The translations under genes were made by a program, and so were the position numbers. 64,000 nucleotides of DNA from Paracoccus zhejiangensis (GTDB lineage Bacteria; Pseudomonadota; Alphaproteobacteria; Rhodobacterales; Rhodobacteraceae): the NCBI RefSeq assembly GCF_002847445.1, contig NZ_CP025433.1, positions 86,391-150,390 on the forward strand, given 5' to 3'. The notes below the pieces were generated by a model that saw only the letters and a list, made by a program, of their open reading frames with translations, was not told where the DNA came from and did no database searches. Below are positions 1-64,000 of the stretch, piece after piece. The first letter of the stretch is position 1; each line of letters starts with the position of its first letter.

Positions 1-601
1 GCACCCGGTTGACGTGAATGGCGCTCAGACCAAGGGCATCGGCCAGATGATACTGGGTCAGGGGACAGGAGAATCCCGTCCTGTCGCCGATCCCCACATG
101 GTTCAGCCGTGCCCCGAGTTCCATGAGCAGATGCGCCATCCGCTCCACCGCTGAGCGCCGCCCGAGATTGACCAGATGCTCGACCATCATCGCCTCGTCG
201 CGGGATGAGGCCCAGAGGACGGCGGTGGCAAGCCGGGGCGCCTCGGCAAATGCGCCGAGGATATCGGGGGCAAAGACCTCGGAGGCTTCGATATCCGTCA
301 GCGCCTCGAGGCTGAGGTCTGACGTTCGGAACAGGATGCTGCGCAAACCCAGAAAATCGCCGGGAATCTGGAAGTTGATGACCTGCCGTCCGCCATCGGG
401 CAGCATCTTGTAGGAGCAGGCCCAGCCTTCGGCCAGAATGTAGACCGAAGCATTCGACTGGCCCTCGTGCATCATCTCATGCCCGGCGAGGAAGGTTCTG
501 CGCCGCCGATGAAAGCGCGCAAGTGTCTCCAGATCCACATCCGACAGGGCCACGAAGGTCGACAGCTTCCGGGTCAGCGGACTGCTCTCAATATGGGTCA
601 A
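1..601 (-). CDS. Crp/Fnr-family transcriptional regulator, 3' end cut by window
   Basis: About 200 residues are visible. An N-terminal cyclic-nucleotide-binding-like beta barrel carries the stretches VYILAEGWACSYKML and INFQIPGDFLGLRSIL. A C-terminal HTH_CRP begins with PLTQYHLADALGLSAIHVNRV and is cut by the window edge before the recognition helix ends. No cysteine cluster like that of Fnr lies at the N-terminus, so it is not an obvious iron-sulfur oxygen sensor. The only good start is a TTG at 601 with GGGAG about 8 nt upstream; an in-frame TGA lies further upstream. It is transcribed away from the small gene at 755. Effector and targets cannot be told from sequence. Confidence 0.88.
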   Translation of the reverse strand, partial: MTHIESSPLTRKLSTFVALSDVDLETLARFHRRRRTFLAGHEMMHEGQSNASVYILAEGWACSYKMLPDGGRQVINFQIPGDFLGLRSILFRTSDLSLEALTDIEASEVFAPDILGAFAEAPRLATAVLWASSRDEAMMVEHLVNLGRRSAVERMAHLLMELGARLNHVGIGDRTGFSCPLTQYHLADALGLSAIHVNRV

Positions 602-754
602 CAGCTTCTCCCGGTTGGTGCGGAGTTCACGACAGGCAGTCGGGCAGGCTGCTCTGGATCAGTCCGGCCGACAGAACTTCCTGTCAGGGTGATGCAGCTC
701 ATCAGGATTCTGCCCCTGTCCTGATCCTCTTCTATACCAAAAGGACGCCTCGCG

Positions 755-991
755 ATGCCCGGCCAGACAGATCATGCAGGAATGGCAGCACTTTCCATCT
801 GCGAGGCTCTCCTGCTCGCCATCAATGACCACAAACTTCTGCCCGAACGCGAGATCGCAGGCGTGCTCCGCGATGCGGCGGCTGCGCATGAGAATGCAGC
901 AGGCAATGCGACAGAGATGGAGATGCATCAAAGCGTCGCCAGCCTGATCAACGGGATCATGGTCGGGATAAACCCAACCGGTCGGCCTTAG
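755..991 (+). CDS. Small conserved-looking hypothetical protein (78 aa)
   Basis: Not recognised. The protein is acidic and mostly helical, with no signal peptide or membrane segment. Its middle ([31 protein letters not shown]) reads like two amphipathic helices. It is divergent from the Crp/Fnr gene and lies 136 bp before the groEL-like gene. Codon use fits a real gene. The start is the first ATG of the frame; an upstream Shine-Dalgarno is weak. Confidence 0.55.
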
Positions 992-1127
992 CGCTGCGCT
1001 CTCTCAGTCCAGGGGGAACCCGAGACGGCGGCCTTCAGCAGAGGGCAGCGCATCCGGGATCGGCCACGCCCATTCTCGCAGGACTATTGCCCTGCTTCCA
1101 CATTGCCAATTTTCAGGAGCGACCGAC

Positions 1128-2705
1128 ATGTCTGCGAAAGACGTTCTCTTCGGCACCGAAGCCCGCAGTCGCATGGTGAAAGGGATTGATGTCCTCGCCG
1201 ATACGGTCAGGATCACCCTCGGCCCGAAGGGGCGCAATGTCATCCTGGGCCGGGACTTCGGGGTTCCGCGGATCACCAAGGACGGCGTGACAGTTGCGCA
1301 GGAAATCGAGCTTGCGGACAGGTTCGGGAATATGGGCGCCCGGCTGGTTCGGGAAGTTGCGACCCGCACCAATGACGAGGCGGGAGATGGCACGACGACC
1401 GCCACCGTCCTTGCGCAGGCCATCGTCAGGGAAGGCATGAAGGCGGTGGCTGCCGGCATGAACCCGATGGATCTGAAACGCGGCATCGACAAGGCTGTAA
1501 AGGCTGCCGTCACGGGCATCAGGGACATGTCGCGGCCAGTTCGCGACAGTGATGAAATCGCGCGGGTCGGAATGATCTCGGCGAATGGCGATGCCGCCAT
1601 CGGCCGACAGATCGCGGATGCGATGGAGCGGGTCGGCAAGGAAGGTGTCATCACCGTCGAGGACGCAAAAGGCATCGAGACAACGACAGAAGTCGTCGAA
1701 GGCATGCAGTTCGATCGCGGCTATCTCAGCCCCTACTTCATCACCAACGCGCAAAAGATGACCGTGGAACTCGAAGACTGCGTCATCCTGCTGCTCGACA
1801 GCAGGTTATCGGCGCTCAAGCCAATGCTGTCGTTGCTTGAGGAGGTGCTGGAGGCCGACAAAGCGCTGCTGATCGTTGCGGAAGATATCGAAGGCGAGGC
1901 GCTTGCGATGCTGGTCGTCAACAAGCTCCGCGCTGATCTGAAGGTTGCGGCGGTCAAGACCCCCGGCTTCGGCGATGGCCGCAAAGCCATGCTGGAAGAT
2001 CTCGCCATTCTGACGGGCGGCGAGGTGATCTCGGCCGATCTGGGAACGCGGCTTGAAGATGTGACGATGGCGCGGCTGGGCACGGCGAAGAAAATCCTCG
2101 TCGGCAAGGACGCCACGACCTTGATCGGCGGTCAGGGCGACAAGGCCGCAATCGCGTCTCGCATCGGCCAGATCCGCGGGCAGATCGAGGATGAAGCGTC
2201 GGATTACGAGAAGGGAAAGATGCAGGAGCGGCTGGCACGCCTTTCGGGCAGCGTTGCCGTGATCCGCGTCGGCGGTGCCACCGAGACAGAGGTGACCGAA
2301 CGCAAGGACAGGATTGACGATGCGCTCCATGCGACGCGTGCGGCCGTCGAGGAGGGTGTGGTTCCGGGCGGAGGGGTCGCGCTCCTTCTCGCCGGAAATC
2401 TGCTGGCCGATATGAAAGGCGACAATCCCGAGCAGGACGCCGGGATCAGGATCATCCGAAGGGCGCTACAGGCGCCTCTGCGCCAGATCGCCGAGAATGC
2501 CGGGATCGACGGCGCTGTAGTCGCGGGGAAGATCATCGAGGCAGGTCGCGCTGGCTTCGGCTTCGATGCGCAGGCAGAGAGCTTCGTCGACATGTTCGAG
2601 GCCGGTATCGTTGATCCGACGAAGGTGGTGCGGATCGCGCTCGAGGATGCCGCCTCGATTGCGGGCCTTCTGATCACCACCGAGGTCATGATCGCTGAGA
2701 GCTGA
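1128..2705 (+). CDS. groEL: GroEL-like chaperonin (Hsp60), stand-alone paralogue
   Basis: A 525-residue group I chaperonin. It has the conserved ATPase residues: ITKDGVTVA with Asp near 52, [11 protein letters not shown] near 87, and the equatorial [10 protein letters not shown]. Apical residues such as YLSPYFITN are also present. It would assemble as a folding ring in the cytoplasm. Typical GroEL has 540-548 residues and a GGM-rich tail; this one ends in VMIAES with no GGM repeat. No groES lies upstream, where only about 136 bp separate it from the small gene at 755. This suggests a secondary copy that borrows GroES from elsewhere or serves a specialised client. GAGCGACCGAC precedes the ATG, a modest ribosome binding site. 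Confidence 0.95.
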
Positions 2706-3028
2706 TGAGGCGCGCGGAAATTGCGTGAGTGGTTTCCCCGGTGGCCGCTATACGTTCTCACCGACAGAAAACACGGAATTCCGGGAATAATTCAGAAACG
2801 CTTTCCTGGCCTTGCGGTGACTACCATGCCGCGTGCCCAACAGAGCGCTCTCCGCCCCTCGCGGTGGTTCTGACTGGGAACTCGCTGCAGTGCGCCCGAA
2901 CGGCTGCTTCGATAGATTGCTGCAGCGGCCATGCCGCGCTGTAGTCAGGCGGCTCTCCGCCCGATCTGCATGAAGCCCGCGAGAAAACTGACCTTCAAAC
3001 GACCCATCGTTGTCGACACAGGTCATGC
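2706..3028. other. Intergenic region, no gene seen
   Basis: A 323 bp gap between the convergent groEL-like and PIN genes. I see no convincing ORF, RNA or strong terminator hairpin in it. Confidence 0.5.
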
Positions 3029-3430
3029 TCATGCGGCGAAGGGATTCCTGATCGTGATCCTGTCGGCCACCCTGAACCCGTCCTGCATGTCCTCGGAAAG
3101 CAGGTTATCACAGCCAGCCAGCAGCCCGGCCGCAACGATCATCGCGTCATAGACAGACAGCGCGTGCTTCCGCGCCAGGGCGATGCCCAGATCATGCGTC
3201 TCATAGGTCAGTGGCTCGACGGTCACAAACTCACGGATCATGAGCAGAAATTCATCGCTCTGCGCCCAACTCATCCTGAACTTCCGCCGCGTGACGTTCG
3301 CGATCTCGTTCAGCACCTGCACGCTGACGGTTCCGCCGCCGCGCAGCAGACATTCGGCAACGTCTGCCTTGGCACGGTCTTCAGAGAGCAGGTAAAGCAG
3401 GACGTTGGTGTCGAAGAACCTACCTGGCAT
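3029..3430 (-). CDS. vapC: PIN-domain toxin, VapC-like
   Basis: A 133-residue PIN domain. The acidic active-site residues are visible: FFDTNVLLYL at the N-terminus, a central Glu in VLNEIAN, and SVYDAMIVAAGLLAGCDNLLSEDMQDG at the C-terminus. These residues bind a metal ion for RNA cleavage in VapC enzymes. Its start overlaps the end of the AbrB-type gene by 11 bp, the usual arrangement of antitoxin first and toxin second. On this plasmid-like window it would serve as an addiction module. The RNA target is unknown. Confidence 0.9.
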   Translation of the reverse strand: MPGRFFDTNVLLYLLSEDRAKADVAECLLRGGGTVSVQVLNEIANVTRRKFRMSWAQSDEFLLMIREFVTVEPLTYETHDLGIALARKHALSVYDAMIVAAGLLAGCDNLLSEDMQDGFRVADRITIRNPFAA

Positions 3431-3650
3431 TCGCCTCGTTCCGGTCGAACCGGTAGTCCTTGGGCATCAATCCGCGAAACTTGCGAAGCCGGGCCAGGAT
3501 TTCTTCGGGATCGCGGCGGCGATGAACCTCAAAATGCCCGGCATCGGCCGCGGTGATTTCGATCTCGTCGCCCGCCTTCAACCCGAGTTCCTGGACCATC
3601 CGCGCAGGCAGGCGGACGGCCAGAGAATTGCCCCATTTCGCGATCTGCAT
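3420..3650 (-). CDS. vapB: AbrB/MazE-type antitoxin, VapB-like
   Basis: A 76-residue protein starting MQIAKWGNSLAVRLPARMVQELGLKAGDEIEI, the swapped-hairpin AbrB/SpoVT DNA-binding fold. The C-terminal half (HRRRDPEEILARLRKFRGLMPKDYRFDR) is the likely toxin-neutralising tail. It is co-transcribed with and overlaps the PIN toxin gene. By analogy it binds its own promoter, somewhere in the short gap between 3651 and 3729. Confidence 0.88.
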   Translation of the reverse strand: MQIAKWGNSLAVRLPARMVQELGLKAGDEIEITAADAGHFEVHRRRDPEEILARLRKFRGLMPKDYRFDRNEANAR

Positions 3651-3729
3651 GATGTTTGGCTCCGCCTTGAATGATACACATCTCCAGCAATGTATATCCT
3701 GACTGCCGGCGGTTCAATCGGTGATGCGA

Positions 3730-5604
3730 TCACAACTCATGCCCGTGATCCTTGCCGCGGGAGCGATGCTGCTCACCGACCTCCTGATCGGCCATCTTCT
3801 GATTGACCTGCCGGGCTTGGGCGAGGGTCATGCCGACCGACTGATGGGCTTCGCCGGCCGCTGCCACAGCCCGCGCGATAGCCCGTCGCTGACCCGCATC
3901 CGGGAAATCGACGGCCAGGGCATTGGTGTCACCCGCCGCGATCCGCGCCAGGACATGCGCGCCATAGCGGTCGCGGAAATCGGCGCCGAAACGCTCTGCG
4001 TGATCGTCATTCTGGAATTCGACCTTGCCATGCTGGGCATGCGCCTCGGCCATGGCGGACAGGGTACGGGTCAGCTTGTCGCTCGTGGCCTCCTGCTCGA
4101 TCGGCACCGCGCGGGAAATGACACGCGCCGCCGCCGCATAGAAGGTATCGACCAGCTCGGCCGCCCTGCCCCGCCCGTCCTCGGAAGCGAGATCGATCTT
4201 CTTCGCGTCGGCCACAGCCAGAATATCGGCCTTGATCCACGCGCGCTCCTGCCAGGCATTCGCGGCACCGCTTTCCATCCGGGACTGGATCACGACCGGA
4301 TCGAGGCCGGCCTTTTCTGCGGCCGCGCCGATCTGCGCCGTCATTTCCCTCGTGCCATCCGGTCCGATAACCTTGTGCCTGTCCTGGACAGTGATGCGGG
4401 TCTCGTCCATCTGCGCCTGGTAGATGGCCGTGCGCGGGGCGTGATGCATCATCTGCGCGCCGCGCTTATCGCCCAGATCGCGTACGATCTCCGAGGCGAT
4501 CCCGTAAAGCTCTTCGCGCAATTCACGCTGGTCCTGCACGGGCAGGCGCGAAATGTCCCTCTCGCTCTCCTCCAGCCAGGTCCCGAAGGCAGTGGCCAGA
4601 TCGCCGCGATTGCGGATGGTATCGAGGTCCATGACGATCTCCTGGTTGCGGTGATGGATGATGCCGCCCGCTTCAAGCAGCCCGGCCGCGGCTTCGATTT
4701 TCCGGGCCAGATCCTCATCGCTGATGAGTGTGGCCATGACGGCGAGACTGCGCAGCACCTCGATATTGCGCTGGACCTGGTCGAGCGCATCGCTGAGCGC
4801 CCTGCCCTGCCGGCGGTTCTCGATCGGCGCCCTGCCCTCGCGCGCCGCACGCTCGATCTCGGCTCGCGACGGTCCATAGGTCAGGATGCCGCGATCCAGA
4901 CGGCTGCTCTTGTCCAGAAACAACCCGTGCTCGCCGGCGATCCCGACCAGCCGTTCCTTCATGAAGTCGAGATTGAAGGCATGGTCCTTCGCCATGAAGA
5001 ACCAGTCGCCATTCTCCAGGCCCCGGTTGTTCACGACCACATGGACATGCTTGTTGACGCGATCCGTGTGCAGGGCCGCGACATAGGCCCATTCCTCGCC
5101 ATCCGAATGCAGCCCGGACTGGAACAGCTCCATGCACCATTCCTCCACCACCGGACGGGCGCGCTCGGCGCTGACATCGAAGGGAAAGGAGACCAGCAAA
5201 TGCGTGGTCTGGCCGTTCTTCGGATCGCCGGTCCATTCATCCGACCACTGATCGACGACAGCCTTGCGCTGATCGCCGTCCAGTGTCCGGGCCCGCGGGT
5301 CAAGATCGGCCATGTTGCCGAATACCGCCGCCGCCTTGGAAAACAGGTAATCCAGCTGATTGCCAAGCTGCTTGCCGGTATGGGTGCCGCCCTTGTGGAT
5401 CTTCTTCAGCACCACCGCATTCGAGCCCTGGGTGACGCGCCACAGGCCCGCTGCCCGCCCGGAAACCTTCGGCCTCGGCGTCATGAACCTGTCGAACGCG
5501 CGCGCAACCTCGGCCTGCTGGAAGGCCAGCATCCCCGCCCCGCCCTGCCAGATCGGAAACTCGATCTCGCCGATCAATGCCTCGGCCAGCCCACCCCGGC
5601 TCAT
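3730..5604 (-). CDS. Relaxase / mobilisation nuclease
   Basis: A 624-residue conjugative relaxase. The N-terminal half has the three-histidine metal site as HTDRVNKHVHVVVNN, with the first His at residue 179. GGTHTGKQLGNQLDYLFSK near residue 70 is the likely region of the catalytic tyrosine. The C-terminal third is helical and of unknown role. It would nick oriT and lead plasmid DNA into the recipient. It overlaps the upstream DNA-binding gene by 4 bp, so the two are probably translated together. No type IV secretion or coupling-protein genes are in the window, so the element may be mobilisable only, or these genes lie outside it. The MOB class is not certain; MOBP-like is the best fit. Confidence 0.88.
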   Translation of the reverse strand: MSRGGLAEALIGEIEFPIWQGGAGMLAFQQAEVARAFDRFMTPRPKVSGRAAGLWRVTQGSNAVVLKKIHKGGTHTGKQLGNQLDYLFSKAAAVFGNMADLDPRARTLDGDQRKAVVDQWSDEWTGDPKNGQTTHLLVSFPFDVSAERARPVVEEWCMELFQSGLHSDGEEWAYVAALHTDRVNKHVHVVVNNRGLENGDWFFMAKDHAFNLDFMKERLVGIAGEHGLFLDKSSRLDRGILTYGPSRAEIERAAREGRAPIENRRQGRALSDALDQVQRNIEVLRSLAVMATLISDEDLARKIEAAAGLLEAGGIIHHRNQEIVMDLDTIRNRGDLATAFGTWLEESERDISRLPVQDQRELREELYGIASEIVRDLGDKRGAQMMHHAPRTAIYQAQMDETRITVQDRHKVIGPDGTREMTAQIGAAAEKAGLDPVVIQSRMESGAANAWQERAWIKADILAVADAKKIDLASEDGRGRAAELVDTFYAAAARVISRAVPIEQEATSDKLTRTLSAMAEAHAQHGKVEFQNDDHAERFGADFRDRYGAHVLARIAAGDTNALAVDFPDAGQRRAIARAVAAAGEAHQSVGMTLAQARQVNQKMADQEVGEQHRSRGKDHGHEL

Positions 5605-6146
5605 GCCTCGGTCTCCACGAAGGTCTTGAACAGCCGCACCCCGCGGCGGCGCTGCTCGGCAACGACCGCCTGCAAAAAGGTCCGCAGCCTCGGCAGGCTC
5701 AGCCGCAGATCGTCCAAGGCGCGCATCTCGCCCTTCGCCAGCTTGATCTTCCTTGTGTTGGCGGCAAAAGCGATCTGGTTGATGTTCACCCCGATCTTGT
5801 GCAGTTCATGCTTGATCGCCTCAAGTTCCGCCGCCTGTTCGGGCGGAAATTCGAGCATCCCGACACTCGACCGCAGCAGCGTGCGCAGCACATCCGACCG
5901 GCTCTCCGTACCGAGCACGTCCTTCAGCCGGTCCAGTTGCTGCACTTCCTCCGGGGACAGGCGCACGGTCACGACGCTGCCATAGGTCGTGGTGGCCTCG
6001 GACTGACGCAGTTTGAGGGCCTTTTCGGTCTTGATCGCCTCGGGCCCAGCCCCGACAGCATCGGCCACCGTCGAAACTGTCCCGCCCGCCTTCACCTTGC
6101 GGATCGCCTCGGCCTTCTGCTCTCTCGTCAGCGATTTGCGAGCCAT
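5601..6146 (-). CDS. Relaxosome DNA-binding accessory protein, MobC-like
   Basis: A 181-residue protein. The centre (VTVRLSPEEVQQLDRLKDVLGTESRSDVLRTLLR) is a ribbon-helix-helix-like segment. The C-terminal helical part, with HKIGVNINQIAFAANT, is the typical MobC signature of plasmid mobilisation proteins. The chosen ATG at 6146 has a perfect AGGAGGATATTT leader. A longer frame runs to 6419 but would cover the oriT candidate and lacks a ribosome binding site. It is the first gene of the mob operon. Confidence 0.85.
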   Translation of the reverse strand: MARKSLTREQKAEAIRKVKAGGTVSTVADAVGAGPEAIKTEKALKLRQSEATTTYGSVVTVRLSPEEVQQLDRLKDVLGTESRSDVLRTLLRSSVGMLEFPPEQAAELEAIKHELHKIGVNINQIAFAANTRKIKLAKGEMRALDDLRLSLPRLRTFLQAVVAEQRRRGVRLFKTFVETEA

Positions 6147-6206
6147 AAATATCCTCCTGACGACGGCAATCAGACGGCTTGTATACATTCCGCATTTCCT
6201 GCCACT

Positions 6207-6320
6207 TCCCCCTATGTGCCAGAGTAGCCCAGGATCGCGAGCATAACAAACAAATTCGCAACCAGGGGTTGCGCCCGCTGTCGCGATCACCGGGATGCTC
6301 GGTGCGGCACATAGGGTCCG
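6207..6320. other. Candidate oriT: three nested inverted repeats
   Basis: Three inverted repeats share nearly one centre about 110 bp upstream of the mob operon. The outer arms are CCCTATGTGCC (6210-6220) and GGCACATAGGG (6306-6316). The middle arms are GATCGCGA (6233-6240) and TCGCGATC (6281-6288). The inner hairpin is CGCAACC (6257-6263), loop AGG, GGTTGCG (6267-6273). Inverted repeats beside the nic site and next to the relaxosome genes are the hallmark of oriT. The nic site itself is not identified. The middle arms are palindrome-like and so the weakest part of the argument. Confidence 0.6.
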
Positions 6321-6861
6321 TTTGCTTTGAAGAAAAACAACGCCGGCACACCGGCACCGCTGCAGGCGCCAATCTGGCGCCGTCGCCTGTGACCGGATGA
6401 ACCGTGGGGTGATCTGCAACTTGCCGTGGGAAGCCCGTCAGTCGATTGCCGATCGCGCTGTTACCATTTGGGCCGTCACACAGGGCCTTTAGGAAAGGCT
6501 GGCGTTCCCGGTCGGCTGGCACTGCTGCCAGTCCTCCCAAAAACGGCACAGAGGCCCCTGCCCTTCGGCCAGAATCGATACGGATGGAACCGGAACCATG
6601 ACAGATCGAGGCCATGACAGCGGATCGTGTGCCTGCGGCGCAGGATGATCCGTCAGAAGAATGGAAGGGGCGTTGCCCCTCGCCGCAGCAAGGGCAATCG
6701 ACAGAACCGGGTCCTCGCCGCTGACGCGGCTGCGGGCCGCGCCACTTCCGTCGATTCCCCTTGTCGCAGCTACCCCCAGTCTCGGCGACGGCCAGACCCC
6801 GAAAACGACTGTTTTCGGGGCTGTCCCCATTGCGGGGTGCCCCATACCGGTGGAGGGGAAG
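6321..6861. other. Leader of the accessory block, no gene seen
   Basis: About 540 bp between the oriT candidate and the gene at 6862. Long frames cross it on the minus strand, but none has a ribosome binding site or recognisable domain. The run AAAACGACTGTTTTCGGGG near 6800 can form a small hairpin (CGAAAACGACTGTTTTCG is imperfectly symmetrical). No promoter can be named. Confidence 0.4.
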
Positions 6862-7242
6862 ATGGCCGATGCAGCTGGACGGGATTGCAAGGAGATGAGC
6901 CCGGGACTGCGCCTGTCGCGTGTGGCGGACCTGATCGATGCGATCCATGCCTGCCATCCTGACGATGCCGAGCAGGTTCTGTCGGTCGTCCTGGAGGAAT
7001 GGCAGACCGGGGCGCCCATGCCGCCCTTCCTTGACGCCATGAGCGATGCAGAGTTCTGGGCCCATGCCGCGACGTTCGAGGAGCTGCGCGCTGTCTTCTT
7101 GGCCGCAGGACGGAAGCTGGCGCGATACCCGCTCGGGCCGCAGGGCCGGATGCGCATGATCCGGAGATTGATGGAAGGTCTGAGTGATGGCGAACGGCAG
7201 GAGATCATCGGCGTGGTCTCTGCAGAACGCGATCCTGCGTGA
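6862..7242 (+). CDS. Small plasmid protein of an unnamed family, copy A (126 aa)
   Basis: Function unknown. The frame is open from 6661, but the ATG at 6862 follows GTGGAGGGGAAG and leaves out low-quality N-terminal sequence. Key stretches are LSRVADLIDAIHACHPDDAEQVLSV, EFWAHAATFEELRAVFLAAG and GPQGRMRMIRRLMEGLSDGER. The same pattern recurs in the genes at 9273 and 51769: a short helix, Ala-Cys, Asp-Ala-Glu, then a Gly-Arg-Met-Arg motif near the end. It is all-helical, with no signal peptide or cysteine pair. It lies between the mob region and the SRAP pair. Confidence 0.72.
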   Translation: MADAAGRDCKEMSPGLRLSRVADLIDAIHACHPDDAEQVLSVVLEEWQTGAPMPPFLDAMSDAEFWAHAATFEELRAVFLAAGRKLARYPLGPQGRMRMIRRLMEGLSDGERQEIIGVVSAERDPA

Positions 7243-7973
7243 TAAAGCACGATGGAGACACCAAGCCGGGATGTGCCGGAAGGGTTCGTTCTCGGAGGAC
7301 CTGCTGTCAACTGCAGGCCCTCGGTCGAGGTCGGCGAAAGCCACCCCCTGATCCGGTTGTCCCGGCGACGGCAGAGGGCCAGGATACGCGCATTCAGCGC
7401 CGACCTGCACACTGGTTTGATATTTGCTGAAAATCAGGCGGTGGCCCGCATCGCTGCTCCTCTCAGAGCCCGTCGCGGCCACCGCCTTTCCTTCCGTCCA
7501 GTTCCCGCCGGCGGCACTGCGCCGGACGGGAAACACTCTCGCGCATCTTCAGGCTCTTCCAGACGAGTGGAGCAGGATAGACCCCGCGCGAGACCCAAGC
7601 TCGACACTGCACCGGAGGTGAGTTTTGCAGCGCGTTGGTGCCGATTGATTGGCTCTGGACTTTCCAACTCTACCCCAATTTCTGATTCAAAGCGAGAAGC
7701 CGGTTTGTCACCTCCGGCTACAATTCTGTGTCACGGCTGCCCCGTCCCTGCTCCAGTCTTACGGCGATTGCGCGATCGATGGCGCGCCGGGTAGCGGGCC
7801 TCTCGATCGCTGATGGCACCATCGTCGGTCACAGCCTTGAACCTGCAACCTCGGGCTGACATTCGGACAGCTTGTCGGCGGGCGTATGTTCCCATTACGT
7901 TCCTACCATGCCGTCGATACCCTCAACCAACAGATTCGCCAACCGCTCGATTCGCGACTGTGCCCGCGACCAT
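7243..7973. other. Gap without a supported gene
   Basis: About 730 bp. An open frame at 7252-7794 (+) has poor composition, no ribosome binding site and no family resemblance, so it is not called. Nothing else is recognised here. Confidence 0.4.
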
Positions 7974-8225
7974 ATGCTCATCGTGATGCGCTGCGATCTG
8001 TGCGGCCGGACGGTCAACTATTGGGCCGAGGATCTGGCGAAGGTCATCGATGACCCGTTTCACGAAGCGCATGTGCCGCCCTGGGGCTGCGGCCATTGCC
8101 GGATGATCGATTACATGTCGATCCGCTGGCACCTGCCGAACGCACAAGAGCTGGCGGCAGGCTTGACCGTTCGCAGGCCGGTCAGGCAGGTTGTCAAATG
8201 GATCTGGCGCGATGAAAGGGTCTGA
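7974..8225 (+). CDS. Small zinc-ribbon-like protein coupled to SRAP gene
   Basis: An 83-residue protein with a CDLC pair near the start and a CGHC pair about 35 residues later. The four cysteines make a likely zinc ribbon. A Trp-rich tail (VRRPVRQVVKWIWRDERV) follows. Starts at 7908 or 7986 are also possible; 7974 places the ribbon close to the N-terminus. The stop at 8223-8225 is 2 nt before the apparent start of the SRAP gene, which implies translational coupling. No function is known from sequence. Its constant neighbour suggests a nucleic-acid or repair-linked role. Confidence 0.72.
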   Translation: MLIVMRCDLCGRTVNYWAEDLAKVIDDPFHEAHVPPWGCGHCRMIDYMSIRWHLPNAQELAAGLTVRRPVRQVVKWIWRDERV

Positions 8226-8227
8226 CG

Positions 8228-8851
8228 ATCTGCAATCTGTATAATAACGGCACCACGCAGGAGATGATGCGCCGGCTCTTCCCCGGCGTGACGGACCGTG
8301 CCGGCAATCTGCAGCCGGGCCGGGTCTATCCCGACCAGCCCGGTGCGATCATCCGCCATGATGGCGACGGGTTGGAGCTGGTCACAGCGCGCTGGGGTCT
8401 GCCCTCGCCGAAATTCGCCCTGAAGACGGAACGCGACCCCGGCGTGACCAATATCCGCAATCTTGGATCGCCGCATTGGCGCCGCTGGCTCAGTCGGGAC
8501 AATCGCTGCCTCGTCCCGCTGAGCGCCTTCGCCGAGCCCCGCGGCAAGGGGAAGGGCAACCAGTGGTTTGCCGCCACGAACAACCAGCCAATGTTCTTTG
8601 CCGGCATCGAGATCCGCGACTGGACCTCCGTCCGCAAGGTAAAGGACGGCGAGACCACGGATGATCTCTATGCCTTCCTGACTTGCGAACCGAATGCGGA
8701 GGTCCGGGAGATCCATCCAAAGGCCATGCCGGTGATCCTGACGCAGCCCGACGACTGGACGGCCTGGATGAACGGGGCTCCCGCTTCGGAGCTTCAACGG
8801 CCCCTGCCCGACGGATCCCTTGCGTTGCTGGACGAGGCCGAGCTGACCTGA
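8228..8851 (+). CDS. SRAP / YedK-HMCES-type abasic-site protein with ATC start
   Basis: This SOS-response-associated peptidase family crosslinks its Cys2 to abasic sites in single-stranded DNA. The reading frame resembles the family from TGC-AAT-CTG-TAT (Cys-Asn-Leu-Tyr) at 8231 onward. It has NIRNLGSPHWRRWL, NRCLVPLSAFAEP (active-site Glu) and EIHPKAMPVILTQ (active-site His). The codon before Cys is ATC (8228-8230), not ATG. AAAGGG ends 7 nt upstream of it, good spacing for ATC. The next ATG is at 8264 and would remove the catalytic Cys. An in-frame TGA at 8213 limits the frame upstream. Either the gene uses a rare ATC start, or a point change has damaged it. Confidence 0.85.
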   Translation: MCNLYNNGTTQEMMRRLFPGVTDRAGNLQPGRVYPDQPGAIIRHDGDGLELVTARWGLPSPKFALKTERDPGVTNIRNLGSPHWRRWLSRDNRCLVPLSAFAEPRGKGKGNQWFAATNNQPMFFAGIEIRDWTSVRKVKDGETTDDLYAFLTCEPNAEVREIHPKAMPVILTQPDDWTAWMNGAPASELQRPLPDGSLALLDEAELT

Positions 8852-9272
8852 CCGGATCGACGACTGGCCCTGAATACGTCAGCGATGCCCCCCGCACGGC
8901 GAGACTGCGCGATCGACAGCGCCGTGACATCCGGCAACCTGGCCATCACAAGCATCTCCGGCGGCGCGGATCAGTCTGGAATTGACCTCGACGAAACCGA
9001 GGAGCGAGTGACGAAAGGGCATGGGTGTCAGTTCCAGAGAAGCCGCCTTTATCGGCGATCGCGAGGCCCGCCCGAGCGTAACCTGGACTGCTGCGGGAGC
9101 GCGACGTGAAGCGCATTGGATCCGTAGCAACCAGTCAAACTCAGGTGCTTCCGAAAGATCGAGAACGCATCGGAAAATTCACCCCCGGAATCATCCACAG
9201 AAATTGGGGATAAGTCTCGCCGCCCAAAAGACACCGCTCGAGGCGGGGCAGGCATAAACAGTGCCCCAGTCT
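8852..9272. other. Gap without a supported gene
   Basis: A 421 bp region between the SRAP gene and the convergent gene at 9273. No gene is seen. TCATCCACA near 9192 and TTGGGGATAA near 9204 resemble single DnaA-box words but do not form a cluster. Confidence 0.4.
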
Positions 9273-9599
9273 TCAGCGCGGCAGTTCTGCCCGTTCCTCA
9301 TTCGTCATCTCACCGAGGAGGCGGCGCATGAGGCGCATGCGTCCCCGTGCGCCAAGCCGGCGCTCGCTCAGGCGCGCGCCGGTGGCGAAAAAATAGGCCG
9401 TCAGTTCCGGCAATGTCGCAAAGGCCGCCCAGGCTTCCGCCTCCTCCTCGATGGTGGTCAGTGCGGGCAGCGGCGGGCCCGCGACCATCTCGGCCAGAAC
9501 CCCCGACAGGATGAATTCCGCATCGGCGCGGTCGCAGGCCGCGATGGCATCGAACAGGGCCTGCGTGCGTTCCAGGCGCGTTGGATCTGGGCCGGCCAT
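9273..9599 (-). CDS. Small plasmid protein of an unnamed family, copy B (108 aa)
   Basis: Unknown function, clearly related to the gene at 6862. Compare ALFDAIAACDRADAEFILSGV, EAWAAFATLPELTAYFFATG and GARGRMRLMRRLLGEMTNEER. The ATG at 9599 follows GAGGGTCAGCTC; the frame runs further up but loses similarity. It sits 10 bp downstream of the small gene at 9610 and ends the ArdC operon. That ties this family to the ArdC accessory block. Confidence 0.72.
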   Translation of the reverse strand: MAGPDPTRLERTQALFDAIAACDRADAEFILSGVLAEMVAGPPLPALTTIEEEAEAWAAFATLPELTAYFFATGARLSERRLGARGRMRLMRRLLGEMTNEERAELPR

Positions 9600-9609
9600 G
9601 AGCTGACCC

Positions 9610-9813
9610 TCACAGCCGGATCCGCGCGGCCAGCTCGCGCGCATCGTGCTGGTGATGAAGCCTGGCGCAACCATCGTCGTGGTGGTCGCGGCGCCGGGCC
9701 AGACCCAACCGGACGCGGGGATTGAGCCTCATGACGGCCGCCCGGATCACGGCGCCGCCGCCGGCTGAGATCAGCACGTTGAGGCGGGAATATCGGGCAT
9801 GGATGGGCATCAT
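9610..9813 (-). CDS. Small basic hypothetical protein (67 aa)
   Basis: Not recognised. It begins MMPIHARYSRLNVLISAGGG and continues with a very Arg/His-rich C-terminal half, so it could bind nucleic acid. GGGAGAGCA stands before the ATG. It lies between the ArdC-like gene (20 bp upstream) and copy B (10 bp downstream) on the same strand, so it looks like part of that operon. The unusual composition leaves some doubt that it is translated. Confidence 0.5.
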   Translation of the reverse strand: MMPIHARYSRLNVLISAGGGAVIRAAVMRLNPRVRLGLARRRDHHDDGCARLHHQHDARELAARIRL

Positions 9814-9833
9814 TGCTCTCCCATGGGGCCGCC

Positions 9834-10733
9834 TTACGCGGCGGCCCGGTTGGTTCTGTCCAAGAGACCCGCGGGGGCGGTGCGCATCAGCCAGTCGGCG
9901 GCTTTCTGCGCCTCGGTCGCGGCCTTGAAGATGAACCGCTTCTCGGACTTCAATGCCCGCAGCCAGCTTTCCACATAGGCCGCCGTCTGCCCGAACTCCG
10001 GCGTCACGCCGATCTGCGCGCAGACCATGGCGCTGCCAATCTCGGCCACCAGTTCCTCGAAAGCGCGATCTGTGTGCCCGTTGAAGCGGCTGAACCGGTC
10101 CAGCCGATGCGCCGCGCCCGTGCCGTGGCAGCTCTCATGGGCGAGCGTGGAATAAAATCCGGCCGCATCATGAAAGGTCCCGACCGGCGGCATGTGGATG
10201 AAATCGCCCGCCACATCATAGAAGGCTTCCGGTCGGTCGCTGCTGCGGCGTTCAATGCCGGTGGCATCAAAGAAGGCTTCAAGCGCCGGGTCGGTCTCGG
10301 TGCCAAACTCGCGAGGCGCCTCGGCGGGCTTGCCCTGAAATTCTTCGGGCAAGCCGTCGATCTGATCGGCATTGAAAACGCGATAGGCTTTGGCATAGCC
10401 GAAGGTTTTTTCTTCGCCGGTCTCGGCATCCTCTTGTTCAAAGGTGCCGTATTTGACGACCGTGGCGGATGTCTCGCCCTTGCGGACCTGCGCACCGGCC
10501 TCCTGGGCCTGCCGATAGGTGAACCAATGGGCGCTGCGATAGCCCTGTTCAGCCGCCCGCGCCCAGAGCATCAGGATATTGATGCCGCGATAATACTCGC
10601 CATTGCTGCGGCGGGGAAAGGGAATGCCGCCGGCATCGCCGGTCCAGGGCTGCCGCCAGACCGGGGTGCCAGCCTCGATGCTGGCCATGATCTGGTCGGT
10701 GACATGCTGATAGACATCGAACTCGGCCATCAT
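9834..10733 (-). CDS. ArdC-like antirestriction protein / zincin metallopeptidase
   Basis: About 299 residues in two domains. The N-terminal ssDNA-binding ArdC domain reads DVYQHVTDQIMASIEAGTP, WRQPW, GEYYRGINILMLW and YRQAQEAGAQVRKGE. The C-terminal zincin peptidase has the zinc motif HESCHGTGAAHR and the downstream acidic segment FEELVAEIGSAMVCAQIG. ArdC proteins protect incoming single-stranded plasmid DNA during conjugation. The start ATG-ATG at 10733/10730 overlaps the stop of the upstream gene (ATGA), so it is translationally coupled. It is close in the window to the relaxase and oriT candidate, fitting an early-transfer gene. Confidence 0.9.
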   Translation of the reverse strand: MMAEFDVYQHVTDQIMASIEAGTPVWRQPWTGDAGGIPFPRRSNGEYYRGINILMLWARAAEQGYRSAHWFTYRQAQEAGAQVRKGETSATVVKYGTFEQEDAETGEEKTFGYAKAYRVFNADQIDGLPEEFQGKPAEAPREFGTETDPALEAFFDATGIERRSSDRPEAFYDVAGDFIHMPPVGTFHDAAGFYSTLAHESCHGTGAAHRLDRFSRFNGHTDRAFEELVAEIGSAMVCAQIGVTPEFGQTAAYVESWLRALKSEKRFIFKAATEAQKAADWLMRTAPAGLLDRTNRAAA

Positions 10734-10930
10734 GCGCCCTCCTGCACGGGGCGTTCGACGGCGCTGACCTCGATGCCGCAATCGTCGCAGGTCTTGTCGT
10801 CAAAGACGTTCGACAATTCCCACTCCTGCGTCTCCACGTTCCAGCGGGCACAGGCGTCGGACAGAAAGTTTTCACCTCCGCAATGCGGGCAGTGAATGGT
10901 AACGGGTTGATCGGGTTCAAGCGCGGGCAT
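10730..10930 (-). CDS. Small zinc-ribbon-like protein (66 aa)
   Basis: It starts MPALEPDQPVTIHCPHCGGENF and has CDDCGIEV near the end. The two cysteine pairs (CPHC and CDDC) make a likely zinc ribbon. The start at 10930 places the first pair near residue 14. It overlaps the 3' end of the upstream gene by 14 bp and the start of the ArdC gene by 4 bp. A tight operon of small genes before ArdC is thus indicated. Function unknown. Confidence 0.72.
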   Translation of the reverse strand: MPALEPDQPVTIHCPHCGGENFLSDACARWNVETQEWELSNVFDDKTCDDCGIEVSAVERPVQEGA

Positions 10931-11153
10931 GGTCGACCTCCACGGCGAACACGACGGTTTCGCCCTCGACGCGATAGTCGATCTGGCGCAGCAGCACCTG
11001 TTCCAGTGCCTCACGCGGGACGCCGGGATAGGTCGCGGCGATCACGTCCAGCAGCTGCGGGCGATCTTCCTCGAAATAGTACCCATTGACACCCCATGCG
11101 ATCAGGCCGGGGGTATGAACGAGGGATGACGATCCCAGGCGATATTCAGCCAT
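10917..11153 (-). CDS. Small hypothetical protein, first gene of ArdC operon (78 aa)
   Basis: It begins MAEYRLGSSSLVHTPGLIAWGVNGYYFEEDRPQ and ends VVFAVEVDHARA. An alpha/beta pattern with no cysteines and no signal peptide. The ATG at 11153 follows GGAGGCCACAC; the longer frame to 11243 has no ribosome binding site. It overlaps the zinc-ribbon gene, so all four to five genes down to 9273 may be one transcript. Not recognised. Confidence 0.65.
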   Translation of the reverse strand: MAEYRLGSSSLVHTPGLIAWGVNGYYFEEDRPQLLDVIAATYPGVPREALEQVLLRQIDYRVEGETVVFAVEVDHARA

Positions 11154-11617
11154 GTGTGGCCTCCTTTGCGACGGGCGGCGAGGTCTTTGCCCCTTTCCGC
11201 CAATGGGCGGACCTTCCTGCTCTGCTTGTCTCGAAAGGCCCATGCCTTTCGGAAAGCAGGAGCGGGAAGGGCGTAGCCCTGCCCGCGGCCCTGGGGCTGA
11301 CTGTCACGGGGTCGGGAAGGCGGGGTGGTGCGGCCCGCAGCGCGGCACGCGCGAGGACACGGCCCGCCTGGACGACGACGCGCAACACGCGCGGCGCTTG
11401 CCCCTTGACCGGCAGACGCAGGGATGCGTGGCGGATGAAACAAACAGGAAGGTCGTCGGGTCGGGGGTGAGCTGGGCCTGCCCGGTCGATCCCCCGGCAC
11501 GGCCACCGATCATCCTGGACCGCAAAAGCGGGCCTCCATCGATCTTTCTGGCCGCAGGCGGCCCGCGTGAGCGACTGGATGGAACGGTAAAGGGGCGGCT
11601 TGCGCCGCCCCTGTTGT
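11154..11617. other. Non-coding stretch holding one copy of a dispersed element
   Basis: A 464 bp gap. No supported gene. It includes copy 1 of a dispersed non-coding element at about 11421-11512, whose relative lies beside the plasmid rep gene at 36391-36487. Open frames crossing it on both strands look like GC-rich shadows. Confidence 0.5.
11421..11512 (+). repeat. Dispersed non-coding element, copy 1
   Basis: The string GATGCGTGGCGGA, then AGGTCGTCGGG, then CCTGCC, then GATCCCCC occur in the same order and nearly the same spacing here and at 36391-36487. Neither copy lies in a called gene. Its role is unknown. Confidence 0.55.
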
Positions 11618-11809
11618 TCACTCCTGGTCGTCGTCCCGTTTCGGGAAGGCGACCATGTCGACGCCGGGGAACATGTTGTGGCGGACCTGGATGGAGGTGA
11701 TCTCGCCGGCGTCGTTGCGGTTGATGAAGAGGACACCGCAGTTGTCCCAGAACGTCTTGCCGTCTTTCTCGCCGGTTTTCACGCGGAGCTTCATGCTATC
11801 AAAGGCCAT
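11618..11809 (-). CDS. Small hypothetical protein (63 aa)
   Basis: It starts MAFDSMKLRVKTGEKDGKTF, has an invariant-looking FWDNCGVLFINRND, and ends VAFPKRDDDQE. The preceding GCAGGAAAGGAAAACCAG supplies a strong ribosome binding site for 11809. A compact beta-rich protein of a kind often met on alphaproteobacterial plasmids. No function can be named. It is probably monocistronic; the next gene downstream starts 464 bp away. Confidence 0.72.
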   Translation of the reverse strand: MAFDSMKLRVKTGEKDGKTFWDNCGVLFINRNDAGEITSIQVRHNMFPGVDMVAFPKRDDDQE

Positions 11810-12498
11810 CTGGTTTTCCTTTCCTGCTTGGCGTTTCGATGAAATTTCTGGGACGGGGCAGGAAGAGGGCCGGTCAATGGGGAATTTGTCTTCCGCGCGG
11901 AATGGCCGGAGGCCAGGGGACATTCGTCATTGAAGGCCATAGGCCGTCCGGCGCGCTGCCCTGTCATATTTCATCGATAAGAAACGCACCCGCTGGAACG
12001 GACCGTGTTGGCCACGACAGCCAGCATCCGCAGAACCGTGAGCGAGAACGACGGCAAGACCGGGACCGGCTGCCCGTCACCGGTGCAACCGCAATGCCGC
12101 TGGGTAGCGCTGCGACCGGCGACGACCGCGACACCATGTTCCTGCACGCGAGATTTTGCCCCGTCCAAACAGGCCGACCGGGGTTGGCCAGGGGCGTTGA
12201 TAGCTGCCCCATGATCCGGTTGCGAACGCGACGGCAGAAGGGCAACCCGCGTGATCGGCCGAATGGGCCAAGACGCGTCACAGCGGCGCGGGCCCTGCTG
12301 CGCCTGCAAAGGTATCTGCAGGCCGGGCGGGAAGCAGGCTTTCGCTGCGTGTGCGAGCCGAGCCCTGCCAGACCGCGGAAGCGGACACTCCGCCAGGATC
12401 GCGCCGCGGAACCCTGGTTCACCTGCAGGAAGGGCGGAAAGCGGACGGTCGGGTGAGCGGTGAGAACATCTTTCAGATGTGCCTACCGCCCCCGAGTG
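11810..12498. other. Gap separating plasmid accessory block from sugar locus
   Basis: About 690 bp with only low-quality open frames on both strands. No RNA, terminator or mobile-element end was recognised. It is the boundary between the mobilisation/ArdC block and the catabolic operon. Confidence 0.45.
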
Positions 12499-13611
12499 TT
12501 AGGCCGCCGTCCACATTCCACCCGCCCCATTCGAGCGGACACACGCGCGGATGAAACGCATTCCTGCAAGTCCGTCCTCGGCGGTAGCCAGCGCTCGCGT
12601 CGACGCCAAGCCCTTACCTTCGATCAGATCCGCCGCATCGGCGTATAGAGTTGCGAACGCCTCCAGATAGCCCTCGGGATGGCCGGACGGTATGCGGCTT
12701 GGCGTTTGGGTCAAGCCGTCACCGCGGCGCAGCAGGCGGGTCGTGTCGCCAAGCGGGGTGAATTCGAGCAGATCAGGGTCTTCCTGATCCCATGCCAGCC
12801 CCCCCCTTTCGCCGGCGATGCGGAACCGCAGCGCGTTTTTGGTGCCGGGGGCGATCTGGCTTGCCCAGATCATCCCCTTCGCGCCGCCGTCGAAACGCAA
12901 GAGGACTGCCGCGTTGTCATCCAGCCGCCGTCCCGGCTCGAAGGCGGTGAGGTCGGCAAGAACGGCCTGAACTCCAAGCCCCGAAACAAATGTGGCGAGA
13001 TTTACGGCATGCGTTCCGATATCCGCGATGCAGCCGCCCTCGCCCGACAAGCCGGGATCGGTGCGCCAGACGGCCTGTTTCTGCCCGCTCTGTTCAACGG
13101 GTCCGGCCAGCCAGTCCTGCAAATATTCCACCTGCACATGACGCACCGCCCCGATTGCCCCTTCGGCGATCATCCGGCGCGCCTCGCGCACCATCGGATA
13201 GCCTGTATAGGTCTGGGTCAGCACGAAGGGCACGGATGTTTCGGCTGCCAGCGCAGCCAGTTCCTCGGCCTCGGGAAGCGTCGCGGTCATCGGCTTGTCG
13301 CAGATCACTGCAATGCCTGCCCGCAGGAAGGCCGTCGCCACCTTGGCATGAAGGTGGTTCGGCGTGACGATCGCCACCGCAGCGATCCCGTCAGGACGAG
13401 CTGCCTCGGCCAAAGCCATCTGCGCGAAATCGGAATAGCTGCGGTCGGGCGCAATGCCGAGATCCGCCGCCGAAGCCGCGGCCCGTGCCGGGTCGGAGGA
13501 CAGCGCCCCCGCAACCAACTCCCACCGCCCATCCAGCCTTGCGGCCATGCGGTGGACCCCGCCGATGAAGGCCCCTTGTCCTCCGCCGACCATGCCCAGT
13601 TTCAGTGTCAT
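12499..13611 (-). CDS. Gfo/Idh/MocA-family oxidoreductase
   Basis: About 370 residues. The N-terminal Rossmann fold is KLGMVGGGQGAFIGGVHRMAA. The CDKPMT motif near residue 100 supplies the catalytic Lys. GGCIADIGTHAVNL carries the conserved Asp and His of the family. It would oxidise or reduce a sugar, cyclitol or keto-sugar with NAD(P). It is the last gene of the eight-gene minus-strand sugar operon and overlaps the preceding isomerase gene by 4 bp (ATGA). Substrate unknown. Homologues in such loci act on inositol-like or glucoside-like compounds. Confidence 0.9.
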   Translation of the reverse strand: MTLKLGMVGGGQGAFIGGVHRMAARLDGRWELVAGALSSDPARAAASAADLGIAPDRSYSDFAQMALAEAARPDGIAAVAIVTPNHLHAKVATAFLRAGIAVICDKPMTATLPEAEELAALAAETSVPFVLTQTYTGYPMVREARRMIAEGAIGAVRHVQVEYLQDWLAGPVEQSGQKQAVWRTDPGLSGEGGCIADIGTHAVNLATFVSGLGVQAVLADLTAFEPGRRLDDNAAVLLRFDGGAKGMIWASQIAPGTKNALRFRIAGERGGLAWDQEDPDLLEFTPLGDTTRLLRRGDGLTQTPSRIPSGHPEGYLEAFATLYADAADLIEGKGLASTRALATAEDGLAGMRFIRACVRSNGAGGMWTAA

Positions 13612-14672
13612 GACCGGATCCCCAGCATTGCGTCCAGCACCGCCTGATCGGCCCTCCCGCCTGCGAAATCGTCGAAGGCCTGCCCCGTCACCTCGATCAG
13701 ATGACGGGCGATAAAGGGCGCACCCTCGGCGGCACCCTGCGCCGGGGATTTCAGGAAGCACTCCCATTCCATCACCGCCCAGCCGCGATAGCCGTGCTGG
13801 GTCAGCCGCGTGAAGACGGCCGGAAAATCCACCTGCCCGTCGCCAAGGCTGCGGAAACGCCCCGCCCGTTCCACCCATGGCGAATAGCCGGAATAGACGC
13901 CCTGCCGACCATCGGGGCGGAACTCGGCGTCCTTGACGTGGAACGCCGAGATACGGTCATGATAGATGTCGATGAAGGCCAGATAATCCATCGCCTGTAA
14001 CAGGAAGTGCGACGGGTCGTAGTTGATCCTCGCGCGGGGGTGTTCGGCCACGGCAGAGAGGAACCTCTCCCAGCTTGCGCCGTCGAACACATCCTCGCCG
14101 GGGTGCAGTTCGAAGCCAATATCGACACCCGCATCGTCATAGGCATCAAGGATGGGGGTCCAGCGGCGGGCAAGTTCGGCGAATGCCGTCTCGACCAGTC
14201 CGGCGGGGCGCTGCGGCCAAGGATAGAGATAGGGGAAGGCCAGCGATCCGGTGAAGCTGACCGTTCCCGAAAGCCCCAGACGCCGCGCCGCCGTTGCGGC
14301 CTTGGTCACCTGATCGACCGCCCATGCCTGCCGTGCGCCGGGATTGCCCCGCACCGTTTCCGGCGCGAAGGCATCGAAGGCCGCGTCATAGGCGGGATTC
14401 ACCGCGACCAACTGTCCTTGCAAGTGCGTGGACAATTCCGTGATGGCGATGCCCGCTTCGGCGCAAATGCCCACCACCTCGTCAGCATAGGTCTGACTTT
14501 CGGCGCAGAGGTTCAGATCGAACAACCGCCGATCCCAGGACGGGATCTGCACGCCTTTGTAGCCCAGCCCTGCCGCCCAGGCCGTGATCGCGGGCAGGCT
14601 GTCGAAGGGTGCATCATTCCCCGCGAATTGCGCCAGAAAGATGCCCGGACCCTTGATCGCACTGCCCGTCAT
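13608..14672 (-). CDS. Sugar phosphate isomerase/epimerase-like TIM barrel (354 aa)
   Basis: An AP endonuclease 2 / xylose-isomerase-like TIM barrel. Metal-ligand segments are visible: FELHPGEDVFDG (Glu, His), INYDPSHF (Asp, His), ISAFHVKDAEF (His, Asp) and VMEWECF (Glu). This is the usual set for a divalent-metal sugar isomerase or epimerase. It is somewhat longer than the family's common 270-300. It overlaps the ABM gene upstream and the Gfo/Idh/MocA gene downstream by 4 bp each. Pairing with an oxidoreductase suggests oxidation followed by isomerisation of one substrate. Confidence 0.88.
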   Translation of the reverse strand: MTGSAIKGPGIFLAQFAGNDAPFDSLPAITAWAAGLGYKGVQIPSWDRRLFDLNLCAESQTYADEVVGICAEAGIAITELSTHLQGQLVAVNPAYDAAFDAFAPETVRGNPGARQAWAVDQVTKAATAARRLGLSGTVSFTGSLAFPYLYPWPQRPAGLVETAFAELARRWTPILDAYDDAGVDIGFELHPGEDVFDGASWERFLSAVAEHPRARINYDPSHFLLQAMDYLAFIDIYHDRISAFHVKDAEFRPDGRQGVYSGYSPWVERAGRFRSLGDGQVDFPAVFTRLTQHGYRGWAVMEWECFLKSPAQGAAEGAPFIARHLIEVTGQAFDDFAGGRADQAVLDAMLGIRS

Positions 14673-14968
14673 GCCGCCCTCTCCGACAGCATGGTCAGGG
14701 GCCGGATCTCCACCGGACAGGCCAGCAGACGGTCAAGCTGCGAAACCAGCGGTTGCAGATGCGGCATCGCCAGATGCGCGTCCAGCGCCGCGCGGTCGGT
14801 CCAGTTCTCGTAGAAGACAAAGACGCAAGGATCGGCAGCATCGACGTGGAAGTCGTAGCTGATGCAACCCGCCTCGGCCCGCGTCGGCGCCACTAGCGCC
14901 ATCAGCAGCGATGCCAGTTCCTCGCGCGTTTCAGGGCGGGCGGTGACGGTTCCGATGATCGTATACAT
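14669..14968 (-). CDS. ABM-fold (antibiotic biosynthesis monooxygenase-like) protein
   Basis: A 99-residue dimeric alpha-beta barrel protein: MYTIIGTVTARPETREELASLL, then EAGCISYDFHVDAADPCVFVFYENWTD and AHLAMPHLQPLV. YgiN-type family members act as small monooxygenases, or simply as dimeric binding proteins. Within the sugar operon its role is unclear. It lies 2 bp after the permease gene and overlaps the next isomerase gene by 4 bp, so it is certainly co-expressed. Confidence 0.85.
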   Translation of the reverse strand: MYTIIGTVTARPETREELASLLMALVAPTRAEAGCISYDFHVDAADPCVFVFYENWTDRAALDAHLAMPHLQPLVSQLDRLLACPVEIRPLTMLSERAA

Positions 14969-14970
14969 GG

Positions 14971-15927
14971 TCAGCCCCGCTTCTGGCTCAGCGCAACGGC
15001 AAGGATGATGATCGCGCCCTTTGCAATCAGCTGCTGGCTGAACTCCAGCCCCATCAGGATCAGGCCATTGTTGATCATCCCGATCATCAGCGCGCCGACG
15101 ATGGTGCCGATGACCGTCCCCTTGCCGCCGAACAGGCTCGTCCCGCCAAGGACGGCCGCGGCGATGACCGACAACTCATCCCCTTCGCCAAGCTGGAAGC
15201 GGCCCGATTGCAGACGGCCAGCGTAAAGCATCCCGGCCAGCGCGGCAGCGCAAGAGGACAGGACCAGCACCTTGAACTTGATGCTGCGCGTATCGATACC
15301 GGAATAGCGCGCCGCCATTTCGCCCCCGCCGGTCGCCAGCACCTTGCGGCCAAAGCCGGACCGGCGCAGCGCGACATGACCGACGCCCGCGATCACGGCC
15401 ATCCAGAACATCAGGACGGGGATCGGGCCGACCGAGCCGCCCCCGAAGATCCAGGAATAGCCGGGGGACAGGATCGGCACGGCCGCCGTGTCGGAAATCC
15501 ACATGGCCACGCCCTTGGCGATGCCCATCATGGCAAGTGTCGTCAGGAAGGACGGAATGCCGATCCGCGTCGTGAGCCAGCCGTTGAACATCCCGACGGC
15601 CAGCCCCGTCGCCAACCCGGCAAGGATGCCGCCAACAGGCCCGGCGATGGCAATCGCCATTGCAACCGTCACCGTGGTCAGCCCCGCCACCGCACCCACC
15701 GACAGGTCGATCTCGCCCGCCGACAGCACGAAGGTCATGGCCACCGCCATCACCGCGATCATCGCGGTCTGCCGCACGATGTTCAGCAGGTTGTTCGGAT
15801 TCAGGAACCCCTTGTCGTTCAGCGTCAGCGCAAAGACGATGAATATCACCACGAAGCCAATATAGATGATGTTCTGCCGCCAATTGGCGAAGAATGCCCC
15901 GGCGGGGGCGGTTGCTGCCTTAGCCAT
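14971..15927 (-). CDS. Sugar ABC transporter permease, RbsC-like
   Basis: A 318-residue inner-membrane permease of the ribose/xylose/inositol group, with eight to ten hydrophobic segments. Family landmarks include GFLNPNNLLNIVRQ near the N-terminus, FVLSAGEIDLSVGAVAGL, and VLGGTSLFGGKGTVIGTIVGAL, the cytoplasmic loop that contacts the ATPase. A single permease gene is normal for this group because it homodimerises. It overlaps the ATPase gene by 8 bp. Confidence 0.93.
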   Translation of the reverse strand: MAKAATAPAGAFFANWRQNIIYIGFVVIFIVFALTLNDKGFLNPNNLLNIVRQTAMIAVMAVAMTFVLSAGEIDLSVGAVAGLTTVTVAMAIAIAGPVGGILAGLATGLAVGMFNGWLTTRIGIPSFLTTLAMMGIAKGVAMWISDTAAVPILSPGYSWIFGGGSVGPIPVLMFWMAVIAGVGHVALRRSGFGRKVLATGGGEMAARYSGIDTRSIKFKVLVLSSCAAALAGMLYAGRLQSGRFQLGEGDELSVIAAAVLGGTSLFGGKGTVIGTIVGALMIGMINNGLILMGLEFSQQLIAKGAIIILAVALSQKRG

Positions 15928-17491
15928 GGCTGGCCTCCTTGATGGTCAGGGCTTTCTGGATTTCCACCTGAAGGCGGCGCTCGGCCGCCTGCAGGGCATT
16001 TTCGGGGTTCGTCTCAGAGGGATCGTCCAGTTCGGAGCGGTCCAGCATCTGATGCGCCCGGCCATCCGCCATCACGAGGATGCGGTCGCAGGCTGTCAGC
16101 AATTCCGACAGTTCCGAGGAGATGACGATCACCCCCTTGCCAGACTGTGCCAGTTCCCGCACGAGACGGATGATCTCGGCCTTGGACCCGATATCGATTC
16201 CTGCCGTCGGTTCGTCGAGGATCAGGATCTCGGGTTCAGTAGCCAGCCACTTGCCGATCACCACCTTCTGCTGGTTTCCCCCCGACAGCGTGGACACCGC
16301 ATGGTCGCGGCTTGCCGTCTTGATCGACAGTCGGGCGATCATGTCCTCGGCGATGTCACGCACGCGGCCACGGTCCACGAAACCCTTCGGCGCGATGCGC
16401 CCGATCACCGACATGACCATGTTGTCAGCAACGCTATGCGCCGGGATGATGCCCTGCGTCGCCCGGGCCTCGGGCACCAGCGCGATGCCGTGGGCCACGG
16501 CATCGGCCGGGCGGCGGATCCCCGCTTTCATGCCCTTGATGCGGATCTCGCCCGAAACGGCGGGTTCGATACCTGCAATGACGCGGGCCAAGGCGGACCG
16601 ACCGGAGCCGAGCAGGCCCGCAAGTCCCAGCACTTCCCCCCGATGCAGCGCGAAACTGACGTTCTCGGGTTTGTGCGGGCCGGTCACATTCGCAAGGTCC
16701 AGCAGAACCTCGCCCCGCGACACGTCACCCCGGGCGACATCAGCCAGCCCTTTGGATTTCTTGCCGACGATATGTTCGATCATCACGTCGATGGGCAGAT
16801 CGGCCAGCGGCGCGGTGATCACATGTTTTCCATCCCGCAGGATCGTTGCGCGGTCCGCGATGCGGGCAATCTCGTCCATGCGGTGGCTGACATAGATGAT
16901 CGCCACGCCCTTGGCCTTCAGCTGCCGCAGAAAGACGAACAGCCGTTCCACATCCGACACAGAAAGCGCGGTCGAAGGTTCATCGAGGATCAGCACCCGC
17001 GCATCCTGACTGATCGCCTTTGCAATCTCGGTCAGTTGCTTCTGCCCCGCCCCCAGATCGCCGACCAGCGCGGTCGGATCAACCTCGACCTGCAACATGT
17101 CGAAGATCGCCTGCGCCCGCCGGACAGAATCGGCATCGTCGATCATCCCGCGCGCATCGCGAGCTTCGCGGGTCAGGAAGATGTTCTGCGCCACAGTCAG
17201 CGTGGGGATCAGCGACATTTCCTGAAAGTTCATGGCGATCCCTGCCGCCCGCGCCGCTTCGGGCGAGTGGGCGGCCAGTTTCTGGCCACCAACCTCGATC
17301 TCGCCCTCCTCCGGCACGTGAACGCCGTTCAGGACCTTCAGGATGGTGGACTTCCCCGCCCCGTTACCGCCAAGCAGGGCGTGGACCTCACCGGCAAACA
17401 CCTCGAAATCCACTCCATCCAGCGCGCGAATGCCGCCGAAGGATTTGGAAATCCCCGTCATCCGCACGGCAACCGGGGCGGGGGCGGTCAT
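15920..17491 (-). CDS. Sugar ABC transporter ATP-binding protein, RbsA-like double ATPase
   Basis: About 523 residues with two fused ATPase halves, as in RbsA/MglA. The first half has Walker A GGNGAGKST near residue 40, signature GAGQKQLTEIA, and Walker B LILDEPSTAL. The second half has the degenerate P-loop GLLGSGRSALA, the signature LSGGNQQKVVIGKWLA, and LILDEPTAGID. It energises import through the RbsC-like permease. The ATG at 17491 overlaps the stop of the upstream dehydrogenase gene (ATGA), so I prefer it to the start at 17506. Confidence 0.94.
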   Translation of the reverse strand: MTAPAPVAVRMTGISKSFGGIRALDGVDFEVFAGEVHALLGGNGAGKSTILKVLNGVHVPEEGEIEVGGQKLAAHSPEAARAAGIAMNFQEMSLIPTLTVAQNIFLTREARDARGMIDDADSVRRAQAIFDMLQVEVDPTALVGDLGAGQKQLTEIAKAISQDARVLILDEPSTALSVSDVERLFVFLRQLKAKGVAIIYVSHRMDEIARIADRATILRDGKHVITAPLADLPIDVMIEHIVGKKSKGLADVARGDVSRGEVLLDLANVTGPHKPENVSFALHRGEVLGLAGLLGSGRSALARVIAGIEPAVSGEIRIKGMKAGIRRPADAVAHGIALVPEARATQGIIPAHSVADNMVMSVIGRIAPKGFVDRGRVRDIAEDMIARLSIKTASRDHAVSTLSGGNQQKVVIGKWLATEPEILILDEPTAGIDIGSKAEIIRLVRELAQSGKGVIVISSELSELLTACDRILVMADGRAHQMLDRSELDDPSETNPENALQAAERRLQVEIQKALTIKEASHG

Positions 17492-18654
17492 TCCACCCGC
17501 TCCCACTTGCCGGTTTCACCCGACCGAAGCAGGGCATCGGCCACCAGTTCCGTCAGCAGACCATCCTCGAAATTCGGGCTGGGCTGCTTGCCGCTGGCAA
17601 TCGCGCTGAACAGGTCGAAGCATTCGACGATCTTCGTTTCCGAATAGCCGATGCCCAGACCGGGGATCGGCCACAGACCGCCGCCATAGGGATGGGCTGG
17701 ACCAGTGTAGACCGTGCGGAAGCCGCGTGCATCGGCGGGGTCGTCGGCGAACATCACCTGCAACTCGTCACGGCGTTCGTAGTTGAAGTGGATCGACCCC
17801 TTCGTCCCGTGGATTTCCAGCGTGATGAAGTTGTTCCGACCCCATGCGTTGCGCGTGGCCTCCAGGCTGCCGATGGCCCCGTTGCCGAAGCGCAGCATCG
17901 ACACCACCTCGTCATCCACATCCACCGGAGCACGTTCGGCATCAGCGGATTTCTCCGACGCACCCAGCTTGTCCACCCCGCCCTGCTGGATGGGGCGCGT
18001 CGTGACATAGGTCTTGGTCATGGCGATCACCTCGGCAATGGGACCGACGAGGTAATGCGCAAGGTCCACCACATGGGTCCCGATATCCCCCACCGTGCCC
18101 GACCCCGCGATCTTCTTCTGAAAGCGCCAGGACAGCGGCCCGTTCTCATCTGCCGACCAGTCCTGAAGGTAGGTGCCGCGGAAGTTCAGGATGCGGCCGA
18201 TGCGGCCTTCCTCGATATATTTCTTGGCCAGCGCCACGGCGGGCGTGCGGCGGTAGTTGAAGGCCACCATGTGGATGATGCCTGCGGCCTTCGCGGCTTC
18301 GGTCATCGCGCGGGCCTCTTCCACGGTGCGGGCGAGGGGCTTTTCGCAGATGATGTGCTTGCCCGCCTTGGCGGCGGCGATGGCAATCTCGGCATGGACA
18401 TTGTTCGGCGTGCAGATGTCGACCACGTCGATATCGGGCCGCTCCACCACGCTGCGCCAGTCGCTGGAGGCTTCGTCAAAGCCGAAGCGGCGGCGGGCTT
18501 CCTCGGCGGCGCCATCGGTCATGTCCACGACCACCTTGCGGTGCGGGATTGCCGGGGCGGGCCAGAAGAACATCGGCATCGAGGCATAGGCCATGGCATG
18601 CGCCTTGCCCATGAACCCGCCACCGATCATGGCGACGTTCATCACTTTGGTCAT
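17488..18654 (-). CDS. Gfo/Idh/MocA-family oxidoreductase (388 aa)
   Basis: A second dehydrogenase of the locus. The Rossmann motif is NVAMIGGGFMGKAHAMAYA. ICEKPLARTVEEA carries the catalytic Lys, and GSGTVGDIGTHVVDLAHYL carries Asp and His. It differs strongly from the 12499 protein and looks more like inositol/scyllo-inositol or glucoside 3-dehydrogenase types. It directly precedes the ABC ATPase and follows a stem-loop that separates it from the binding-protein gene. Substrate unproved. Confidence 0.9.
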   Translation of the reverse strand: MTKVMNVAMIGGGFMGKAHAMAYASMPMFFWPAPAIPHRKVVVDMTDGAAEEARRRFGFDEASSDWRSVVERPDIDVVDICTPNNVHAEIAIAAAKAGKHIICEKPLARTVEEARAMTEAAKAAGIIHMVAFNYRRTPAVALAKKYIEEGRIGRILNFRGTYLQDWSADENGPLSWRFQKKIAGSGTVGDIGTHVVDLAHYLVGPIAEVIAMTKTYVTTRPIQQGGVDKLGASEKSADAERAPVDVDDEVVSMLRFGNGAIGSLEATRNAWGRNNFITLEIHGTKGSIHFNYERRDELQVMFADDPADARGFRTVYTGPAHPYGGGLWPIPGLGIGYSETKIVECFDLFSAIASGKQPSPNFEDGLLTELVADALLRSGETGKWERVE

Positions 18655-18696
18655 TGTCGGTCTCCGATCTTGTGCGGGTCGCGGAAGTTGGGAAGG

Positions 18697-18743
18697 GCCG
18701 GGCCTTCACGGGCGGGGAGCAACGCCCCCAGTAAAGGCCCGGC
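18697..18743 (-). promoter_or_regulatory. Stem-loop between binding-protein gene and rest of operon
   Basis: Arms GCCGGGCCTT (18697-18706) and AAGGCCCGGC (18734-18743), with a second small GGGCG/CGCCC stem inside the loop. It lies in the 128 bp gap after the binding-protein gene. Such hairpins often protect or attenuate the message, so that the binding protein is made in excess over the permease and ATPase. No T-run follows, so it is not a full terminator. Confidence 0.65.
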
Positions 18744-18782
18744 AGGCGCACGGGGTGATAGGGACACCCCGCGCGTGTTCGG

Positions 18783-19904
18783 TCACTGCATCGAGGCCTT
18801 GATGTTGTCGGTCGCTTCGGTCGAGTAGACCTGCTTCCACGCGTCGAGCAGGTTGTCCTTGCTGACGGGCAGCGCAGGCAGGGCCACGAAGTCGGGCGCA
18901 TCCTTGTCGAGCAGGGCGTAGCCTGCCAGCTTCGCCTCGACCACGCCGGCGTCATAGGGACGCTGTGCGCCAAGGCCCTTCATGAAGCCGCCCTGCGCCA
19001 TGCTGATGGCGACGTTTTCGCCAAGGTCGACGGTGGTGATGATCAGATCATCGCGGCCATTGGCGCGGGCGGCGGCCATCACGCCTTCGGCCGGAACGTC
19101 CCAGACCGCCCAGATGCCCTTGATGTTCGGGTTCGCGGTCAGCATCGCGCCAGCCGCCTTCTCCGCATCGCCCGAGAAGTCCGGCCCGCCGATCCCCTGT
19201 TCTTCCACGATCTTGATGTTCGGGTAGTCGCTGGCGATCGTCGCCTTGAACGCGTCATAGCGCTGCTTCGTTACGAAGAAGTCGGCGGCGTGGAACACGA
19301 GCCCGATTTCGCCCCCGTCAGGGCCAAGCGCCTTGGCCATCAGATGGGCTGCGGCGACGCCATTGCCGTAGTTGTCGGCCGAGACGACCGAGACATAGTC
19401 GGTGCCCGGAACGAAGCCCGTCGGGACGTTGTCCATGAACACGAGCTTGGCCCCGGCCTCATGCGCGGCGCGGTAGGCGGCGGCGGTGGCGGTGGGGTCG
19501 GTCGGGATCGACACGATGATGTCGGGCGACTGCGCCATGATGGTTTCAAGGTCGCTGACCTGCTTTTCGGGCTTGAAGCCCGCATCGGTCACGGAGATCA
19601 CTTTGATCCCCATCGCGGCGAACTGGGTCTGCAGGCCGTTGATCTGCGCCTGGCTCCAGTCGTTGCCGGCGTAATGCATCACGATGGCAGCGGTGGCGCC
19701 CATCTCCTTGATCTTGGCCAGCTCTTCATCGCTGAGCACGACATCCGAGGCGGGCGAGGGGTCTTCACCGCTCGGTCCCTTGGACAGGACGGTTTCCTGC
19801 AACTTGGCAAGCGCCGCGTCCGGATCTGCAAAGGCCGGGGCGGCGATCCCCATCAAAAGCGCAAGCGCGGTCGCCGAGCCCATGAGGCTGCGTCTGGTCA
19901 TCAT
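18783..19904 (-). CDS. Sugar ABC transporter periplasmic substrate-binding protein
   Basis: A 373-residue type I periplasmic binding protein. A signal peptide is clear (MMTRRSLMGSATALALLMG with cleavage after AFA). The fold is the two-lobed RbsB type: AAIVMHYAGNDWSQAQINGL, SDLETIMAQSPDIIVSIP, and VVSADNYGNGVAAAHLMA. It delivers the ligand to the RbsC/RbsA-like transporter. It is the second gene of the operon and is related to the protein coded at 22372, which has no signal peptide. Confidence 0.93.
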   Translation of the reverse strand: MMTRRSLMGSATALALLMGIAAPAFADPDAALAKLQETVLSKGPSGEDPSPASDVVLSDEELAKIKEMGATAAIVMHYAGNDWSQAQINGLQTQFAAMGIKVISVTDAGFKPEKQVSDLETIMAQSPDIIVSIPTDPTATAAAYRAAHEAGAKLVFMDNVPTGFVPGTDYVSVVSADNYGNGVAAAHLMAKALGPDGGEIGLVFHAADFFVTKQRYDAFKATIASDYPNIKIVEEQGIGGPDFSGDAEKAAGAMLTANPNIKGIWAVWDVPAEGVMAAARANGRDDLIITTVDLGENVAISMAQGGFMKGLGAQRPYDAGVVEAKLAGYALLDKDAPDFVALPALPVSKDNLLDAWKQVYSTEATDNIKASMQ

Positions 19905-19959
19905 AACTTCTTCCTCCCAGAGAAGTGTCGGGGTTGCCCCCGTGTGGTGGGCAGGGCGT

Positions 19960-20781
19960 TCAGCCGGCGATTGCCCGGTTCAGGTAGTCCATGCTCAGCC
20001 GCGCCCCTTCGGCGGGGTCACGCCAGGAGTCGAGTTCGGTGCAGACCCAGCCCGCAAAGCCCACATCCCGCATCGCCTTCAGGATCGGCCCCGTCGGCAC
20101 ATCGCCGCGGTCAAGCGGGGTGAAGGCAAAGGGTTCACGCTGGAAGCCCTTGAGGTGGATGTAGGAAATCCGCTTCGCGTGGTCGCGGATCAGTTGCGCC
20201 GGATCACCACCGGCTGCGGCCAGATGCGCCGTGTCGGGGCAGAAATCGATGGCGGTCAGGTCGAAGATCTTGGCCACTTCGCCCGGCCCTTCGACGATGG
20301 TCGACAAGTGCGGGTGGTAATGCGCCCGCAACCCCCGCGCCTCGGCCAGCGCCTTCACGCGGTCGAGGGCTGCGCCCAGCTTGTGATAATCCGGCTCGCG
20401 CGTGCCGTCGAAACGCTTGGCCCCGCCGCCCACCACCAGATGCGGCGCGCCCAGTTCGGCGGCACGGTCGGCGGCGCGCGTCACGCGGGCCAGTTCCTCG
20501 GGCAGAATGTCGTCGAAGATGAAGTTCCCGCCCGCATAGGTGGCGACCAGTTCCAGCCCGTTGTCGGCCAGAAGCTTGCGCATCTCGGCGGCGCTGTAGT
20601 CCAGCAGGTTGCCGTCGAACAGCTCCACCCCGGCATAACCAGCGGCAGCGATGTCGGCGCAGGCGCGGTCCATATCGCCGTAGGTGCGGTAGGCCAGTTG
20701 CGTGATCGAGGTGACGCCCACGGCATCGCCCCCGAGCCCCCCCCAGCAATTGGCGTGATAGGCCAGCTTCCAAGCTGTCAT
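19960..20781 (-). CDS. Sugar phosphate isomerase/epimerase-like TIM barrel (273 aa)
   Basis: First gene of the minus-strand sugar operon. It is a xylose-isomerase-like TIM barrel starting MTAWKLAYHANCWGGLGGDAVG. Metal-site segments are GVELFDGN, the region around HYHPHLSTIVEG, IDFCPDTAHLAAAG (Asp/His), and RISYIHLKGFQ, with VCTELDSW at the end (Glu). It is close in type to inosose dehydratase (IolE-like) enzymes. The gap to the binding-protein gene is 55 bp. The name IolE would be too strong on sequence alone. Confidence 0.87.
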   Translation of the reverse strand: MTAWKLAYHANCWGGLGGDAVGVTSITQLAYRTYGDMDRACADIAAAGYAGVELFDGNLLDYSAAEMRKLLADNGLELVATYAGGNFIFDDILPEELARVTRAADRAAELGAPHLVVGGGAKRFDGTREPDYHKLGAALDRVKALAEARGLRAHYHPHLSTIVEGPGEVAKIFDLTAIDFCPDTAHLAAAGGDPAQLIRDHAKRISYIHLKGFQREPFAFTPLDRGDVPTGPILKAMRDVGFAGWVCTELDSWRDPAEGARLSMDYLNRAIAG

Positions 20782-21004
20782 CGGTATCCCCTCCCCGTGC
20801 CGCAGGCGCTGCGGGATGGCCCGCCTTGCCTGCTTTCCTGCCGGCCTCCTCTGACCGTGGCAATTTCGTTAAGCCTAGATTCAGCTTTGGTCAATAATAA
20901 ATCTGCTTATGTCTGATTACTTCTGCATTTTTACAGCATAAGTTTTTCCTTGAACGGCAGAAGGACGCCCTTTATCCCTTCTGAAACCCTGCAAGGACGC
21001 GATT
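20782..21004. promoter_or_regulatory. Divergent promoter region, sugar operon / ROK gene
   Basis: A 223 bp gap between divergent genes, with an AT-rich core at about 20865-20945 in an otherwise GC-rich setting. Loosely similar words GATTCAGCTTTG, AATCTGCTTATG and CTTCTGCATTTT recur about 23-30 bp apart and may be sites for the ROK protein. No exact -35/-10 pair can be fixed. Confidence 0.55.
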
Positions 21005-22375
21005 TTGCCCCTGACTGCCCAGGACCTGACCGAATCGCCCCGCCCCCGCGGCAAGGGACGGCCGCGCACGGTGGAAACCGCTGCGCCATCGCTGGTCGAA
21101 CTCCTGAACCTCGTCCGCACGGGTGCCGCCAACACGCGGCAGGAACTGGAACGCCAAAGCGAATTCGGCCGCGCCGTGGTGGCGGATCGCCTGACGATGC
21201 TGGGCGATCTGGGACTGGTGGACGAAAGCGAACTGGGCACCGCCACGGGCGGCCGAGCGCCGCGACTGGTGCGCTTTGCCGCGCGACGCGCCGCGATCCT
21301 TGTCGCCACGCTGGATCAAACCGCGATCGGGGTAGGTGTGGCCGACCTTTCCGGCAAACTCCTGACCGAACATCACGAAGCCGCCGACCTGACCGCCCCG
21401 CCCGCCGAACTGGCCGATCGTCTGACAGCACTCTTCCGCTGGTCGATGGAGCGTCATGCACCGCAGGGCGGCATATGGGGCATCTCCCTCTCCGTCCCCG
21501 GGGCCGTTCAGGGCGCGACGGAGGGTGACTTCCTGACCGCCACGCCGCCGGTCCTTCCCGCCTGGGAAGGGTTTCCACTTGTCGAAACGCTGACGCGCGA
21601 TTTCGGCGTGCCGGTCTGGATGCGGTCCAGCGTCGAGACGATGACGATGGGCGAGCTGCACGCAGGCGCGGCGATCGGCACGCGCAGTATGCTTTTCCTG
21701 AAGGTCGGCCGCCGCATCGGCGCGGGCATCGTCTGCGACGGCCAGCTGTATCGTGGCGCGCATGGCGCGGCAGGCCTGATCGGATCGCTTCCAGTCACCT
21801 CAGGCGGGCGAAGCGGCCCTCTCGATGCCCTCGCAGGATCGGACATGATCCAGCGCGAAGGTCTATCGGCGGCACAGGACGGGCGAAGCCCCATGCTGGC
21901 CGACATCCAGCGCCGCGGTGGCGAGATCACGGCCATCGAAGTCTCGCAAGCCGCACAGATCGGCGATCCCGCCTCGGTCGCGATCCTGACCGAGTCGGGC
22001 CACCTGATCGGTCAGGTCGTGGCGACGCTGGCCAATGCGTTGAACCCGGAACTGATCGTGCTGTCGGGGTCCATCGTGCAGACGAACGACATCCTCCTCG
22101 CCGCGGTGCGCGAGGCGGTCTATGGCGCATCGCATCCCTTCGTCACGCGCGACCTGCGGATCATCCGGTCGCAGATGGGCAGTTCGGCCGGACTTGTCGG
22201 CGCGGCCCGCGTGGCCTCGGAACAGCTGTTCGCGCCGAGTTTCCTGAAGGAATGGGTGATGCAGGGTAGCCCGCTTGCCCATCCGGCCTTCGCCGCCCTG
22301 CAGGATCGGCTTTCGCAAACCGCACCGCCCCCTCCGCCGCCAAGGGCGGGGACCGGACAGGAGCTTCCGAGATGA
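21005..22375 (+). CDS. ROK-family transcriptional regulator
   Basis: 456 residues. An N-terminal winged helix (LVELLNLVRTGAANTRQELERQSEFGRAVVADRLTMLGDLGL) is followed by a ROK sugar-kinase-like domain. It shows GISLSVPGAVQG, VWMRSSVETMTMGELHAG, and LKVGRRIGAGIVCDGQLYRGAHGAAGLIGS. The usual zinc motif with three cysteines is not evident. It is expected to repress the divergent sugar operon until the sugar or its product binds. The start is TTG at 21005 after CAAGGACGCGAT. Its stop overlaps the next ATG (ATGA). A proline run (PPPPPP) lies near the C-terminus. Confidence 0.9.
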   Translation: MPLTAQDLTESPRPRGKGRPRTVETAAPSLVELLNLVRTGAANTRQELERQSEFGRAVVADRLTMLGDLGLVDESELGTATGGRAPRLVRFAARRAAILVATLDQTAIGVGVADLSGKLLTEHHEAADLTAPPAELADRLTALFRWSMERHAPQGGIWGISLSVPGAVQGATEGDFLTATPPVLPAWEGFPLVETLTRDFGVPVWMRSSVETMTMGELHAGAAIGTRSMLFLKVGRRIGAGIVCDGQLYRGAHGAAGLIGSLPVTSGGRSGPLDALAGSDMIQREGLSAAQDGRSPMLADIQRRGGEITAIEVSQAAQIGDPASVAILTESGHLIGQVVATLANALNPELIVLSGSIVQTNDILLAAVREAVYGASHPFVTRDLRIIRSQMGSSAGLVGAARVASEQLFAPSFLKEWVMQGSPLAHPAFAALQDRLSQTAPPPPPPRAGTGQELPR

Positions 22376-23382
22376 CGATATCCGGCCTCGGCCCGCATGG
22401 CGAACGCGCCGCCCCGCCCGAACGGGTCAGCCTGCTGCCCGACGACCGCACCGCCGCCAAGGCGGCCGGATGGCGCGTTGCCGTGGTCCTGCACACCTTG
22501 GAAAGCGACTGGGCCAAGCAGCAACTTGCCGGCATGATGGGTATCTTCGGCGATTGCGGCGCCGCGGTGATCGATGTCGTGGATTGCGCCTTTTCCCCCG
22601 ACATGCAGGTGGCCGAACTTGACCGGCTGATCTCGCAACGCCCCGATGCGATCATCTCCCTTCCCGTGGCGAATGAACAGGTCGCCGCCGCGCACCGCCG
22701 GGTGTCCGAGGCGGGAATAAAGCTGGTCCTGCTGGACAACGCGCCCACCGGCCTGTTGCCGGGCAAGGACTACACGGCGCTGGTGTCTTCGGACAACTTC
22801 GGTCTGGGCAAGATCGCGGCCGCCGGACTTTCTCCCCGCATCCCCGACGGGGCGAAAGTCGGCGTCCTCGGCTTCGCCGCCGATTTCTTCGCTACGAACG
22901 AACGCGAGATCGCCTTCACCAAATGGCTTCAGGTGAACCGCCCCGACATCACACCGCGCATCCACCGCTTCGCGCGGATCGAGGACTCAGCCGCAGCCGC
23001 GGATGACCTTCTGTCGGCAAACCCCGATCTGGCCGGGCTATTCGTCGTTTGGGACACGCCTGCCCTTGCCGCAGCCACCCGCCTTGCAGAACGCGGCGCA
23101 ACGATGTCCATGGCAACCGTGGACCTCGGAGAGGCCGCAGCCATCGCCCTCGCAACGGGCAATTCCTTCTGCTGCATCGCAGCCCAGCAGCCTTTCCTCC
23201 AAGGGATCACAGCCGCACAGACCGTGATCCTGTGCCTTCTCGGTCGCCCCGTTCCCGCCTGGATCGCCCTACCCGGCATTGGCGTCACACGGGACAACGT
23301 GGTCGAAAGTTTCCAGACGATCTGGCGGCAACCGGCCCCGCGCGAAGTGCTCCGCGTGCTGGGCCTGTCGCGCGGCAAATGA
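22372..23382 (+). CDS. Sugar-binding-protein-like protein without signal peptide
   Basis: 336 residues with a complete type I periplasmic-binding-protein fold: VAVVLHTLESDWAKQQLAGM, ISQRPDAIISLPVANEQVAAA, LVLLDNAPTGLLPGKDYTALVSSDNFGLGKIAA and LFVVWDTPALAAA. Segment order matches the exported binding protein at 18783. The N-terminus (MTISGLGPHGERAAPPERV) has no signal peptide, lipobox or membrane segment, and no helix-turn-helix. It overlaps the ROK gene by 4 bp. A cytosolic ligand sensor or co-regulator for the ROK protein is the simplest inference; loss of export from a duplicated gene is the alternative. Confidence 0.85.
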   Translation: MTISGLGPHGERAAPPERVSLLPDDRTAAKAAGWRVAVVLHTLESDWAKQQLAGMMGIFGDCGAAVIDVVDCAFSPDMQVAELDRLISQRPDAIISLPVANEQVAAAHRRVSEAGIKLVLLDNAPTGLLPGKDYTALVSSDNFGLGKIAAAGLSPRIPDGAKVGVLGFAADFFATNEREIAFTKWLQVNRPDITPRIHRFARIEDSAAAADDLLSANPDLAGLFVVWDTPALAAATRLAERGATMSMATVDLGEAAAIALATGNSFCCIAAQQPFLQGITAAQTVILCLLGRPVPAWIALPGIGVTRDNVVESFQTIWRQPAPREVLRVLGLSRGK

Positions 23383-23616
23383 AGGCCGGCATGGCAGCGA
23401 TGCGACAGGCTCACCGGCGGATTTGAATCCGCCAAAGTTCCATTACGACTGTCCATCGACATATCGCCGCGACCGTCCGCTTTGGGCCGAGGGTGTGTGG
23501 AAACTCATGGCCTGGGTTGGCCACGGGCGATCATACGGTCCGGTGCGCGCCATCGGCGTATCCCTCCGGCGGGGACCGTCTGACGGGATTTCGCCGCCGG
23601 TGATAAGTCCGACCTT
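23383..23616. other. Short gap before IS66 remnant
   Basis: The left part follows the binding-protein-like gene. The right part probably includes the left end of the IS66-type element, but no clear terminal inverted repeat could be paired with a right end because that end is missing. Confidence 0.4.
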
Positions 23617-24031
23617 ATGGCCGACCATAAGTTCAGACCTGAGATCGAAGTTCTTTCTGCCGCGGATGCGCCGCGCCGGCGGCACTGGCGCGATGCGGAC
23701 AAGATCCGGATCGTGGAGGAGAGCTTCGTGGGGCCTCGTCAGGTGGCGGCGACGGGCCCGGCGGCATGGTGTGTCACGCTCTCTTCTGACGATATGGCGC
23801 CGGCAATATCGCAACGGCGAGTTTGGTGATGAGACAGCGTCGGCGTTCATACCGTTGACGATCTCGCCCGGGAGGCTCGCGCCAGTGACTGCGAAGGCGC
23901 CAGTGGCGCGGCGTGACACCCCTAATGTGCAGCTCGAGATCGTGCTGAGGAACGGGCGCCGACTTCTTGTCCCCTCCACGGTGGACCCGGAAGCGTTGGC
24001 CCGGCTTCTTCCGGTGCTGGAGGGTCGATGA
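23617..24031 (+). pseudogene. IS66-family orfA (tnpA), frameshifted
   Basis: The first part (MADHKFRPEIEVLSAADAPRRR, then IRIVEESFVGPRQVAAT) is in one frame. The rest (ARRHGVSRSLLTIWRRQYRNGE, ending ALARLLPVLEGR) is in the next frame. One extra G in ACGGGCCCGG near 23755 causes the shift. The helix-turn-helix typical of IS66 orfA lies across the break. Its stop overlaps the orfB start by 4 bp, the normal IS66 order. Confidence 0.88.
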
Positions 24032-24190
24032 TCGCCTTCCCGGCGGGGGTGCGCGTGTGGATCGCGGGTGGGGTGACGGACATGCGGCGCGGCATGAACA
24101 CGCTGGCGCTGACAGTTCAGCAGGGACTCGGGCGCGATCCGCATGCGGGCGAGATCTTCTGCTTTCGCGGGCGCAAGGGCGACCTGGTCA
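24028..24190 (+). pseudogene. IS66-family orfB (tnpB), 3' truncated
   Basis: It codes for MIAFPAGVRVWIAGGVTDMRRGMN and continues to FCFRGRKGDLV, the usual N-terminal half of IS66 TnpB (about 115 residues when complete). Similarity ends near 24187, where the sequence turns into the 3' end of an IS1182-type gene on the other strand. The transposase gene tnpC is absent. Confidence 0.88.
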
Positions 24191-25256
24191 GCTTGTTGCC
24201 TGCCGGGCAACGATAGACGTCGCGTTCCGGATCGTAGAGAAAGTCCGCCTTGACGAACATGCCTTTGCCTTCGTTGCCCGAGGTGGCGGGCCGCGGCACG
24301 GTCGTGGTGATGCCCACCTCATGGCAGGCAAGGATCTCGGTGCCGCTGAAGTAGCCCTTGTCGACATTGGCGTGCAGGTCGTCGCGGCCGAGAGCCTCCT
24401 TGGCCGCCACCGCCATCGGGCTCAGTTGATCGCGGTCAAAACCCTGGTTCGTGACGTCATGCGTGACGATGATGTGGGTCTCGGTATCGACGACATTCTG
24501 GACGTTGTAGCCGACGAGCCCGCTGTGCCGGGCGCTGGTCGCCATGGTGCGGGCATCTGGATCAGTCAGGGATATCTGGCCGTCCGGCGCGTCGGCCAGG
24601 GCCTTGTCCATCGCCTTCAGCCGCGCGACCTCCTGCCGGATGCGGCCGTAGCGGCGGGCAAGATGGGCGACCTTCTCAGTGCGCGCCTCGCCTTCCTCCT
24701 GCCCGTCGATGCGGACCATCTCGTTGATGTAGCGTTCGACATCGGCCTCGAGATGCGCCAGGCGGCTGGCGATCTTGCCCTTGGTGAAGTTGCGGTCGCG
24801 GTTGTTCACCGCCTTGAACTTGCTGCCATCGATCGCGACGCAATCGCCCTTCAGCGTGCCGATCCGGCGGCAGAGTTCCACGAACTGCGCGCAGGTCTTG
24901 CCGATGGCCGGGCCATTGTCGCGCCGGAAGTCGGCGATAGTCTTGTGGTCCGGCACAAGCCGACCGGTCAGCCACATCGCCTCGACATTGCGCCCCGCCT
25001 CGCGCTCCAGCCGTCGGCTGGAAGGGATCCGGTTCAAATAGCCGTATATGAACAGCTTGAGCAGGACCGCAGGGTGATATCCGGGCCGCCCCGTCCGTGC
25101 CGGGGCCGAACGCACGAAGCCAAAGCCTGGTAGATCAAGCTCATCGACAAAGAGATCAACGACGCGAACGAGGTGATCTTCGCCGATCCAGTCCTCCAAC
25201 CGCTCCGGGAAAAGGGCGGTCTGGCCACGCCCAATACCTTCGATGAAACCCGCCAT
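24190..25256 (-). pseudogene. IS1182-family transposase, C-terminus lost
   Basis: About 356 codons from MAGFIEGIGRGQTALFPERL. DDE parts include KGDCVAIDGSKFKAV (first Asp) and DDLHANVDKGYFSGTEI (second Asp region). The last family-like residues are YRCPAGNKLTR near 24190. After that the frame simply reads the opposite strand of the IS66 orfB fragment. Roughly the last 100 residues, including the C-terminal Glu region, are missing, so it should be inactive. The two IS remnants truncate each other at this junction. Confidence 0.85.
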
Positions 25257-25363
25257 GCCGAACCCCTGCTGACCTGCAGAAGTCTACCACAGCAGGCAGT
25301 GTCCACACAGCCTCGGCCGTTCAGATATGACTAGGCGGCGACGATCACCGTGAGCAGTCTTCG

Positions 25364-27667
25364 CTACTGCGATGCCCTTCCGGCACGCCCTCGGACGGCT
25401 TCACTGACCTTTGCACCTAGTTCTTTCGCTGCGCCAGTCGTGGAGGGCTTCGCGGCAAGGCAGCGGGCAAGCCTGTGTCGAGCGCGTAAAACCTCGGGAG
25501 CGACCATGTCGGCGGCCGAGGCCGTCACAAGAAGCTCCATTGCCGCCCGCAGAGACGATGGCGATAGCATCCGGTCACGTGCCTCGATGGCGTTGATCAG
25601 GTCGTCTGCCATGCGGGCTTCGAGCCAGGTAAACAGCTCACGCGGCAGCGCGCTCCCGGCCGTGCGGAGCCGTTCCAGGCGGAGCGTCAGTGCCGTGATC
25701 TGACGGTCCGCAGCCGTCAGCAAGGCTGTGTGCAGGTCGCGCGCCGCTTCCAAGACCTCTGCGCGCCATTCACTCCTGATCCCCCGATCCAGCAGATCAT
25801 GCGCGCGTCCCGTGCCGAGCAACGCCGCGACCCCAGCAACCGGCCCAAGGATCAGCGCCCCCGCGGGGCCGAGGACCACAAGGCCCAGGATCGCGCCCCC
25901 GGCCTGTCCCGCGCCGGCCAGACCACCGCGGACGGACAGGTCGATCACCAGCCATGCCGGCAGATCCTCGACCGGGATCTTTCCTGTCCATGCTTTATGT
26001 GCCGCGCGTGCTCCGCCGATGATCGTCGCATAGAGAGGCACAGGCACATCCGCCAATCCGGCGGCAGCCTCAAGTGATCGGTCGACGAGGCTCTGGACAT
26101 GATCGAGATCGAAACCGCTCGCGGTCGTCACCATTGGCGCCCAGGGCTCATCCAGAACTTGGGCCTGTGCGGCCAAAGCGTTATCGGCGATGACCGGAAT
26201 GTCAGGGTATTTCGCGAAATGGTCATGCAACAACGAGATGCTGGTGCCGCATTTGACTTGGACCGGAACGCCATCGACGATCAAGTCGTAGCCCGGCATC
26301 GTGGAACTCTCGGGCAGGATCACATCGTGGCCGTCTTCGATCAGTTGCGCCATGACCAGTTGCTCGGCGCTGTAACCCCGCAATGCAACCCGGGCACCCA
26401 GAGAGGCGAAATTCGCGATATGAACCGAAAGGTCCAGCGGCGTGTCGAACTCGGACACGCGCGAGAAATCGGCAGCGGCCAGAACGGAGGGATCGACGGC
26501 CGCTGCGTGATAAAGCATGTCGCCTGCGGTCAGACCTGCAACGAGAGCCGTGTTCTGACGGTCGGTGCTTTGCTCGACGGCGATCCGCGCACCCCAGAGA
26601 CCTGGCGCCGCATCTGACACGGAAGGAATGTCCGTCGACAGGGTGGCGATGATTGTCCCGGCCCGCATCCGAACAGCCTTGCGCTGCTTGCCGTCGAGAT
26701 GGCGCAGCTCTGTGTCGGGCATCCGGTAGAGCCCTCGAAACGCGTTCAAGAGCGTAGCCATCCCGTTGACCGCACCCTGACCGCGCACGGCCAAGAGGAT
26801 CGCGACCCTTGCGGCGGCAATCTCAAGAGCGGCGCTGGCCCGGCTGCTGATCGCCCAATAGCCAAGGGTCGCGCTGCCGGCGATGACGGTCACGGGATTG
26901 ATCATCACGAACAGAAGCGATGTGAGCGTCGGCCCCGCCACGAAAGGAATGACGGATGAGAGGTGGGCCGCCATGAGATAAGGCGCAAAGCCCGCCGACC
27001 CGATCGCGGTGGCCAATGCGGCCCATCCGCCGCCGGCAAGAACCGCAGTAGAGATGGCCTGCTGGCCCTTGCGGATAGCTTCGGCAACCTCGGGATCCAG
27101 CTCTCCGCGGTCGCTCGCTGCCGCAAGGCCCTTCATCATGACCATCATCTCATGCGCGACGACATCCGGAAAGGTCACCGCCGCCCGCGCGCGCCTGCCG
27201 ACGCCCGTCGCGCGGCGCAGCAGCTGCCGTCCCGCCCGACCCGTGATCGACAGGTCGGCATCCGCCCTCTCTTGCTGCGCATTGGCGACGGCAGGGGCGA
27301 GGATCTCGGAGGCCCGGACGGCGATGGCGGCGGCCTCCTCCTCCATGCTGCGGGTTGAAAGAGGATAGAGGTCCGGCAGCCCAAGACTCTGCTTCACGCC
27401 GAGCCACAGCCTTGATCGCAGCGCATCCGTCGAGAGGGGCCCGCTCATAAGATCCTTGGCGAAAGCGGTCACACGATCGGCACCCTGCTTGTCGTCCGAG
27501 ACAAGCTTTCGCCAGGCGGCCTCGCCCACGGCGCCTGCAATTTTTGCAAGACGTGCGGCGTTCAGCAGGGCCAAGAGGCCACAGATTTCCTGGCGGGACG
27601 CATCGCCCAGACCGGCAGCGATGTGGCGGGGAGACGGAGCGGCCTGTTGGGAGATCATATTCGGCAT
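25364..27667 (-). CDS. Large membrane protein with PD-(D/E)xK-like nuclease core
   Basis: 767 residues, not recognised as a named family. Residues 1-200 are helical and soluble. Residues about 206-272 are strongly hydrophobic (AVLAGGGWAALATAIGSAGF; VTVIAGSATLGYWAI), enough for two or three membrane helices. Residues about 430-490 contain AEQLVMAQLIEDGHDV, then GYDLIVDGVPVQVKCG, with Asp near 461 and QVK at 470-472. That is the helix-Glu, Asp, Gln-x-Lys pattern of Mrr/Holliday-resolvase-like nucleases. Residues about 578-617 form a second Gly/Ala-rich hydrophobic stretch. A helical tail follows. The ATG at 27667 follows AGGTAGGCTTCTAAG. It stands alone between IS1182 and IS110 elements, a setting common for defence genes. 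Function is inferred only. Confidence 0.75.
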   Translation of the reverse strand: MPNMISQQAAPSPRHIAAGLGDASRQEICGLLALLNAARLAKIAGAVGEAAWRKLVSDDKQGADRVTAFAKDLMSGPLSTDALRSRLWLGVKQSLGLPDLYPLSTRSMEEEAAAIAVRASEILAPAVANAQQERADADLSITGRAGRQLLRRATGVGRRARAAVTFPDVVAHEMMVMMKGLAAASDRGELDPEVAEAIRKGQQAISTAVLAGGGWAALATAIGSAGFAPYLMAAHLSSVIPFVAGPTLTSLLFVMINPVTVIAGSATLGYWAISSRASAALEIAAARVAILLAVRGQGAVNGMATLLNAFRGLYRMPDTELRHLDGKQRKAVRMRAGTIIATLSTDIPSVSDAAPGLWGARIAVEQSTDRQNTALVAGLTAGDMLYHAAAVDPSVLAAADFSRVSEFDTPLDLSVHIANFASLGARVALRGYSAEQLVMAQLIEDGHDVILPESSTMPGYDLIVDGVPVQVKCGTSISLLHDHFAKYPDIPVIADNALAAQAQVLDEPWAPMVTTASGFDLDHVQSLVDRSLEAAAGLADVPVPLYATIIGGARAAHKAWTGKIPVEDLPAWLVIDLSVRGGLAGAGQAGGAILGLVVLGPAGALILGPVAGVAALLGTGRAHDLLDRGIRSEWRAEVLEAARDLHTALLTAADRQITALTLRLERLRTAGSALPRELFTWLEARMADDLINAIEARDRMLSPSSLRAAMELLVTASAADMVAPEVLRARHRLARCLAAKPSTTGAAKELGAKVSEAVRGRAGRASQ

Positions 27668-27927
27668 CTTAGAAGCCTACCTACAGGGTCGGCGGCAGGG
27701 AACCCATGCTATGTGACGATGTCTCCTGATTTGACCGAAGCTTCGCTTGGCGCGCATCAGATATTCACCTGTCAGGGTCACTGCACTGAGCATGAGCGGC
27801 CGGTTTAGGGAAGCTAAGCTCTACGGTCGCTGCTCCCCTGAGCGGCAGCTAATGGGATGTGCCGGCTGCTTCCCCCACCGTTGGGTTATCCTGAACCGGG
27901 ATCATCCGCGCCAAAGGAGAAGCAGCC
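27668..27927. other. Non-coding leader of the IS110-type element
   Basis: About 260 bp between the divergent membrane-nuclease gene and the transposase gene. IS110-family elements carry a structured guide (bridge) RNA in their non-coding end. GGCAGCTAATGGGATGTGCCGGCTGC near 27845 can fold on itself. This is a location for such an RNA, not proof. Confidence 0.4.
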
Positions 27928-28995
27928 ATGTGTGCGAAGAAGACAGGAAGCATTGAAGACCTGGCAGTTGTCGGCATCGACATCGGCAAGGATACCTTCC
28001 ACCTGGTCGGTTTCGACCGCTCGGGTCAGGTGGTTTTGCGCAAGCAGATCAAGCGGCTCGCACTGGACGCAACGTTCGAGACGTTGCCACGATGCGTGGT
28101 CGGGATGGAGGCCTGCCTCAGCGCCCATTTCGTCAGCCGAAGGCTGCGCGACTTGGGGTTCGATCCGCGGATCATTCCGGCGATCTACGTGAAGCCGTTC
28201 AACAAAGGCCAAAAGAACGACTACAACGATGCGGAGGCGATCGCCGAAGCCTCCCTGCGGCCGAACCTTCGGACGGTGACGGAGAAGAGCCAGGACCAGC
28301 TCGACCTTCAGGCCCTGCACCGGGTTCGGTCTCGGCTCGTCTCGCGACGTACGGCAACGATCAACCAGATCCGGGCTTTCCTGATCGAACAGGGGATCGC
28401 GGTCCGCAGCGGGCTCCGCGCCTTGCGGAATTCCTTCGAGACGATCCTCGAACAGCGGCGCGACGAGATCTCTGCCCGGATGCGGAATATCCTGATCGGG
28501 CTTTACGGCGACTGGCTCTGGCTCGATGACCGGATTGCCGCCGTATCAACCGAGATCGAGGAGATCAGCCGTACGGAAGAGAACTGCGCGAACATCATGT
28601 CGATCCCGGGTATCGGACCGATGATTTCGACGGCCATGGTCGCGGCGGTCGGTCGGGGCGAGGTCTTCGACCGGGGCCGCGACTTTGCCGCCTGGGTTGG
28701 GCTGGTGCCCCGACAGTTCAGCACGGGCGGGCGTACGATCCTCGGACGGATCACCAAGCGGGGAAGCCGATACCTGCGCATGCTCTTCGTGCAGGCCGCC
28801 AAGGTGATCATGATGCGCCCCCACCGTTGGCAGGCGTTCAGCTTCGGAGCCTGGCTCGAACGCGCCGCATCCCGAATGCCCAGGAACAAGGCTGCGGTTG
28901 CCCTGGCCAACAAGCTGGCCCGCACGGCGTGGAGCATCCTGCGTCACGGCACGCGGTTCGACACCCCCAGAGATCCGACCATGGAAGCAATCTGA
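27928..28995 (+). CDS. IS110-family transposase (DEDD recombinase), intact
   Basis: 355 residues. The N-terminal RuvC-like DEDD domain has VVGIDIGKDTFHLVGFD (Asp), VVGMEACLSAHF (Glu), and NDYNDAEAIAEA (Asp pair). The C-terminal Tnp_20 domain has IMSIPGIGPMISTAMVAAVG and FAAWVGLVPRQFSTGG with the conserved Ser region. AAAGGAGAAGCAGCC before the ATG is a strong ribosome binding site. No frameshift or stop is present, so it is probably active. IS110 elements generate no terminal inverted repeats, so exact ends cannot be set here. Confidence 0.95.
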   Translation: MCAKKTGSIEDLAVVGIDIGKDTFHLVGFDRSGQVVLRKQIKRLALDATFETLPRCVVGMEACLSAHFVSRRLRDLGFDPRIIPAIYVKPFNKGQKNDYNDAEAIAEASLRPNLRTVTEKSQDQLDLQALHRVRSRLVSRRTATINQIRAFLIEQGIAVRSGLRALRNSFETILEQRRDEISARMRNILIGLYGDWLWLDDRIAAVSTEIEEISRTEENCANIMSIPGIGPMISTAMVAAVGRGEVFDRGRDFAAWVGLVPRQFSTGGRTILGRITKRGSRYLRMLFVQAAKVIMMRPHRWQAFSFGAWLERAASRMPRNKAAVALANKLARTAWSILRHGTRFDTPRDPTMEAI

Positions 28996-29277
28996 CAGCC
29001 TCCCGGTCACCACGGAGTTCGCGAAAGAGGACAGCATGGAACGGAGAAACTACGCCCCCAGAGTCTGACGGCCCTTTAGGTCATTATCGACCTTGCCGCT
29101 AATGAGACCAAGGTGCGTGCGTAACCCCATCGAGGCCACGGCCCGCGAGCCGACAAACAGGCCGGATACATATGAGCGATTTCCGAAGACGCGCCGATTT
29201 CTCAATTGCGAACAGCAGCCGGCACATACATAAGGGCCGGCCTTGTCATTGGACGGCGGGATGCCTCCGTCGCTGCC

Positions 29278-29615
29278 TCAAGCCCTGTGATGATCGATGA
29301 TAATATGGGGCAGACCTTTCGAACAGTGCTCGACACGCGCCTCCACCCCGTAGACCTCCCGCAGAAAGGCGGGTGTGATGATGTCACCCGGCTTCCCAGC
29401 CGAGTGCATCCGGCCATCGACAATCACGATCACGTCGCTGCAGAAGCGCAAGGTGTGGTTCAGGTCGTGAATTGCGATCAGCACTGCCATGTCGCGTTCA
29501 ACGGCCAGCGCCGAGACCAGTGAAAGCACCTCGATCTGCCGGTTGAGGTCAAGCGCCGAGGTCGGTTCGTCCATCAGCAGAACCCGGGGCTCGCGAACAA
29601 GGGCGTTGCCCTTGC
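29278..29615 (-). pseudogene. ABC transporter ATPase fragment, siderophore/iron type
   Basis: Only the C-terminal part remains: ALVREPRVLLMDEPTSALDL (Walker B and D-loop), AVLIAIHDLNHTLRFCSDVI (H-loop) and ITPAFLREVYGVEARVE. These match FecE/FhuC-type ATPases of iron-chelate importers. Walker A and the signature motif are missing. An in-frame TGA and then the GST gene stand where the N-terminus should be, so the gene has been truncated by recombination. Confidence 0.85.
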
Positions 29616-29625
29616 CACATTCAGA

Positions 29626-30270
29626 TCATCTCCCATGACGCTGGCGCACGCGCGCGACGCTGCTCCGCTTCGCGACCGCTCCGTGAACGCGCGCCAGACG
29701 GGGCTTGCCAGCCAGCGCGACGGGATCGTCGCCGAAGAACTCGATCAGCATGTAAGCATAGAGGTCCAGAGCGCTGATCCCGTCGGTCAGAAAGAACGGA
29801 GCGCCGACGATCGCCCGGTCGAGCGCTGTGAACTGGTCGCGCAACCGCGCGCGCGCATTGTCGATGAGAGCCGGATGGGTTCCCGGGTCGTCCAGAAAGC
29901 GCTCGGGATGGTTGAACTGGACGAAGGTCATGTAGGGGCTTGCGGCCATGTAGATGAGCCAGCGCAGGAACGTCGCCCTGTCGGGGTGGTCGGGCCTGGG
30001 AACCAGCAGCTTATCCGGGTGGCGTTCGCCCAGGGCGATGATAATCGCGGCGGTCTCGCCGATGACCTCACCTGACGGGAGTGCGAGGACAGGAACCTGC
30101 CCGGTCGGGTTCACCGCCAGATATGCCGCCGACTGGTGCGCGCCGGCGGCCATGTCGATCGCGACGCGCTCAAAGGGGATCTGCATCTCTTCCAGCAAGA
30201 GCTCGATCACCATTGCCCCGGACATCTTCTCCCAGAAGAGGCGGTAATGACCTGTTTCGACCTGCGTCAA
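29626..30270 (-). CDS. Glutathione S-transferase family protein
   Basis: 214 residues with an N-terminal thioredoxin-like fold (HYRLFWEKMSGAMVIELLLEEM). The glutathione-site cis-Pro segment is NPTGQVPVL, followed by GEVIGETAAIIIAL. The C-terminal helical domain includes PFFLTDGISALDLYAYML, with the N-capping Ser/Asp motif of GSTs. It would conjugate or isomerise small molecules with glutathione in the cytosol. Its 3' end (ARVRQRHGR) lies at the junction with the ABC ATPase fragment, so its last residues may be foreign. Confidence 0.9.
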   Translation of the reverse strand: MTQVETGHYRLFWEKMSGAMVIELLLEEMQIPFERVAIDMAAGAHQSAAYLAVNPTGQVPVLALPSGEVIGETAAIIIALGERHPDKLLVPRPDHPDRATFLRWLIYMAASPYMTFVQFNHPERFLDDPGTHPALIDNARARLRDQFTALDRAIVGAPFFLTDGISALDLYAYMLIEFFGDDPVALAGKPRLARVHGAVAKRSSVARVRQRHGR

Positions 30271-30419
30271 TTCCCACCTCCGTTCTGCCGCTTCCCACGA
30301 TGCCGGACGGCCAGCGGGGAGGTGTCGATCTTTGCGCCGACCGGAGGGTCCGGCAAAGGACGCGATCTTCCGTTCCTATACCGACAAGACGACCGATCCC
30401 CGGGGCGTCCAAGACAGGA

Positions 30420-30704
30420 TCAGCTCTTGGCCGTGAGCGGATCGATCACCTGCGGGACCTCCGTGATCGCGCCGACCGGGATGCCCGACAGTTCCGAATG
30501 CTTTCGGATCGCTGCCTCGCTGTCGGCCAGATAGATGCAAAAGGTCTTGTCGCGGGCCACGTAGCTTTGGACCCACTGGATGCCCGTGCCAATCTGTTCC
30601 AGCGCCTGGTTTGACGCGCTGGCGGCGGCGCAGAGCTCGGCAGCTGACATTTGGCCAATCGCCGGAATGTCGCGCTCGATCATGAAGCGTTTCAACTGTG
30701 TCAT
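30420..30704 (-). CDS. DUF4242-type small protein
   Basis: 94 residues starting MTQLKRFMIERDIPAIGQMSA, with AAASASNQALEQIG and IQWVQSYVARDKTFCIYLADSEAAIRKHSELSGIP. This is the alpha-beta pattern of DUF4242 (nickel-binding-like SCO4226 family). The start at 30704 has AAAGGACCATCCG upstream. It lies between the secreted protein gene at 30785 and the GST gene, in one direction. Biological role is not established. Confidence 0.8.
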   Translation of the reverse strand: MTQLKRFMIERDIPAIGQMSAAELCAAASASNQALEQIGTGIQWVQSYVARDKTFCIYLADSEAAIRKHSELSGIPVGAITEVPQVIDPLTAKS

Positions 30705-30784
30705 CGGATGGTCCTTTCTCAATCAGTTCCAATTTGCCACTTTCAGTTTTTGAAGACGAAGCATTCCACCGGCGCTTTGTGAGT

Positions 30785-31348
30785 TCACTCCCGCGCCGGA
30801 AGGCTATACTGCCCCTGCTTCGTTCCGACATATTGAACCAGACCTTCGCGTGCGGATCGCAGGGTGCGGGTGCGTATCTCGAAAAGTCCGGTCAGCCCTT
30901 CGTATTTGCCGGTGCCGCCCAGCCAGCGTCCCGTCCCGACATGGGGTGCGTCCAGTGGCTGTCTGTCGAAGGTCGCGCTTTCGAAGATCTGATCGCCATC
31001 TGCATCGGTGTAGGTACAGTTCACCAGTTCTTCAAAGGTCTTGGCCGTTTCATCCACGGTCCACGTGCCCAGACATCTGCCGGTCTGGTTGTGCAGGAAC
31101 GCGGCGTTATCGGCGTTCATTGCGGTCAGGGTCGAATCGACCAGCCCAAAAATTCGGCCAGTTCCGGTCTCAATCGGTTCGACCTCATTTGCAGCGTATC
31201 CGACGAAATTCGCCGCGAAGGTGCCCTCGCCCGCAACGGATTGGGCGTTTGCCGGCAAGTACGGCAAGTTGGCCATCAAGATCGCAAGCCCCGCCGTTGC
31301 GACAGCACGCCGGCGATGGCTAGCATCCTGCGGGATAGAGCATCGCAT
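30785..31348 (-). CDS. Secreted beta-barrel-like hypothetical protein
   Basis: 187 residues. A signal sequence with an Arg-rich n-region (HRRRAVATAGLAILMANLPY) ends at ANAQS. The mature part is beta-rich, with NQTGRCLGTWTVDET, TDADGDQIFESATFD and GTGRWLGGTGKYEGLTGLFEI. The last stretch resembles the repeat of allene-oxide-cyclase/dirigent-like barrels. The 5' end overlaps the 3' end of the SARP-like regulator gene by 29 bp, so it is probably in the same transcript. A later start is possible. Function unknown. Confidence 0.72.
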   Translation of the reverse strand: MRCSIPQDASHRRRAVATAGLAILMANLPYLPANAQSVAGEGTFAANFVGYAANEVEPIETGTGRIFGLVDSTLTAMNADNAAFLHNQTGRCLGTWTVDETAKTFEELVNCTYTDADGDQIFESATFDRQPLDAPHVGTGRWLGGTGKYEGLTGLFEIRTRTLRSAREGLVQYVGTKQGQYSLPARE

Positions 31349-32372
31349 AGTCGGTTTCCCCTTCAAGCATTTGGCGCGCGGCGGTCTGACTTGATGCATC
31401 AATACTGTCCTCTGGCAAATTGACGGGTGACGCGGTGAATCTGCTGTCTTGAATGGATGCGGCCGAGGCTGGACTGACCCAGATCGACATCGGCTTTCGA
31501 TCCGGTTCGGACGGCTGGTAACTGCCCCACGGGCCAAGGACCTGAAACAAGGTGATGGCCGCAGCAAGACCGGCTGAGAAAGCGCCAAGCACTGGCCGGT
31601 GCGACGTTGGCACGACGCGCGCCGGCATCGACAGGGGCACATGGCAGGTATACACCGACGAACTGAGCGCCCGGTCGACCTGTGGCGCCGGAGCGGCGCC
31701 AAGTTCCCTGGCGAAAAGGTCGTGGCAGTCCTTATGTGCGGTCGCGGCTTCTTGTCGGCGGCCAAAGGCGATGCAAAGCGCGATCAAGGCCGCATGGGCA
31801 TCATCTTGAAACGGCTCGCATTCAAGCCGTCGTCGCGCGGCGGCAATGGCTGCCGGTCCTTTGCCACGCTCGGCGAGGATTGCGGCCGCCTTGCCATGCA
31901 GTTCAGCACAAAGCTGGTCGTATTCCCGTTGCCGATCACGCAGCCACGCCTCGAACTCGGCAATCCCGACATCCAGCCCGGCGCAGAACCGACCGCGAAC
32001 CATCAGTGACAGTTCCGGGATCGCCTTGTGCGCGCCGGTTTGCAGCGCCGATCGGATCTCGGCGAGATCGAGCGACACCAGATCAGGGTTCAGCCAGACG
32101 GCGTTCTCATCGGCGATCAGCACCTTTGCGGCATCGCCAAGCTGCGATCTCAACCTCACAAGACATTGACGCAAAGCGTGACGAGCTGCGGGCGTGGAGG
32201 ATGCCTCGGCCCAAAGCAACTCGACCAGCCTCGTGCGGCCCGCCCGCAGGTCTGGTGCCGTTGCCAGACAGCCGAGCAGTGCCAGCGCCTTCGGCCCCGG
32301 CGTGGCCAGCACCTGGCCGTACTGGCCTTGAAGGCGTGGTTCGCCCAGAAATGATAAGCGAAGGATCGGCAT
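31320..32372 (-). CDS. SARP/BTAD-type regulator with a C-terminal membrane anchor
   Basis: 350 residues. The N-terminal OmpR-like winged helix has PGPKALALLGCLATAPDLRAGRTRLVELLW and ARHALRQCLVRLRSQLG. Then comes a bacterial transcriptional activation domain of helical repeats (LMVRGRFCAGLDVGIAEFEAWL; ECEPFQDDAHAALIALC). After about residue 265 there is one hydrophobic helix (LGAFSAGLAAAITLFQVLG) and a periplasmic tail. A membrane-tied SARP-like protein could sense an external signal as CadC/ToxR do. It diverges from the secreted hydrolase gene at 32564, with CGTGACG repeats between them. Confidence 0.85.
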   Translation of the reverse strand: MPILRLSFLGEPRLQGQYGQVLATPGPKALALLGCLATAPDLRAGRTRLVELLWAEASSTPAARHALRQCLVRLRSQLGDAAKVLIADENAVWLNPDLVSLDLAEIRSALQTGAHKAIPELSLMVRGRFCAGLDVGIAEFEAWLRDRQREYDQLCAELHGKAAAILAERGKGPAAIAAARRRLECEPFQDDAHAALIALCIAFGRRQEAATAHKDCHDLFARELGAAPAPQVDRALSSSVYTCHVPLSMPARVVPTSHRPVLGAFSAGLAAAITLFQVLGPWGSYQPSEPDRKPMSIWVSPASAASIQDSRFTASPVNLPEDSIDASSQTAARQMLEGETDYAMLYPAGC

Positions 32373-32468
32373 CGTCCCTGCAACCCCCTGATGGGTATTC
32401 TAGCACAAGAACGGCTAGACCTCGAAAAAACATGAAGAAAAGCCGGAAATTCACCGCAAGCGCTGTCG

Positions 32469-32498
32469 CGTGACGGGGTGCGTGACGCTGTCGTGACG
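32469..32498. promoter_or_regulatory. Three CGTGACG direct repeats, likely SARP operator
   Basis: CGTGACG occurs at 32469, 32481 and 32492, spacings of 12 and 11 bp, about one helical turn. SARP proteins bind heptamers repeated every 11 bp. The site lies between the divergent regulator (start 32372) and hydrolase (start 32564). A single CGTGACGG stands in the corresponding gap of the second module, near 34848. Confidence 0.65.
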
Positions 32499-32563
32499 TC
32501 CCCCGTCCGAGACTCACCGAACTGACGACCGAATTTGGCGAATCAAGGAAAGGAGACGGAGTT

Positions 32564-33496
32564 ATGAAGAAGGTCACATTCACAACAGCCGCCGCCATTG
32601 CGATGGGGTTGACGGCGGCTCAGGCGATTGAAACCGGAACTATGCAGGTGGACGGGGCAGAACTGACCTATATCGAACAGGGCGAAGGCACACCGATCGT
32701 GTTTGTCCACGGCGCAATCTCGGATGCGCGGGTCTGGGAAGGTTATGCCGACCGTATCGCAAAGGAGGGTCGCTTTGTCGCCTATACCCAACGCTATTTC
32801 GGGACCGCCGACTGGCCGGATGATGGGATGGGTTTTACGCGCGGGACTCATATCGCCGACCTGATCGCCTTCATCGAGGGTTTGGGTTCCGGGCCGGTCG
32901 ATCTTGTGACGTGGTCCTATAGCGGCGAGATCGCGACCTATGCCGCTTTGCAGCGGCCCGATCTGTTCCGCTCGATGGTGCATTTCGAACCGGACGTAGA
33001 CAGGCTGATCGACGAGGTTCCGGGCGCTGATGCCGCACGCTCACAGTTCGGTGCGACGGTTGGCCCGATGATCGCCGCGTTGGAGGCTGGCGACACCGAA
33101 TCCGCCGCGTTGCGCATCATCGAGTCGGTGTTCCGGATGCCTGAGGGCTCAGCAGGAGAAGAGCCAGAACCATTTCCAACATACTGGAAGGAAAACGGTC
33201 GCACCCTGCCGATCTATGGCGGCATGGCACCGGGCGCGCCGCTGACCTGCGACGATCTTGCGCAAATCAATGTGCCGACGCTGGTTGTGCAGGGAACCGA
33301 CACGCTGGTGCAATGGGCGATGATGTCAGAGCAGGTCGCGAAATGTTCCGGCAACGCAATGCTGGTCCGCATGGACGGCGTTACGCATGACGGTCCCTAC
33401 AAGCGCCCAGACCGTTTCATGGATCTGATCATGTGGTTCCGGTCGCTGAACTACGAACCGAGTGCAGGCGGGGCTGACGAGCCTGATGCGGGGTGA
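32564..33496 (+). CDS. Secreted alpha/beta hydrolase, module 1
   Basis: 310 residues with a clear signal peptide (MKKVTFTTAAAIAMGLTAAQA). The alpha/beta hydrolase core has PIVFVHGAISDARVWEGY (oxyanion loop), RYFGTADWPDD, and the nucleophile elbow TWSYSGEIA with Ser at residue 120 (Ser-x-Ser-Gly in place of Gly-x-Ser-x-Gly). The acid is probably in VVQGTD and the His in GVTHDGPY. It works in the periplasm or outside the cell. The substrate is unknown. It is about 50% similar by eye to the protein at 33898. Confidence 0.9.
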   Translation: MKKVTFTTAAAIAMGLTAAQAIETGTMQVDGAELTYIEQGEGTPIVFVHGAISDARVWEGYADRIAKEGRFVAYTQRYFGTADWPDDGMGFTRGTHIADLIAFIEGLGSGPVDLVTWSYSGEIATYAALQRPDLFRSMVHFEPDVDRLIDEVPGADAARSQFGATVGPMIAALEAGDTESAALRIIESVFRMPEGSAGEEPEPFPTYWKENGRTLPIYGGMAPGAPLTCDDLAQINVPTLVVQGTDTLVQWAMMSEQVAKCSGNAMLVRMDGVTHDGPYKRPDRFMDLIMWFRSLNYEPSAGGADEPDAG

Positions 33497-33897
33497 AGAA
33501 ATTGGCAATCCAACATGGCTGGCAGGCGGTCAGATTCTGGAGGCTCGTCTGCCATGCCAGCGCATCCGTGGATTGTGCCGGACTGTTCCACATGCCAGGA
33601 ATTCCTCGGACTAGCCGGCTGGTCATCAGTATGTGCTAATCGATAGAAACATCCCGCATCGCATGGCTTCAGCGTGTGCCCGTTTTCGCGCCTGCGACGA
33701 ATGGCAGGTTCGACGGGCCACGCCGCGGCATTTTGTCCCGTTGTGAAGGTCAGGTTTGGGCCGACATTACCTGACAATCACGAGCGGCACTGCGCAATGG
33801 TGCCGCAGTGCCGCAGGTCGGGTAGGAGCTCCCTCAGTCTTACACAGTCTTCCCTCAAACTGCGCCGCCTCCTCACGGATGTTCGTTCTCTCCACTG
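33497..33897. other. Gap between convergent hydrolase genes
   Basis: 401 bp with no supported gene. It contains a strong hairpin (33784-33814) and copy 1 of a repeated sequence whose second copy lies downstream of the regulator at 36113. Confidence 0.5.
33747..33821 (+). repeat. Repeated intergenic sequence, copy 1, with hairpin
   Basis: About 75 bp related to 36234-36307: both read AGG(T/G)CAGG(T/A)TTGGGCCGAC, then TTACCTG, then GGCACTGCG and CCGCAG. In this copy GCGGCACTGC (33784-33793) and GCAGTGCCGC (33805-33814) form a perfect 10 bp stem with an 11 nt loop. It may end transcription from the convergent hydrolase genes. No T-run follows. Confidence 0.7.
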
Positions 33898-34788
33898 TCA
33901 TTCGACAATTGAAAGAAAACCCTCAATCACCGCGCTGAACTTGTCGGGCGCACGATAGGGCCCGCCGTGATTGACTTCGGGAAGCATCACCGTCATCCCA
34001 TTTTCCACGCATGCAGCGACGAGGTCAGCCATGATCGAGAAGCGCGTGAAGGACTGCGCACCCTGCACGACAAGCGTGGGCGCCGTTATCGCACCAAGCG
34101 CGTCACAATCGAGCGACGGTGACGGGTCCATCGCGAGATAGGGCGCAACCGTTCGGCCATTCTGGCGCCACATCTCCTGCGCCGGTTCGGTCTCGGCACC
34201 TCCTTCAGGCAGTTCGAACACTGCCTCGATGAAACGCAGGGCAGCATCCTCGGGCCTGTCTTCCTGCGCGGCCATGACCGCCGGCCCGAAATGCGAGAAG
34301 AGATCGCGTGTCGCGTTTGCGCCGCCGGGCGCGCCCGACACAAGGTTGTCGAGAACAGGTTCGTAATGCACCGCCGAGCGGAACAGGTCCGGACGATCAA
34401 GCATCGCATGGACGCCGATCTCGCCGCTGTAGGACCAGGTCACCAGATGAACCGGACCGGCATCCAGGCCCTCTACGAAAGCAATCAGATCGCTGACATG
34501 GGTGGTGCGCTGGAAATTCGTGGCGTCATCGGGCCAGTCGCCAGTTCCAAAGTAGCGCTGTGAATAGGCGACGAAGCGGCGTTCATCCGATATGATCGGA
34601 CCATAGGCTTCCCACGCCCGAAGATCGCTGATCGCACCGTGGACGAATACGACCGGCACACCCTCACCTTCGCTGACATAGGTCAGGGACGCACCATTGA
34701 CCTGCATTTCGGCGGTTTCGGCAATTGCGGTCTGACCCAGCGCGATGGCTAGGGCCGCTGTATATGTGACTGAAAATCTCGACATCAT
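33898..34788 (-). CDS. Secreted alpha/beta hydrolase, module 2
   Basis: 296 residues with a signal peptide (MMSRFSVTYTAALAIALGQTAIA). The layout is the same as the 32564 protein: VVFVHGAISDLRAWEAYG, SQRYFGTGDWPDD, TWSYSGEIGVHA (nucleophile elbow) and VNHGGPYRAPDKF (probable catalytic His). The two are paralogues facing each other. This one diverges from the winged-helix/hydrolase gene at 34920. Substrate unknown; the short, exported form would suit ester, lactone or amide signals or nutrients. Confidence 0.9.
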   Translation of the reverse strand: MMSRFSVTYTAALAIALGQTAIAETAEMQVNGASLTYVSEGEGVPVVFVHGAISDLRAWEAYGPIISDERRFVAYSQRYFGTGDWPDDATNFQRTTHVSDLIAFVEGLDAGPVHLVTWSYSGEIGVHAMLDRPDLFRSAVHYEPVLDNLVSGAPGGANATRDLFSHFGPAVMAAQEDRPEDAALRFIEAVFELPEGGAETEPAQEMWRQNGRTVAPYLAMDPSPSLDCDALGAITAPTLVVQGAQSFTRFSIMADLVAACVENGMTVMLPEVNHGGPYRAPDKFSAVIEGFLSIVE

Positions 34789-34919
34789 TCCCTCCAGTTC
34801 TTTGATTTTGCGTGACTTGTCGGAATCGAGGCCTTCAGGTTACAATCCGTGACGGCGTAGCGTCCTGAAACCGACATGAAATTTTGTGAAAGCCACGCCG
34901 CCGTGGGGAATGAGTTCGG

Positions 34920-36113
34920 ATGGCACGGATCGACATCGGCTATGCCACATTCGACAGCGACAGCCGGCTGGTGAAACGCTTGTCAGGCGAAGAACATACG
35001 CTGAGGCCGCAATCCGCCCAGCTGCTGACCGAACTGGCCAGATCGTCAGGCAGGATCGTGTCGAAGCGCGATCTGATGGATGCTGTCTGGGGCGATATCG
35101 CCGTCACCGAAAGCAGCTTGACACAATGCGTGGCCGATATCCGTCGCGCGCTTGGCGATCATGAGCGCCGGATCCTGCAGACGCATCCGAAGAGCGGCTA
35201 TCGGCTGGCCCCGCCCGTCGGCAATGCTGCCGTGGTCAATACTGCAATCGAACCGCTTGACGATGATCCGATCCGCTTTGCGACGTCTGCCGATGGCGTG
35301 AGGCTGGCCTGGACCGCGTCGGGAACTGGTCCGCCGATGCTCAAGGCACCAAGCTGGATCTCGAATATCGAGATGGAGGCGCAGAGCCTGATCTTCACCC
35401 AATTCTATCGCTGGCTTGGTGAACGTGTGCGCCTGATCCGCTTCGATCAGCGCGGCACCAGTATGTCGGATCGCGTCGAAGGGGTGTTGAGCATCGATGA
35501 CATGGTCGAGGACATGCGCGCGGTCGCCGACGCGGCCGGTGTCGAGCTGTTCTTTCTGTTCGGCCCGTCGCAGGGCGTGGCCTTCGCAATCGCATTTGCA
35601 CACAGATATCCCGAACGGGTGATCGGCATCGTCGGGCGCGGCGGATTCGGCCGCGGATGGCTGGTCAGCGGCGACGAGGCCGAGGTTCGCAAATACGAGG
35701 GCAGCAAGGCACTGATCCTTGCCGGCTGGAACGACCCGAATCCGGAATATCGGCGATTCTTTACCGCGCGTCTCATTCCCGATTGCAGCGCCGAGGCCGC
35801 ACGCGAATTCGACGAGATGCAGCGTCGTGCCTGCGATGCGGCCGCCATTCTTGCCAATCTCGAATTGATGGTCAGCATTGACATCGAGGACATGGCGAAA
35901 GAGGTGACAACGCCTTCGCTGCTGCTTCATTCCCGGGGAGATCGCTCGGTCGCGGCCGACGAAGGTCGCCGGCTGGCCGCCGCCATGCCGAATGCGGACC
36001 TTGTCCTTCTCGAGGATGACAACCACATTTTCCTGCCAGGGACGACCGGCTTCGGCCAAGCCACAAGTGCTATTGATCGCTTTCTATTTGATCTTGGCTT
36101 GAGCACGCTCTGA
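34920..36113 (+). CDS. Winged-helix DNA-binding protein fused to an alpha/beta hydrolase
   Basis: 397 residues. Residues 1-100 form an OmpR/PhoB-type winged helix: EHTLRPQSAQLLTELARSSG, RDLMDAVWGDIAVTESSL and CVADIRRALGDHERR, then LQTHPKSGYRL. Residues 120-397 are an alpha/beta hydrolase with FDQRGTSMSD, GPSQGVAFAIAFAHRYPERV (Ser217), HSRGDRSVAAD (acid) and DDNHIF (His). There is no receiver domain or membrane segment. The hydrolase half probably binds or cleaves the inducer. It diverges from the secreted hydrolase at 33898. Adenylate cyclase-like regulators with hydrolase domains are known, but this pairing is uncommon. Confidence 0.9.
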   Translation: MARIDIGYATFDSDSRLVKRLSGEEHTLRPQSAQLLTELARSSGRIVSKRDLMDAVWGDIAVTESSLTQCVADIRRALGDHERRILQTHPKSGYRLAPPVGNAAVVNTAIEPLDDDPIRFATSADGVRLAWTASGTGPPMLKAPSWISNIEMEAQSLIFTQFYRWLGERVRLIRFDQRGTSMSDRVEGVLSIDDMVEDMRAVADAAGVELFFLFGPSQGVAFAIAFAHRYPERVIGIVGRGGFGRGWLVSGDEAEVRKYEGSKALILAGWNDPNPEYRRFFTARLIPDCSAEAAREFDEMQRRACDAAAILANLELMVSIDIEDMAKEVTTPSLLLHSRGDRSVAADEGRRLAAAMPNADLVLLEDDNHIFLPGTTGFGQATSAIDRFLFDLGLSTL

Positions 36114-36233
36114 TTGAACCAGTGTCCAATGGCCGCTTTGTCCCGCATTGCTGCCGCCCGCCTCACGAAAATGCTGCACCAGCGGTCGAACGGCCGGTTC
36201 GGTGAAAGCAACATTGCGGCATCCCGAAATCGC

Positions 36234-36307
36234 GAAGGGCAGGATTGGGCCGACCTTACCTGGCGATCATGAGAGGCACTGCGTAATGGCGCCGCAGCGC
36301 CGCAGGG
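36234..36307 (+). repeat. Repeated intergenic sequence, copy 2
   Basis: Imperfect copy of 33747-33821. The hairpin is weaker here because one arm reads CGCAGCGCC against GGCACTGCG. It lies downstream of the winged-helix/hydrolase gene, so each regulator/hydrolase module is followed by this sequence. Confidence 0.65.
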
Positions 36308-36390
36308 TTATGCTCGAGGGGATGCCAGAGGCTGAACGACGGGCGGCGGTCGCTGAACTGGTCACGAGCGAGGGCAAACGCCATGCGCGT

Positions 36391-36487
36391 TGATGCGTGG
36401 CGGAGAACACGAACGAGAGAAGGTCGTCGGGACTGGGCTAAGCCGTACCTGCCAGCTTGATCCCCCCGGTCCGGTTACATTGGATCA
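36391..36487 (+). repeat. Dispersed non-coding element, copy 2
   Basis: It shares GATGCGTGGCGGA, GAAGGTCGTCGGG, CCTGCC and GATCCCCC, in order, with 11421-11512. It lies downstream of the rep gene (which is on the minus strand) and outside any called gene. Confidence 0.55.
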
Positions 36488-36653
36488 TCGCCTCCCTCTA
36501 TCCCCGCGAGGGCGGGGGAACCTCTACTGGCTTAGGGGTTGAAAAAACGACAATGTCAAAAAGGGCGGGCTGATCGCCAGACTACCCACTTTCGTTAAAG
36601 GAGCAAGAGGTTATCGGGCGCGGCTTTGCCGGGGCTTCCGTGGCGGTTGCCCG

Positions 36654-37868
36654 TCACGCCCCCTCTATCCCCTCGAACAGCCCCGGCGACATGTCCTCCC
36701 AGAAGGCGCTGATCCGGCCTGCGTTCAGCGGCGAGACCCAGCCATGGCGGGTGAAATCGTCGCGCATCCGCGCCTCGGTGAGCTGGCTCAGGAACAGCCG
36801 CCGGTCGGCATCGCGCTGCGTCGGCGAGCGCGATTTCACCAGTTCGAGGATGCGCCGCAGCCGCGCGGCCTGCGCGCTGACCGACGCCGTGGCCGGGGCA
36901 GCGATGGCGGCACCACCCTGCCCCGCCGCATCCTCCTCGCTGCCGAAGTTCCCGTCCAGCGCCGCGCTCAGGTAGCCGACCATGCTTTTGACGTTCTTGC
37001 GGGTCTCGACGTAATCGAGCTTCGCCTCGACCTCGTCCTCGCCATGCACCCCCAGCCATTGCCGCGCCAGCCGGTCACTGACCCCCAGTGCGCGCAGGCG
37101 GGCATAGACCGGCCCGTGCCGCATCCCCTCGCCATCGTCGATATCGAGGATCGCCAGCTGCGGGTTCTCGCGGATGCGAAAGCGGATCTCGCTGACCACC
37201 CTGCCCTGCTTGCGCGTCTCGGCGGTCAGGATGATGTTGCTGGTGCGGTTCACTTCGTCCACCGCCGGCTTGATGATCTTGGCGTTCAGATGCTTGAAGC
37301 TCTCGTAATAGGCCGAGCCCTCGACCCCCATCAGCCGTCGGAACAGCTCCAGCGGCCACCAGCCGGTCGAGCCGGTGCGGACAAAGCGATAGCAGTTTTC
37401 ATAAAGCGCCAGCGCATGACCCGAGGTGAAGCGCCGCTGGATATTCAGGTTGATCAGCGCAAAGACCTTGGGGTCATGCATCTTCTCCGCCAGCGCCGGG
37501 GAATAGGCATATTCGCAGACCCCGCCCTTCAGCTTGGCATAGCTCAGAAGGCTCGACACGCCCCATTCCTGCTGGCCCTTCTCGTCCAGCATGTCCCATT
37601 CGGCCACCGTCTCAGCCAGCCCGCGCAGCGACTGTTTCAGCGTCTCCATGTCGTTCGAATTGTAACCGATCATCAGGCACAGCGTCCGCGCATCGATCTG
37701 GTGCCGGGTCCGGCTGATCAGCGTGTCATAGGCGTTCAGCAGCAGCACATTCGACAGCTTGCGCTGCAGCAGCGTCAGCTTGCCCGACACGTGGATCGCG
37801 GCCACATGTTTCTTCACCGCCCCCCGGCGCAGGGCGCCGGTCAGCTGGTCGCGGGGGATCTCGTCCAT
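36654..37868 (-). CDS. Plasmid replication initiator, Rep_3-type
   Basis: 404 residues. The N-terminal winged-helix half has VSGKLTLLQRKLSNVLLLNAY, LCLMIGYNSNDMETLKQSLRGL and GGVCEYAYSP, followed by LINLNIQRRFTSGHALALYENC. These are landmarks of iteron-binding Rep proteins of the Rep_3 superfamily as found on Rhodobacteraceae plasmids. The second winged helix follows at about residues 180-260 (STGWWPLELFRRLMGV). The C-terminal 130 residues are helical. The gene diverges from parA, with iterons between them. It should bind the iterons to start replication and probably repress itself. Confidence 0.9.
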   Translation of the reverse strand: MDEIPRDQLTGALRRGAVKKHVAAIHVSGKLTLLQRKLSNVLLLNAYDTLISRTRHQIDARTLCLMIGYNSNDMETLKQSLRGLAETVAEWDMLDEKGQQEWGVSSLLSYAKLKGGVCEYAYSPALAEKMHDPKVFALINLNIQRRFTSGHALALYENCYRFVRTGSTGWWPLELFRRLMGVEGSAYYESFKHLNAKIIKPAVDEVNRTSNIILTAETRKQGRVVSEIRFRIRENPQLAILDIDDGEGMRHGPVYARLRALGVSDRLARQWLGVHGEDEVEAKLDYVETRKNVKSMVGYLSAALDGNFGSEEDAAGQGGAAIAAPATASVSAQAARLRRILELVKSRSPTQRDADRRLFLSQLTEARMRDDFTRHGWVSPLNAGRISAFWEDMSPGLFEGIEGA

Positions 37869-37900
37869 GGTCCTGCTCGTTCGTCTTTTTTGCTATTATG

Positions 37901-38179
37901 CCCGAAAAGGTACCCTCGGTCTACAAATCTTCAGGCACCCATCTGCAGGGAAGCTCGGTCCCGGAAACGGGTTCCTCTGGACGTTGCGCGCAACACAGGT
38001 ACCCTTTTACGGGATCAGACCCCCTGCCCTATCGCTCATTTCCCCCGCATTTGCCCGCTTTCGCACCGATCCCGCAGACGAATACCCGAATAACCGCGAA
38101 TCGGTGCCGCCGGTCCTGCAGACGGGTACCCCTCGTCCCGGAATCGGGTCCCCTTCAACCCGGAATCGGGTGCCTGATC
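37901..38179. other. Candidate oriV: tandem 22 bp iterons
   Basis: Five 17 bp units repeat exactly every 22 bp, starting at 38070, 38092, 38114, 38136 and 38158. Examples are TCCTGCAGACGGGTACC and ACCCGGAATCGGGTGCC. Further related copies are at 37901 (CCCGAAAAGGTACC), 37959 (TCCCGGAAACGGGTTCC) and, inverted, at 37998 (GGTACCCTTTTACGGGA). The last three lie near the rep start, where they could serve autoregulation. A markedly AT-rich stretch follows at 38188-38280, suitable as the unwinding region. Confidence 0.88.
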
Positions 38180-38283
38180 GCACCGAACATCTTGTAATCT
38201 AAGAAGAACATGGTCCGTAAAGACTCTAAAGCAGATAAACAATCTACAAGCTTTATGCTGCTGTTTTCCTTGATTTCAGAAGG

Positions 38284-38298
38284 GTTTCGCGGCGAAAC
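38284..38298. other. parS-like site 1
   Basis: GTTTCGCGGCGAAAC, a perfect 7-1-7 inverted repeat about 85 bp upstream of the parA start. Two almost identical sites lie in and after parB. It resembles alphaproteobacterial parS (GTTTCACGTGAAAC). Confidence 0.8.
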
Positions 38299-38382
38299 CT
38301 GCCATCGGGGATTCACAGACCCCGGTTCATGTGCGATAGTTTTGCCAAAACACATATCGAAGCAGCACATCGCGAAAGTAGC

Positions 38383-39804
38383 ATGATGTCAGGCAAGGAC
38401 ACTCTCCCGCCCTATTTCAACATCGATCCGGCCAAGGCAGCCAAGCGTCTGTCCGAGCCTATCGACACCGCCCGATTCGCGAAAGCCGCCGCCTTCGCCG
38501 CGCGGGGGCGCGAGGATCTGGCCAAGCGCGGCTATGCCCCCGACGGTCGCAAGCGCCTGCGCCGCTTCTCGACCTGGGAGGTCTGCCAGTACCTGATCCC
38601 GGTCGCCCCCGCGCATTTCCGCCGGGTGCTGCGCAAGTCCCCCGATCTGCCGCAGGGCACCGGCGAGGGCAATTCGAAATGGTTCACCCTCGAGGAGGTC
38701 TTGCGCCTCAGGGACCATTTCGCCGCCGAGGGCGCGGCGGGCCGCGAATACCGCCCCTGGCGCCCCGAGGGCCTGCCCGCGAAAACCATCGCGGTGGCGA
38801 ATTTCAAGGGCGGCGTCGGCAAGACCTCGACCGCCGCGCATCTGGCCATGTCGGCGGCGCTCGACGGCTACAAGGTGCTGGTCGTCGATCTGGACAGCCA
38901 GGGCAGCATGACCTCGATCATGGGCGGACGGGTGCCCGATGAATGGTCCACCGCCTTCCCGCTGCTGGCCAAGGATTACGCCCTCGCCCTGCAGGACGAG
39001 AACCGGGTCCGCGCCGCCGCCGGTCAAAGCCCCCTGCCCTTCGACGAGACCCTGACCGAGGCGCTCAAGCTCAGCGCCCGCGACGTGATCCAGCCGACCC
39101 ATTGGCCGAACATCGATCTTCTGGGCGCGCAGCTGAACCTCTACTGGGCCGAGTTCCAGGTACCGGTCTGGCGCATGGGGTTGCGCGGCTGGCCGCTCTG
39201 GGATGCGCTTGGCAACGCGCTCCACAACGACCGCATCGTTAACGATTACGACATCATCATCCTCGATACTCCCCCGGCGCTTGGCTATCTGACCATCAAT
39301 GCGCTGGCGGCGGCCGATATCCTGCTAGTGCCGCTTGGGGCCAGCTTCCTGGAATTCGACTCGACGGGACGGTTCTTCGACATGCTCTATTCCACCTTCG
39401 CCAGCGTCGAGGATGGCGAGAACGCCGCCCGTCGCCGCGACGGCTTGCCGGAGATGCGCTTCGAATGGGACGCCGTCCGCGCGCTGATCACCCGCTTCGA
39501 TGCCGGGCAGCAGACCGATCTGGCCAATGTCATCCAGGCCTATTTCGGCGATTTCATGACCACCTACCGGCAGGAAACCACCGCCATGGTCGGCCAGGCC
39601 GGCGAGCAGGTGAACGGCATCTACGAGGCCGATTACCGCGAGTTCAACCGCGACACCTATGTGCGCGGCCGCGAGACCTTCGATCGCACCTGGGCCGAGG
39701 TGAAGGAGCTGATCCTCGGCGCGTGGTGGCGGGATCTGCAACTTGAAAAAGCCGAACTGAACGGCAAGGAGGATGAGGCAGATGGCCAAGCGCAGGCGTC
39801 TTGA
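38383..39804 (+). CDS. parA: ParA / RepA-type partition ATPase
   Basis: 473 residues from the ATG at 38383; the first ATG at 38329 would add 18 residues and has no better ribosome binding site. Residues 1-130 form an N-terminal DNA-binding region (LRRFSTWEVCQYLIPVAPAHFRRVLRK, GEGNSKWFTLEEVLRLRDHF). The deviant Walker A FKGGVGKTSTAAHLA is at about residue 141, with VVDLDSQGSM (A') and IILDTPPALGYLTINAL (Walker B). It positions the plasmid with ParB and parS. It overlaps parB by 23 bp. Confidence 0.95.
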   Translation: MMSGKDTLPPYFNIDPAKAAKRLSEPIDTARFAKAAAFAARGREDLAKRGYAPDGRKRLRRFSTWEVCQYLIPVAPAHFRRVLRKSPDLPQGTGEGNSKWFTLEEVLRLRDHFAAEGAAGREYRPWRPEGLPAKTIAVANFKGGVGKTSTAAHLAMSAALDGYKVLVVDLDSQGSMTSIMGGRVPDEWSTAFPLLAKDYALALQDENRVRAAAGQSPLPFDETLTEALKLSARDVIQPTHWPNIDLLGAQLNLYWAEFQVPVWRMGLRGWPLWDALGNALHNDRIVNDYDIIILDTPPALGYLTINALAAADILLVPLGASFLEFDSTGRFFDMLYSTFASVEDGENAARRRDGLPEMRFEWDAVRALITRFDAGQQTDLANVIQAYFGDFMTTYRQETTAMVGQAGEQVNGIYEADYREFNRDTYVRGRETFDRTWAEVKELILGAWWRDLQLEKAELNGKEDEADGQAQAS

Positions 39805-40891
39805 GACCCCGAGCAATGCGGATATGGACCGCATAGAGGAACAGTTTCGCAGCGAAACCTCCGGCCGGCTGACGCCGCTTCGGGGCATCGCGCCGATCGC
39901 CCAGGTCGCCGGCGACAGCGCCGCCGCCGCACCGACCGAAACCGGCGAGGCGCGGGCCGAACGCGCAAAGCTCGAGGCCGATGCGGCGCGACTCAAGGCG
40001 GCGCAGAGTCAGGGCCTGTTGATGGTCGAGATCCCGCTCGACCAGATCGACGAGGGCGCGATGATCCGCGACCGCATGGTGATGAGCGAGGAGGCGATCC
40101 AGGAGCTGCGCCAGTCCATCGCCGCGCATGGGCTGCGTCTGCCGATCGAGGTGTTTGAACTCGAGAAGCCGAACGGGCAGGGCGCGCGCTACGGCCTTCT
40201 CTCCGGCTATCGCCGTTTCCTCGCCACGCGCGGGTTGCTGGAGCTGACCGAGGCCGACAAGTACCAGACCATCCGGGCGCTGATCCGTCCGCGCGAGGCC
40301 AGCGGCGGCGCTTTCGTCTCGATGATCGAGGAGAACGAGGTCCGCGAGGAGCTGAGCCATTTCGAGCGTGGCCGCATCGCGGTCATCGCCGCCAACCAAG
40401 GCGCCTTTGCCAATACTGAGGATGCGGTGGACAAGCTGTTCGCCACCGGCTCCAAGGCCAAGCGGTCCAAGATCCGCTCCTTCGCGGTGATCTTCGAGGA
40501 ACTGGGCGATATGCTGGCCTTCCCCGAGGGCCTGACGGAGCGCCGTGGCTTGCAACTGGCCGGGGCGCTGCGGCGCGGGGCCGAGGGCAAGCTGCGCGAG
40601 GCGCTGTCACAGGTGGCACCCGTCGATGCCGACGAGGAATGGCTGGTCATCGAGCCGATCATCCGCGCGCTGGAACAGGGACCGCAGGAGACCAAACGCG
40701 GCGGGCGGCCCAAGACCTCGCCCTTGGGCTATGGCTGGATCGACGACAAGACCGTGCGCACCTCCAGCGGCATCACCATCCGCCGCGCCAGCGACAGCAA
40801 GGGCCAGATCCTGCGCTTCGAGGGGGTGAAGGCAACGCCCGACATGATCGATCACCTGATGTTCGAGATCCAGCGGCTGCTGGACGGCTGA
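39782..40891 (+). CDS. parB: ParB / RepB-type partition protein
   Basis: 369 residues. The ParB nuclease-like CTPase domain has VEIPLDQIDEGAMIRDRM, IQELRQSIAAHGLRLPIEV and GLLSGYRRFLATRGL. ALIRPREASGGAFVSMIEEN leads to the central helix-turn-helix. The C-terminal DUF-type tail is longer than in chromosomal ParB (KTVRTSSGITIRRAS). The ATG at 39782 is preceded by AAGGAGGATGAGGCAG. One parS-like site lies in its own 5' coding part (39844) and another just after the stop (40897). Confidence 0.95.
   Translation: MAKRRRLETPSNADMDRIEEQFRSETSGRLTPLRGIAPIAQVAGDSAAAAPTETGEARAERAKLEADAARLKAAQSQGLLMVEIPLDQIDEGAMIRDRMVMSEEAIQELRQSIAAHGLRLPIEVFELEKPNGQGARYGLLSGYRRFLATRGLLELTEADKYQTIRALIRPREASGGAFVSMIEENEVREELSHFERGRIAVIAANQGAFANTEDAVDKLFATGSKAKRSKIRSFAVIFEELGDMLAFPEGLTERRGLQLAGALRRGAEGKLREALSQVAPVDADEEWLVIEPIIRALEQGPQETKRGGRPKTSPLGYGWIDDKTVRTSSGITIRRASDSKGQILRFEGVKATPDMIDHLMFEIQRLLDG
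39844..39858. other. parS-like site 2, inside parB
   Basis: GTTTCGCAGCGAAAC, a 7-1-7 inverted repeat, encodes part of the N-terminus of ParB (QFRSETS region). A centromere inside the coding sequence constrains both functions. Confidence 0.8.
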
Positions 40892-40896
40892 ACCGG

Positions 40897-40911
40897 GTTT
40901 CGCAGCGAAAC
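40897..40911. other. parS-like site 3, after parB
   Basis: GTTTCGCAGCGAAAC, identical to site 2, begins 6 bp after the parB stop codon. The three sites span about 2.6 kb around parAB. Confidence 0.82.
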
Positions 40912-40995
40912 CGGGGCAGGGGCGAGATGAAAGCGTGTGCGGCAGTCTTGTCGAATGGCAAACTTTGCCATATCCTCGGCTGGAAGGAGACCGCC

Positions 40996-41241
40996 ATGGG
41001 CACGATGAACATCTCGCTACCGGACCCTATGAAGTCCTGGGTTGAAGATCAGGCGAAATCAGGTCGTTACGCGAATTCCAGCGACTATGTGCGTGATCTG
41101 ATCCGCCGCGACCGGCAGCGCCAGCAGGCGATCACCGAGATCCAGGCCGCGATCGAGACCGGGATCGCCAGCGGACCCGCCAAGCCGCTTGATCGCGCGG
41201 CCTTCAGGGCTCGGATGCGCGCGGAACATGCCGGAAAGTAA
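40996..41241 (+). CDS. parD: ParD-family antitoxin
   Basis: 81 residues, ribbon-helix-helix type: MGTMNISLPDPMKSWVEDQ, then GRYANSSDYVRDLIRRDRQRQ, then a helical C-terminus that wraps the toxin. GGAAGGAGACCGCC lies before the ATG. It overlaps the toxin gene by 14 bp. By analogy it represses its own promoter near 40912-40990. It stabilises the plasmid beside parAB. Confidence 0.93.
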   Translation: MGTMNISLPDPMKSWVEDQAKSGRYANSSDYVRDLIRRDRQRQQAITEIQAAIETGIASGPAKPLDRAAFRARMRAEHAGK

Positions 41242-41536
41242 CGGCTGGACCCTTCGGCCCTCCGCTGAATCCGACCTGTCAGAAATCTGGCGCCAGGGGG
41301 CCGCGACCTGGGGTGTCGAACAGGCAGAGCGCTATACGGACGGCTTGTTCGCGGTCTTCGACCTTCTGGCCGCCTTTCCGGACTTGGGACGGGAGCGCAG
41401 GGAGTTTTCCCCGCCCGTCAGGATCCATCCCAATGGCTCGCATCTCGTGATCTATCGGCAAGACGGGCAGGGGGTCGAGATCATCCGCATCCTGCATGGA
41501 CACCAGAACCTGACGGCCTATCTGCTGGAGGACTGA
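41228..41536 (+). CDS. parE: ParE-family toxin
   Basis: 102 residues of the RelE/ParE fold: WTLRPSAESDLSEIWRQGAATWG, then FPDLGRERREFSPPVRIHPNGSHLVIYR and ILHGHQNLTAYL. ParE members poison DNA gyrase, RelE members cleave mRNA; pairing with ParD favours gyrase. The start at 41228 lies within the end of parD. The terminal part is complete. Confidence 0.92.
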   Translation: MPESNGWTLRPSAESDLSEIWRQGAATWGVEQAERYTDGLFAVFDLLAAFPDLGRERREFSPPVRIHPNGSHLVIYRQDGQGVEIIRILHGHQNLTAYLLED

Positions 41537-41540
41537 CCCC

Positions 41541-42608
41541 TCACAACCCCGCCGCCTTGGTCAGGTTCACCCGGAACCGGTCCCTGCGGCGCTGGTAGCG
41601 GCGGGTCATTTCGGCGCTGGCATGGCCCAGCTGCTTCTGGATATGCCGCTCATCGACCTCGGCACTGCTGGCCAGACCGGCGCGCAAGCTGTGGCCGGAA
41701 TAGCGCGCCAGCCGTTCCGCCTCGGGCCCGTCCGCGCCGATGCCGGCCTCGTGGACGGTCTGCTTGACCAGCCGGGCGACATGCTTGTCGCTGAGCCGGT
41801 CCGGGGTTGCCTTCAGCCCGTCGCGGGTGACCGCCACGAAAACTGGCCCGAAACCGATCCGCGCGTAGTGCAGCCATTGTTCCAGCGCATGCACGGGGCA
41901 TGTCTGGTCGGACGAGCCCCGCGCGATCTCGACCTCGCGCCAGCCGGTCTTGCCGTTCAGCGTGACCAGCAAACCCTCGGGCAGGATCTCAATCCAGCCG
42001 CCCTGGTCCAGCGTATCCTCGCGACCGTGATCGAGACCGACGATTTCGGACCGCCGCAGCCCACCGGCAAAGCCGATCAGCAGGATCGCCCGGTCGCGCA
42101 GGCCGCGCAGGTCATGGGGCAGGGTGGCGATCATCTCGATGAGATCGCCGGGCAGGATCGCCTCCTTCTGCTTTGGCGGGCGGGCATGCTTGCGGCGGAT
42201 GCCGGCGAGCACGGTGGCGATGTGGCGGTCGGCGCGGTCGAGCGGCTGGCCGCGTTGGGTGTAGTTCCAGCAAAGCCCCGAGACCCGCCGCTCGATCGAG
42301 GCGACCGAGAGCGAGGCGGCCAGATCGGCAAGGTAGAGGCCAACGAGTTCGGGCGAGGGGGGCAAGGGGCTCGCGCCGCGCATCCGGCCCCAGCGGGCGA
42401 AATCCGCCCAGTCCCGCGCATAGGCCTTGGCAGTGTTCGGGGCGATGGCGCCACGGGCATAGTCGCGGGCGGTGTCAGCCAGCCGGTCGAGGGCGGCGGA
42501 GACCGGGATCCGGTCGGGCAGGGCAGGGGGCGCGTCGCTGTGGTCCGCTTCGTGCCGGACGAGAGCATTCGGGGGCGCTGAAGGCGATTTTGGGAGGCTT
42601 TTGCTCAT
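41541..42608 (-). CDS. Tyrosine recombinase / integrase
   Basis: 355 residues. The N-terminal core-binding SAM-like domain has RDYARGAIAPNTAKAYARDWADF. The catalytic domain shows GGLRRSEIVGLD (Arg I), HSLRAGLASSAE (His-x-x-Arg), LGHASAEMTRRYQRR (His and Tyr). All catalytic residues are present. It is converse to parDE and only 4 bp from parE. On plasmids such enzymes resolve multimers or integrate cassettes. No att-like sites were found. Confidence 0.93.
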   Translation of the reverse strand: MSKSLPKSPSAPPNALVRHEADHSDAPPALPDRIPVSAALDRLADTARDYARGAIAPNTAKAYARDWADFARWGRMRGASPLPPSPELVGLYLADLAASLSVASIERRVSGLCWNYTQRGQPLDRADRHIATVLAGIRRKHARPPKQKEAILPGDLIEMIATLPHDLRGLRDRAILLIGFAGGLRRSEIVGLDHGREDTLDQGGWIEILPEGLLVTLNGKTGWREVEIARGSSDQTCPVHALEQWLHYARIGFGPVFVAVTRDGLKATPDRLSDKHVARLVKQTVHEAGIGADGPEAERLARYSGHSLRAGLASSAEVDERHIQKQLGHASAEMTRRYQRRRDRFRVNLTKAAGL

Positions 42609-42735
42609 GTCGGGCAGGCTATCATCTTTATGTCCGATAATGCAAACTTATTGGACACAGGGAGGAGAGGCAGGCTGCGGCGGTTATTGCGGAAGTCGCT
42701 GGCCATAAGCGCCGCCATCGACTAAGCCCTTGGGC

Positions 42736-43627
42736 ATGACCCGCGCCCATCCCCCTGTCCCTGACCCAACTGCCAATCTGCCGCGGCTGCCCGATTGGCT
42801 GCGCCGCCTTCCGGTCGAAACCGCTGACGAGGCTGCCTTTTCTGCTGGCGCGGCGCTGGCGTTGATCGATCAGGCGCAGCGTTCTGCCGGGCTGCCGCAG
42901 GCGCTGTGGCGCGACCGGCTGGCCCTGTCCGCCGCCACCCAATCTGCCCGCATCGCCGGGCGCCCGGAGGGGGAAAGTGCCATCCGCGATGTGCTTGGCC
43001 TCTTGCGCGCAGATGAACAGCCCGGCCCGGCCGGCGAGATTGGCCTCGGCTGGCGGCGGGCCACGGAACGAGCCTTGTCCGAGACGGTGCTGGCGCGTGC
43101 CGTGACGGGGCTGGACGAGGCGCAGCTTGCGCTGTGGCAAACCCCATCGCAAGGGGGGCCCGGTCGCTGGAGCCGCGGCGGTGATCGCAGCCCTCTTGGC
43201 CGAGATGCCGCGCGGCCACCTGGCGGCCACGATCCTGGGCGATGCGGCGCTGGCCCGGGCGCTCGGCTGGACGCACCTGGTGCCGCTCTTGGGCCTCGGG
43301 CTGGCGCGCCGCGATCTCGGGGCAGGGGGCGGCGATCTGCGGCTGGCCTGTCACCGGGCGGTGCTGAAAGCCGCCGGTCCGGCGCTGCTACTGGGTGCCG
43401 ATCTGACCCGCCGCGCCGAGAGGTTGCGCGGCCTTGCGCCGAAGCTGCGCGCGAAACAGTCCGACCGGGTGGTCGATCTGATCCTCACCCGCGACGCCAT
43501 CGCGCCGGCGATGCTGACCGGCTTCATGTCCGACCGCGCCGCGCGCCGCATCTGCGACCGGCTCGCCCAATTGGGCGCCGCCCGCGAACTGACCGGGCGC
43601 GAGACCTTCCGGCTTTACGGGCTGTGA
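42736..43627 (+). pseudogene. DUF1403-family protein, frameshifted in a G6 run
   Basis: The first 140 codons (MTRAHPPVPDPTANLPRLPDWLRRLP, ending QLALWQTPSQ) and the last 155 (GPVAGAAAVIAALLAEMPRGHLA, ending RETFRLYGL) are in different frames. The shift lies in AAGGGGGGCCC at 43151-43161: one G fewer would join them as Gln-Gly-Gly-Pro-Val. The joined product would be about 297 residues, with a helix-turn-helix-like end. DUF1403 genes usually lie beside scpB on alphaproteobacterial plasmids, as here. A sequencing error in the homopolymer is possible. Confidence 0.82.
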
Positions 43628-43629
43628 CC

Positions 43630-44235
43630 ATGGCACGCAATTCCCGACCCGATCCCGAGCTGGACCGCCACCTGGAGGATCTGCCGCCGGAACTGCGCTG
43701 GCGCGAATGGCTGCGGCGGATCGAGGCGGTGCTGTTTGCCAGCGCCACGCCGGTGGCGCGCGAGGATCTGGCTCGCGTGGTGGGCGATGTCTCGGTGGAT
43801 CTGCTGATCGCTGATCTGGCGGCAGAGTTGGCCGACCGCCCCTATGACCTGGCGCGGGTCGGCAGCGGCTGGATGCTGCGCACCCGCCCCGCCTATGCCG
43901 CCGCGATCCGCACGGCCGCCGAGCTGGGCGAGGCGCGGCTGGAGTTGAACGAGGCCGAGACGGCGGCGCTGGCCGCCATCGCCTGGCACCAGCCGATCAG
44001 CCGCGACGGGTTGAAGGAGATCTTCGGGCGTGAGATCAGCCGCGACCTGCTGGGCCGCCTCGCGGCACGCGGGCTGATCGCCACCGGGCCACGGGAACCC
44101 CGTCGCGGCGCACCGCAGACCTTCGTCACCACCGACCAGTTCCTGGCGACCTATGACCTGCAGAGCCTCGCCGACCTGCCGGAGATGGACGCCAGCAGCG
44201 CCGGCCCGAGCGAAGACCTGGGCCATGCTGGTTGA
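43630..44235 (+). CDS. scpB: ScpB-like segregation and condensation protein
   Basis: 201 residues with the two winged helices of ScpB: WREWLRRIEAVLFASATPV with REDLARVVG, and ELNEAETAALAAIAWHQPISRDGLKEIFGREISRDLLGRL, then ATGPREPRRGAPQTFVTTDQFL. Plasmid ScpB paralogues occur without ScpA or SMC partners, and none is seen here. The start is 2 bp after the DUF1403 stop, so they are coupled. The last few residues may derive from the IS110 junction that begins close to 44236. Confidence 0.88.
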   Translation: MARNSRPDPELDRHLEDLPPELRWREWLRRIEAVLFASATPVAREDLARVVGDVSVDLLIADLAAELADRPYDLARVGSGWMLRTRPAYAAAIRTAAELGEARLELNEAETAALAAIAWHQPISRDGLKEIFGREISRDLLGRLAARGLIATGPREPRRGAPQTFVTTDQFLATYDLQSLADLPEMDASSAGPSEDLGHAG

Positions 44236-45287
44236 AGCGGCATCATTTGGATCGCCGAGAACCGCAGCACTTGGAACGGAATGGTCAGGTGCGGCGCGAC
44301 AAACAGGGTCAGCTTGTTGGCCAGCGCAACAATCGCCTTGTTACGGTGCGTCCGCGCTTCAAGCGCCGTGAGCCAGCCACCAAGGGCGTGGTTCGCGCGG
44401 TTCAGATGCAGGAAGCATGACCGCGCTCCGTGGATGATCAGCCGCCGGACATAGCGATTGCCGCGTCTGCTGATGCCGAGAAGGGTCTGCTTGCCCCCGG
44501 TCGAATGCTCTGCCGGAACCAGTCCCAGCCACGCGGCCATGTCGCGCGCCTTCTTGAACTGCCGACCATCGCCCGCCGCCTCGACAATCGCAGTCGCTCC
44601 AAGCGCCCCGATGCCTAGGATGGTCACCAGACGGCTGACGGCGTCATGTTGGCTGGCATACGCCTCGACCTTCCTGTTCACGGCCTAGATGCGCCGCTCG
44701 ATGTAGGCGATGTCATCAAGCAGCTCTTCGAGCAGCATCCGCATGTCGGGGGTCAGATCGTTCTCCGCATTGGCCAGATGCCGTCGGATATCGGTATGGA
44801 AACCGCCGCCGCCAACCCGCATCGCCAATCCATATTCGAGGCAAAAGGCGCGCGCCTGGTTCATCAGCGCCGTCCGCTGTCCGACGAGACGGTCACGAAT
44901 GCGGTGCAAGGCCTGCAGATCAGCCTGTTCGGGCGTCCGCACTTCCACGAAGCGCATCGTCGGTCGCGTCACGGCTTCGGCGATCGCCGCCGCGTCGACC
45001 GTGTCGGTCTCGTTCGATTTGACATAGGGCTTCACGAACCGCGCCGGGATGATCTGGGCATCATGGCCCATCGCGACCAGCCGCCGCGCCAGCCATTGCG
45101 AGCCGGGGCAGGCTTCCATGCCGATCAGAGCCTTCGGCGCGGCATCGAAGAAGGCCATCAATGTGTCGCGCGAGAACTTCGCACGCTGGATCACCGCTCC
45201 GGCGGCGTTCAGGGCGACGACGTGGAACACCTTCTTGCCGATGTCGATGCCGAAGGTCGTCGTCTCAGGATCAGGCTTGGTTCGCAT
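44236..45287 (-). pseudogene. IS110-family transposase with in-frame TAG
   Basis: From the ATG at 45287 (after GAGAAAGG) the frame gives FGIDIGKKVFHVVALN (Asp), LIGMEACPGSQWLARRL (Glu) and ETDTVDAAAIAEAV (Asp pair). It stops at TAG 44685-44687, just after the DIAYIERRI segment. The same frame then continues with NRKVEAYASQHDAV, ILGIGALGATAIVEA and MAAWLGLVPAEHSTGGKQTLLG. One base change thus separates it from an intact gene. After ALANKL near 44325 the usual C-terminus is not recognisable. It inserted right after scpB. Confidence 0.85.
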
Positions 45288-45358
45288 CCTTTCTCTCCGT
45301 TTGGTGGTGGTCTCCCACGACGCTACGCCGGGGCGCGGGGCGGACCATCCCATAAGTG

Positions 45359-45463
45359 GTGTCGCCCGCCGTGAAGCGCGAGGCTGTCGCGCATCTGAAG
45401 GCCCTGCTTGGGCTGTCGGAACGGCGGGCGTGTCGGATTGCCGGGGCGGACCGAAAGACGGTG
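45359..45463 (+). pseudogene. IS3-family orfB fragment (N-terminus)
   Basis: 35 codons read VSPAVKREAVAHLKALLGLS, then ERRACRIAGADRKTV, the standard opening of IS3/IS407-type OrfB. It ends abruptly and the rest of the element is missing. It lies between the IS110 element and the truncated gene at 45647. Confidence 0.8.
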
Positions 45464-45646
45464 CCCTCAGCCACAGCACTGCGTCAGGCACTGAACATGA
45501 AAATTCGCACCGAGGCATTCGCTTCAACGGCCTAAACTCTGCTGATTCCGCTGGGTCATTGCACGGGGGCACAGCGCGCCAGCGCTTGCTTTGCCCCCGG
45601 GTGAACGTATGATCGCCCAAGATCGCATCTGATGGGAACTTAGTTA

Positions 45647-45919
45647 TTGCCGGCCTTTGATCATAATCCGTTCCGACTGCTCGGAATTGCGCCGGCGACA
45701 AGACACAGCGAGGCGGTCGAGGCTAAGGACGATGCCGTATTTGATGGCCGCCTTGACACCATGGCCGCAGATGATGCTGTGCATCAGCTCAGCGACCCTC
45801 GCCTGCGCCTTCAGGCCGAATTGAGTTGGCCGCTTGACTCGGGAGATCTGGCCGATCCGGAGCTGCCCGATAGATTGTCCGGGCAGCCATCTGTCAATGT
45901 GAAGCCAGGTTCCCCACTA
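45647..45919 (+). pseudogene. Unknown gene broken by IS5-type insertion
   Basis: A TTG-started frame gives MPAFDHNPFRLLGIAPATRH, later DDAVHQLSDPRLRLQAELSWPLDS. The NPFRLLGI opening is seen in some J-domain-like or helical-repeat proteins, but I do not recognise the family. The IS5 element enters at the codon for Leu at 45917. If the IS and one TA copy are removed, the frame stays open for 35 more codons, to a stop at 46861. It is truncated relative to any larger parent. Confidence 0.5.
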
Positions 45920-46751
45920 GGGTCAGGATGCATTGATTTCTGTTTCGCTGCGTGATTCACGCCTCCGAAAACGGAGCGGTGACATGAGCGATCTCTTCTG
46001 GCTGACCGACGCGCAGATGGCGCGCCTGGCTCCCTTCTTTCCCAGGTCGCACGGGAAGCCCCGGGTTGATGACAGACGGGTGCTGAGCGGGATTATTTTC
46101 ATCAATCGCAATGGCTTGCGTTGGCGCGATGCGCCCGCCGCGTATGGCCCACATAAGACGCTCTACAGCCGGTGGAAGCGTTGGAGCGAAAAGGGCATCT
46201 TCGCGCGGATGATGGCCGGGCTGGCGGCGGAACACGGCGAGAAAACGACCGTGATGATCGACGCAACATACCTCAAGGCCCATCGAACGGCGACCAGCAT
46301 GGCCGCCAAAAAGGGGGGCGTGGTCGCCTGATCGGTCGAACCAAAGGCGGTATGAACACCAAGCTGCACGCCATCTGCGACAGTCAGGGGCGACCGATCG
46401 ACCTGTTCGTCACCGCTGGACAGGTCAGCGATTATATCGGCGCTCGTGCCCTGCTGAGTGGCCTGCCAAACGTCAAATGGCTACTCGGGGATCGTGGCTA
46501 TGACGCTGACTGGTTCAGAGAAGCTTTGCAGGACAAGGGGATACGTGCCTGCATCCCAGGCCGGAAGAAACGCAAGACGCCGATCAAATACGATAAGCGG
46601 AGATACAAGCGGCGTAACCGCATCGAGATCATGTTCGGCAGGCTCAAGGACTGGAGGCGCGTCGCGACCCGCTATGATCGATGCCCCAAGGTGTTCCTCT
46701 CAGCCATCGCCCTCGCGGCTCTCGTCATCTATTGGTTATGAATCCTGACCC
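45920..46751 (+). mobile_element. IS5-family element, IS427 type, apparently complete
   Basis: 832 bp bounded by GGGTCAGGAT (45920-45929) and its reverse complement ATCCTGACCC (46742-46751). TA flanks both ends, the expected target duplication. The two overlapping frames inside are joined by a frameshift. It interrupts the gene at 45647. Confidence 0.9.
45984..46741 (+). CDS. IS5/IS427-type transposase, two frames joined by frameshift
   Basis: OrfA (MSDLFWLTDAQMARLAPFFP, ending KTTVMIDATYLKAHRT then SMAAKKGGVVA) stops at 46331. OrfB continues from GRLIGRTKGGMNTKLHAI to AIALAALVIYWL at 46741. They overlap at GCCAAAAAGGGGGGCG near 46308, the slippery A5G6 run that IS427 elements use for programmed frameshifting. 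DDE residues are in IDATYLK, LLGDRGYDADWF and NRIEIMFGRLKDWRR. Likely active. The first ATG is at 45984. Confidence 0.9.
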
Positions 46752-47148
46752 TAAGGTTCGTGGTTGAAGCGTCGAAACTCCACCTCGACCATACACCTCG
46801 ATGGCCACCCGCGATTACACCGTTGAAGGCGCAGAAATTACACCACGTCCTCGGACGCTAACTCAGAAATCTGAATCGTTGGTGCGGCACCGATTCAGGA
46901 CATTGATGGTCCAAGGTCCGCCCTATCGCGCTGCGACCGCAGCGCCCATAACTCATGACAGGCTTGCGGGGTCATCGACAGGCAAACTGGACCGTTGTAC
47001 CAGAAGGCCTATGAGCGGCCTCGATTGCCATTCTGCAGCGCGAACCAGGTCAACTGCTTGTTCAGCCTGTCCATCGTCAGCACATCCCGCCAGGTAGCTT
47101 CTTTGAGCGATAGGGTTGACTTTTATGCCTCATCAATGATCAATATAT
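46752..47148. other. Gap before the Fic gene
   Basis: About 400 bp. The left 110 bp may be the continuation of the gene broken at 45919 (open frame to 46861). The rest carries no supported gene. TTGACT at 47116 could be a -35 element of the fic promoter. Confidence 0.45.
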
Positions 47149-47175
47149 GAGTTATAGAAAGGATGTCTATAACTC
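47149..47175. promoter_or_regulatory. Inverted repeat operator directly before fic ATG
   Basis: GAGTTATAG (47149-47157) and CTATAACTC (47167-47175), perfect 9 bp arms with a 9 bp spacer. The right arm touches the ATG at 47176. It should overlie the ribosome binding site and probably the transcription start, so a bound protein would block expression. The Fic protein has its own C-terminal winged helix and is the first candidate to bind. Confidence 0.72.
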
Positions 47176-48306
47176 ATGGCTTGGAACTGGGCGCTGCCTG
47201 ATTGGCCGGATTTCCGGTATGACACCTCCGCTCTGGAGCCGTTCGAGCAGAAGTTTCTTCTGTCATCTGGGGAAATCCTCGGCGCGGTCCATCATGTCCG
47301 TAAGCCGGAACGCGAGCAATTCCGCATCGAACTGCTCAGCGAGGAAGCGATGCAGACGAGCGCGATCGAGGGTGAAATCCTCGACCGGCTTAGTGTCCAG
47401 TCTTCGCTGCGTCGCCATCTGGGGCTCGATCCGGATAGCTACCCTGCCAAACCGCGCGAACAGGGTGTGGCGGAAATGATGGTGGACGTCTATTCCAGCT
47501 TCGCGGACACGCTGACTCATGAGACGCTGTACCGCTGGCATCGGATGCTCCTGTCCCATGACCATCGGTTGGAAACCATCGGGGCCTACCGACACCACGC
47601 CGAGGCGATGCAAATCGTATCCGGTCGCCTCGACAGGCCGACGATCCATTTCGAAGCGCCTCCCTCAGCGCGGGTCATGCCCGAGATGGAGCAATACGCG
47701 GACTGGTTCAACAAGACCGGGCCCAGGGGAGCAGAACCGCTTCCAGCCCTGACCCGCGCAGGACTAAGCCACCTCTATTTTGAAAGCATTCATCCATTCG
47801 AAGACGGTAACGGCCGCCTCGGACGCGCCCTTGCGGAAAAGTCACTGGCGCAGAACATCGGCCAACCGACCCTCATCTCGCTCGCCTTCACGATCGAAAA
47901 GGAGCGCAAGGCTTACTACGACCAGCTCGAGCAGCATCAAAAAACGCTCCAGGTGACCGATTGGCTCGTCTGGTTCGCGGAAGTTGTCTTGAAGGCCCAA
48001 AAGGTCACACTCGACCGCGTGGGCTTCTTCATCAACAAAGCGCACTTCTACGATCAGCACAGAGACCACTTGAACACACGCCAGGCCAAGGCCATCGCTC
48101 GAATGTTTCGGGAAGGTCCCGGAGGGTTCAAAGGCGGTCTCAGCGCAGAGAACTATCTCAAGATCACGGGAACGTCACGCGCAACCGCAACCCGCGATCT
48201 GCAGGATCTGGTCGAGAAAGGTGCGCTCAGTCGAACTGGGGAACGACGTCATACGCGGTACTGGTTGAATATGGACCACAAACCGGAAACTGACACATTC
48301 GCTTGA
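47176..48306 (+). CDS. Fic-family AMPylase-like protein with C-terminal winged helix
   Basis: 376 residues. DUF4172-type N-terminus (WNWALPDWPDFRYD). An inhibitory helix of the intramolecular class, TSAIEGE at residues 61-67, with the Glu that blocks ATP. The active loop HPFEDGNGRLGRAL starts at residue 206 and is canonical (HPFx[D/E]GNGR). The C-terminus has a winged-helix segment, GLSAENYLKITGTSRATATRDLQDLVEKGALSRTG. It would transfer AMP or another nucleotide to target proteins, with activity kept low by its own helix. No separate antitoxin gene lies beside it. Confidence 0.93.
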   Translation: MAWNWALPDWPDFRYDTSALEPFEQKFLLSSGEILGAVHHVRKPEREQFRIELLSEEAMQTSAIEGEILDRLSVQSSLRRHLGLDPDSYPAKPREQGVAEMMVDVYSSFADTLTHETLYRWHRMLLSHDHRLETIGAYRHHAEAMQIVSGRLDRPTIHFEAPPSARVMPEMEQYADWFNKTGPRGAEPLPALTRAGLSHLYFESIHPFEDGNGRLGRALAEKSLAQNIGQPTLISLAFTIEKERKAYYDQLEQHQKTLQVTDWLVWFAEVVLKAQKVTLDRVGFFINKAHFYDQHRDHLNTRQAKAIARMFREGPGGFKGGLSAENYLKITGTSRATATRDLQDLVEKGALSRTGERRHTRYWLNMDHKPETDTFA

Positions 48307-48319
48307 GAAGGACTGCGCG

Positions 48320-49204
48320 GTGGACCTGGCGCAGGCCACGCAGGCCATCGGCCGGTTGGACGGGCTCCTGGCCGGGCTGGACGAGACCATGCGCCGCGGT
48401 CTGATTGCCCGGCTGGCATTCAGTGAGGTCGTGTCCATGCTCTGGGCCGCGGGGACGCCGATCCCGCAAGAGGTGCTGATCCGGGACCTGGCCGATGCCC
48501 CGGCCTCGGTCGACCTGGAAGCGCTGGCACTGGCCCGGTGGGCCATCGGGCGGTTGCAGGGCAGGGGGCGTCTGGAGGCGTTGCGGGATTTCCTCGGGCT
48601 GCACCGGGCGGGGCAGGGGCGGGGCGACAGCGACCTGCTGCGCCCGACCGGAGCCGATCTTGACTCCGAGACCGAGGGGTTTGCGGCGGGACTTGCCGCG
48701 CTGGAGGGGTGCCATGCGATCACACGGGCAGCGTTCGGATGCCGGCTCTGGCGGCTCACCGATCTGTCGCCGGACGGGCACCAGCTGGAAGCGATGTGCT
48801 GGGCGGCACGGGCCATGGCGGACAGCGCGGGGCCGCTGGTGATGGTGCCGATGGGGCAGGCCGGGCGGCGAGTTTGGACGATAGGTGGTGATGCGGAAGG
48901 ATTTCTGAGGGCGTGGTGCGGGGCCATTGCGGCCGGCTGCGAGGCGGGGTTCCGCGTGATCCGGCAGCTGATGGAGTGGGCAGATCGGGCCAGGCGGACG
49001 ACGGCGCGGATCAAGGGCGGCAATGCGGGATTGGTGATCGATGTGCTGATGACGCATCCGGTCCTGTCGGCAATGGCACTGGAAGCGGAGGCAGGGATCA
49101 GCCGCGATACCGCCGAGCGGCTGCTGGCGCGCTTGCAGGGTCTAGGGCTGGTGCGCGAGATCACGGGCGGAACGCGGTTCCGGCTGTGGACGGCGGTGCT
49201 GTGA
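48320..49204 (+). CDS. DUF1612/RHE_PE00001-type plasmid protein with HTH C-terminus
   Basis: 294 residues from a GTG. AQATQAIGRLDGLLAGLDET and VVSMLWAAGTPIPQEVLIRDL match the pattern of rhizobial-plasmid DUF1612 proteins. The C-terminus (VLMTHPVLSAMALEAEAGIS, then ERLLARLQGLGLVREITGG and FRLWTAVL) is a winged helix. It starts 14 bp after the Fic stop. A second, truncated copy of its central part lies at 55980-56230. Its partner type, DUF1403, lies at 42736. Function unknown; replication or copy control is a guess. Confidence 0.78.
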   Translation: MDLAQATQAIGRLDGLLAGLDETMRRGLIARLAFSEVVSMLWAAGTPIPQEVLIRDLADAPASVDLEALALARWAIGRLQGRGRLEALRDFLGLHRAGQGRGDSDLLRPTGADLDSETEGFAAGLAALEGCHAITRAAFGCRLWRLTDLSPDGHQLEAMCWAARAMADSAGPLVMVPMGQAGRRVWTIGGDAEGFLRAWCGAIAAGCEAGFRVIRQLMEWADRARRTTARIKGGNAGLVIDVLMTHPVLSAMALEAEAGISRDTAERLLARLQGLGLVREITGGTRFRLWTAVL

Positions 49205-49494
49205 CCACGAGCCCGACCGTCCCGGCGTGATCGTCTGTGTCACGCGACAAGGAATTTTCCGGTGGACTAGGCGGCTCCTCGGTAGCTCGAGAACCATCGC
49301 GCAACATCGATGAAGCGTCTCGATCGAGTAGTCGCGCGTCGTCAGGGCACTTCTGCGACTACCGAAAACGATAGATGACAGAACTCCGGCGTCACATATA
49401 TATAGCGCGATTAAGGCCGAAGTGAACGGCACATCTCCGATGGCTCGACGGCTATCGCGGATGTATGTGAAGTGGTTTTTTGGAGGCGATGTTC
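49205..49494. other. Upstream region of the RTX/Hint gene
   Basis: 290 bp. No gene is seen. The short run ACATATATATAGCGCG near 49395 is the most AT-rich word and may include a -10 element. GGAGG at 49482 is the ribosome binding site for 49495. Confidence 0.4.
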
Positions 49495-51330
49495 ATGCCC
49501 AGCTTTACCTACCAGATGCTGTATCTCGGCCAATTGGCGGACATGGATCCCACCGAGACCAACAACACCGCAGAGAACGTTGGCGCTGTTCTTGGGAACC
49601 GGGTTTTTGGCAGCGCCGGGACGCCGCTCTTCTCGCAGAGTACCCAGGTGACGCTGAACGACAACCGCGGCACCGGCAATACCGTCTCGCTGAACCACAA
49701 CCAGCCGGGCGGGACTGGAGCGCTGGACAATATCACTTACACGCTGAACGACACGACCTACACGCTGCAAGCGGACTCGACGATCCGGGTCTATAACGTA
49801 TCGGTGGTCCAGGCCATCGGTGGCGGTGCGACCCGCACCATTACTGTACCGGTCCGGCTGATACAGGATGTGAGCGGCAATGTCTTCCTGATGCCGCCGC
49901 CGGTTGTCGGCAGCGAACCGGGTGAGTCGGCGATCACCGAATTTCCGATCATCTCGGTTTCGGTCCCGAACAACCCCTCGAACATCAGCGATTTCGGCGG
50001 GATCACGGCGGAACGCAATCTGCTGCCCTTCAGAGATGGCTATGTCGATGGCAGCGACGGCAACAACGTCATCGGTCAAGGCTATATCGACGGGGCCGGC
50101 GACCGGGTCGATGCCAATGATGCCATCCTGCCGGGCATGACCGGCAATGACGATTACATCCGCGCCGGGCTGGGCAATGACTCGGTTTCGGCCGGGGCGG
50201 GCAATGACATCGTCGAGGGTGGGGCCGGCAATGACACGCTTCTGGGCGAGGCCGGCAATGATACGCTTTTCGGCGGTGCTGGTAACGACACGCTGCGCGG
50301 CGGGGCCGGGAATGACAGCCTGAGCGGCGGCGCCGACAATGACCGGCTCGAGGGCGGGGCCGGCACGGACAGCCTGACCGGGGGCGAGGGCTTCGACACC
50401 TTCCTTGCCGGCGATGCCGATATCATCACCGATTTCAACACCGCGACCGGGCAGAACATCGCCGATGGCAATCAGGCGAATAACGACTTCGTCGATCTGA
50501 GCGGCTATTACAACGCCGCCAACCTGGCCGCCTATAACCTGGCGAATGGCACGAATTACGCCACGCCGCTTGGCTGGCTCAGGGCCGATCAGGCCGATGG
50601 CGTGCTGCAATCTGCGGGCGGGCTGATCATTCGCAATGGCGGCGCGGCCGTGGCGGGGGCCAACCTGACCTGGGACAACACCAATGTCCTCTGCTTTGCC
50701 GCCGATGCCGGTATCTGCACCGCCTCGGGCGAGGTGGCGGCGGGCGATCTCAAGGTCGGCGATCTGGTAGAGACGCGCGAGGCCGGCCTGCAGGCGATCC
50801 GCTGGATCGGCAAGCGCCGGCTGGACGCGGCGATGCTGGCCGAACATCCGAAGCTGCGCCCAATCCGCATCTGCAAGGGCGCGCTTGGCGCGGGCCGGCC
50901 GACGGCGGATCTGGTCGTCTCGCCCCAGCACCGGATTCTGGTACGCTCGCGCATTGCCCAGAAAATGTTTGGTACACCAGAGGTGCTTGTGGCCGCCAAG
51001 CAGCTGTGCCAGATCGAGGGCATCGACGTGGCGGAAGACTTGGATGAGGTGACCTATATCCATTTTCTCTTCGATACCCACCAGATCGTTCTGGCCAATG
51101 GCGCGGAAACGGAATCGCTCTTCACCGGCGACGAGGCGCTGAAATCGGTTGGTCCGGCGGCGTTGGAGGAGATCTTCACGATATTCCCTGAACTTCGAGC
51201 TCCTGAGCATGCTCATGTCCCGGCGCGGGAACTGGTCTCGGGCCGGCAGGGCCGCAAGCTGGCGATGCGTCACCTGCAGAACCGTAAGCCGCTGGTGGGA
51301 GAGGTCCGAGGAGAGGGCAAGACTGTGTGA
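49495..51330 (+). CDS. Secreted RTX-repeat protein with Hint domain
   Basis: 611 residues. No Sec signal peptide. Residues 1-180 are beta-rich. Residues about 215-310 hold eight or more RTX nonapeptides (GGAGNDTL, GEAGNDTLFGGAGNDTL), which bind calcium and go with type I secretion. Residues about 400-480 form a Hint (hedgehog/intein) domain: LCFAADAGICTASGEVAAGD, VGDLVETREAGLQAIRWIGKR and VVSPQHRIL, with Cys as the presumed nucleophile and a conserved His. Hint_2 domains self-process. The ATG at 49495 has GGAGG 8 nt upstream. No type I secretion genes are in the window. Confidence 0.9.
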   Translation: MPSFTYQMLYLGQLADMDPTETNNTAENVGAVLGNRVFGSAGTPLFSQSTQVTLNDNRGTGNTVSLNHNQPGGTGALDNITYTLNDTTYTLQADSTIRVYNVSVVQAIGGGATRTITVPVRLIQDVSGNVFLMPPPVVGSEPGESAITEFPIISVSVPNNPSNISDFGGITAERNLLPFRDGYVDGSDGNNVIGQGYIDGAGDRVDANDAILPGMTGNDDYIRAGLGNDSVSAGAGNDIVEGGAGNDTLLGEAGNDTLFGGAGNDTLRGGAGNDSLSGGADNDRLEGGAGTDSLTGGEGFDTFLAGDADIITDFNTATGQNIADGNQANNDFVDLSGYYNAANLAAYNLANGTNYATPLGWLRADQADGVLQSAGGLIIRNGGAAVAGANLTWDNTNVLCFAADAGICTASGEVAAGDLKVGDLVETREAGLQAIRWIGKRRLDAAMLAEHPKLRPIRICKGALGAGRPTADLVVSPQHRILVRSRIAQKMFGTPEVLVAAKQLCQIEGIDVAEDLDEVTYIHFLFDTHQIVLANGAETESLFTGDEALKSVGPAALEEIFTIFPELRAPEHAHVPARELVSGRQGRKLAMRHLQNRKPLVGEVRGEGKTV

Positions 51331-51558
51331 CCAGTCGCAAGGCAGTGGAGGACGTCTCACGGCCCGGGCGTGATCTCGGCAGAGAATTCGGCCCCCGAGT
51401 CTGCGAACAGACGGCGGGGCTAACTGGCCGCGCGGTGATTGCAGGAACCGGGAAACCGAACTTTTGGGTAGCCGTTGCCTGGCCCCGGCAAACCTTTCCA
51501 CGTCCAATTTCAGGCATCTGCTACTCACAACCGCCCAACTGCACCGTTGAAAACAAAA

Positions 51559-51584
51559 ATGCCCCGCCAAAACAGGCGGGGCAT
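51559..51584 (+). terminator. Rho-independent-type terminator hairpin
   Basis: ATGCCCCGCC and GGCGGGGCAT, a perfect 10 bp stem with a 6 nt loop (AAAACA), followed by ACTCTTTCC. It lies 229 bp after the RTX/Hint gene, whose transcript it probably ends. An A-rich run before it would serve the opposite direction too. Confidence 0.8.
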
Positions 51585-51768
51585 ACTCTTTCCTCGGGGG
51601 GGACAGAACTATATCGCCACAATATGGCTTCGATAACAGCTTAGGTAAACTTACCTGTTTGGACAGGCCATGTGTCAATTTGCCTCGTCTCGTCTGTTGA
51701 GGTTTACCGCGTCGCGCACCTGTATTCTACCGGATCATAGATTCGGATCGACAGGGACAAAGAACCCG

Positions 51769-52143
51769 TTACTTGCCATGCTCGAAGCGACCGCAGAAAC
51801 CGGTCCTAACCGTGGCGAGATTTTCGTGGCTCTTGCCCGCCATCGCTCTCTGGGCCAGCCTGAACTTGCCGCGCGGGCCAAGCCCGCCTCTGGCGAGGCG
51901 GTCACCGCAGGCGCCGAAATAGGCTCGCAGTTCGTCATCGCTTGCCAGCGCGCCCCAATTTCCCGCCTCCTGGTCTACGCCGCGAATATCAGGCGCAGGC
52001 TCTCCGGCGCAAATGTCTTCCAGCACCGCCGACAGTATGAACCGCAGGTCACGTTCCTGGCAATCGGCGATGACGACGACCAGCCGCTCGATCGCCGCCG
52101 CTCGCCCAAGGCGCGCGGCGGGCTGAACGGCTTGATCAAACAT
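51769..52143 (-). CDS. Small plasmid protein of an unnamed family, copy C (124 aa)
   Basis: Unknown function, third relative of the genes at 6862 and 9273. Compare AAAIERLVVVIADCQERDLRFILSAVLEDI, LASDDELRAYFGACGDRLARGGLG and GPRGKFRLAQRAMAGK. It is more divergent and its C-terminus is longer. The ATG at 52143 has AGCGGAGG six bases upstream; a larger frame to 52476 has no ribosome binding site and no similarity. It is far from the other two copies. Confidence 0.62.
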   Translation of the reverse strand: MFDQAVQPAARLGRAAAIERLVVVIADCQERDLRFILSAVLEDICAGEPAPDIRGVDQEAGNWGALASDDELRAYFGACGDRLARGGLGPRGKFRLAQRAMAGKSHENLATVRTGFCGRFEHGK

Positions 52144-52442
52144 CGTCATCCTCCGCTGCTTCTCGGCGGGCTGCTGACGCGCCAGCGTCATCTGGCGGCC
52201 GCGCAGCGAGTTCCATGGTCGCACGAGCGTGCGCGTGAGTTCGGCGATTGTTGCGCCATTCAGATCCATCGCGAGGACTGTGGCATCCTCGACCGGGGAA
52301 AACCGCCAGACGCTAACAGGTTGCTGAAATAGTCGCCCCTCGACGCGGTTTGAAGAACATGATTTGTTGATTTCCACCAAGAAGTGAGCCGGATACGAGA
52401 ACATGCGCACGGCGGTGGACCGTGTCGGCCGCGGCAGAGAGC

Positions 52443-53160
52443 GGCAGGTCAACATCCGCTTCCTCGCCATGGCCAACCACTATGTCTTCGAGCCGGAGTT
52501 TTGCTATCCGGCCGCAGGCTGGGGCGAGCCATCGTGGCGCCATCGGTTCAAGCCCGATGGCGAGCGGACAGGTCGACAAGAACGTTCAGGACTCCCGCCG
52601 ACAGGTCTTGCAGGGGATGCCGGGCTTTTGCGACCTTGCCACGATGAACGCCTGGCTGGAGCAGCGCTGCCTGGAGGTGTGGCAGGAGACCCCGCACGGC
52701 ACGCTGCCGGGCACGATCGCCGATGTCTGGGCCGAGGAGCGGGCCGCACTGATGCCCCTGCCGCCCGCCTTTGACAGATTCATCGAACTCAGCAAGCGCG
52801 TCTCGCCCACCTGCCTGATCAGCTTCGAGCGCAATCGCTACAGCGTGCCGGCGTCTTTCGCAAACCGGCCTGTCAGCCTGCGGATCTAACCGGACCGGCT
52901 GGTCGTGGGGGCCGAGGGCAACATCCTGTGCGAGCATGGCCGCGTGTTCCAGCGCAATCACCAGGTGCCGCCGCGGACCATCTATGACTGGCGGCACTAT
53001 CTTGCCGTTCTTCAGCGCAATCCCGGTGCCTTGCGCAATGGCGCGCCCTTTGCCGAGTTCCCGCCTGCCTTTCGGCACCTGCAGGAACAGATGCTCCGCA
53101 AGCCCGGCGGTGATCGCGAGATGGTCGATACCCTCGCCTTGGTTCCCCGCCACGCACAAA
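52443..53160 (+). pseudogene. IS21-family istA relic (C-terminal half)
   Basis: Broken reading frames together spell the end of an IstA transposase: NHYVFEPEFCYPAAGWGE, then KNVQDSRRQVLQGMPGFCDL, then TCLISFERNRYSVPASFAN. After a TAA at 52887 comes NILCEHGRVFQRNHQVPPRT and IYDWRHYLAVLQRNPGALRN, up to GGDREMVDTLALVPRH. At least one frameshift (near 52560) and one stop are present. The DDE N-terminal half and istB are missing. Confidence 0.83.
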
Positions 53161-53336
53161 TAAATATCGATACTTGGTATTACAAGTTTCCGCGGCTATT
53201 CAAAAATCCTGTCGAACGCTGCGGTCTCCCGGAATGGGATGATGATTTGGGCACGCGGACTTCGGTCGGAGTGGGCTTTGCTGCAGGTCGACAGAGGTTT
53301 GTTGCAAGAACACCTAGGACGAGCTCGCTTCGACCA

Positions 53337-53957
53337 TCACACCGCGGCCGGCCATCGATCGAGTGCCATTTTGGCGATGGAGAGTAGTTCGTTGATCGTA
53401 GCGCCGTCGCGCGCCTGAACGGACATGCCCTCCATGACCGTATTGATGAATTTGCCTAAGACGGCCGGATCGGCATTGGCCGCAAGCTCGCCCTGACAGG
53501 CGCCGCGTTGCAGACGCTCGATCAGGAGGGCCTCCGCCGCGATACGTTTGTCGCGCAGCAGGCGTTCGATGGCGGCGGACGCCGGCGACACGGCTGCCGC
53601 TGCCGAATACATAAAGCAGCCGGCCGGCGTTCCCGGTTCCGAGAACGATAACGCCGCTCGTTCCAGCAGGCCTTTGACAGCCTCGAAGGTGGACAACGCC
53701 GGATCGTTGATGGGTGCATAGAGGTGTACGCTGAACGTCGCGGCGTAGCGCTCGATCGCCGCCGCGAACAGCCCCGCCTTGTTGTCAAACGCTGCATAGA
53801 GACTGGCGGCGGCGACACCAGTCTCCGCCACCAGATCGGCCATCGAAGTCGCCTCGTAGCCGCGCTGCCAGAATAGCCGCACCGCCTTGTCGAGCGCAGC
53901 GTCAGTGTTGAACACGCGAGGGCGACCTGCGCCCCGACGGGCTTTCGTGTCTGTCAT
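53337..53957 (-). CDS. TetR-family regulator
   Basis: 206 residues. N-terminal TetR HTH: RVFNTDAALDKAVRLFWQRG, YEATSMADLVAETGVAAASL, then YAAFDNKAGLFAAAIERYAA. The C-terminal ligand domain (TetR_C type, PAGCFMYSAAAAVSPASAAIERLLR) is like that of AcuR/YxaF-type repressors. The ATG at 53957 follows the arginine-poor longer start. It diverges from the oxidoreductase gene at 54054 and probably represses it and itself from direct repeats in the 96 bp gap. Confidence 0.92.
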   Translation of the reverse strand: MTDTKARRGAGRPRVFNTDAALDKAVRLFWQRGYEATSMADLVAETGVAAASLYAAFDNKAGLFAAAIERYAATFSVHLYAPINDPALSTFEAVKGLLERAALSFSEPGTPAGCFMYSAAAAVSPASAAIERLLRDKRIAAEALLIERLQRGACQGELAANADPAVLGKFINTVMEGMSVQARDGATINELLSIAKMALDRWPAAV

Positions 53958-53966
53958 GTCTGCTGC

Positions 53967-54035
53967 CCGATATAGAATGATCGATAAATAATATCTTGAA
54001 ACTGGTGGCTCATACCGATACAGAACGATCATTCA
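53967..54035. promoter_or_regulatory. Direct-repeat operator between TetR and oxidoreductase genes
   Basis: CCGATATAGAATGATC at 53967 and CCGATACAGAACGATC at 54015 differ at two of sixteen bases and are 48 bp apart. One lies near each divergent start, so both promoters could be controlled by the TetR protein. Confidence 0.7.
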
Positions 54036-54053
54036 ATAATCAAGGAGTGTCCC

Positions 54054-55043
54054 ATGAGCCGCATCGTTCGTATCCACGAATATGGCGACGCCAGCGTCCT
54101 CAAGATTGAAGATGTGGCAGTGGCCGCGCCCGCGGCCGACGAAGTGCAGATCGCGGTCAAGGCGATAGGTATAAACCGCGCCGAAGTGATGTTCCGCAAC
54201 CATGCCTACCTTCAGGAAGCCGAGTTCCCGAGTCGCCTCGGCTACGAGGCCGCCGGCACCATCGTTACGGTTGGCGAGGACGTGACCGGGTTTGCGGAAG
54301 GCGAAGCCGTCAGCGTCATCCCACCGCTCGATATCGCGCGCTGGGGCACCTACGGCGAGGTCGCCAACGTGCCCGCCCGCCTTGTCGTCAAGCATCCGGC
54401 GGCGTTGTCGTTCGAGGAAGCGGCGGCCGTGTGGATGCAATATGTCACCGCTTGGGGCGCCCTGGTGGAGCAGGCGAAGCTCTTCGAGGGCGATTTCGTC
54501 ATCGTCACCGCTGCTTCCAGCAGCGTCGGCCTTGCTGCCTTCCAGATTGCGCGGATGGTCGGTGCGACGGTGATCGCGACGACGCGTACCAGCGCCAAAC
54601 GCCAGGCCCTCCTTGATGCCGGTGCACATCATGTCGTCGCGACCGAGGAAGAGGATCTGGTCGCAAAGGTGATGGAGATAACCGATGGTGCAGGTGCGCG
54701 CGTGGTGCTCGATCCGGTCGGAGGCCCGTCGTTCGAGCCGCTGACCGCGAGCATGGCGCGCGGTGGCATTCTGCTCGAATATGGCGCGCTCAGCGGCGAG
54801 CCGACGCCGTTCCCGTTGTTTTCAGTGCTGGGCAAGAGCCTCACGCTCAAGGGTTATCTCTACAGCGAGATCGTCTCGGACGATGCCGCCCTTGATCGTG
54901 CTAAGGCGTTCATCGTGGCGGGACTGGAATCTGGCGCGCTCAAGCCGCGGATCGCGCGCACTTTCCCGCTCGACGCCATCCAGGACGCGCACCGCTTCCT
55001 CGAATCGAACGACCAGATCGGCAAGGTCGTCGTTACGGTCTGA
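54054..55043 (+). CDS. Zinc-less medium-chain alcohol dehydrogenase / quinone oxidoreductase
   Basis: 329 residues. GroES-like N-terminal domain: AIGINRAEVMFRNHAYLQEAE, FPSRLGYEAAGTIVTVGEDV. The Rossmann half has DFVIVTAASSSVGLAAFQIA (in place of Ala-x-Gly-x-x-Gly), and ends DAHRFLESNDQIGKVVVTV. No zinc-ligand Cys cluster is present, as in QOR-type NAD(P)H:quinone reductases. It is cytoplasmic. AAGGAGTGTCCC before the ATG is a strong ribosome binding site. It is probably induced with TetR de-repression by an electrophile or quinone. Confidence 0.92.
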   Translation: MSRIVRIHEYGDASVLKIEDVAVAAPAADEVQIAVKAIGINRAEVMFRNHAYLQEAEFPSRLGYEAAGTIVTVGEDVTGFAEGEAVSVIPPLDIARWGTYGEVANVPARLVVKHPAALSFEEAAAVWMQYVTAWGALVEQAKLFEGDFVIVTAASSSVGLAAFQIARMVGATVIATTRTSAKRQALLDAGAHHVVATEEEDLVAKVMEITDGAGARVVLDPVGGPSFEPLTASMARGGILLEYGALSGEPTPFPLFSVLGKSLTLKGYLYSEIVSDDAALDRAKAFIVAGLESGALKPRIARTFPLDAIQDAHRFLESNDQIGKVVVTV

Positions 55044-55165
55044 CCGGCATACAGGGGGGAGTGAGCGATCGCTCCCCCCCTCCCGGACACAGGATCGGAC
55101 CCTCGGCGCCCATGCCAAGGCTGCTGGTGGCGCAGGCTTGAGAGCATGATCGCTTCTCACGGTTA

Positions 55166-55979
55166 TGTCGCAAACTTTGACAGCATTTGAGTGATATCTC
55201 TGGACTCGCTTCTGCTACGCGGCGAGCGCTGCGAATTGAGCAAACGGACAGAGTTCGGGTGTCAGTTGACCTTTTCGGATCATGTTGGCCACCTCGATAC
55301 CTTCGAGTGCCGCCGAAGCTGATGCGAAGGATTTGAAACCAAGCATAGGGCGGATGCGCTTCTTGATGGTCCGGTGGTCCTGCTCGACCATGTTATTGAG
55401 GAATTTGATCCTTACCATCTCGATGGGGATCGGGCAGCCGAAGCGTCTCAGCATGCGGTTGATGGCGTTGATGCCGGCCGTGTTGGCGCCGCTCTTGTCG
55501 ATGACGATCTTTCGCGGCAGGCCGTTCACCTCCAGAGCTCTGGCGAAGAACTTCGTCGCTGCGGTCTTGTTGCGTCGCTTCGAGAGCATGAAGTCCAGGG
55601 TTTTGCCAAACTTGTCGACGGCACGATAGAGGTAGACCCACTCGCCTTTCACCCGGATGTAGGTTTCGTCCATGCGCCAGGATCGGTCGGACGGACGCTT
55701 GCGGCGACGCGCCTGCTCGGCGACCAGAGGCGAGTACTTCGTGACCCAGCGGTTCAAAGTGGCGTGATCCACCCGAACGCCACGTTCAGCCATTATTTCT
55801 TCGAGGTCGCGGTACGACACCGAATAGTGGACGTAGAAGAACACCGCGAAAAGGATCACATCTTTCGGGAACTGGGCGCCCTTGAACGAGATCATGGCTG
55901 GCTCTCCCTCCCCCCCCCGTTTCACAGCAAGACGGTCGGATGCAGAGCTGACGCCCGTCAACCGTCAAAGTTTGCGACA
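55166..55979 (-). mobile_element. IS6-family element (IS26-like), complete
   Basis: 814 bp. Perfect 16 bp ends: TGTCGCAAACTTTGAC (55166-55181) and GTCAAAGTTTGCGACA (55964-55979). The eight bases outside each end (CACGGTTA and GAGCCCCC) do not match, so there is no target duplication. That suggests it arrived, or later rearranged, by cointegrate formation or deletion. Confidence 0.92.
55215..55895 (-). CDS. IS6-family transposase
   Basis: 226 residues from MISFKGAQFPKDVILFAVFFYVHYSVSYRD. The catalytic DDE is complete: SWRMDETYIRVKGEWVYLYR (Asp), IVIDKSGANTAG (Asp) and LNNMVEQDHRTIKKR (Glu). The helix-turn-helix is in ERGVRVDHATLNRWV. The start at 55895 is used because a longer frame enters the IS end. 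No frameshift; probably active. Confidence 0.95.
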   Translation of the reverse strand: MISFKGAQFPKDVILFAVFFYVHYSVSYRDLEEIMAERGVRVDHATLNRWVTKYSPLVAEQARRRKRPSDRSWRMDETYIRVKGEWVYLYRAVDKFGKTLDFMLSKRRNKTAATKFFARALEVNGLPRKIVIDKSGANTAGINAINRMLRRFGCPIPIEMVRIKFLNNMVEQDHRTIKKRIRPMLGFKSFASASAALEGIEVANMIRKGQLTPELCPFAQFAALAA

Positions 55980-56230
55980 GAGCCCCCGGCTGGCCCTGAC
56001 CGAGGTCGAGGCGATGCTCTGGGCCGCAGGCCAGCCCATCCCCCAGGAGGTGCTGATCCGCGATCTGGCAGAGGCGCCGGCCTCGGTCGATCTGGAGGCG
56101 CTGGCGCTGGCCCGATGGGCTGTCGGGCGGTTGCAGGGCAGGGGGCGCCTGGACGATCTGCGGGATTTTCTCGGACTCCATCGGGTGGGGCAGGGGGACG
56201 GACCGGCTGCTGGCGCGCTGCTGCGTCCAG
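55980..56230 (+). pseudogene. Truncated duplicate of the DUF1612-type gene
   Basis: The frame reads ALTEVEAMLWAAGQPIPQEV, then LIRDLAEAPASVDLEALALA and GRLQGRGRLDDLRDFLGLHR, almost the same as residues 33-97 of the protein at 48320. Its 5' side is cut by the IS6 end and its 3' side fades after GAGCGCGCTG near 56225. So it is an internal gene fragment left by rearrangement. Confidence 0.85.
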
Positions 56231-56374
56231 CACCTGCATCCGCGACGTCACGTCCCGAAGCAACGAAGCCCAAAGCTCCAGAGTATCCTCGACAGCCAAT
56301 CCCGACATCCATGACCTCATCCAAATCATGGTATCCCATTGATTCAGATGTCGGATTAAAGCGCAACTGCAATG

Positions 56375-57262
56375 CTAAGCATCCATCTTTGCCAATCGAG
56401 CTTTGCCGGCGCGTTGGTGAAGCAGAAGCGACCCCAGCCCGGACACGGCGATCAGCAGCAGACCCGCCAGTGAAACGAGATCGGGCCAATCGCCAAAAAC
56501 GACGATCCCCAGCCCCGTCGCTGAAATCAACTGGCTGTAGACCAAGGGTGCGATCAGACTGGCCTCGGCCTTCCGACTGGCCATGACCAGTAAATAATTG
56601 CCGACGGCCGAACCGACGGCGCTGATCAGAAGAAGCGCGAGCAAGGGCATGTCCGGCACGGGAAAATCAGAACGCAGGCCAAAGGGCATCAGGACGACGG
56701 CTCCGATCAGCAGTTGCGAGATCAGCAGAAATCGCGGTCGGAAACTTCCCGCCAGGGTGCGGGTCATCACCAGATACGCGCCGTAGAATGTGCCCGCCGC
56801 CAAGGCAAAAATCATGCCGACAGAGCTGCCGAAACCGGGTTTCACCACCAGCATCACGCCGGCAAATCCGGTCGCCAGCAAGAGGCTTCTCTGCATCGAT
56901 GGCCGTTCGCCCAGGAACAGGATCGCCAGGATATAGGAGACCAACGGGCCGACGAAGAAGGCACCGAAGACATTGGCGATCGGTTCGCTCCTCAGGGCGG
57001 TCAGGATGCTGCAAATGCCGCAAACGATGCATGCCGCCCGCAACAGGACACGCCAGTTCAGCAAAGCCGGCAGCTCCCGACTGGTCAGTCCGCTGAAGGG
57101 AAGAAGCATCAGCGCCGCCAGCAAGAACCGCGACCAGGCCACGATGATGGGATCCACGCCGCCGACGGTCAGCAGTTTGCCCGCCGTATCCCCAATGACC
57201 ACGCAGGTCACCGCGATGAAAACGGTTGTGATCAGTCGCAACAAATCCGGTGTGTTGAGCAT
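56375..57262 (-). CDS. EamA-family (DMT) transporter
   Basis: 295 residues with ten predicted membrane helices in two EamA repeats: TTVFIAVTCVVIGDTAGKLL, NVFGAFFVGPLVSYILAILFLGE (end of repeat one, with Gly-Glu-Arg-Pro), and LISAVGSAVGNYLLVMASRK through IVVFGDWPDLVSLAGLLLI. Such carriers export metabolites or amino acids. The ATG at 57262 follows GGAGAAGACC; a longer frame to 57406 is not credible. It shows no operon partners. Confidence 0.9.
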   Translation of the reverse strand: MLNTPDLLRLITTVFIAVTCVVIGDTAGKLLTVGGVDPIIVAWSRFLLAALMLLPFSGLTSRELPALLNWRVLLRAACIVCGICSILTALRSEPIANVFGAFFVGPLVSYILAILFLGERPSMQRSLLLATGFAGVMLVVKPGFGSSVGMIFALAAGTFYGAYLVMTRTLAGSFRPRFLLISQLLIGAVVLMPFGLRSDFPVPDMPLLALLLISAVGSAVGNYLLVMASRKAEASLIAPLVYSQLISATGLGIVVFGDWPDLVSLAGLLLIAVSGLGSLLLHQRAGKARLAKMDA

Positions 57263-57608
57263 GGTCTTCTCCGGGTCGGAAACGCAGGCGGAGCTCTGGC
57301 CGTGGGAATGCCAGCATGATCCGCAACTGGAGGCTTGGGATGTCGGGCAGCGGAAGAAAAGATCGCCGCACCACTGGATATGAGAAGCGTCTCTTTTGGG
57401 CGACACTAGCAGGGACAGGTCTCGGCCGCCTCAACAGTGATCGGAGGGAAGGCCACGTCTGATCCGCGCGCCTGCCACGCCAGGCAGTACCAAATTCATG
57501 TCCATGTCCCTGCGCTTCATACCTTGCCCGAAGACACGTCGGATGCCGGGTTCATGGCGTTGGCCGGGTGCCGCGCGCGAGTGGTTGGGCGCAGCCTCTT
57601 GGGCAGCA
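57263..57608. other. Gap between EamA and FCD-regulator genes
   Basis: 346 bp. Short open frames exist on both strands but none has a recognisable product or ribosome binding site. It should contain the EamA promoter near 57300. Confidence 0.45.
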
Positions 57609-58382
57609 TCAGACACGCTGGCTGATGTTGCCTCCCTGGAGCCGGCGCAGCGAGATTTCCAGCCGTGTCTCGGCGGCGGCAATCTCGTTCAGCACGCGTC
57701 GGGTATAGGCAATGTGATTCTCCGCCGCGCGGGTGGCCGCCTCGGGATCGCGGGCAATGATCGCGTCATGGATCGCCCGGTGCTGCGTCAGCAGTACATC
57801 GCGCACCTCTGATCGCGCATAGAGCTTGATGCGGTTGTGAAACACCCCGCGCCGTAGCATCCCCGCCAATGCCCGCATGATCTGTAACAGCACGATATTA
57901 TGGCTCGCCTCATAGACGGCGGTATGCAGATCGATATCGGCCTCGGCCTCGTCGTTCGGGTCGGCATCGTGATGGGCGGCCTCAATGCGCTCTATGCAGC
58001 GGCTCAGCGTCTCGCGATCGACGTCATTGGCGCGGGTTGCGGCAAGGCCGGCGGCCAGCCCCTCCAGAGCCGCGCGCAGTTCCAGATAGTCATCCACGGT
58101 CTCGGCCCGCGAGGCCATCAGTTCGATCAGCGGGTCGGTGACACTGGTTGCCAGCATCGCCACCTGCCGTCCGCCATTCTGATCGGCAACGATCAGCCCC
58201 TTGTCTTCCAGCATCTTGATTCCCTGTCGCAATGTCGGGCGCGAAACCTTCAGCCGCAGCGCCATCTCGCGTTCGGGCAGCAGCGGATCACCCGGACGCA
58301 ACGACCCTTCGAGGATCAGATCCTCAAGATGCCGTGCCGTGCTGGCTGCGGCCGGTGTGCCCTTGTTGACTTCGCTGCTCAA
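57609..58382 (-). CDS. GntR-family regulator of the FadR/FCD group, LldR/PdhR-like
   Basis: 257 residues. The winged helix is RPGDPLLPEREMALRLKVSR, then PTLRQGIKMLEDKGLIVADQ. The FCD ligand domain has DDYLELRAALEGLAAGLAAT, FDLHTAVYEAS-type (IDLHTAVYEASHN) and LTQHRAIHDAIIARDPEAA, with His and Asp metal ligands. It diverges from the D-lactate dehydrogenase gene. By analogy to LldR it senses lactate and represses the dld promoter. Confidence 0.9.
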   Translation of the reverse strand: MSSEVNKGTPAAASTARHLEDLILEGSLRPGDPLLPEREMALRLKVSRPTLRQGIKMLEDKGLIVADQNGGRQVAMLATSVTDPLIELMASRAETVDDYLELRAALEGLAAGLAATRANDVDRETLSRCIERIEAAHHDADPNDEAEADIDLHTAVYEASHNIVLLQIMRALAGMLRRGVFHNRIKLYARSEVRDVLLTQHRAIHDAIIARDPEAATRAAENHIAYTRRVLNEIAAAETRLEISLRRLQGGNISQRV

Positions 58383-58459
58383 TCTGGCCTCCGTGACGCC
58401 CCGGATCGTCGGGCACCCACCCTAACCGAGACTGAAGGGATGGGCAATTAAATTTCCTG

Positions 58460-58489
58460 TTGACCTTAGCGGTAAATTTATTTTACCAT
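58460..58489 (+). promoter_or_regulatory. dld promoter with FCD-regulator operator
   Basis: TTGACC (58460-58465) and TACCAT (58484-58489) are 18 bp apart, a fair sigma-70-type promoter. GGTAAA (58471-58476) and TTTACC (58482-58487) form an inverted repeat inside it. A repressor on this site would cover the -10 region. Confidence 0.68.
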
Positions 58490-58573
58490 AGTTGCAGGAG
58501 AGGTAAGGAACGATTCTTGGATGGGAATCGTCTGATTACCTGGAGTGGGCCTTGTGCCCAATCGGAGGAGAAT

Positions 58574-60292
58574 TTGGATGACCAAACCAGGCAACGCCCT
58601 GTGGTGGCGTCGATGAGGCGTGACCTGCTCCTGGCCAGGCTGCGCGACATCGTCGGCAGCGCGCATGTGCTGACGACACCGCGCGGGACACGGCGTTTCA
58701 CGCGCGGCTTTCGTTATGGGAGCGGGCCGGTGGCTGCGGTAGTGCGGCCCGGATCGCTCGTTGAGATGTGGAGGGTTCTGAACGCCGTCATCGCCAGCGG
58801 CCGGGTCGTGATCCTGCAAGCCGCGAATACCGGGCTGACCGGCGGCTCGACTCCCTGGGGCGAGGATTATGATCGCGAGATCGTTCTGATCAGCGTCATG
58901 CGCCTGAACCGCATTCACCTTCTGAAGGGCGGAGAGCAGGTCGTCTGCCTTCCGGGCGCCACTCTTGATACGCTGGAAAAGCGTCTGCGCCCACTGGGCC
59001 GAGAGCCGCATTCGGTGATCGGCTCGTCCTGCATCGGCGCATCCGTGCTGGGCGGGATCTGCAACAATTCCGGCGGCGCGTTGATTCATCGTGGCCCGGC
59101 CTATACGCAGCTGAGCCTCTATGCCGAAGTACGCGCCGATGGCTCGGTGGCACTGGTAAATCACCTCGGCCTCGATCTGGGCGACGACCCCGAGGACATC
59201 CTGACGCGGCTGGAGCGGGGCGACCTGCCAGAACCCGTGCTGACCGATGCCTGGGCCTCGGACCGCGAATATGCAAGCCATGTGCGCGATATCGAGGCCG
59301 GCACACCGGCGCGCTTCAATGCCGATCCACGCCGACTGCATGAAGCTGCGGGCTGTGCCGGCAAGCTGGCGGTCTTCGCCGTTCGCCTGGACAGTTTCAA
59401 GGCCGAATCCGAGACTGCGGTGTTCTACATTGGCAGCAATGACCCGGACGAGTTGACGACAATCCGGCGGCATATCCTGGGCAGCTTCGATACCTTGCCG
59501 ATTGCAGGGGAATACATTCACCGTGACGCCTATGACATCGCCGCCCGATATGGCAAGGACACCTTCCTGTTCATCCAGCGGCTCGGCACCGACCGGATGC
59601 CGGCACTGTTTGCCGCGAAGGCGCGCATCGACGCGCTGACCGAACGGCTGGGTCTGGGGACGACGCTGTCCGACCGGCTGGCGCAGGGGCTGTCGCGTCT
59701 GGCGCCGCAGCATCTGCCGCAGCGGATGAATGCCTATCGGGACCGCTACGAGCATCATCTGCTGCTGAAGATGGGTGGGGCGGGTATTGCCGAGGCGCGG
59801 GAATATCTGTCGGGTATCTTTCCTTCCGCCAGTGGTGCGATGTTCGAATGCACCTCCGACGAGGGCAAGGCCGCTTTCCTGCACCGCTTTGCGGTGGCGG
59901 GCGCCGCTGTCCGCTATCGCGCGATCCATGCCCAAGAGGTTGAAGATATCGTTGCATTGGACATTGCACTGCGCCGCAACGATCGCGAGTGGGTCGAGAC
60001 GCTGCCGGCCGAGCTGGACGAAAAACTGGCCGTAAAACTCTATTACGGCCACTTCTTCTGCCATGTCTTTCATCAGGACTATGTCGTGCGCAAGGGTCAC
60101 GACTGCCTGGCCGTCGAACACGCGATGTGGCGGTTGCTGGATCGTCGCGGCGCCGAATACCCGGCCGAACACAATGTCGGCCATCTCTATCACGCCAAGC
60201 CCGAACTGGCTGGCTTCTATCGGTCAATCGATCCCACGAACGCGCTGAACCCCGGGATCGGTCACACCTCGAAATGCGCGCACTGGCACTAG
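58574..60292 (+). CDS. dld: Quinone-dependent D-lactate dehydrogenase
   Basis: 572 residues, close throughout to E. coli Dld. FAD domain: FPGSL-like VVRPGSLVEMWRVL, LQAANTGLTGGSTPWG, GREPHSVIGSSCIGASVLGG and ICNNSGGALIHRGPAYTQLS. Membrane-binding and cap parts: DIEAGTPARFNADPRRLHEA, AGCAGKLAVFAVRLD, DRYEHHLLLKMGG, and the end EYPAEHNVGHLYHA and PTNALNPGIGHTSK. It oxidises D-lactate to pyruvate and feeds electrons to the quinone pool at the inner membrane. The TTG at 58574 follows CGGAGGAGAA; the ATG at 58613 is the alternative. Confidence 0.94.
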   Translation: MDDQTRQRPVVASMRRDLLLARLRDIVGSAHVLTTPRGTRRFTRGFRYGSGPVAAVVRPGSLVEMWRVLNAVIASGRVVILQAANTGLTGGSTPWGEDYDREIVLISVMRLNRIHLLKGGEQVVCLPGATLDTLEKRLRPLGREPHSVIGSSCIGASVLGGICNNSGGALIHRGPAYTQLSLYAEVRADGSVALVNHLGLDLGDDPEDILTRLERGDLPEPVLTDAWASDREYASHVRDIEAGTPARFNADPRRLHEAAGCAGKLAVFAVRLDSFKAESETAVFYIGSNDPDELTTIRRHILGSFDTLPIAGEYIHRDAYDIAARYGKDTFLFIQRLGTDRMPALFAAKARIDALTERLGLGTTLSDRLAQGLSRLAPQHLPQRMNAYRDRYEHHLLLKMGGAGIAEAREYLSGIFPSASGAMFECTSDEGKAAFLHRFAVAGAAVRYRAIHAQEVEDIVALDIALRRNDREWVETLPAELDEKLAVKLYYGHFFCHVFHQDYVVRKGHDCLAVEHAMWRLLDRRGAEYPAEHNVGHLYHAKPELAGFYRSIDPTNALNPGIGHTSKCAHWH

Positions 60293-60522
60293 GCCGCGCG
60301 TGAAACTACAGAGCCGGCTCCAGCGCCTTCCTCAGGATCGCGCGCGCCCTGTTGGCTGCCGCGTAGCGGCTCGACGGCCCGAGGGTCGTCGCGGTTGCCG
60401 CGTTGTTTCACACCCAGTGGGCGAACCGTGCCCATAGCGCAATTATTCAGCTTATGAGGAGAGCCCTTGCGCAGCACCTCATTGTCACGTCACTCTCGAA
60501 CGACCACGATAGGGGAGCTCCT

Positions 60523-61023
60523 TTGAAGGAAGAGATCTGGATAGCCGTCGCGCGCGAATTTTCCGACATCCCAGACCTGTCGACCATCACCCTCATCACG
60601 GTAAGGCTGATGATCGCGGCTGTGCTTGGCGGTATCCTTGGTTATGAGCGGGAACGAAAAAAGCGAAGCGCTGGCATCAGGACCCACATGCTGGTTGCTG
60701 TGGGGGCCGCGCTGTACGTCATAGGACCGCTACAGAGCGGAATGCCGATCGAGGATATGTCGCGCGTCCTGCAAGGCGTCGTGCAGGGGATTGGCTTCCT
60801 GGGTGCCGGAGCCATCATGATTCGCGCGAAGCGGCATGAAGTCGAAGGTCTGACCACAGCCGCGAACATCTGGGCAACTGCCGCCATTGGCGTCATTGCC
60901 GGGCTGGGCCTCGAGGCCACCGCAATCCTGTCGACCGCCATCGTCCTGATCATCCTCGCTGCGGTTCCACTCGTCATGCAAAAAGACCCCGGGAACAACC
61001 ACGACAGCATCCGGAAGGAGTGA
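60523..61023 (+). CDS. MgtC/SapB-family membrane protein
   Basis: 166 residues from TTG at 60523 after AGGGGAGCTCC. Four or five helices. Family stretches: ITVRLMIAAVLGGILGYERER, GIRTHMLVAVGAALYVIGPL, VQGIGFLGAGAIMIR, and VEGLTTAANIWATAAIGVIAGLG. This is the SapB/YhiD type rather than full MgtC, because it lacks the C-terminal ACT-like domain. Role: inner-membrane protein linked to magnesium or acid stress. A small plus-strand operon partner is not seen. Confidence 0.88.
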   Translation: MKEEIWIAVAREFSDIPDLSTITLITVRLMIAAVLGGILGYERERKKRSAGIRTHMLVAVGAALYVIGPLQSGMPIEDMSRVLQGVVQGIGFLGAGAIMIRAKRHEVEGLTTAANIWATAAIGVIAGLGLEATAILSTAIVLIILAAVPLVMQKDPGNNHDSIRKE

Positions 61024-61149
61024 TATTTCGACTTCGGCTGCCGAACCCCCGAGGAGTTCGAAACCCTGTTTGCCCGGAAGGCGGCTTAGTTCGAACGGTG
61101 CGCTGTGGTCCAGCCCATGGGGTTCACTCCAAAAGGAGGTCAAAGTTGT

Positions 61150-61435
61150 GTGCCGATTGACAGTCAGCGGCACGTCGATCTCGTGCTGGATCATCGCCGC
61201 CGAGGCCGGGGTCGAGCCGCGCAGCGCGGGCGGCGGTTTAGGATCAGCACCGACTTCGCGGCCCTGCTCAGCGCCTCGGCCATCAGCGCGCCGCTGATCC
61301 CCGCACCGACGACGATCACATCCACATGTCCGGCATCCGCCTCGCGCTCGGCACGGTCGAATGCGGCGTCTTGACCCAGAACGGGGTGCCTGCCCTGAAG
61401 TCATCCTTGCGGATCTCGGCGTCGCGATCTGGCAT
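61150..61435 (-). pseudogene. FAD-dependent oxidoreductase N-terminal fragment, frameshifted
   Basis: The frames spell MPDRDAEIRKDDFRAGTPFW and VKTPHSTVP, then after a shift EADAGHVDVIVVGAGISGAL (a classic FAD GxGxxG motif) and MAEALSRAAKSVLIL, then RGSTPASAAMIQHEIDVPLT in a third frame. At least two frameshifts. Similarity ends near 61150, so only about 90 of some 400 codons remain. Confidence 0.83.
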
Positions 61436-61607
61436 GTCTCTTTCCATAGGCGATCCTTCTCATCTGCTCGAGCTTTCCCGTAAAGAAGGTTCGCAGATAC
61501 TCGAGAATCCAAGGTCCGGATTTACCTTGCTTGAATTGTCACTCAGCTTAGGTTGTCCGTTGCTGAATCGCTCGTTTCCGCGTAGATAGGTGATGGCCCA
61601 CATTGAT

Positions 61608-61756
61608 TGTTCGTAGCTGAAGTCCGTCTCGTCCGTCCGCAGGATCTTGCGCACGGTATTCCGCGACACGTGCAGTTCCCGCACGATCTTCTTCACAGAC
61701 CACTTCTGAACGTAATAAGCCCGCCGGACCCGCGCGATCGTATCCACCCGCTTCAT
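61608..61756 (-). pseudogene. IS21-family istA fragment (N-terminus)
   Basis: From MKRVDTIARVRRAYYVQKWS through VKKIVRELHVSRNTVRKILR to TDETDFSYEQS, the helix-turn-helix start of IstA. The rest is absent. A C-terminal istA relic lies at 52443; both may stem from related elements. Confidence 0.85.
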
Positions 61757-61804
61757 CTCCCCTCCGTCCGCTGCCTCGCAACGAACGGTCCGACAGAACG
61801 TCAG

Positions 61805-61860
61805 GGGGGTCAAAATTGGACGCCGATACCCCGCCTTAGGGGGTCAAAATTGCATGCCGA
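61805..61860. repeat. IS21-type terminal repeats
   Basis: GGGGGTCAAAATTG occurs at 61805 and again at 61839, followed by GACGCCGA and CATGCCGA. Multiple terminal copies of one motif are characteristic of IS21 ends, and this pair lies just outside the istA start. Confidence 0.75.
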
Positions 61861-62352
61861 AACACACCCAGGCCGACCAAACCCAAAGCCACGCCCTGAG
61901 AAAACCAACCCTCCACGGCCTACGCCGGATGGTTACGAGCGAAAGAGGGCAAGGAGCAGTTTGGCGCAACAGTCGTGAGATGGGATCGGGAGAACCAGTG
62001 TGCAACAGAGTGCCTTCGAGCACGCGGCTTTGGACTCGACCTTCGAACACCATACGGGCCCGCGGCATGTGAGACGCCGCACCATGAGGCCGGACACATG
62101 TCAGCACCCGATGACGCGCCAAGATCAGCTCTCAAAATACCCCTTGCGCAAGGGGCGGTTACACATGTTGCACAAATCTCATGAGGGCTTCATCACGTGA
62201 ATCCAGCGTGTTAGCAGGCGGTATGAGCAGGCTCGCACCGTCGGCTTACAAGACCCGGAACTGGCCCACATATAACGAAGCGCTCAAGCCTCGCGGCTCG
62301 TCGACGCTGTCTGACACAACGGCAGTCGGTGGCCGCATATGCCTCAGCGCAG
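61861..62352. other. Gap with an IS5-type fragment only
   Basis: About 490 bp. Apart from the transposase fragment starting at 62223 no gene is seen. GTTGCACAAATCTC near 62167 resembles the left terminal repeat of IS903/IS5-type elements and probably belongs to that fragment. Confidence 0.45.
62223..62312 (+). pseudogene. IS5-family transposase fragment (N-terminus)
   Basis: It codes for MSRLAPSAYKTRNWPTYNEA then LKPRGSSTL, which matches the opening of IS5/IS903-type transposases (YKTxNWPxYNEALKRRGSL). Similarity stops at about 62310, immediately before the convergent DUF2189 gene. Confidence 0.8.
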
Positions 62353-63237
62353 TCAGGCGAGGCTGATGAAGACGCGCTCTGGTTCGTCGCCCTCGGCGCG
62401 GTCCGCCGGGCGCAGCGCGCGATAGGCGTGCCAAGTGCCGTGGCCCAACAGCGGGAAGACCAGGATCAGGCCCAGAAGCCCGGTCGCGATGCAGACCAGG
62501 AACAGCCCCAGCACGATGGCGCCCCAGGCGATCATCACCGAGAGGTTGTTCCAGACCATGGCCATGCTGATGCCCAGGGCCGAGAGCGCGTCGGTGCGTT
62601 CCTCCAGCAGCATCGGCACGGCGAAGACACTGATCGCAAAGGAAAAGGCCGCGAACAGCGCACCGACCGCACCACCGATCACGATCAGCGCCCAGCCTTG
62701 GGGCGTGGTGAACAGCCAGGGCAGGATCTCGTCGATGCCGGGGAAGGGGCGCACGCCGAAGAACAGCGCCCAAAGCAGCACCGCCGCGCGGTTCCACAGC
62801 AGGAACAGCATCAGCAGGATCACCCCCATGAAGCTGGTCGAGACGAAGGACCGGGGCCGCACGAACAGCATCTCGGCAAGGCTGGTCTCGCGGCCCTTTT
62901 CAAGGTTGCGGCTTTTGACATAAAGCCCGTTGGCGACCAGCGGGCCGATCACCATGAAGCCGGCCAGCGCGGGGAACAGCGCGTAGTCCAGTTCCAGCCG
63001 GAACAGCAGCCAGACGACCAGAACCGAGACCAGATAGACCCCCACGCCATAGATCAGGCTGGGCAGCGGATTGGTCATCAGATCCGTCCAGCCCTGCCGC
63101 AGCCATGTCAGCGCGGTCTGCCAGGGCAGGTCGCGGGCCATGACATTGGGCACCGGCAGGGGCGGCACGATCTCGGGGATGAGGTCGTGATGGGCGTGGT
63201 CATCGGGGGGCGGGGGTCCGTTACGGTCGCTCAGCAT
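62353..63237 (-). CDS. DUF2189-family integral membrane protein
   Basis: 294 residues, six helices. Landmarks: DLMTNPLPSLIYGVGVYLVS, FPALAGFMVIGPLVANGLYV, and later IVIGGAVGALFAAFSFAISV, VFAVPMLLEERTDALSALG and FPLLGHGTWHAYRAL. DUF2189 members sit near respiratory oxidase genes in Rhodobacteraceae, as here. Function unknown. The start at 63237 overlaps the end of the small membrane gene by 7 bp. Confidence 0.88.
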   Translation of the reverse strand: MLSDRNGPPPPDDHAHHDLIPEIVPPLPVPNVMARDLPWQTALTWLRQGWTDLMTNPLPSLIYGVGVYLVSVLVVWLLFRLELDYALFPALAGFMVIGPLVANGLYVKSRNLEKGRETSLAEMLFVRPRSFVSTSFMGVILLMLFLLWNRAAVLLWALFFGVRPFPGIDEILPWLFTTPQGWALIVIGGAVGALFAAFSFAISVFAVPMLLEERTDALSALGISMAMVWNNLSVMIAWGAIVLGLFLVCIATGLLGLILVFPLLGHGTWHAYRALRPADRAEGDEPERVFISLA

Positions 63238-63431
63238 GCGGGTTTCGCCGGGCGCAGGGCCGCGACGCCTTCCGTGTTGGGTTGCAGGACGCAGTCGGGG
63301 CGCGAGGCGAAGGACACCGCGACCAGATGGATATTGGCACCGATGAAGATGGCAAGGGTCAGCGCCACCGCGCCCCAGGCAAACAGGCGCGGGCCGGTCC
63401 AATAGGCGCGGCTGAAGGACTGCGCGGTCAT
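63231..63431 (-). CDS. Small membrane protein in cbb3 oxidase cluster (66 aa)
   Basis: One central hydrophobic helix (LFAWGAVALTLAIFIGANIH LVAVS), then SRPDCVLQPNTEGVAALRPA. It starts 4 bp inside the ccoP gene end (ATGA-type overlap at 63428-63431) and ends inside the DUF2189 start. Coupling on both sides means it is co-expressed with the oxidase. Not recognised by name. Confidence 0.78.
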   Translation of the reverse strand: MTAQSFSRAYWTGPRLFAWGAVALTLAIFIGANIHLVAVSFASRPDCVLQPNTEGVAALRPAKPAC

Positions 63432-64000
63432 GGTGCGGGCACCGGCGGATTGCCGGCCTGCTGGCCCAGATCCTGGATATACAGCGCCAGGATCTTTCGG
63501 TCGGTCTCGGTCAGGCGGGTTTCCCAGGATGGCATCCAGCCCTGACGGCCATCATGAACGGTCTTGAAGATCGCGGCATCATCGCCGCCATAGATCCAGA
63601 AATCATCGGTCAGGTTGGGCGCGCCCTGGGTGATGTCGCCGGTGCCGCGCTCGCCATGGCAGCTGGTGCAGTTTTCGGCAAAGATCGCAGCACCTTGTTC
63701 CAGCCGCGCGGCGGGCGGGTGATCGGCGCCCGACAGGCTTTGGACGTAATCGGCGACCACGCGGATATCCTCGCGGGGGAGGATGCCGTCGCGGCCAAAG
63801 GCCAGCATCTGGCCGAAATGGGTTTCCGGGTGGGTGGTGTTGATGCCGACGCGCAGCGTTTCCATGATGCTGTCGAAATCGCCACCCCACAGCCAGGCCG
63901 TGTCGGTCAGGCTGGGAAAGCCGGGGCCGCCCGCCGCATCAGCGCCGTGACAGGCCAGACAGTTATCGCCGTAAAGCTGGTGCCCGGTGGCGCGCACCCG
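63428..64000 (-). CDS. ccoP: cbb3-type cytochrome c oxidase subunit III, C-terminal part
   Basis: 190 codons visible, with the N-terminus beyond the window. Two cytochrome c domains: DNCLACHGADAAGGPGFPSL with CxxCH, and AENCTSCHGERGTGDITQGA with CxxCH. Met ligands are likely in GQMLAFG and GWMPSWE. NLTDDFWIYGGDDAAIFKTV is diagnostic of CcoP. It passes electrons from cytochrome c to CcoN in the high-affinity terminal oxidase. The N-terminal membrane anchor, ccoNOQ and their FnrL-type promoter are expected further right. Confidence 0.9.
   Translation of the reverse strand, partial: RVRATGHQLYGDNCLACHGADAAGGPGFPSLTDTAWLWGGDFDSIMETLRVGINTTHPETHFGQMLAFGRDGILPREDIRVVADYVQSLSGADHPPAARLEQGAAIFAENCTSCHGERGTGDITQGAPNLTDDFWIYGGDDAAIFKTVHDGRQGWMPSWETRLTETDRKILALYIQDLGQQAGNPPVPAP

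Follow-up and report, generated by a model that had tools for sequence, protein, structure and literature searches.

A stand-alone gene for a predicted membrane-associated PD-(D/E)XK nuclease in Paracoccus, a candidate single-gene defence against phages or plasmids

The window, a 64,000-nucleotide stretch of Paracoccus zhejiangensis DNA, is part of a 150,390-bp plasmid-like replicon (Rep3, ParA, ParB) and carries a stand-alone gene; by itself it probably makes up a defence against phages or plasmids that has not been described before. Computation establishes a nuclease fold with its active-site set, hydrophobic blocks, a conserved stretch holding a single gene, sporadic and decaying occurrence, homology to PADLOC's PDC-M72B, itself a candidate defence nuclease, and defence genes in the vicinity of several family copies. 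Because a single polypeptide combines nuclease and membrane-type stretches, as in SNIPE, and the stretch shared with other loci holds neither a partner nor an immunity gene, we favour, at rather better than even chances, a membrane-anchored nuclease that acts directly on foreign (phage or plasmid) DNA.

A gene conserved without partners

The minus strand is open across 25364..27667 and the plus strand contains stops over the same stretch, confirming the 767-residue protein proposed by the first-pass annotation and placing it on the minus strand (Table 1). Among five same-length copies (the window, L024, L025, L026 and L002), dN/dS is 0.148-0.238 in all 10 pairs; the frame is therefore a gene under purifying selection. 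A sequence search of 5.8 billion proteins returned at least 134 homologues at E≤1e-3, with identity down to 37% among the 120 listed, and a profile search gave at least 105 matches, Ancylobacter and Cohaesibacter among them. Both searches scored the 8000 best candidates, so these counts are lower bounds. The genera named among the homologues nearly always belong to Rhodobacterales. Most named entries are labelled "hypothetical"; single entries read "PDDEXK-like family protein" and "Restriction endonuclease".

Reference collections add little to these labels. No Pfam family rises above its cut-off for the protein; PDDEXK_5 reaches 13.8 against 26.1 bits over residues 430-474 and is matched by 10 of 45 family members at E≤0.5. 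NCBIfam and PHROGs give no match, and a sequence search of the PDB nothing significant. In lists that may omit the window's own genome, tblastn finds zero matches in phage records and a single weak one, from Shinella, in plasmid records. Homologues known only as a transport family would, by the first-pass annotation, have spoken against the nuclease reading. A transporter reading is rejected, as the transport-named matches stay at chance level: Pfam and NCBIfam contain no transporter family for the protein, a solute-binding protein appears at E 0.61, AmtB only at E≥3.3, and the full-length model matches transporter chains only at E≥1.5.

Locus comparison supports the earlier description of an orphan lacking an operon partner. 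With 1500 bp taken on either side of the gene, similarity between the window and five other loci (L002, L024, L025, L027 and L028) extends from at most 203 bp upstream to at most 65 bp downstream; since it stops near the gene ends in all five, the gene stands alone relative to the window. L002 has an additional, separate match on the IS1182-type gene, L026 has 46 bp upstream in common with the window, and L021 and L022 align over parts of the gene only. One qualification is that L027 (7648-9804) and L028 (11313-13467), unlike the other copies, have three more upstream ORFs in common (99, 161 and about 140 aa). In the upstream flank, all six loci aligned retain a CTGAT...ATCAG pair (27760-27756 and 27730-27726), and an inverted repeat resembling GGG-TT-CCC, at about 27705-27697, is kept with small changes; both are possible control elements.

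The immediate setting is one of insertion sequences, and the picture of broken IS66 and IS1182 elements on one side and an intact IS110 on the other is borne out, Pfam giving a weak HTH_Tnp_1 match (IS66-type by reading), DUF772 alone (IS1182-type by reading) and both IS110 domains, respectively. The neighbouring transposase ORFs lie 108 bp and 261 bp from the gene. Like the window, L022 and L025 carry IS110-type genes, a second qualification of the stand-alone picture. Elsewhere in the window, a Rep3-type replication protein adjoins divergent ParA and ParB genes (36654-40891). A Fic protein with DUF4172 (47176-48306), about 19.5 kb from the nuclease gene, has SoFic as its top PADLOC match (E 8.4e-41). 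The window copy is the sole family copy in its genome.

Table 1. Positions of the gene, its predicted elements and its flanking transposase genes in the window
Feature	Position	Strand	Basis
Gene for 767-aa membrane/nuclease protein	25364..27667	-	ORF, homologues, dN/dS
Hydrophobic block 1, residues 206-272, uncharged	26852..27052	-	hydropathy, homologue alignment
Hydrophobic glycine-zipper-like block 2, residues 578-617	25817..25936	-	hydropathy, homologue alignment
Predicted PD-(D/E)XK nuclease core, residues about 425-530	26078..26395	-	domain model, profile comparison
E435 codon, first-helix catalytic-type Glu	26363..26365	-	homologue alignment
D461 codon	26285..26287	-	homologue alignment
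Q470-V471-K472 codons	26252..26260	-	homologue alignment
Conserved upstream region, putative control region	27668..27870	-	locus comparison
Short conserved downstream flank, end of shared stretch	25315..25363	-	locus comparison
Weak HTH_Tnp_1 match, IS66-type fragment by reading	23279..24031	+	Pfam
DUF772-only transposase, IS1182-type by reading, probably truncated	24117..25256	-	catalytic domain not detected
IS110-type transposase, both Pfam domains present	27928..28995	+	Pfam

A predicted nuclease core between two hydrophobic blocks

Charge counts and hydropathy agree with the two Gly/Ala-rich membrane-type stretches noted at first pass. Residues 206-272 include no charged residue among 67 (8 Gly, 14 Ala) and residues 578-617 one among 40 (11 Gly, 9 Ala); their Kyte-Doolittle peaks over 19 residues are 1.88 and 2.17, with alignment means of 1.99 and 1.96. 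Lesser peaks occur at 28-48, 275-297 and 532-550, the first of which (1.51; alignment mean 1.35) is weaker than both main blocks. Across 139 homologues, W215, G226 and G245 are kept in 137, 135 and 137, and G591 and G600 in 135-137.

Between the blocks, residues 425-530 constitute a predicted PD-(D/E)XK nuclease with conserved acidic residues and a (D/E/Q)xK motif. The residues first picked out by eye, a helix Glu, an Asp near 461 and Gln-x-Lys at 470-472, hold throughout the listed homologues: E435 is kept in 139 of 139, D461 in 137, Q470 in 138 and K472 in 137, the exceptions being gaps and one K-to-A change. The domain model displays the alpha-beta-beta-beta-alpha-beta core that the nuclease assignment calls for, and PD-(D/E)XK enzymes rank first among its matches, none of which is individually significant by Foldseek E-value. 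This model was relied on because the full-length model gave no Foldseek match below E 1.5, its top matches being helical membrane proteins such as CydDC (probability 0.06). Fold-search rows for residues 631-747, which are helical bundles, were read only as a common arrangement.

The top structural match of the domain model is the CdiA-CT nuclease toxin domain, a resemblance that would suit a secreted or contact-delivered antibacterial toxin using its hydrophobic blocks for translocation. Such a toxin is very improbable, given that the nuclease sits mid-protein and not at the C-terminus, Pfam shows no delivery domain, the shared stretch includes no immunity gene, and two-gene relatives keep the membrane-type and nuclease genes separate.

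A role as a putative defence effector, which the first-pass annotation had suggested and which we prefer, gains support from gene context and from homology to PDC-M72B. The PADLOC model PDC-M72B matches residues 424-527 in hmmscan (E 1.5e-4), and hhalign aligns the family profile with a profile of nine small nucleases over 115 columns (residues 422-546; 97.7% probability, E 2.5e-12). The two groups have in common the pattern PG-x-D, DG, VQ-x-K, H and YPDI, not every element of which occurs in every member. All nine small nucleases carry the E, D, Q and K without exception, as do all 120 listed proteins that match the nuclease half of a Yoonia fusion; 393 proteins match that half, and 98 of the 120 listed are 500-549 residues long.

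At seven loci (L031, L032, L037, L067, L069, L070 and L071) the gene order is a hydrophobic, Gly/Ala-rich partner of 216-300 aa and then the small nuclease of 242-274 aa; both partner proteins scanned match PADLOC PDC-M09A. The two are fused on Yoonia plasmid pBS5-3-1 and in L093 (594 aa); an apparent fusion at L068 in the ORF table, whose first part matched no partner protein, was not counted. In L091, from another class of the same phylum, a PDC-M72A ankyrin-type protein (E 1.6e-179) is followed by PDC-M72B (E 2.6e-107) and then by a NERD+UvrD protein. The L091 (6711-10504) and L092 (6721-8512) stretches both correspond to PADLOC's PDC-M72 arrangement, the L092 proteins by reading only. Since the nuclease is paired or fused with a Gly-rich membrane-type protein, or with an ankyrin protein in L091, it is one module with different partners. 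No homology is detectable between the membrane halves of the 767-aa protein and the two-gene partner, and the likeness of the two systems is best regarded as an analogy of layout, not as demonstrated descent. A weak LeoBC match of the partner (E 8e-4), to what is presumably a dynamin-type family, may reflect Gly/Ala composition.

The two-gene pair occupies varied surroundings. At L032 (8739-10351) and L069 (9554-11166), in two genera, it lies among phage structural genes (by reading) on the opposite strand, and the arrangement resembles prophage cargo. At L067 (9638-11013) it sits inside an mur-fts cell-division and cell-wall cluster (by reading), and at L037 (5448-8726), on a Sulfitobacter plasmid of 17 kb whose type is conjugative, it adjoins a DUF262 protein.

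These varied pairings, with ankyrin and with Gly-rich membrane-type proteins, would also be expected of an abortive-infection effector, whose membrane part would sense a phage-induced membrane change or permeabilise the membrane while the nuclease degrades the nucleic acid of host and phage alike and the cell dies. Large uncharged Gly-rich blocks could form pores, and broken copies recur, as with costly genes. We hold this course of events to be unlikely, if still worth weighing: the stretch common with the window contains no antitoxin or immunity partner, and a direct-acting anchored nuclease makes cell death unnecessary.

Sporadic occurrence and defence-gene neighbours

The family of the 767-aa protein is sporadic and several of its copies are broken. 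Ten of 125 genomes in the genus sample match, five with long single frames; the others are a gene in three pieces (G363), fragments (G335, G370) and the two-gene type (G322, G408). The long frame of G326 stops prematurely after 741 aa, next to an IS66-type gene; G326 and the Paracoccus haematequi record each have their copy on a contig of 33,947 bases. In the taxonomic family, a single-sequence search found matches in 5 of 295 genomes and a profile search in 18 of 394 (6 long frames, 1 broken in G279, 5 small nucleases and 6 short Gly-rich matches). The class sample gave 8 of 385 genomes, six of them with short weak matches. In the profile searches of class and family, matches confined to about columns 550-630 (for example G604, G540, G745, G280 and G285) were set aside as resemblance to the Gly-rich stretch. 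The PDC-M72B family model occurs in 5 of 299 genomes of the phylum, the window's included, and in none of 14 control genomes. Among 64 candidate viral stretches one was confirmed, contig L064, which encodes a full-length relative with replication-initiation and antiterminator genes nearby. Copies reside on megabase contigs (such as G342:C1) as well as on the window's 150-kb replicon.

Neighbours were drawn from 13 loci of the family (L002, L021-L028, L033 and L064-L066), giving 161 proteins of at least 100 aa, of which 140 were scanned. They matched 215 PADLOC models at 1e-10, and the 25 models listed include Cas1 (2 proteins), Cas3 (2), a CBASS cyclase (2), RmrA (3) and capP (3). As a control, 12 other regions supplied 193 proteins, of which 140 were scanned and matched 94 models; the 25 listed are chiefly type I restriction parts, with mad3 in five proteins. 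All control regions lie on family-bearing contigs, and L082-L085 fall within about 11-60 kb of a family member.

Individual defence genes were confirmed singly, because the pooled PADLOC scan does not assign models to proteins. L022 has cas1 2.1 kb from the family gene; L024 has CdnG at 5.3 kb and a CapV-type patatin at 6.5 kb; L023 has ShosA at 2.4 kb and L021 has PDC-M26A at 3.9 kb. Next to broken copies, L033 has casA at 3.3 kb, and L028 has HEC-05 at 7.4 kb and Orf5/HEC-06 at 0.4 kb. In the neighbour count proposed at first pass, a known or candidate defence gene (of CRISPR-Cas, CBASS, Shosta or other systems) is confirmed within 8 kb in 6 of 13 loci and none in the other seven, where unmapped RmrA or capP hits may fall. 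The 215 and 94 models are raw counts, set against a control that is not clean, and do not amount to a test of significance. Ten neighbour proteins scanned singly gave 3 clear matches, 3 weak partial ones and 4 none.

For the small or fused nuclease, 12 loci were looked at, with neighbours for the PADLOC scan picked by eye. An MkoA-like protein lies 178 bp away in L031, HamB 938 bp away in L070 and TmtA 113 bp away in L071. In L093 (2505-8500) the fused membrane-type/nuclease protein is 1.2 kb from a CBASS cyclase and an E1-E2 pair.

The seven loci with no confirmed defence gene, together with the Rep3/ParAB replicon that bears the window copy, are what a membrane nuclease of housekeeping repair or replication, or of plasmid maintenance or exclusion, would lead one to expect, with any defence genes nearby by chance. 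This is improbable for a gene so sporadic (5 of 295 in the family sample; in the genus 10 of 125, five of which are broken, fragmentary or two-gene), found on megabase contigs and a 150-kb replicon alike, repeatedly broken, and neighboured by defence genes.

Proposed action and comparison with known systems

For the favoured reading, a membrane-anchored nuclease acting in defence, the following course can be proposed. The two hydrophobic blocks would insert into the inner membrane and hold the protein there, with a topology that leaves the intervening PD-(D/E)XK domain facing the cytoplasm. The nuclease would cut incoming foreign DNA, be it that of a plasmid or that of a phage while it is injected or shortly afterwards; this model supposes that the substrate is DNA and not RNA, that phages are the target and that interception takes place at entry. 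Anchoring, autoinhibition or both may spare the chromosome and so separate self from non-self. A bolder proposal, tentative and short of even chances, is that the family forms a new single-gene class of membrane-embedded DNA interceptor, in which two conserved membrane hairpins, one of them 67 residues long and uncharged, flank a PD-(D/E)XK nuclease, and DNA from phages or conjugation is cut during its passage through the inner membrane. Such a class would have an origin separate from that of SNIPE, in a nuclease module that in other settings is coupled to ankyrin or glycine-zipper partners.

The closest functional parallel is SNIPE (PD-lambda-1), a membrane-bound nuclease encoded by one gene, which cleaves phage DNA while it is being injected and which becomes toxic and cuts host DNA when its membrane segment is removed (PMC13190303). 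Both systems are single-gene nucleases with a membrane anchor, predicted in our case, and no operon partner; that anchoring keeps the nuclease off host DNA is demonstrated for SNIPE and would apply by extension here. Their architectures differ: SNIPE combines one N-terminal transmembrane segment with DUF4041 and GIY-YIG, whereas the 767-aa protein has two hydrophobic blocks flanking PD-(D/E)XK. In the first ~70 residues, where the membrane segment of SNIPE lies, the present protein has the weaker peak at 28-48, and its main blocks are at 206-272 and 578-617. When 45 family members were compared with Pfam at E≤0.5, the matches came from 18 families, with neither GIY-YIG nor DUF4041 among them, so the protein is not a SNIPE. 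Zorya and Kiwa are likewise membrane-placed defences that act on injected phage DNA, but they comprise several genes, separate membrane sensors and other proteins, and Kiwa binds DNA without cutting it (PMC12904381).

PDC-M72, the pairing of ankyrin M72A with nuclease M72B, contains a homologous nuclease module in which E, D and QxK are likewise present. The 767-aa protein differs in embedding the nuclease between two hydrophobic blocks, with homology limited to about 115 columns (residues 424-527 for the M72B model), and the M72A partner is found neither beside the window gene, whose neighbours are transposases, nor in the single-gene shared stretch. The Gly-rich PDC-M09A-like and M72B-like pair or fusion, mostly of Rhodobacterales, has the membrane-type part followed by the nuclease, in the same order as here; it differs in size (216-300 plus 242-274 aa, or about 524-594 aa fused, against 767 aa), and the membrane parts are not detectably homologous.

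Beyond these systems, the core fold resembles that of I-Ssp6803I (2ost), Hjc, XisH and PDDEXK_5 at a sequence score below the Pfam cut-off. The E/D/QxK pattern of these enzymes is the same as in the 767-aa protein, and we know of no membrane blocks in any of them. The literature searched, which excludes preprints and most subscription journals, contains no description of the 767-aa family or of PDC-M72. Neither the fold of the nuclease nor the concept of a defence nuclease bound to the membrane is new; the architecture is undescribed in that literature. Membrane-bound nucleases for which location, not sequence, separates self from foreign DNA have only just been described, with SNIPE. If the favoured reading holds, a second, unrelated architecture with another nuclease fold would mean that this strategy arose more than once, and would assign a function both to an entire family of Rhodobacterales that is still uncharacterised and to the nuclease module on which PDC-M72 is built.
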